Origin: a virus
IMG/VR virus record: IMGVR_UViG_3300047354_000512
Coordinates: 1 to 23,086 of that record
DNA: 23,086 nt
Direction: 5' to 3' (one strand)
Under the pieces are notes generated by a model, which saw nothing but the letters and a program-made list of their open reading frames with translations, had not been told where the DNA came from and did not search any database. Shown piece by piece: positions 1 through 23,086 of this stretch (within the stretch, counting starts at the first letter, position 1; each line of letters opens with the position of its first letter). The position numbers and the translations under genes are program-made.

Positions 1-3000
1 AGAACTCTCTGTTCTTCTGAAGTTGTTTTCTAGCATTAGCGTTATTAGCAGGAACGTCATTACTATAATGAATGTCGTCACCTAATACTGATACTGAATT
101 TGTTAATGCTTCAACAAATGTATGGTCATCTATAATTGCAGATTTACCAACATTAACTGTAATCTTAGTTTCATTTGCACCAATAACTTCAATCGGTGTT
201 CCAGCAGCTGGGTCAGAAGCTCTTGGATATCCTGTTCGTGATGCATTATTATCTCTGTCACATGTAAATACTAAGCCACCAGTTTTTAATAATACTTTTC
301 TACCAACTCCTAAACCGTGGCCTGATGTTAAAGCATTTGGTACGGCTGATACGAAGGTATGTACTTGTTGACCAGTTGGACCACCAACTCCTACATTCAT
401 TGTAATAGTGTTTGAAGTTACACTAGTAATTGGACATGGTTTATTATAGTAAGGGTGATGTGATTCAGGTACAGCATGATTTTGTACGCCAGAACCTGCA
501 TCACAACTAAATGTTATACCACCTGGTTTAAACCATATATGGTCTTTAGTGGTTAGTGCATGTTTACCAACAGTTGCTGTCATAATTCCTGTAGCAGGGT
601 CATAGTCAACAGCTGATGGTGTGAAATCTTTCTTAGTGCCGAGTGTGATAACTGATAACCCAGTTTCTGGGTCGTAAGTTGCAGCAGTAGGAGTAAACTG
701 TGTTCCTTTGTTTTCTAAGATTTCTAATATATTATCAAAGCTATCATCTAATCTTTGTGAAGCAAGATAAGAATCGCCATCAATTAATTCGTTTGTTTGG
801 TCTTTTAATCTTTTGTATGCAGCTACTGTTTCGTTGTTTTGATTTTCCATAACAGTTTTTGCAGTAGCCATATAATAAGCTCTACCTGCAGTTACTGCAT
901 TATAGTTTGTGTCAAACAACATATCGTTTTTAACAGCTGGAAGAATATAGTCTGAAACATCTCTTCTGCATGCTGCACTGTCGTATGCATAGAACTGACC
1001 GTTGTTTTCAATCCAGTCAATAAGTTCGTTAGTAATTAAATCTCTGTTATCTTGTATTAAGTTACGTGCTGCAGTTTGAGCAACTGAAGTATCTTGCCAA
1101 ATAATTGGGTTAATGTTTTCTTCGCCATACTCTAATACATTGAGTAATTCGCTGAATGAAGTATCAATACGGCCATTAACTTTTGGATTACCACTATCAA
1201 ATACCTCTTTTGTTCTATCTCTTAGATATTCAAGTGCGCCTTTTGTTTCTTCTAATTGTTCACCTGGTACAACATAACTGATAGGAGACCTATATGTAAT
1301 TCCACCAAGTCTTCCCCAATAGTTAGTATCGAGAGCAATGTCATAACCTGTTCCGTCAAGTACAATACCTGAATCTCTTAAACATTTTTCTGAATCATAC
1401 TCTTGGTAACCTAATCCACCGTTTGCTGTGTTGGATGTTAAGTAAACAACCATGTCGTCAATAATATCATCAGCTTGAGTATTAATAGTATCAGCAAAAG
1501 CTGTATTACCAATAATTGTTGCAGTAGTTGACTTAGGAGCAAAGAACTCTGTAGTACCTTTTGCTCTCATTGAGATGTCACCGAACTGAGTACCTGAGTT
1601 GTTCAGAGTCATCTGTCCACCATTCAATGCATAGAATGCACATCGTACGAAGATGGATAGAGAACCAATACCGTTAACACCAGCACCATCTCTAGCAACA
1701 TAACCTAAACCGTTTTGAGTACGAGGTGTGAAACCAAAACATAATACGTAAGTATATAGTGAGTCTGTGTCTAGTACTCTTCTGTCTGCAAGTACACAAC
1801 CACCACCTCTTCCAACTGCTCTGTTCGGGAAGTCATCAATACCAATTGATTCGATAACACCAACACCGCCTGACTCTGAAGTTACTGTGTCACCAACCGC
1901 GAATCCTTGGCCGTTCTTAAGGTTACGAACTCTAATTTTACGATAAGTAGCAATATCACCAGATACACCTTTCAGTGCGTCTTGTGCATCGTCCCAAGAT
2001 AAGTAACCGATAGCACCAGATGAGAATACAATCTCATCGTCCATTGCCCAAGAACCTGTAAGTCCAGTTGCTAATGTAAACTCTCTACCTAGGTCAGCAA
2101 GAGTACCTTTTGTGTTATAAGGATTTAAAGGTGGTTCAACATCTTGTCGTAAGAAGTTAGATAACTGAGTACTATCTCTTAAGTAAGGTGAACGTAATAG
2201 TTTAGCACCAGGTCGATATGCGATCGCAAATCCACCCTCTGGGAAATCAAAGTTATCAACTTGGAAGTTCTGATAACCGAAGCCTTGAACATAACAACCA
2301 GAACCAACTAAGATTCCGTTATTGTTTTCATATCCAGGAAGTAATTCGATAACAGTAGCATACTGACCAGCTGTTGAAGTACATGAACAATCATCAGGTA
2401 ACATGAGATTACCTTTTGTATAATATGTACCAGGACCAACTGATATATGAACTGCGTTGTTAATTGCGTTTCTGTTTAAGTCACCACCTGCTTTTTCTAA
2501 ACATAGTTCAAACGCTTTTTCTAATGTTTGTACAGGTTGTAGCATTGTGCCTGGATTTTTATCGTCACCAGATGCAGCGTCTACATTAACTTTTAAAGCT
2601 TGTGCTGTTTTCTTAGATACTTCATCGTAAAGTTGAGCAAAATTGATTTTTTCTGTTTCACCAGTTTTCTCATTTTTAATAGCAAAGAATGTTTCATCTG
2701 TAATTGGTGCTTCAAACTCTTTATTAATGTCCATGTCGAAGTCGACAAGGTTAGAGTTTGATATTGTACCACCGTCAAATACTGACCCTGACATCGTGCC
2801 ATTATCGAACGATGAATTATTTGAAGAAAGACCATCTGCAGATGAGCTTCTGATTGTCATATCGGTAGCTACAACATCTTGCATTGTACCTTGGAAATCA
2901 GTATTAGATATTGTACCATCTGTAAATGTAGAATCATCAATGGTTGAATTAGTCAGTACTACATTATTTCCAGTACCATCATTAAATTCAGATGAAGTAA

Positions 3001-3838
3001 TAATTGTGTTATTAACTGTACCATCGTTAAATTCAGAATTAGTAATGATTACAGCATTTGCAGTACCACCAAGAAGTGTTGTATCTGTAAATGTATTATT
3101 AGAACCAGTACCTTCTGAGAAATCAGAATTTGTAATTGTTACGTTATTAGCAGTACTATCAAATATATCACCACTTCCAAATGTGGAAGAAGTCATTGTA
3201 ATATTATTAGCTGTGCTATTACTTAATGCACCATCGTCGAATGTTGATTGAGTAATTGTTACGTTATTAGCAGTACTATCAGTGATTGTAGAATCATCAA
3301 TAGTTGAGTTAGTTAATGTTACATTATTTCCTGTACCATCATTAAACTCGGAATTTGTTATTACGACATTGTTTGCAGTACTATCATTTAGTTCTGAACT
3401 TGTAAGTACTACATTGTTACCAGTAGAATCTGTGATTGTGCCATCAGTAAACGAAGAGTTTGCAATTGCTAAATCTTCACCAGTTGAAGATACTAAAGAA
3501 CCATCAGTAAATGATGATGAAGTAATTGTAATGTTATTAGCGGTGGAATTAAAGATTTCAGTATCTCGGATTGTTCCTCTGAGAAAATTAGTATCTTCAA
3601 TATCTGAATTATCAATACGAACATTATCGAGAGTCGAGTCTCGCATTTGAACACCGGATATTGTACCGCCAGTGATTGTGATGCGGTCAAAAATCTCATA
3701 CTGAATAGCTTGAACCAGTTCTTTCCTAGTAATGTTACTCGTACCATCGTCACCTTGAACCAGGTTGACAATTACAAATAAATCCTCAGGCCTGGTATTA
3801 GCACCGGTAATAGGAGGTAATTCTGAAATTTTTGCCAT
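1..3838 (-). CDS. Giant tail fibre/virion structural protein with pentapeptide-type beta-helix (3' end outside window)
   Basis: One uninterrupted minus-strand frame runs from the ATG at 3838 to the window edge (about 1279 codons, no stop), so the C-terminus is missing. The start is supported by AAGGGA at 3848-3853, 9 nt upstream. Residues 1-50 (MAKISELPPITG..., PEDLFVIVN) resemble attachment regions of marine phage fibres. Residues about 55-369 are a run of five-residue units with small residues (S/G/V) and hydrophobic residues (F/I/L/A) two apart, suggesting a quadrilateral beta-helix shaft. A second PITDETFFAIKN segment follows, then residues about 417-560 (VNVDAASGDDKNPG, VGPGTYY) typical of pectin-lyase-like beta-helices. 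The end of the visible part holds two copies of a roughly 65-residue beta repeat. Its likely role is a long host-recognition or decoration fibre. The exact receptor or enzymatic activity is unknown; no catalytic motif was identified in the visible part. Confidence 0.85.
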   Translation of the reverse strand, partial: MAKISELPPITGANTRPEDLFVIVNLVQGDDGTSNITRKELVQAIQYEIFDRITITGGTISGVQMRDSTLDNVRIDNSDIEDTNFLRGTIRDTEIFNSTANNITITSSSFTDGSLVSSTGEDLAIANSSFTDGTITDSTGNNVVLTSSELNDSTANNVVITNSEFNDGTGNNVTLTNSTIDDSTITDSTANNVTITQSTFDDGALSNSTANNITMTSSTFGSGDIFDSTANNVTITNSDFSEGTGSNNTFTDTTLLGGTANAVIITNSEFNDGTVNNTIITSSEFNDGTGNNVVLTNSTIDDSTFTDGTISNTDFQGTMQDVVATDMTIRSSSADGLSSNNSSFDNGTMSGSVFDGGTISNSNLVDFDMDINKEFEAPITDETFFAIKNEKTGETEKINFAQLYDEVSKKTAQALKVNVDAASGDDKNPGTMLQPVQTLEKAFELCLEKAGGDLNRNAINNAVHISVGPGTYYTKGNLMLPDDCSCTSTAGQYATVIELLPGYENNNGILVGSGCYVQGFGYQNFQVDNFDFPEGGFAIAYRPGAKLLRSPYLRDSTQLSNFLRQDVEPPLNPYNTKGTLADLGREFTLATGLTGSWAMDDEIVFSSGAIGYLSWDDAQDALKGVSGDIATYRKIRVRNLKNGQGFAVGDTVTSESGGVGVIESIGIDDFPNRAVGRGGGCVLADRRVLDTDSLYTYVLCFGFTPRTQNGLGYVARDGAGVNGIGSLSIFVRCAFYALNGGQMTLNNSGTQFGDISMRAKGTTEFFAPKSTTATIIGNTAFADTINTQADDIIDDMVVYLTSNTANGGLGYQEYDSEKCLRDSGIVLDGTGYDIALDTNYWGRLGGITYRSPISYVVPGEQLEETKGALEYLRDRTKEVFDSGNPKVNGRIDTSFSELLNVLEYGEENINPIIWQDTSVAQTAARNLIQDNRDLITNELIDWIENNGQFYAYDSAACRRDVSDYILPAVKNDMLFDTNYNAVTAGRAYYMATAKTVMENQNNETVAAYKRLKDQTNELIDGDSYLASQRLDDSFDNILEILENKGTQFTPTAATYDPETGLSVITLGTKKDFTPSAVDYDPATGIMTATVGKHALTTKDHIWFKPGGITFSCDAGSGVQNHAVPESHHPYYNKPCPITSVTSNTITMNVGVGGPTGQQVHTFVSAVPNALTSGHGLGVGRKVLLKTGGLVFTCDRDNNASRTGYPRASDPAAGTPIEVIGANETKITVNVGKSAIIDDHTFVEALTNSVSVLGDDIHYSNDVPANNANARKQLQKNREF
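148..565 (-). repeat. Two tandem ~65-residue beta repeats near the visible C-terminus of the giant fibre
   Basis: Unit A (about 565-385) and unit B (about 335-148) share a skeleton: an H- or G-rich lead-in, then FKPGGITFSCD or LKTGGLVFTCD, a Pro/His/Asp-rich loop, PITSV or PIEVI, and a closing strand TITMNVG or KITVNVG. Each unit is followed by an HTFV segment (HTFVSA, HTFVEA). Such HTF/GGxxFxCD repeats are familiar from marine phage structural proteins, and I read them as bead-like beta domains. Function is not known. Confidence 0.7.
2220..2227. other. HIP1 octamer GCGATCGC (first copy)
   Basis: Perfect GCGATCGC palindrome inside the giant fibre gene. This octamer is highly iterated in many cyanobacterial genomes and is rare by chance in AT-rich DNA. 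Confidence 0.5.
2732..3676 (-). repeat. About 60 degenerate pentapeptide repeats within the giant fibre
   Basis: Translated residues 55-369 of the fibre fall into a five-residue register with few slips. Typical units are NSEFN, DGTGN, NVTLT, NSTID, DSTAN. Position 2 is small or beta-branched and position 4 is F/I/L/A, matching the spacing of the pentapeptide-repeat (Rfr) fold. Units group into 15- and 20-residue super-repeats (DSTANNVTITNS...). The DNA is repetitive too but diverged. Confidence 0.75.
3132..3281 (-). repeat. Exact 30-bp direct repeat, copies 120 bp apart
   Basis: The same 30 bases occur at 3132-3161 and 3252-3281, in the same codon frame, each encoding the DSTANNVTIT part of the pentapeptide array. 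This is the longest exact repeat I noticed in the array and suggests recent duplication or recombination of a 40-residue block. Confidence 0.85.
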
Positions 3839-3860
3839 TTAGACTTTTCCCTTTAATTTC

Positions 3861-3870
3861 TATTATTTAT
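3861..3870 (-). promoter_or_regulatory. Late-promoter-like ATAAATAATA upstream of the giant fibre
   Basis: On the coding strand the 54-nt spacer contains TAATAAATAATA, close to the T4 late promoter TATAAATA. It lies 22 nt upstream of the ATG at 3838. The same 10-mer is found in the two other long spacers of the window. Function is inferred from position and similarity. Confidence 0.55.
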
Positions 3871-3892
3871 TAGGTTAGTACCCAATTGCCAA

Positions 3893-4978
3893 TTACGAAT
3901 TCAACTCATTTTGCAATTCATTGACTTTTTCGTTCAATTCTTTAATCGACTCTATCAGTAGAGGGATTAATTGGTCATAGCGAACGGCTTTATATGTACC
4001 ACCATCTCTTTCGTGGTCAAATACAACGTTAGGAAGAACCTTTTCAACTTCCTGTGCGATAACTCCCGGAACTGTTTCTCGGGGTTTATCTTTATAATTA
4101 AATGTGTAACCACTAATTGCATTTATTTTTTCTAGTGGTTGTTCAATAACTTTTAAATTCTCTTTTAATCTTTCATCAGATGCACTATAATTAGTTGTAA
4201 TATCTCCGGTAACCGTTAGTGCACCGTCTATTGCCATATTTCCAGTTTGGTTAATAGCACCAGATACTGTTAAATCACCAGTATATGTGTCGTTAGCATC
4301 ACTTCTTAAAAACTGTGTACTATCTAAATTGTCAAGTGTTGCAGCGTTTACATTAGAGCCACCATCAAAATCTGTATCGTTAACCCATGCTCCTGCACTT
4401 GAGTTATATTTTAATACTTGGCCACCTTGTACATTTGTAAGTGTAATATCTGATATATCGTCAAGAGCAACAGATGATATAACTCCAGTTAATTGAGAAC
4501 CATCACCAATAAAATTATTAGCAGAGATGTCTTCAGTTACTGTAATGTTTGGAACAGTTAACGTACCAGCTGATGACAATTCAAATTTAGAGTCACCGGC
4601 TCCAGTGTTAATAAGAAAATTACCACCACTATCTTTTAAACCAACATCCCATGTTAAACTACCATTAGTAAATTCAACTTGACCACCGGTTCCGTTAGAA
4701 AATGTAGCAGTTGTTTGTGATGCACCATTAACTTTAAATGGGCTATTAACTTGAATAACAGCAGAAGATGTTTCTGCAGATATAGCATCAGTCTGAACAT
4801 CTCCTAAAAAAGCAGCAGCTGTAAAGTTACCAGTAATTTGTGCATTACCTTGTCCAGCTGTATCACCAGACCCAGTTGTAACTACATCTGTTCTAAACGC
4901 CGAAGCAAAAGCATTAGTTTTATCTAACCACTGTTGAAACGTGTCGGAAGTATTTACATTTGATATATTTTTAGCCAT
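3893..4978 (-). CDS. Tail spike/fibre with C-terminal S74 intramolecular chaperone
   Basis: A 361-residue protein. Residues 1-35 (SDTFQQWLDKTNAFASAFRT) look like a virion-attachment segment seen in marine phage fibres. Residues about 40-260 are beta-rich, with short GDLTVSG/GALTVTGD repeats usual in fibre shafts. From about residue 262 the S74 chaperone domain begins, with the SASDERLKENL motif; by analogy with the endosialidase family, Ser267 and Lys272 (five residues apart, as in the known Ser/Lys dyad) would perform self-cleavage just before Ser267 after trimerisation. The domain continues with GVIAQEVEKVLP and YDQLIPLLIESIKEL and ends in a short coiled coil. Its start overlaps the stop of the upstream small gene (TAATG), implying translational coupling. 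The receptor specificity of the shaft cannot be inferred. Confidence 0.88.
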   Translation of the reverse strand: MAKNISNVNTSDTFQQWLDKTNAFASAFRTDVVTTGSGDTAGQGNAQITGNFTAAAFLGDVQTDAISAETSSAVIQVNSPFKVNGASQTTATFSNGTGGQVEFTNGSLTWDVGLKDSGGNFLINTGAGDSKFELSSAGTLTVPNITVTEDISANNFIGDGSQLTGVISSVALDDISDITLTNVQGGQVLKYNSSAGAWVNDTDFDGGSNVNAATLDNLDSTQFLRSDANDTYTGDLTVSGAINQTGNMAIDGALTVTGDITTNYSASDERLKENLKVIEQPLEKINAISGYTFNYKDKPRETVPGVIAQEVEKVLPNVVFDHERDGGTYKAVRYDQLIPLLIESIKELNEKVNELQNELNS

Positions 4979-5163
4979 TATTTGGTTTCCAGCTTTTCTA
5001 TTCTCTCATAAATGGAAATTATGCTGCGCTTAATTTCTAAAATGTCGTCTTGTAGTTTATCTACTTTACGATAATATAATCGCTCTACTTTATATTTATT
5101 CAGCGCAGCTGCATCTGTGTTAAGTACAGCTCCACTCTTTTTGTCTCTTTTAATATTTGTCAT
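4978..5163 (-). CDS. Small coiled-coil structural accessory protein
   Basis: A 61-residue, charged protein. The N-terminus (IKRDKKSGAVLNTDAAALNKYK) is followed by a heptad-like helix, about residues 28-60, with L/I/V at regular spacing (LQDDILEIKRSIISIYERIEKL). A good AAGG ribosome site at 5172-5175 lies 8 nt before the ATG, overlapping the stop of the preceding giant gene. Its stop overlaps the start of the S74 spike gene by one base. Small proteins of this kind sit between structural genes in marine T4-like phages, as I recall. The tight coupling suggests it works with the adjacent DUF4815-like protein or the spike, perhaps as an adaptor. I do not know its function. Confidence 0.75.
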   Translation of the reverse strand: MTNIKRDKKSGAVLNTDAAALNKYKVERLYYRKVDKLQDDILEIKRSIISIYERIEKLETK

Positions 5164-5173
5164 AATTATTGCC

Positions 5174-8100
5174 TTATGTAAGTGCGATCGCTCGATAATC
5201 TTTTACAGTCGGTGCATTAGCAATGTCACTTGAAAGCAAATCAATACGTATTGCAAATCTTCTATATTCTGTAAATGTACCGTTGTCACTAGTGTATTCC
5301 CATACACCAGCGTTTTTATTAGTGTCAGATACTTTATATTTGTATTCTTTATAATCTCTTATATTACTTTTATTTGAGAATACGCCTACACCTTCAAATA
5401 ATTCTAACTCTGTCCAATCTAATGTGTCGAATGCAGCTCCATCAAATGGGCTTTGTGCTTTAAGATAAACTTTAATATCAGAACCATTAGGTCTGTAACC
5501 TGTTAATATGACCTCTAAATCTTCAGCATCTAAATCACTTGATAACTCTATAGTTTTAGAAATATATTTAGATGTATCTGTTGCAGTGTTTGATAAAGTA
5601 TATTGATAAGCTAGTAATTTAGAAATTTCCATATCAATAAATGGAGATGATGTTGTATTACCACCATTTTCCATATTAACTTTTAAATCAAACGATTTTG
5701 AACCAGATGGGTCATTCGATGTACTATAAAGAACTACACCCTTTTCATTAAAATGATTATTGTTATTAAACTGAAGTGGTAAGTCGTATGTAATGTTAAC
5801 ATTATCTGTTGGTACAAATGTTCCGTCAAATGTTGTTGAAGATACAGAATCATTAACTTTAGAAACAAATGGTTGCATATAACTAATATTGATATTGTCT
5901 ACACTTACTGCATCTGCACTAACTTCACTATCTAAGCCTTTAATTGGTTTAGCAGAAGGTCCAAATTTTCTTGTTGCTTTTGCCGAACTGTTTTCTAAAT
6001 GCATGATTGTAGCATTACGTTTATCTAAATAAGATAATTCAGCAACTGTAACTGGTGAATGGAATACAGAACCACTTGCAAATCCGTAAGGAGTTTCAAG
6101 AGTAATTTGTATTGCACTATCTACTGTTGCAATTTTATATAATCCATTTGAAGCTGGACTGTTAGCAAATAGTCTGATGAAATCACCAGCACTATAGAAA
6201 TTGTCTAGTCCGTTTCCAGCAGTAACTGTTGTACTACCACTTGTTACTGAAACTGTATTAGCACTTGGCTGTGTTGCATCGTCTTGGTAAATCATTTCAC
6301 CAACATTAAATTGACCAGTAATATTACCAACAGTTAAGAACTCTGGATTATTTGGTGTTAATGTTATACTACCACTTGAAGCACTAAAGTTAGCTCTTCG
6401 TAAAGTAAACTTCATATCTTCATCTTGGTAAGATGACCATGCTTGGTTATTAGTTGAAGTAAATAGAACACCGTCACCCCAGTCCTGCACAATTGCTGAA
6501 CCCTGTGATACACCTGGCGTTAAATCTGTTCCACCAACTCTTGATATGAATACTAAATAATTTGGGTCTGATGCATCAGGCTGTAATACCATTGCATATT
6601 CTTTTTCAACATCAAGTTTAATAGGTGCATCAAATGCAAATGTTGTTGCTACTGAAGCATCATCAGATGCAGCACTTGTTAATTGACTTGCAAGTTTATG
6701 TACTTTAGAGAATGGTACGATTTGGTTTGTTGGATATCCGTTAATAACTTCACGAATCTGTAAAGTAATTCCGTTGTCAGTACTTACACGTTTAAAGAAT
6801 ACATCAACTTCAGATAAGAATACTGAGTTACTACCTTGACCCATACCTTTCTTAATAAAGAATGTTTGTGCAATTGGGTCACGGCCTCTTACTCTTCTTG
6901 TAACGTTTCTTGTAGTTGTTCTTGTATTAACATCAAAGTCAGGCTGTCTTGTTGAAGTAGTGAGTGCAGTCTTTTCAACACTAAAGTTATATGCACGGTA
7001 TGTAATGAATCCTTTAGATGTTGAGCCACTATCAATACTTGAATATGTATCAATGTCTGCAACTTCTAATACTCTATCACCAACATAAAATGTTTCAGCA
7101 GGAATATTAAATACAGCATAAAGATTACCGTTAGCATCTGTTGTTACTGATGTAACGCCTTTAGCTCCTAGTCTTGCGATTCCGTCGACAGTGTCAGATG
7201 GAGAACCTTCAATAATATGTGCATTAACATCAACTCCATCAAAATAGAAATAATGAGCAGTGTCAGGTCTTAATCCACTCATAAAAATCTTAACATCGCG
7301 AGATGCCATAAATGGCTGGAATTGGAAATTAGATACAAAGTCACCAATTGGTGCACTGATTGTATTATTATTAACAATAATTTCATTCATTATTGTAGTA
7401 ATTTGGTCTGTAGCAACACCTGCTCCACGTCGACCTTGAGCTTCGAAATCAATCTGCTGAATTAGTGTATCGGTCATTGGAAGGAATCTTTGAATACTAT
7501 CAACAAACTCTTGGAAAGGAGTTGCTAAATCAATCTCTAATGTTACAGGGTTTGTAGTTGTATCATAAGAAGCATCGTACGGAGGTGAAATAACAGCTTC
7601 ACCAACATATTTAAAGAAGTTACTTACACAATTTCTAAAATCTGTTGCGTATGGTTGATTTATTATATCAACATTTGAATCTTTTGTCAACATGCCAACT
7701 TTTGCATTAGTAAGTGATGGGAATACTGTACCACTTGAATTTGTTTTATATTTTAAATCAATTGGGAATGTCTTAACTTCAGGTGTTAATATTTTCTGAT
7801 TGAATGGTACTGCTGACCTAAATTCTGGGCTTTGAATATTTGCAAGACTTAAGTTATTAAATGGTTCAACAACAAATCCATTTTTAAATCTGTTTAAACC
7901 ATTTTCGTCGAGTACTAATAAGTTTTGAGTATCTGACTCTAATTGATTAAGTGAAATATAATATGCCATACTATCAATTTTTTGTTCTAGCGCATGCATA
8001 TCTTTCATTCTATATGCTTTAACACCAGTAGGAGTAATCTTAATTGAGTAATCAAGAGCACGTTTTTCTTGAGCAACTTTATTTGATAGTGCAGGGAAAC

Positions 8101-10537
8101 TTGGTATTACAACGTTTGCTAAAACAAGTTTATCGTTTTCAATTTGAGGTGGAACAGGCTGTCTTGCTTCTTTACCTTTAATTAAATTAATTTGACCATA
8201 AGAGTCAGAAACAAGTGCGTCAATACGCTTAAGATAATATTCAATGTCTGTTGTTGCGCTCTCATCTATTGCTGGAACTAGAGGAGCTCCTAAATCTGCA
8301 AATGTTGGTTTAGTAAGTCCAACACTCGGTAATGCTGACCCTGCGTTTGCGTTGGATTCACTTGAGCCGTAATCTGCATTAGTTTCTTTATCACAATGAG
8401 GTCTAAAGTCTAAGCAATCCCTAAGGTTAAATATTAACCCTGTGTCACTTACATGTACCGGTATGTCATTTCTATCGAGCGTATTAGGATAACTATTAAT
8501 TGAGTAAAAGTACTCACCAGTGGACGATGAGGGTTGGAATACCTTAACATTAATTAAGACCGTGCCATCAGCTGGTTTAACTCTACCAGGAATATATTCC
8601 ATATATGATAAGTCATAGTACTGGTCTTTTTGATTTGTTTTAAGTCTAAAGCTATCTGTTACGTCAAGTCCAGTAGAATCTTTAACTTCTAAAATTTCAA
8701 ATACATCTGGGAAACCTAAATTGTATTTTGTATTAGCTGGGGTTGCGATCAGAGATGTTGTTACTTTAACCCAAGTTTCACGAATAACTTTATTATATGA
8801 ATCAATACCATTAGAACCTGTGCCAACTAATCTTCTGTTATGATAAACATATACATTAGAGTTTGCACTAGAGTCAATAGTGAAATCCATCTGAGAATTA
8901 TTTAATGATTTTGTTATTCCACTTACTGTCCATTGAACACCGTTATCAGCAATAACTAAAATATCGTTTTGTTGACAATCAAAATCTTCACCAGGATTTG
9001 CTGTAAGAGTTATAGCTCCTGCTGAATGTGTAGCAGCAACTCTTTGTCTAACAGGTACTAATGTATCTGTCAACTCAAATGTTCCTAATATGCTTGAGTC
9101 AAATAATAATGGCTTCTTGCTTACTTCTTTTAATTTATTACCAACTGAAATATATCCGTTTCCATCTGATACTCTATCTAAATTTGAAATGCTTCCACTT
9201 AACTGAACAGCTGCAAGATAAAGTCTTGTAGGAGTTAAGTTGATAGCAATTGCAGTACCAATAGTTACACTACTTGAATCTTGTAAAGTAATTGGTGTGT
9301 AGTCAATATCAATACGACCACTAAAACCACTCACATCAACATAGTGACCATATTGTGTTCCAATACTTTGGTTGTTAACTATTTCTGTTGCTGCAATTTG
9401 GTCAATTTGAATACTTTGCTCACCAGAGTTTTCAACTCGGAAACCTTTGACATATGCTACGCCTTGACCTACAAGTGCATGAACTTGTGAATTGACTTCA
9501 CCTTCTGGTATGCGGTCATCTGTAGAAATTGGAAATTGTTCTAATACATAGTTACCTGACTCTTCATATGTTCGTCTAGCCATTTCTTCGCCTAGAACAT
9601 TATATTGAGAAACATCTCTAAGCCCAACTGCGTTTCCGTTTTGGTAACGAATTAGTGTGAAGAAGTCAGAATCTGCTGCAGCTGCAGCAGGTGTAAGAAT
9701 ACTTAATGTTGGAGTAAGTTTTAATCTGTCTGCACCAGGTGCATTTTCGTTTTTAGAACCGTATGCATTATCATATAAACTGTTGTCTTGTAATGCATTA
9801 ATTTGTGATTCTGTTACTTGGAAACCAACAGATTTATCAGCAGCAACCTCACTATAATTTTCAACAATGAGTGTTTGTTCTTCTGCAAATATGAAATGAC
9901 CTTTTTGGAATACAATACCAGGTGACATTTGAATACCAAATGCTTTACCTACTCTATCACTACCTGATGCTGTTTTTGTATTACTGTCAATAGCGAATAC
10001 TGGATTTGTTACTGCTAGTGGAGCCTGAGTACCACGTTTATATTTAAAGAGCTCAATACTAAATGTTTCGTTAACTGTATATTCAGTATAATTTGTTGTT
10101 GTATTTAAATACTTAATCCAAAATGTACTTGGTGTTGCTGTAGCATTAGTACCTTTAACACCTTTAATAATTTGAGCTCGCAATCCAGAGATAGAGCCTA
10201 CCATTACATAAACATAGTCAACTTCAATATCGTCTACACCAGGTGACTCTACAACAACTCTACTTTCATATTCAGATGGGTCGAAACCAGCAGGAGCTAA
10301 AAGTTTAACATATTTTAAATCTTCATAGTTATTAAAAGTACAACCTTTAACAATACTACCTTCTTTAAATATATTGTCACCAAATTGTTCAATCTGGTTT
10401 TGCAGAATGCTTTGTAACTGTGTGAGCTCACGAGCTTGAACCGCAAATCCCGGCTTAAACAAGATTCGATTAAATTGTTTATCTTGGTCGTAATCGTCAA
10501 AATATGGCGATTGATTGAGATTTGTGTTAATAGGCAT
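5174..10537 (-). CDS. DUF4815-like giant baseplate/virion structural protein
   Basis: A 1787-residue protein, the largest complete one in the window. The N-terminus (FNRILFKPGFAVQARELTQLQSILQNQIEQFGDNIF) is the characteristic opening of large DUF4815 structural proteins in marine T4-like phages. Further on are FMSGLRPDTAHYFYFDGVDV (about residue 1090) and DPIAQTFFIKKG followed by VDVFFKR (about residues 1215-1240), both typical of that family. The rest is beta-rich, with no catalytic motif that I recognise. AAGGA at 10548-10552 lies 10 nt before the ATG. The gene follows the gp8-like gene and precedes the small coiled-coil gene, so it probably forms a peripheral baseplate part or fibre-attachment platform, perhaps replacing T4 gp9/gp10/gp11, which are not seen here. 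That replacement is inference. Confidence 0.8.
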   Translation of the reverse strand: MPINTNLNQSPYFDDYDQDKQFNRILFKPGFAVQARELTQLQSILQNQIEQFGDNIFKEGSIVKGCTFNNYEDLKYVKLLAPAGFDPSEYESRVVVESPGVDDIEVDYVYVMVGSISGLRAQIIKGVKGTNATATPSTFWIKYLNTTTNYTEYTVNETFSIELFKYKRGTQAPLAVTNPVFAIDSNTKTASGSDRVGKAFGIQMSPGIVFQKGHFIFAEEQTLIVENYSEVAADKSVGFQVTESQINALQDNSLYDNAYGSKNENAPGADRLKLTPTLSILTPAAAAADSDFFTLIRYQNGNAVGLRDVSQYNVLGEEMARRTYEESGNYVLEQFPISTDDRIPEGEVNSQVHALVGQGVAYVKGFRVENSGEQSIQIDQIAATEIVNNQSIGTQYGHYVDVSGFSGRIDIDYTPITLQDSSSVTIGTAIAINLTPTRLYLAAVQLSGSISNLDRVSDGNGYISVGNKLKEVSKKPLLFDSSILGTFELTDTLVPVRQRVAATHSAGAITLTANPGEDFDCQQNDILVIADNGVQWTVSGITKSLNNSQMDFTIDSSANSNVYVYHNRRLVGTGSNGIDSYNKVIRETWVKVTTSLIATPANTKYNLGFPDVFEILEVKDSTGLDVTDSFRLKTNQKDQYYDLSYMEYIPGRVKPADGTVLINVKVFQPSSSTGEYFYSINSYPNTLDRNDIPVHVSDTGLIFNLRDCLDFRPHCDKETNADYGSSESNANAGSALPSVGLTKPTFADLGAPLVPAIDESATTDIEYYLKRIDALVSDSYGQINLIKGKEARQPVPPQIENDKLVLANVVIPSFPALSNKVAQEKRALDYSIKITPTGVKAYRMKDMHALEQKIDSMAYYISLNQLESDTQNLLVLDENGLNRFKNGFVVEPFNNLSLANIQSPEFRSAVPFNQKILTPEVKTFPIDLKYKTNSSGTVFPSLTNAKVGMLTKDSNVDIINQPYATDFRNCVSNFFKYVGEAVISPPYDASYDTTTNPVTLEIDLATPFQEFVDSIQRFLPMTDTLIQQIDFEAQGRRGAGVATDQITTIMNEIIVNNNTISAPIGDFVSNFQFQPFMASRDVKIFMSGLRPDTAHYFYFDGVDVNAHIIEGSPSDTVDGIARLGAKGVTSVTTDANGNLYAVFNIPAETFYVGDRVLEVADIDTYSSIDSGSTSKGFITYRAYNFSVEKTALTTSTRQPDFDVNTRTTTRNVTRRVRGRDPIAQTFFIKKGMGQGSNSVFLSEVDVFFKRVSTDNGITLQIREVINGYPTNQIVPFSKVHKLASQLTSAASDDASVATTFAFDAPIKLDVEKEYAMVLQPDASDPNYLVFISRVGGTDLTPGVSQGSAIVQDWGDGVLFTSTNNQAWSSYQDEDMKFTLRRANFSASSGSITLTPNNPEFLTVGNITGQFNVGEMIYQDDATQPSANTVSVTSGSTTVTAGNGLDNFYSAGDFIRLFANSPASNGLYKIATVDSAIQITLETPYGFASGSVFHSPVTVAELSYLDKRNATIMHLENSSAKATRKFGPSAKPIKGLDSEVSADAVSVDNINISYMQPFVSKVNDSVSSTTFDGTFVPTDNVNITYDLPLQFNNNNHFNEKGVVLYSTSNDPSGSKSFDLKVNMENGGNTTSSPFIDMEISKLLAYQYTLSNTATDTSKYISKTIELSSDLDAEDLEVILTGYRPNGSDIKVYLKAQSPFDGAAFDTLDWTELELFEGVGVFSNKSNIRDYKEYKYKVSDTNKNAGVWEYTSDNGTFTEYRRFAIRIDLLSSDIANAPTVKDYRAIALT
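5184..5191. other. HIP1 octamer GCGATCGC (second copy)
   Basis: Second perfect copy, near the 3' end of the DUF4815-like gene. See the first copy for meaning. Confidence 0.5.
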
Positions 10538-10550
10538 TTATATTATTTCC

Positions 10551-12203
10551 TTAAAATTCCAGTACAAACTTAAATTCCTCACGAGATAGGTCGGTTCTTG
10601 CTAGTGGGAAGAAGTTCTCCATAAAGTAGACTTCACCAGTCTTTTGCATATAATTTGATAATGTAACGTTTGTTGTTACCGGATTATTTATATTGATAGT
10701 CTGGCCTGTTTCGTTTCTAAATGGTAAAGTTAAATCTAATGGTACATCGTTTGTGTTATTTGAATGTAATTGACCCGTATTTGCATTATTTGGGAATGGT
10801 CCTAAATACTCAGCAATATAAACTGTATTTGCTGATGAGTCAATTTCATGTATTTTTCCACTAAATGTTGTTTCATTGCTACTATTGACTTGTATGACTG
10901 TACTATTTGCTGTTAGTTTATTGTAATCATCTGTTACTACTGCTATTCTGTTGTCGAATATATTAGCAGTAAATCCACTATCAAATTCAGGTGATCGCAC
11001 AATACCTACACCACCGTAAGTATTAACATCACCAATTTGAGTATTGTCTTCTGCTGTAATATATCCATAAAAACTAAAGTGTTTACATTTTAATTCATCA
11101 ATTAAATTAAAACCGTGGCCACCTGGGGGTGATAAACGAGCTCTTGCTAATGCTCGTACATCTGTTGTTGTATTATCTTCTGGTAAAAATTGATTAGTAC
11201 CAGGGTCTATTACTTCTATTGTTGCATTAGTGTAATCACTTCCTTCTTTTAAAACTGTAATACTTGCAATTTTATTGTTTACAATATTAGGTATACCTAC
11301 AGCTCCTGTACCATCACCAGTAATTTTTATTCTTGGGAATATTTTAAAGTTAGCATTACTCAATACTCCAGTTGTATCTGGTGTTGGAGCACCTGTTAAT
11401 AATTCAGCACCAACACGTATTTCAGCATTACCTGTATTTTCATTATAGTTATAATAAGTAATTTGGAATAAACGAGATACACCGTCTGTTGGATTAGTAG
11501 TGTAAATAAACTGACCAGTATAAAAGTTTTGAACTGGGCTAAATTCAGTAAATGGGTTAACGATTAATACGCCAGATTGAAATGGGCTTTGAAGTAGTCC
11601 GCCTCTGTGCTCTTCATATCCAAAGTTATCGTCTGGATTAGTTACCTTAATATCTGATATAGTACTATTTGTTGTTGGTAAAGGATTATTTGGATTTGGA
11701 GTTGGTACAATTGGAACATAACCGATTGCATTATATGCGTCAAATTCTAATGTTGAAATAAAGTACATATATTTCCAAACATACCCATCAGCTGTAATGT
11801 ATATTTGGTTTGAATTAGTAGGGTCGTAATTAGGCGGTGTTGATGCTGTTGTACTATTATTGTTATTTAAACATTTAAATACTCGGTAATCACCAGTATC
11901 ATTATCATTAGGACCAACTACTGCATAAAATTTTGTGTCAGTTAAATCTATATTATCATCATATTCAGTATATACTTGACCAACCTGCCAAGGATAATAT
12001 TTAACCATAAAATGAATATCGTTAGGTAATATTTTTTTACCAAAAAGTGTTCGCTCTAAGAATCCAGCTTTAGAGGCTTGTGCATCGACTGGTGCGAACG
12101 TGTCGATACCAGATACGAAAATATAATAATCATTGTTCACGAGGTCATCTATGAATAACCTTGTCACATCTGATTTAAAACTATTACTTAATATTTCTGC
12201 CAT
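10551..12203 (-). CDS. 8: Baseplate wedge subunit gp8-like
   Basis: A 550-residue protein. Residues 106-150 (YRVFKCLNNNN...TPPNYDP...ADGYVWKYMYFIS) correspond to the T4 gp8 pattern YRCLD...TPPEG...GDGYVWEYLFEIP, and the upstream segment NDIHFMVKYYPWQVGQVYTEYDD fits gp8 as well. Gp8 is a dimer in each wedge that bridges gp7, gp6 and gp10 on the periphery of the baseplate. T4 gp8 is 334 residues, so this protein is clearly longer; the extra part is mainly in the C-terminal half and is beta-rich. It starts a transcription unit behind an ATAAATAATA motif 21 nt upstream. The ribosome site is weak (AGAG, inside a palindrome). Its end lies 13 nt from the next start. Confidence 0.8.
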   Translation of the reverse strand: MAEILSNSFKSDVTRLFIDDLVNNDYYIFVSGIDTFAPVDAQASKAGFLERTLFGKKILPNDIHFMVKYYPWQVGQVYTEYDDNIDLTDTKFYAVVGPNDNDTGDYRVFKCLNNNNSTTASTPPNYDPTNSNQIYITADGYVWKYMYFISTLEFDAYNAIGYVPIVPTPNPNNPLPTTNSTISDIKVTNPDDNFGYEEHRGGLLQSPFQSGVLIVNPFTEFSPVQNFYTGQFIYTTNPTDGVSRLFQITYYNYNENTGNAEIRVGAELLTGAPTPDTTGVLSNANFKIFPRIKITGDGTGAVGIPNIVNNKIASITVLKEGSDYTNATIEVIDPGTNQFLPEDNTTTDVRALARARLSPPGGHGFNLIDELKCKHFSFYGYITAEDNTQIGDVNTYGGVGIVRSPEFDSGFTANIFDNRIAVVTDDYNKLTANSTVIQVNSSNETTFSGKIHEIDSSANTVYIAEYLGPFPNNANTGQLHSNNTNDVPLDLTLPFRNETGQTININNPVTTNVTLSNYMQKTGEVYFMENFFPLARTDLSREEFKFVLEF

Positions 12204-12205
12204 TT

Positions 12206-12218
12206 GTTAGACTCTAAC
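12206..12218. promoter_or_regulatory. 13-bp perfect palindrome over the gp8 ribosome site
   Basis: The coding strand reads GTTAGA-G-TCTAAC, a perfect inverted repeat with a one-base centre, immediately before the gp8 ATG. The only Shine-Dalgarno-like tetramer (AGAG) lies inside it. The loop is too small for a stable hairpin, so it would act as a dyad on DNA if it acts at all. Confidence 0.3.
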
Positions 12219-12224
12219 TGTTTT

Positions 12225-12234
12225 TATTATTTAT
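12225..12234 (-). promoter_or_regulatory. Late-promoter-like ATAAATAATA upstream of gp8
   Basis: The coding strand has TAATAAATAATA in the 39-nt spacer between the protease stop and the gp8 start, 21 nt upstream of the ATG. It is identical over ten bases to the motifs at 3861-3870 and 16101-16110 and close to the T4 late -10 element. Confidence 0.55.
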
Positions 12235-12242
12235 TACCAGCT

Positions 12243-14504
12243 TCAAGATGAAAAAGAAACCTTTTGCCTAGGCCATGCTCTTCCTGTTACTGGTCTTCTG
12301 CCATTTGTTGTTTGTTCTGAACCACCAGCAATATATTTACCGTTGCCCATTCTAATTCCCCAAGGGATATGTACTCTTAATGCTGGTGTTCCGTATAGCT
12401 CTGTTAGTTCTGCACCACCGTTCTGATAATTATTATCTTTAATTCTGTTTACTTCAGTCGATGCATATAATTTGCTCGATGATAAATCTTGAGGTTGATA
12501 TGCACAAGTTGCACTAAGAAGATAAGAACCTGAAACATTTTGGAAATCAATTCCGTCATCTACATCTGTAGATAAGTCTGTATCTCCAATTAAATTTTCT
12601 TTTGCAGCGTTAACCATAATATCTTTTAATTTTGCAATGGATGGATATACTCCTCGCTCAGTAAAGTAATGCTCTAAAAATACTGTTGCGCATCCAGCTG
12701 CGAGAGGTGCTGCACAACTTGTTCCACTGAAATATCCCCATTTGCCATCTGAATAAGTACCAGTCGGATAGCTTGTCCAAGTATATGCACCATAAGCAGC
12801 AAAATCAATCTGAGGTCCACGACTACTATAATCGTCCATTAATCTGTTTACATCATCTTGTTGACATGCAGCAATTGTAAACTGATTATCTCCACCTGTA
12901 TTTTCTGCTCTCAAAGGATATACAGTTGTTTGAGAACCCTGTGTTGAAGATGTTAAAGTATTTCTATCATTTGTAATTGTATTGGTAACATAAGTTGAAC
13001 CTGCATCAACCGTAATTGATGTATTAAATCTTGGGTCTGTTGGGCTTACACCAATATGAGAATTATTACCTGCACTTGTAAATGCATAAATTCCATTATA
13101 ACTATTATATTGACTCATTACTGTATCAAATGCAGAATACCTTGTTTGGTCGGGTATGGAAATCATCCACTTGTCAGTACTATCTGCAGGGTCTTCGATA
13201 ACTCTTGGAATAAGTAAATTATCTACAAATGGTCTATAGTCATCGTACCAATTATTAGTAACATTAGCTCTAATTTCACCAGTCATTCCACCGTGATAAT
13301 CACAAATATAATCATAAACATCTCCGGCTTCTGGCATAGTTACTGTAACTGTAGATGTTCCTTGACCACTTACTCCTGCAACATTAGTTCCGCTTTTTCT
13401 GATATATAATGGATGTCCACCAGATGCTTGATTATCAATAACTACAGTATCACCTGGTTTTACAGTAATAACTCTATTACTAACTTGTGTATCACCTGCA
13501 ACTTTAGCATAAATTCTATCATCACCAGTTACTTCATAAGCACTTGAGCCTGAAGCAGTCATTGTAATATTCCAAGTTTTTGGTTTATAACTATTATTAC
13601 GAGTGATTGTTTCAGATGAACCATCTGCTTGATATGCTACAATCTGACTGATATCATTTATTTTATAGAATCTTTCGTGGTCAACTCCTACGAATCCCCA
13701 TGCTCCTGTTACTACAGTTGCATTACGAACTCCTGTGACAGGATTGACCGGTTTATTAATGTGCCAAGTTAATGCTGTATAGTAAGCAGTTGTTACACCA
13801 TCAGCTAAATACATAACTCTTAATGAACTTTTTTTACCCCAACCACAATACTTACCACCTGCTGCACTGAGTACACCAATTGCATGAGATGAGAACCAAT
13901 TTGTATTATTATTAGTTACTTGATTGTTTCTTGCTGAAGTCATTGAACTGGAAGTATCGCTCCACTCCATAGGAACAAATTTAGAATTATTACTATCCCA
14001 TTCTTCAAAATCAACATGGTCTTCGTGACCTGCATTACCTGAAGCTGGACTACCTGCTTCAATAGCAACAATATCTACATATTCACCAAGATAATTGCTT
14101 TTAACAGTATCATCAAATTGATATTCAGTACCTTGAAAATAACCAAATGGCTGTGTACCATCTGCTGTTTTAAACTCGCTTGTAAAAAACATATTTAAAC
14201 CAGTATTTTCTGCACCATTACCAGTAGGATTAAATTTAGTTCTGTATGTTACACTGCTTGTTTCGTATCTTGGAGTAGTAGATGGATATGATACTAATTC
14301 TTGTACATCTCTTTCTGGTCCACATTCAATTACTTTAGAACTTGCTCTTAATGTTTCTGCTTCTTCGTCAGTCAACATCATCGCAATCATACCATCCCAT
14401 AAATCAAAGTTACAATGAACTTGCATTCCAGCTGCTTCATTAGCTAGAAAATCTGCTTCATCTGTCCCTGGCTGAAATATAACGTTATGAATACGTTTGC
14501 TCAT
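12243..14504 (-). CDS. Subtilisin-like (S8) protease with inserted cupredoxin domain, virion-associated
   Basis: A 753-residue protein. S8 landmarks are: VDIVAIEAG (residues 143-151, catalytic Asp position occupied by Glu149), NWFSSHAIGVLSAAGG (His207), FTSAGNNSH (oxyanion Asn480), DDYSSRGPQIDFAAYG (558-572) and YFSGTSCAAPLAAG (Ser596). Between the GAWGFVG strand (268-274) and the LLIPRVIE region (430-437) sits an extra beta domain, about residues 305-416: ITVKPGDTVVIDNQ, GGHPLYI (His364) and YDYICDYHGGMTGEI (Cys401, His404, Met407). This is a complete type-1 copper ligand set with amicyanin-like CxxHxxM spacing. No signal peptide or membrane segment is visible. The gene follows the fibre gene by 5 nt with no promoter of its own, so the two are probably co-expressed and the protease is carried on the particle. 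The substrate is unknown; a host surface protein or a virion protein are both possible. Confidence 0.85.
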   Translation of the reverse strand: MSKRIHNVIFQPGTDEADFLANEAAGMQVHCNFDLWDGMIAMMLTDEEAETLRASSKVIECGPERDVQELVSYPSTTPRYETSSVTYRTKFNPTGNGAENTGLNMFFTSEFKTADGTQPFGYFQGTEYQFDDTVKSNYLGEYVDIVAIEAGSPASGNAGHEDHVDFEEWDSNNSKFVPMEWSDTSSSMTSARNNQVTNNNTNWFSSHAIGVLSAAGGKYCGWGKKSSLRVMYLADGVTTAYYTALTWHINKPVNPVTGVRNATVVTGAWGFVGVDHERFYKINDISQIVAYQADGSSETITRNNSYKPKTWNITMTASGSSAYEVTGDDRIYAKVAGDTQVSNRVITVKPGDTVVIDNQASGGHPLYIRKSGTNVAGVSGQGTSTVTVTMPEAGDVYDYICDYHGGMTGEIRANVTNNWYDDYRPFVDNLLIPRVIEDPADSTDKWMISIPDQTRYSAFDTVMSQYNSYNGIYAFTSAGNNSHIGVSPTDPRFNTSITVDAGSTYVTNTITNDRNTLTSSTQGSQTTVYPLRAENTGGDNQFTIAACQQDDVNRLMDDYSSRGPQIDFAAYGAYTWTSYPTGTYSDGKWGYFSGTSCAAPLAAGCATVFLEHYFTERGVYPSIAKLKDIMVNAAKENLIGDTDLSTDVDDGIDFQNVSGSYLLSATCAYQPQDLSSSKLYASTEVNRIKDNNYQNGGAELTELYGTPALRVHIPWGIRMGNGKYIAGGSEQTTNGRRPVTGRAWPRQKVSFSS
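13257..13592 (-). other. Cupredoxin (amicyanin-like) domain inserted in the S8 protease
   Basis: This segment codes for about residues 305-416 of the protease. It has the usual strands ITVKPGDTVVI and TVTVTMPEAGDVYDYICDYHG, and His364, Cys401, His404 and Met407 in the order and spacing of a type-1 copper site. C-x2-H-x2-M is the amicyanin spacing and is two residues shorter than plastocyanin. Removing it would join the two halves of the subtilase core, so it is an insertion rather than a terminal fusion. Confidence 0.75.
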
Positions 14505-14509
14505 TTATT

Positions 14510-16072
14510 TTAACTCTCTAGTTTTAATACGTCAATAGTAACTGTAACTGTTCCTGCACTTCCAGAATTATTTTGTACTGCTACTGGAACCTCAGTTTCA
14601 CTGTCATCAAGCCATCCCATAATAGATGGTGTAATTTTAAATTCTGTAGTACCAGAAGCTGTAGCAATAAATTCTGCAATAACACCTGAGCCATTTGATG
14701 GGTCAGTTCCTTGTGTTCTTCCTGCGTCTGCAGTTCTTGATGCTGTATCAGAATAAATCCTTACCCAACATTGTTTGTCTACTGTAACTTTTTGTAAAGC
14801 GAATGATAATCCTAACGTTGCGTATTCAACAGAACCTGAAGCACCATCTGAGATTGAAGCAGTTGTTTCTGCTTCTTGTACTCTTGAAGCTCCACCTCCA
14901 CCTCCGCCACCGAGGTCTGAATTATTTGCAAGTTGTACCCAGTTACCTGAGTGTGCAAAATACGCTGCACCTGTACCATGTACATGAGCAAACATACCGT
15001 GATAAGTTGAAGCATTTGGTAAGTCACCTTCTGTAGAATAAACATTATTAAATAATACTTTATTACCACCCATATCTAAATCAGAGGCAGTTACTGCATT
15101 AATAATATCAGTGTTTGAAACCGAGCTACCACCCGATGCGTTTAATACTCCGTTACTTGCTGTTAAATTATTACCTGCAATTGCTGTAACAAAATCAGCG
15201 ATCGTGTCTTTCTTAGAATTATTAGAATCATCAGCATCAATAAATCCAATACTATCTGATGCTACATCAAGTGTTCCACCTGTTAAACTGTTGAGGTCAG
15301 TACCACCGCCTCCACCGCCGCCTGAAGCATTAATTGTAACACTATCTGCATTAGCATCAGTTGTAATAGTAACATTAGAACCAGCTACTAAAGTAAGAGT
15401 ATCTGTAGTTCCATCGGCTGCAATACTTGTTTGACCTGCAACTGCAATGCTTCCAAATGTATTAGCAGAAGAACCACCGCTTGGTAATGCAGTCCATGTA
15501 TAATCAGAACCATCCCATTGTAATACTTCATTACTTCCTGCACCTGAAACATTTAAATGAGCATCAACATCAGAATCTTCATAAGAACTATTAGAGCCGC
15601 CACCGCCTCCTCCAGTCATTTCAACCCAAGTATAAGTACCATCTGCGTTTGTCTTTAATACATAATCAGATGTTTCTGAATTAGTAACGTTATTTGCATA
15701 GACATGAGGGGCAAGAGGGTCTGTATAATTTAAAATTGAACCACCAGAAGTATCTGCAAGTAATCTTCTCCAAGAACCGTGAGCATAGTACATTGAACCA
15801 GTATCGTGAGCATGGCCGATAGCTCCGTGATAAGTACCAGGGTTCAGTGCTTGTAAGCTTACTAGTGTATCATAATAGAATGATATTTTATGTGGTTTAC
15901 CTGTTAAATCGAAATTACCATTTGCATCAAATAAATTGGTAGCAGATGTTGAACTACCTAATGCTAGGTATAATTCATTGAAGTTATCGTTTGATTTATC
16001 GAAAGCATTACGTAACGGGTCACCTGTCCCGTCGTTCGCAGATGCTCCGATATTAATTGTTTGCTTGGCCAT
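14510..16072 (-). CDS. Fibre-like virion protein with two HxH modules
   Basis: A 520-residue protein. Residues 6-34 (INIGASANDGTGDPLRNAF...NFNEL) are a common N-terminal motif of marine myovirus fibre and baseplate-attached proteins. Two modules follow the pattern YHGxxxHxHxTGxxYxAHxxW at residues 81-101 and 357-378, giving HxH pairs 87/89 and 363/365. Poly-glycine linkers (154-159, 251-257, 388-394) separate beta-rich segments. The C-terminal 396-520 looks like a beta-sandwich ending in GTVTVTIDVLKLE. The start is well supported by AGAGGA at 16077-16082, 4 nt from the ATG. It heads a two-gene unit with the protease, after an ATAAATAATA motif. It may be the arm that carries or positions the protease; this pairing is inferred from adjacency only. 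Confidence 0.8.
   Translation of the reverse strand: MAKQTINIGASANDGTGDPLRNAFDKSNDNFNELYLALGSSTSATNLFDANGNFDLTGKPHKISFYYDTLVSLQALNPGTYHGAIGHAHDTGSMYYAHGSWRRLLADTSGGSILNYTDPLAPHVYANNVTNSETSDYVLKTNADGTYTWVEMTGGGGGGSNSSYEDSDVDAHLNVSGAGSNEVLQWDGSDYTWTALPSGGSSANTFGSIAVAGQTSIAADGTTDTLTLVAGSNVTITTDANADSVTINASGGGGGGGTDLNSLTGGTLDVASDSIGFIDADDSNNSKKDTIADFVTAIAGNNLTASNGVLNASGGSSVSNTDIINAVTASDLDMGGNKVLFNNVYSTEGDLPNASTYHGMFAHVHGTGAAYFAHSGNWVQLANNSDLGGGGGGGASRVQEAETTASISDGASGSVEYATLGLSFALQKVTVDKQCWVRIYSDTASRTADAGRTQGTDPSNGSGVIAEFIATASGTTEFKITPSIMGWLDDSETEVPVAVQNNSGSAGTVTVTIDVLKLES
14930..15832 (-). repeat. Two copies of the YHG-HxH-TG-YxAH-W fibre module
   Basis: Copies are encoded at 15832-15758 (YHGAIGHAHDTGSMYYAHGS then W) and 15004-14930 (YHGMFAHVHGTGAAYFAHSG then W). 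They share the HxH pair, TG turn, aromatic strand, AH and W at fixed spacing. The region between them holds glycine linkers and unrelated beta segments. Confidence 0.75.
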
Positions 16073-16100
16073 AGCGTCCTCTTTTAAAAATCTTTAATTT

Positions 16101-16110
16101 TATTATTTAT
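16101..16110 (-). promoter_or_regulatory. Late-promoter-like ATAAATAATA upstream of the fibre/protease pair
   Basis: The coding strand of the 40-nt spacer reads GATAAATAATA, identical over ten bases to the motifs at 3861-3870 and 12225-12234, 28 nt upstream of the fibre ATG. It marks the likely start of the fibre/protease transcription unit. Confidence 0.55.
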
Positions 16111-16112
16111 CT

Positions 16113-16943
16113 CTAGTATGATATATCGTAATCGTTCTCTAAATACTTTTCAAGTAATCTAAACATATCCGTAGATACTGTATGAGCAACATTATCATTT
16201 AAGAAAATTGTATTACCGTAATCTACTAATGTACTTGCCGACCCGTAAGCCGAACCACTTAATAAATTACCATTATATCCTTGTGATTTTGCAAATGCAA
16301 GTGCACTGTTTGGCGCACTTAGGAATGTTTGTCCTACAAAGTTTCCACCAGTGTATGGAACCGTTGTATCAAGTCTTCCGTTTAAATGTAAAATCTTTCT
16401 TTGTGGTAATGATGTAACTAATGTATCATATCCATCATTTGAATATGCATTACCTGTTTGTTCGTGATTAGATGGATAATAGAATTGACCACCTCTGTAT
16501 TGGTCATTTGTTGTCTGTGATATAATACATGCAATTGTATCAACACCAGTATCTTCAATTTCTACTGCTGCTCTCAATGCAAGTCCACCACCATTACTTA
16601 TTCCTATAATACGAATCTTAGTTTCATCAACATTTTGGAATAGTTTTAAATTGGTTATGAGTTCTTCGAGCATCTCAATATCAGGTCCATTACTACCTTC
16701 GTTAGAAATATTCCAACTGTTAGCGTAACCTTGTACACCAACTAATATATGTCCTTGTAATTCATTTCCAAACTGTGTTACCATTGCAGCACCATTACCA
16801 CCATTACCATGTAATAATATTGCTGTTGGATAAGGTGCACTTCCTGTTGAAGGCATTCCAATTGTTACTTCATAATCGTGGAATCCTTGACTCCAATTTT
16901 TAGTAATTGTAAGGTCAGATGATTCGCTTAAGTTTGCACCACC
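16113..16943 (-). other. Esterase domain (LpqC/PHB depolymerase-like) of the gp7-like protein
   Basis: This segment codes for residues about 770-1045. The triad Ser885-Asp961-His1023 and the oxyanion HGNGG loop are all present, so the enzyme looks active. Enzymes of this class cut ester bonds such as acetyl or feruloyl groups on polysaccharides or polyester chains. In a baseplate the natural guess is deacetylation or opening of host surface glycans, which is inference. Confidence 0.75.
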
Positions 16944-19250
16944 TGTACCACCAGGTGTATGGTCTGCTGTAACATAAGTACTGTCTACTGAGAAGTTCGT
17001 AACTGATGCTCTTAAATCTGCAATGTCTGCAACATCAAGCGGTGAGCCTGAGCCTTCGTCGTTGAATAACCTAATGAATCTTTGTTTAGTTTTTCCTGTA
17101 TTACCATATTTGTAAATAAAGTCACCAAACATTTTAGAACCAGCAAGGTGAACATTTTCTTTTAGTAATTTTTCGTATTGACTTTTATCTAGAGTTGATT
17201 TAATTTGATATGAATACTCTTGGTAAAAATCACTGTCTTGTATTCTCATACCTGAATTATAGTAAGTATCAATTGCAGCACTGTTTGCAGCTTGAGTTAC
17301 GTAACCATTAATATGAGATGAATAATCTTTCCAATAACCTTTATTTTTTCCTTGCTCTTGTGCTTCAATTGTTCCACTTGCTAAAACTATACTCGTGTCA
17401 ATAGGGTCTCGTAATGTACCTGTGTCACCATTAACATAAGAGAATCCAGAATTATTAATTGCAACTTTATTAATATAACCTGTTTCAAAATCTGCACGAG
17501 CATTAATAATTGCATTATCACCATAGAAGCGACTTGAGTAATCTGTACTAGCACCAGCAATAGTAAATACATCATTGTTAGAACGAATAATGTTGTTTAT
17601 ACCAGTAAATCCATTCCAAGAGTTTGGTAGTATATAAAGTAATCCTTGTACACTATCTATTCTGAGTATACTAGCAGTAGCTAATGTAGTTTCTTCAGTA
17701 ATACTTTCGTTAACATTAAATAATGCAGCATCTTGTATATTAGATAATCTTATTACTTGACCGCGTTTTTCAAATTTAGTAATTAAATCATCTTTTGCTC
17801 TTGCAAAAATTTCAAAGCCATAATTAGAACCAGGGTTAACATTTTCAAATAAATCTAATTTACCAATTTCAATACCTGATGTATCAAATGCATCTGCAAG
17901 AACAGTAGAAAGTGTAACTGGAGAAGCAGTACCTGACATAGGAGTTATTGCTCCATAATCAGCTGCATCAAGCGCAATACCTAAATAAGGTTGAATCGGG
18001 TCTGTAATGAGATTAACTGTTTCTGTATCTGAAATAACAGCATAAACATCCGTATTAGCATCAGGTGGATTACCCTCTGGGTATAAAACAGCTGGTAATT
18101 GAACGGGTGATGAATTGTTAAACGGTGATACACCAATTTGTATGCCATTTGCTTTTAAATCAATATTAGGATTTCTGTCTACAGTTAAAATTGGTCTTGC
18201 ATGGTCAAATGTACCGGTTGTCATTTTAACACCGATATTATAATCACTTTGACCTAAAACATAACCTTCGTTTCCATCTGCATCTTCAAGCCTTTCGTAT
18301 AATTCAAATTGTACTTCGTTTGAAGGGTCTGTATTAATTGCTTGATTGGAAACTAATAAACTAGTATTTGCAACTGAATAACCGTAACCGCCATTAATAT
18401 AATTATATGTAGCAACTGCATTGACCGCGTTGGTTACATCTGTAACTATACCTTCACCACCGTCACCTTCAAAGCTGTCGGGTTGTATTTTAACTGAGTC
18501 ACCAATTTTCTTATTTGCTAATCTTGGTAATGTATCGTCAACAATAAATTCACTAAGAGAACCACCAACCTCACCAAAATCTATAGATTCTTTAGAAATG
18601 TTAGTATAAATTCTGTCGTATTTTAAGAAAGTACCTTGGACATTATCAATGTAAATAATAGGAGTATATCTACCATTAATTAACATTGAATTAATTTTAG
18701 CTACAGAAGCTTTTGCTTGACTAACACTACCTGTTATAACACGAGAAATTAAATCTGCATAAGTGTATTGAATACTTGTTGTATCACTTAAAAATAAATT
18801 ATCGTTGGGAAGCATCTGTAGGAAATTACCTTCTTTCCATTCAGAGTTTGAAGCTTTTAACATTCTATTAGAAGGATAAACTATTTCAATATCATATTCT
18901 TTATAGAATGTTGCAAAGAATAACTCAATACCAGCCTTAGTACCTTTTCTGCGATAAAGGTCTAATATATTTTTAACAAGGAATGGTACAATAGATTCTT
19001 TAAGTTCAAGGTCAACTAAATATTTGTTCTTGTAAAATATAAGTAAAGATTTAATTGTTGTATCAACATCTTTATATTCAAAGAAACGCCTTGAAACATA
19101 AGTAGATTGATTTGTTGCTGTTTCCATCCACTTATAATAGTCGCGAGCTAGCTGAACAAGTTCTGGTCCATCTTCACGATAGATTGCAGGAAATTGCTGA
19201 TTGATAAAAAAGCTTATACTTTTTTCTATCTGCGAATAATCTTCAGCCAT
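16113..19250 (-). CDS. 7: gp7-like baseplate wedge protein fused to a C-terminal esterase-type alpha/beta hydrolase
   Basis: A 1045-residue protein. The N-terminal 1-130 (FPAIYREDGPELVQLARDYYKW, then LYRRKGTKAGIELFFATFYKEYDIEI) matches the C-terminal half of T4 gp7, which has a similar arrangement ending FYSTKGIEASYKFLFKVLYNEEVEIEIE. The later QIKSTLDKSQYEKLLKENVHLAGSKMFGDF (about 682-711) matches the gp7 segment that follows. Gp7 starts wedge assembly and binds gp6, gp8 and gp10. From about residue 785 a complete hydrolase domain follows: LLHGNGGNG (oxyanion loop, His814), SWNIS and GPDIEML, VDETKIRIIGISNGGG (nucleophile Ser885), LNGRLDTTVP (Asp961) and DNVAHTV (His1023). This order and the WN/D/GxSNGG signature are those of PHB depolymerase/feruloyl esterase-like enzymes. 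AGGA at 19261-19264 supports the start. The gene has gp6 20 nt upstream. Confidence 0.83.
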   Translation of the reverse strand: MAEDYSQIEKSISFFINQQFPAIYREDGPELVQLARDYYKWMETATNQSTYVSRRFFEYKDVDTTIKSLLIFYKNKYLVDLELKESIVPFLVKNILDLYRRKGTKAGIELFFATFYKEYDIEIVYPSNRMLKASNSEWKEGNFLQMLPNDNLFLSDTTSIQYTYADLISRVITGSVSQAKASVAKINSMLINGRYTPIIYIDNVQGTFLKYDRIYTNISKESIDFGEVGGSLSEFIVDDTLPRLANKKIGDSVKIQPDSFEGDGGEGIVTDVTNAVNAVATYNYINGGYGYSVANTSLLVSNQAINTDPSNEVQFELYERLEDADGNEGYVLGQSDYNIGVKMTTGTFDHARPILTVDRNPNIDLKANGIQIGVSPFNNSSPVQLPAVLYPEGNPPDANTDVYAVISDTETVNLITDPIQPYLGIALDAADYGAITPMSGTASPVTLSTVLADAFDTSGIEIGKLDLFENVNPGSNYGFEIFARAKDDLITKFEKRGQVIRLSNIQDAALFNVNESITEETTLATASILRIDSVQGLLYILPNSWNGFTGINNIIRSNNDVFTIAGASTDYSSRFYGDNAIINARADFETGYINKVAINNSGFSYVNGDTGTLRDPIDTSIVLASGTIEAQEQGKNKGYWKDYSSHINGYVTQAANSAAIDTYYNSGMRIQDSDFYQEYSYQIKSTLDKSQYEKLLKENVHLAGSKMFGDFIYKYGNTGKTKQRFIRLFNDEGSGSPLDVADIADLRASVTNFSVDSTYVTADHTPGGTGGANLSESSDLTITKNWSQGFHDYEVTIGMPSTGSAPYPTAILLHGNGGNGAAMVTQFGNELQGHILVGVQGYANSWNISNEGSNGPDIEMLEELITNLKLFQNVDETKIRIIGISNGGGLALRAAVEIEDTGVDTIACIISQTTNDQYRGGQFYYPSNHEQTGNAYSNDGYDTLVTSLPQRKILHLNGRLDTTVPYTGGNFVGQTFLSAPNSALAFAKSQGYNGNLLSGSAYGSASTLVDYGNTIFLNDNVAHTVSTDMFRLLEKYLENDYDISY

Positions 19251-19270
19251 TTTATATTATTCCTATTATA

Positions 19271-21145
19271 TTAATAACTATTACTATTTGTTGAACTTGT
19301 TAGTGTGCCAATAGCTGCTGACGATGTAGTTGTTCCAGCAACTGGTTTTTCATCAAGTATCATATTAACTTGTACATCTTCATCTCTAATTATAAACACA
19401 CGCCCTTGAGCAGCTTTAATAGTATTTTCTTTTGGTCTTACCATAATTTTAACTGAGCTTCCGTCGAATGCTTCAACAAGAACTGTATTTAAAGTTATTA
19501 AACCTTTTGTATAATCTATTGTTCCTACTTTAGGTTTAAATACTGATGGATTTGTTATGTCATCTACAATAAACATAAGATTACCTAAACCATCATCTTG
19601 TAAATAAACACAAGTACCATCTATATCAAATGGTGTACTCTTAACAGCAGGTTTATATTCTTTAAATCCTGTTGCTTCTCTAAATGGATAAGGTTTAACT
19701 AATTCTGTTTCAAATCTAAATATCGGTGTTTCTCTAATATTAATTTGTGGGCTCCAATCAATGATTGGCATAAGAGTTAATCCAGTACTTAATACTGCTG
19801 TATCGACACTGTCAAGTTGTGCAGCAAGTTTACTGCCTCTTAATTTTGTATTAAAATCTTCTAGAGTTGTAGATGAATAATTACTTATTTGGCTTCTTAC
19901 TAATGCTTCAATTTCGTCTTTTGATTTTTCTGTACTCTTATTAGTATATACAATATCAGCAATAACATCTGCATATATAAATTTGGTCTGTACAAATATT
20001 GGTTCAATACCTAATGGACTCTTTTCTGCTAAATAATTAATATAAGTATTTGCAAGTGTTGAACTAATTAATGTTGTTTCTGCATCTAAATAAACCGATA
20101 TAGCAACTCGACCAAATTGAGGTGGGTCTAATTCTTCACCACCATAAGCACTTACTGCTGTAATATCTGGGAATGCTTGTTGTAATAATACTTCGTAATC
20201 TTTTGTTGTTACTGCACGTTCTTGTACTGCTAATGACTTAGGAGCAAAATATCTAATAGATTCCATACTCTCACGCTCTAAACCACCTGCTGCAGCTGTA
20301 AGTGTTGTTATTGCAATAGTAGCTCCTTCAATAAAACTTGCACTAAATGCTGAAGCACCATTTGCTAATTCACCTGAACAAATTCTATATCTTACTCTTA
20401 CATCCTCAAACTCTTCTGGCTGTAAACCAAATTCGTTTTTACCAAAATAAACTGCATATCTGTTATCTAAATAAGGCTCTAAATAAAATACTTTATCGTC
20501 AGGTTTAACACCATATATTGTATTAGCACGAGTAAATACATTACGGTCTTCCGTTTCTTCTGCATCAACAAATACCACAACAGAGTCTGTATCAACTTCA
20601 TCGTTTGTTAATTGAACACGAAGTACTCCGTCACCATCAACAATAAATCCTTCTCTTTGGAATGATGCTAACATTGACCCTTCAAATATGTCAATGCTGT
20701 CAGCAGTATAAACGCTAGGTGCAGTTCGTCTTGCAACATATGTTTGATTAGTTACAAATGTAAATAACTCACCTTGATAGTTTGCTGTAAACGTAGAATA
20801 TTGTGGAATAACAACTGTACTATCTGTTGCGTTTTCATCTGTAATAGTAACACGAACTGTTGCTTTAGCAGATTTACGCGAACGAGGAATATAGTTTAAT
20901 TCTTTTGCATGAGAAACGATTGAGTTCTTTAGGACGGCCGAGTCTAAAAACATCTCATTCATTGTCATGTTTGTATAGAAATTATTTTGGAAAGTATTAA
21001 ATGATAGTACATCTAGTAATGCACTCATGTTACTACCTTCAAAGTTATAATCTTTAAATTGAGTCTGCGTTTGCAGATATGTTTTTAACTGGTTTTTTAT
21101 CGAATCAAAATCGAGTTCTGTAATTGGGGTTTTTGGATTGGCCAT
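19271..21145 (-). CDS. 6: Baseplate wedge subunit gp6
   Basis: A 624-residue protein, close to the 660 of T4 gp6. The N-terminal region (FDSIKNQLKTYLQTQTQFKDYNFEGSNMSALLDVLSFNTFQNNFYTNMTMNEMFLDSAVLKNSI, about residues 13-75) is the diagnostic gp6 helical start, followed by RSRKSAKATVRVTI. The middle matches the baseplate J-like family shared by gp6 and phage P2 gpJ: ERAVTTKDYEVLLQQAFPDI and VYLDAETTLISSTL. Gp6 forms the ring that joins six wedges around the hub and changes conformation on contraction. AAAGGA at 21155-21160 lies 9 nt upstream of the ATG. The start is one base past the gp25 stop, so the two are coupled; gp25 and gp6 contact each other in the particle. Confidence 0.93.
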   Translation of the reverse strand: MANPKTPITELDFDSIKNQLKTYLQTQTQFKDYNFEGSNMSALLDVLSFNTFQNNFYTNMTMNEMFLDSAVLKNSIVSHAKELNYIPRSRKSAKATVRVTITDENATDSTVVIPQYSTFTANYQGELFTFVTNQTYVARRTAPSVYTADSIDIFEGSMLASFQREGFIVDGDGVLRVQLTNDEVDTDSVVVFVDAEETEDRNVFTRANTIYGVKPDDKVFYLEPYLDNRYAVYFGKNEFGLQPEEFEDVRVRYRICSGELANGASAFSASFIEGATIAITTLTAAAGGLERESMESIRYFAPKSLAVQERAVTTKDYEVLLQQAFPDITAVSAYGGEELDPPQFGRVAISVYLDAETTLISSTLANTYINYLAEKSPLGIEPIFVQTKFIYADVIADIVYTNKSTEKSKDEIEALVRSQISNYSSTTLEDFNTKLRGSKLAAQLDSVDTAVLSTGLTLMPIIDWSPQINIRETPIFRFETELVKPYPFREATGFKEYKPAVKSTPFDIDGTCVYLQDDGLGNLMFIVDDITNPSVFKPKVGTIDYTKGLITLNTVLVEAFDGSSVKIMVRPKENTIKAAQGRVFIIRDEDVQVNMILDEKPVAGTTTSSAAIGTLTSSTNSNSY

Positions 21146-21146
21146 C

Positions 21147-21563
21147 TTATCTTATCCTTTCTAAAATTAAATCAAGAGTAATTGGTTTGTCAACATTCCT
21201 GATATAAAACTGTATGAATACATTTACTGTGTTATCGTCATAACTACTCGAAGCAGTAACGTTAATTAATTCTGCTCGAGATTCAAACGTGTTTATTGTA
21301 TCTCTACATCTTGTTTCAATAACTTTTAAAACACCAGGCGTAATGTTTTCAAATAATAATCCTTTAATACCACCACCAACATAGGGTTGCATTAATCTTT
21401 CACCTGGGTCTGTTAAAATTAAATTTTTAATACTTTGTTTTACTGCGTCTTCGTCTTTTAATAAAGCAATATCTTTTGAAATAGGACTAATGCGCAAATC
21501 CTTATGGAAATCGCTATATAAATTCGGCTTCTTAGTAATCGGCGTTTTTATATTAATTGTCAT
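21147..21563 (-). CDS. 25: Baseplate wedge subunit gp25
   Basis: A 138-residue protein, near the 132 of T4 gp25. It has the GPW/gp25 layout: YSDFHKDLRISPISKDIALLKDEDAVKQSIKNLILTDPGERLMQPYVGGGI, where DPGER and P-GGG are the conserved family motif, then a C-terminal strand domain ending TLDLILERIR. Gp25 anchors the sheath to the wedge and starts sheath polymerisation. Its ATG overlaps the stop of the preceding gene (ATGA), and the ribosome site is weak, both consistent with coupled translation from upstream. Confidence 0.93.
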   Translation of the reverse strand: MTINIKTPITKKPNLYSDFHKDLRISPISKDIALLKDEDAVKQSIKNLILTDPGERLMQPYVGGGIKGLLFENITPGVLKVIETRCRDTINTFESRAELINVTASSSYDDNTVNVFIQFYIRNVDKPITLDLILERIR

Positions 21564-23086
21564 CTTGCTATTTCTCTAGTATCTAAATGAATATGTTTAT
21601 CGTAAATTACAACACCTAAAAATCCAGATTTCTGCGCGTTTTTAACAAACAATTCAATCCAGTCTTCAGTAAAGTTTGCTCCTATTCCTCTTTCTGCTTC
21701 TGGAACATCGTTAAAAGCAGATTCAAATGCAGGGTCCCTTTTAATATCTATAACAAGTCCACTAAGGTGAGGATTATCATTTTCCTTTTTTAGTATTTCT
21801 TGATTATATTTTTGGCTTACCCAACCATTTGTTATAACCATTGTATTACCATAAATTGATTGTAATCTTTTAAGATATACTTTAATATCTAAATCAATAT
21901 GTGTATATGCAGGAAGTCCAACACCTTTTTCTTCATCAAATACATCACCTTCAAATTTAAATATTTCGCCGCCTTTCATCACAGCCATACACTTAGGTAA
22001 ATCTCTATAATCTTGTGCAGTAATTGGTTCTACATCAACACGTTCGTAATCAGTAACTGATTGAGGAACATTATTCGCATTTCCTTCATTCCATAACCTA
22101 TTTAGGCTATTTATGTCGCCTTGCCTTCTTTCTTTTGAAAATCTTATTGCACCATTACGAATAGCAGTAGATGTGTTTTGATTACCAATAGCTTGTAATC
22201 TTTTAATAACTCTTTGATATCTATTTCCATAATCATCTAATGGATTCTTAATTTCATTAATTAGTGCTTCAACATTACTTGCAAGTGCACAAAAACGTGC
22301 AACTAAAAATTGCATAGTTGCTAAATCCATATTTTCAAATAAACTAAAAGCATAATCCATAAATCCTTTTAATTTATCTTTAACTTTTTTCTCTTGCTCT
22401 TCTGTTAACTCATTACACATACGCTCTTTTTGAGTCATTATATACTTTGTATGATGTTTGTCAATATCAGTAACTAAATCTCCTATTTGGTCAAGGATAT
22501 CAAAATTATCAATTGCAGCTCTTATTTTTTCATATATTTTAATAACAGAGTCGATAATCTTTTTCTGTATCTCTTCCATTAATTTTTCAACAACTTCTTG
22601 TTGTATTATTTCAAGTGGAGTTCTACCTTCGTATCTGCCTGTTTTTGCAAATATTAATATTGTATTATATACTGCATTGATATCATTAATAAGCCCATCG
22701 ACTTCACCAATTAAATCATAGAATGCATCTATCTGATTAAATAGATTATTCATGCTATTACAGAAACCACCTAATATACTTTCAAAGATATCACCAGCGT
22801 AATATTTTTCTAAGTCACCGAGTAATTTATCAGGTACTTGGTTTTGTAATCCATTAGGCGAATAATTAAATGACTCCATAAAGTCAGCCATTTCAAGATT
22901 GGAAATATTACCTCTATTAAATCTATTATTTAACGATGGATAATCGTTTGTATTATTAAGTCTAAATGGTCCGTTAATATAAACAAGGCTTTCTCCATAA
23001 GAATCACCAAACTTATTAACCATGTTTTGTATTGGATTACTGTTAGTTTCTGCTATAATATTATCAGCAAGTTCTTTTGCAAAAAC
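21560..23086 (-). CDS. Baseplate/virion protein with C-terminal M15-like zinc peptidase motif (5' end outside window)
   Basis: The reading frame stays open from the ATG at 23023 to the window edge (21 more codons, VFAKELADNIIAETNSNPIQ...), and no Shine-Dalgarno sequence precedes 23023, so I take the real start to lie upstream and treat the gene as 5'-partial. Residues are numbered from 23023. Residues about 1-330 are largely helical with coiled-coil-like stretches (QQEVVEKLMEEIQKKIIDSV) and resemble structural adaptor regions. The C-terminal ~110 residues carry NPHLSGLVID (His419, Asp426) and DKHIHLDTRE (His479, Asp481), matching the HxxGxxxD and HxD motifs of M15-type L,D/D,D-peptidases. These would cut peptidoglycan stem peptides and give the baseplate a wall-degrading function like that of T4 gp5 lysozyme, which I do not see here. 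The stop overlaps gp25 by ATGA. Confidence 0.7.
   Translation of the reverse strand, partial: VFAKELADNIIAETNSNPIQNMVNKFGDSYGESLVYINGPFRLNNTNDYPSLNNRFNRGNISNLEMADFMESFNYSPNGLQNQVPDKLLGDLEKYYAGDIFESILGGFCNSMNNLFNQIDAFYDLIGEVDGLINDINAVYNTILIFAKTGRYEGRTPLEIIQQEVVEKLMEEIQKKIIDSVIKIYEKIRAAIDNFDILDQIGDLVTDIDKHHTKYIMTQKERMCNELTEEQEKKVKDKLKGFMDYAFSLFENMDLATMQFLVARFCALASNVEALINEIKNPLDDYGNRYQRVIKRLQAIGNQNTSTAIRNGAIRFSKERRQGDINSLNRLWNEGNANNVPQSVTDYERVDVEPITAQDYRDLPKCMAVMKGGEIFKFEGDVFDEEKGVGLPAYTHIDLDIKVYLKRLQSIYGNTMVITNGWVSQKYNQEILKKENDNPHLSGLVIDIKRDPAFESAFNDVPEAERGIGANFTEDWIELFVKNAQKSGFLGVVIYDKHIHLDTREIAR

Follow-up and report, generated by a model that had tools for sequence, protein, structure and literature searches.

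The lysozyme of T4 gp5 is the textbook case of a contractile tail opening the cell wall. According to the accessible text of one report, T4 gp5 comprises an OB fold (residues 1-129), the lysozyme (174-339), and a beta-helix (389-575) (PMC7650644). In phage P1, as far as the accessible part of that paper goes, gp5 is without a lysozyme and the SLT domain of the tape measure protein has been proposed as the supplier of the activity (PMC9024508), and the peptidase domain of the Anabaena phage A-1(L) hub is described, in the part of the paper seen, as lysing host cells in vitro (PMC10966104). The gene between gp5 and gp25 in Sinorhizobium phage phiM12, gp110, is annotated 'contains pfam08291, Peptidase M15 domain', an annotation from which the family and its genomic place are already known. 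The literature searched, which was accessible in part and outside of which most subscription papers fall, describes no T4-type hub in which gp5 is without a lysozyme and a separate M15 protein serves instead.

Here, we analysed a 23,086-base virus fragment (IMG/VR record IMGVR_UViG_3300047354_000512, positions 1 to 23,086; hereafter, the window). We consider it likely that one of its genes encodes a baseplate or hub protein of a T4-like marine phage, in which a helical N-terminal part is joined to an M15-type zinc peptidase, and that this protein does the job of the T4 gp5 lysozyme; its virion location, docking, catalysis, bond, and timing are what we infer in this reading.

Gene order and distribution of the family

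The locus and its completed copy comprise the following features:

21560..23086 (-): candidate M15 hub-peptidase gene, 3' part (508 of 545 codons; 5' end beyond the window)
22040..23086 (-): window-visible part of the N-terminal helical region (helices in a modest-confidence model; phrog_25247)
21563..22039 (-): predicted C-terminal M15 (LAS-type) peptidase domain, ~159 residues (PF08291; domain model; best match 1LBU)
21746-21769 (-): HLSGLVID, the HxxGxxxD motif, read in ORF 21560..23086
21581-21595 (-): HIHLD, which holds HLD, the HxD motif, read in the same ORF
21767..21769 (-): His477 (545-aa numbering), predicted zinc ligand 1, conserved with the other two ligands in 33/36 representatives
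21746..21748 (-): Asp484, predicted zinc ligand 2 (from conservation)
21587..21589 (-): His537, predicted zinc ligand 3 (from conservation)
21581..21583 (-): Asp539 of the HxD motif (from conservation)
21560..21563 (-): ATGA, 4-nt overlap of the M15 stop and the gp25 start (read from the sequence)
21147..21563 (-): gp25 baseplate wedge subunit (PF04965, E 9.8e-12; phrog_261, E 4.9e-41)
19271..21145 (-): gp6 baseplate wedge subunit (PF21379, E 5.2e-17; phrog_219, E 1.8e-139)
L002:9664-11301: full-length M15 protein, 545 aa, on a near-identical contig

The ORF is open at its 5' end at the window edge, leaving 508 aa visible, and contig L002, which is 99.84% identical to the window across 9,952 nt, runs on beyond the window's end. 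The gene order along L002 is gp48, gp53, an 85-aa ORF, a gp27-like protein, gp5, the M15 protein, gp25, and gp6. Across all family loci read, gp25 directly follows the M15 protein downstream among the mapped genes, and gp5 directly precedes it in every locus whose contig extends that far. The original prediction had described a long helical virion protein coupled to gp25. The coupling is borne out by the ATGA through which the M15 stop overlaps the start of gp25 (a PF04965 protein), making translational coupling of the two genes probable. The helical part stood as well, given that the full-length model, of modest confidence (mean pLDDT 69.1), shows a long helical N-terminal part; that the M15 protein would be a virion protein is suggested by its position and homology. 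The profile phrog_25247, named 'peptidase', matches residues 46-218 of the ORF, and the N-terminal helical region is probably the part that docks to the baseplate.

Among named phages, full-length relatives came from 7 records of four Sinorhizobium phages. A tblastn search of named phages with the ORF matched only two Dulem virus records, over 11% of the query, and the link to phiM12 was found via the neighbouring gp25, gp6, and gp5. Scans of IMG/VR with the protein and with its alignment yielded 17 and 54 loci, respectively; loci L063-L066 hold only small M15 proteins and were placed outside the family. An independent gp6-anchored scan returned 80 loci, comprising 16 with the M15 protein, 35 with gp5 and gp25 but without it, and 29 without it that were left out of the comparison, as their contigs yielded no gp5 or no gp25. 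Photosynthesis genes, a clue to the host, were absent from 8/8 records searched.

Elsewhere in the window, a tail-fibre-like protein (12243-14504, (-)) has a subtilase region (Peptidase_S8, E 9.9e-12) and, with a match that narrowly misses the cut-off, a cupredoxin-like region (E 7.3e-4). A wedge-like protein of 1045 aa (16113-19250, (-)) carries an alpha/beta-hydrolase region at its C-terminus, where phrog_2576 matches residues 768-1026 and a weak match is PHA-depolymerase-like, and the ORFs at the same place in contigs L016 and L013 measure 775 and 764 aa, respectively. A 1279-aa, 3'-open protein at 2-3838 (-) contains pentapeptide repeats (E 4.8e-14), along with a weak eCIS_core match (E 0.041).

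Predicted fold and zinc site of the C-terminal domain

Against Peptidase_M15_3 (PF08291), the window copy scored 15.8 bits as an ORF and 19.1 bits as a domain (E 0.0015), under the curated Pfam cut-off of 23.2. The profile search against M15 families that had been proposed as a check favoured the prediction across the family even though this copy lies below the cut-off: at E<=1, PF08291 was matched by 34/34 homologous domains scanned (best E 1.1e-18), 12/34 also matched Peptidase_M15_2, and the curated PF08291 cut-off was exceeded by matches in 5/12 related records. The phiM12 member clears it (E 8.1e-19, 68.2 bits) and matches PF05951 with an E of 2.1e-09. When built into a profile, the 34 domains match Sonic hedgehog and 1LBU and, more weakly, the endolysin LysECD7. 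Over window 21563-22039 (-), this family profile fits the hedgehog signalling domains of animals and the M15 enzymes of bacteria about equally well. When the whole ORF was searched as a single sequence against the PDB, the matches were weak only and all in the helical part.

Foldseek returned nothing significant for the full-length model, and a separate model was therefore made of the domain, with a mean pLDDT of 92.0 and a pTM of 0.88. The top Foldseek match of this model was the zinc DD-peptidase 1LBU, which we take to be from S. albus G (E 0.065, probability 0.90), and the same structure gave the best Z in VIA-align (Z 7.7, rmsd 3.1, 107 aligned), in which rows 1-43 were all M15/LAS enzymes or hedgehog domains. 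The structural Z-scores are middling, yet the VIA-align list is uniform and in agreement with the sequence profiles, and the C-terminal domain is predicted from its model to adopt the LAS fold. A non-peptidase fold, which could have told against the original prediction, did not emerge, as M15/LAS-type enzymes and hedgehog domains head the solved structures matched.

The HxxGxxxD and HxD motifs on the protein preceding gp25 both lie within 21560-21790. The pair HxxGxxxD-(20-70)-HxD has a single occurrence across the window's frames and arises by chance in 0.115% of cases when the M15 protein is shuffled and in 2.1% when the window's proteome is, the latter figure making conservation a more telling test than chance statistics. 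Conservation was counted over 36 representatives (<95% identity), as the 75-row M15N alignment includes re-fetched copies of the same contigs, and the H/D/H triad His477/Asp484/His537 was kept in 33/36, confirming the predicted M15-like motif pair as real. The exceptions were L119 and L084, with Tyr and Ser as the first two ligands, and L017, which is frameshifted before the domain:

L119:8003-9577: M15 protein with Tyr/Ser ligands
L084:4460-6079: M15 protein with Tyr/Ser ligands

The frameshift in L017:5117-6732, either an assembly error or real, splits the M15 gene and places the peptidase domain in another frame. Within the HIH of the second motif, the first His is often Phe among family members. 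The acid three positions before the third zinc ligand, an Asp in 1LBU that we take to be catalytic, is not conserved in the family, and the window has Lys there; therefore, assignment to the S. albus G-type DD-carboxypeptidase subgroup (M15A) was withheld. Likewise, because no conserved acid was found as a general base, the cut bond is left unnamed. One idea weighed was that members losing the zinc site of the M15 domain might gain an enzyme on gp5. L084, whose gp5 carries a lambda-lysozyme-like domain, fits this idea, whereas L119 does not, as its gp5 shows none and no other muralytic domain of the families searched occurs on that gp5 or in its 77 kb record. Retention of the protein in these two members, despite the broken zinc site, points to a probable structural role of the helical part itself.

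The gp5 spike and predicted wall-cutting genes

The window's clade comprises 22 tree rows (support 98/94) in a midpoint-rooted tree, a rooting for which no direction of change is claimed. The gp5 protein was tested for 18/22 clade rows, with the window's row represented via L002 and with partial proteins for L030 and L034, and none of the 18 had a muralytic Pfam match. In L002, gp5 consists of an OB fold and a beta-helix without a lysozyme; across the clade, OB and beta-helix matches recur, though weakly, and because the beta-helix matches start near residue 188, there is no space for a T4-type lysozyme. The original prediction would have been weakened by a gp5-type lysozyme in the same genome; the window's genome is a 23 kb fragment, and within its clade such a lysozyme is missing from the L002 gp5 and from all 18 tested. 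The PHROG names matched by the clade gp5s read 'baseplate hub subunit and tail lysozyme', an automated label that would mislead for this clade if our reading is right.

Outside the clade, the M15 protein was found together with a gp5 carrying a lambda-lysozyme-like domain (phiM12, L081, L084, and L127; matches to 1AM7), SLT (L086 and L087), or SleB-like Hydrolase_2 (L057 and L085), and the gp5 of L058 and L061 and the partial gp5 of L142 showed no muralytic domain. Since deeper relatives often pair it with a glycan-cutting gp5 domain, the M15 protein did not arise simply as a lysozyme substitute. A local scan of ORFs with the lambda-type-lysozyme profile recovered L081, L084, L127, phiM12, and, weakly, L094; the search with this profile (A6) returned nothing in 10/10 records, a result of little weight because none of them is known to contain the domain.

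M15-type domains also occur on gp5 itself. The gp5 of Ochrobactrum phage OC contains OB, Peptidase_M15_3 (E 5.7e-13), and Phage_lysozyme2, in this order, and a 1231-aa gp5-like ORF (L132:3676-7371) matches OB, lysozyme2, and M15 models, by which it is a second predicted gp5-M15 fusion. At its C-terminus, the gp5 OB protein of Methylophilales phage Melnitz (L026:4616-5656) resembles VanY (M15B) with an E of 1.1e-4, a match below cut-off of which no mention was found in the accessible part of the Melnitz paper. Among 46 hub ORFs without the M15 protein, taken from 30/35 loci having gp5 and gp25, Pfam matches at E<=0.001 were to Phage_lysozyme2 (2), CHAP (2), VanY (2), GH19 (2), M15_3 (1), and Hydrolase_2 (1). 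As the fusions and the hubs without the M15 protein carry varied enzyme domains, hub enzymes look exchangeable at the level of domain matches.

A stand-alone GH24 lysozyme (155 and ~184 aa) adjoins ORFs that are spanin-like by our own reading in each of the two largest relative contigs, which measure 156 and 137 kb and have M15 proteins that are ~44-48% identical. In view of these separate lysozyme and spanin-like genes, the M15 protein is probably not the endolysin, and its gene is located in the baseplate operon rather than in a lysis cassette. Both contigs also hold a stand-alone SleB-like hydrolase, and no muralytic protein other than these stand-alone ones was recognised in them. In the 156 kb contig, this cell wall hydrolase (L156:1330-1878) has a hydrophobic N-terminus and lies next to a ligase-like gene, among non-tail genes. 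Phage_lysozyme2 was absent in 12/12 records searched, SLT and M23 in 8/8, and CHAP and NLPC_P60 in 9/9, many of these records being fragments, and three tape-measure-like ORFs scanned gave no muralytic match.

Proposed role and comparison with known systems

Gene order, motif conservation, profile membership, predicted fold, and the absence of a recognised muralytic domain on the clade gp5 are the observations behind a hub peptidase. The suggestion that the protein may supply the peptidoglycan-cutting function usually provided by the gp5 lysozyme is thus supported, with an M15-like fold predicted and clade gp5s without a lysozyme. The operon and the gp5 fusions argue that the M15 protein would be virion-associated. 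Its helical N-terminal part would probably dock beside the gp27-gp5 hub and gp25; the gp5 needle would pierce the outer membrane, the M15 domain at the tail tip would then cut peptide stems or crosslinks of the peptidoglycan, and the cut peptidoglycan would let the tube pass. The A-1(L) hub peptidase domain (PMC10966104) and the lysozyme-free gp5 of P1 (PMC9024508) serve as precedents for this mechanism. Because the spike gp5 is without the sugar-cutting enzyme of T4, the breach in the wall during DNA injection is probably the work of the M15 protein. If true, an uncultured marine branch of T4-like phages opens the wall through another chemistry and with a protein that is not part of the spike, which would help explain infection by phages with a lysozyme-free gp5; the C-terminal domain is a small candidate zinc enzyme that is open to testing. 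We regard as evenly balanced the broader proposal that the hub of this clade lost a glycan-cutting domain and breaches the wall only via peptide bonds with a separate docked M15 peptidase, and that, generally, the T4-like hub enzyme is an exchangeable module (lysozyme, lambda-type lysozyme, SLT, SleB-like, GH19, CHAP, VanY, or M15) placed mid-gp5, at the gp5 C-terminus, or on a neighbouring baseplate protein.

Several points speak against a hub peptidase, namely the lack of a conserved general base, the two zinc ligands missing from L084 and L119, the SleB-like hydrolase in relatives, the window copy below the Pfam cut-off, and the middling Z. A mainly structural baseplate subunit, with a domain that is non-catalytic or merely wall-binding like hedgehog domains, would agree with the missing general base, with the two members that lost zinc ligands yet keep the protein, and with hedgehog domains being matched as well as enzymes by profile and fold. 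Hedgehog domains retain the zinc site and are not known to be peptidases. We judge this explanation unlikely, considering that the triad is retained in 33/36 representatives and that the phiM12 member matches the peptidase families strongly (PF08291, E 8.1e-19; PF05951, E 2.1e-09). A phage endolysin or maturation protease acting inside the infected cell appears highly improbable: although M15 enzymes are common as phage endolysins, with named endolysins among the matches, this gene sits in the baseplate operon and encodes a helical region of ~390 residues, and the two largest relative contigs have a separate GH24 lysozyme adjoining spanin-like genes. As for maturation, we know of no role of M15 enzymes in processing virion proteins.

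It is also quite unlikely that another virion enzyme (tape measure protein, tail fibre, or SleB-like hydrolase) makes the wall hole while the M15 protein only assists. The three tape-measure-like ORFs were without a muralytic domain, SLT/M23 and CHAP/NLPC_P60 were absent from the 8/8 and 9/9 records, many of them fragments, and the SleB-like gene of the 156 kb contig, with its hydrophobic N-terminus, lies among non-tail genes. What speaks for such a division of labour is the SleB-like protein in the two largest relative contigs, the co-occurrence of M15 and a glycan-cutting gp5 domain in several deeper relatives, and the lysozyme-free gp5 of P1, for which the accessible text proposes the tape measure SLT domain instead (PMC9024508).

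Of the known systems set against the hub-peptidase reading, 1LBU is the best structural match and shares the HxxxxxxD plus downstream His zinc site, but it is a cellular enzyme, and its acid three positions before the last zinc His is not conserved in the phage family. Hub gp15 of Anabaena phage A-1(L) is a tail-hub protein with a peptidase domain (PMC10966104), which is, however, fused to the hub barrel along with lysozyme and endoglucanase domains; the likeness is drawn with no peptidase family named in the accessible text. The gp5 of Ochrobactrum phage vB_OspM_OC offers an M15_3 domain at a T4-like hub, fused into gp5 with Phage_lysozyme2, whereas the window's clade has a separate protein before gp25. 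The gp110 'peptidase' of phiM12 (also in phiM7, phiM19, and phiN3; phrog_25247) shares the place between gp5 and gp25, the two-part architecture, and the zinc triad, and aligns with the L002 protein over most of its length (21% identity, E 1e-11). Unlike the window's copy, it clears the PF08291 cut-off, and the phiM12 gp5 has a C-terminal lambda-lysozyme-like domain that the gp5 of the window's clade is without. With the T4 gp5 tail lysozyme, the protein shares a proposed role in local wall opening, and the OB fold and beta-helix of T4 gp5 are also found in the clade gp5; in T4, however, the lysozyme is within gp5, whereas in the window's clade the enzyme would stand apart from gp5, have a different fold, and cut peptide rather than glycan.
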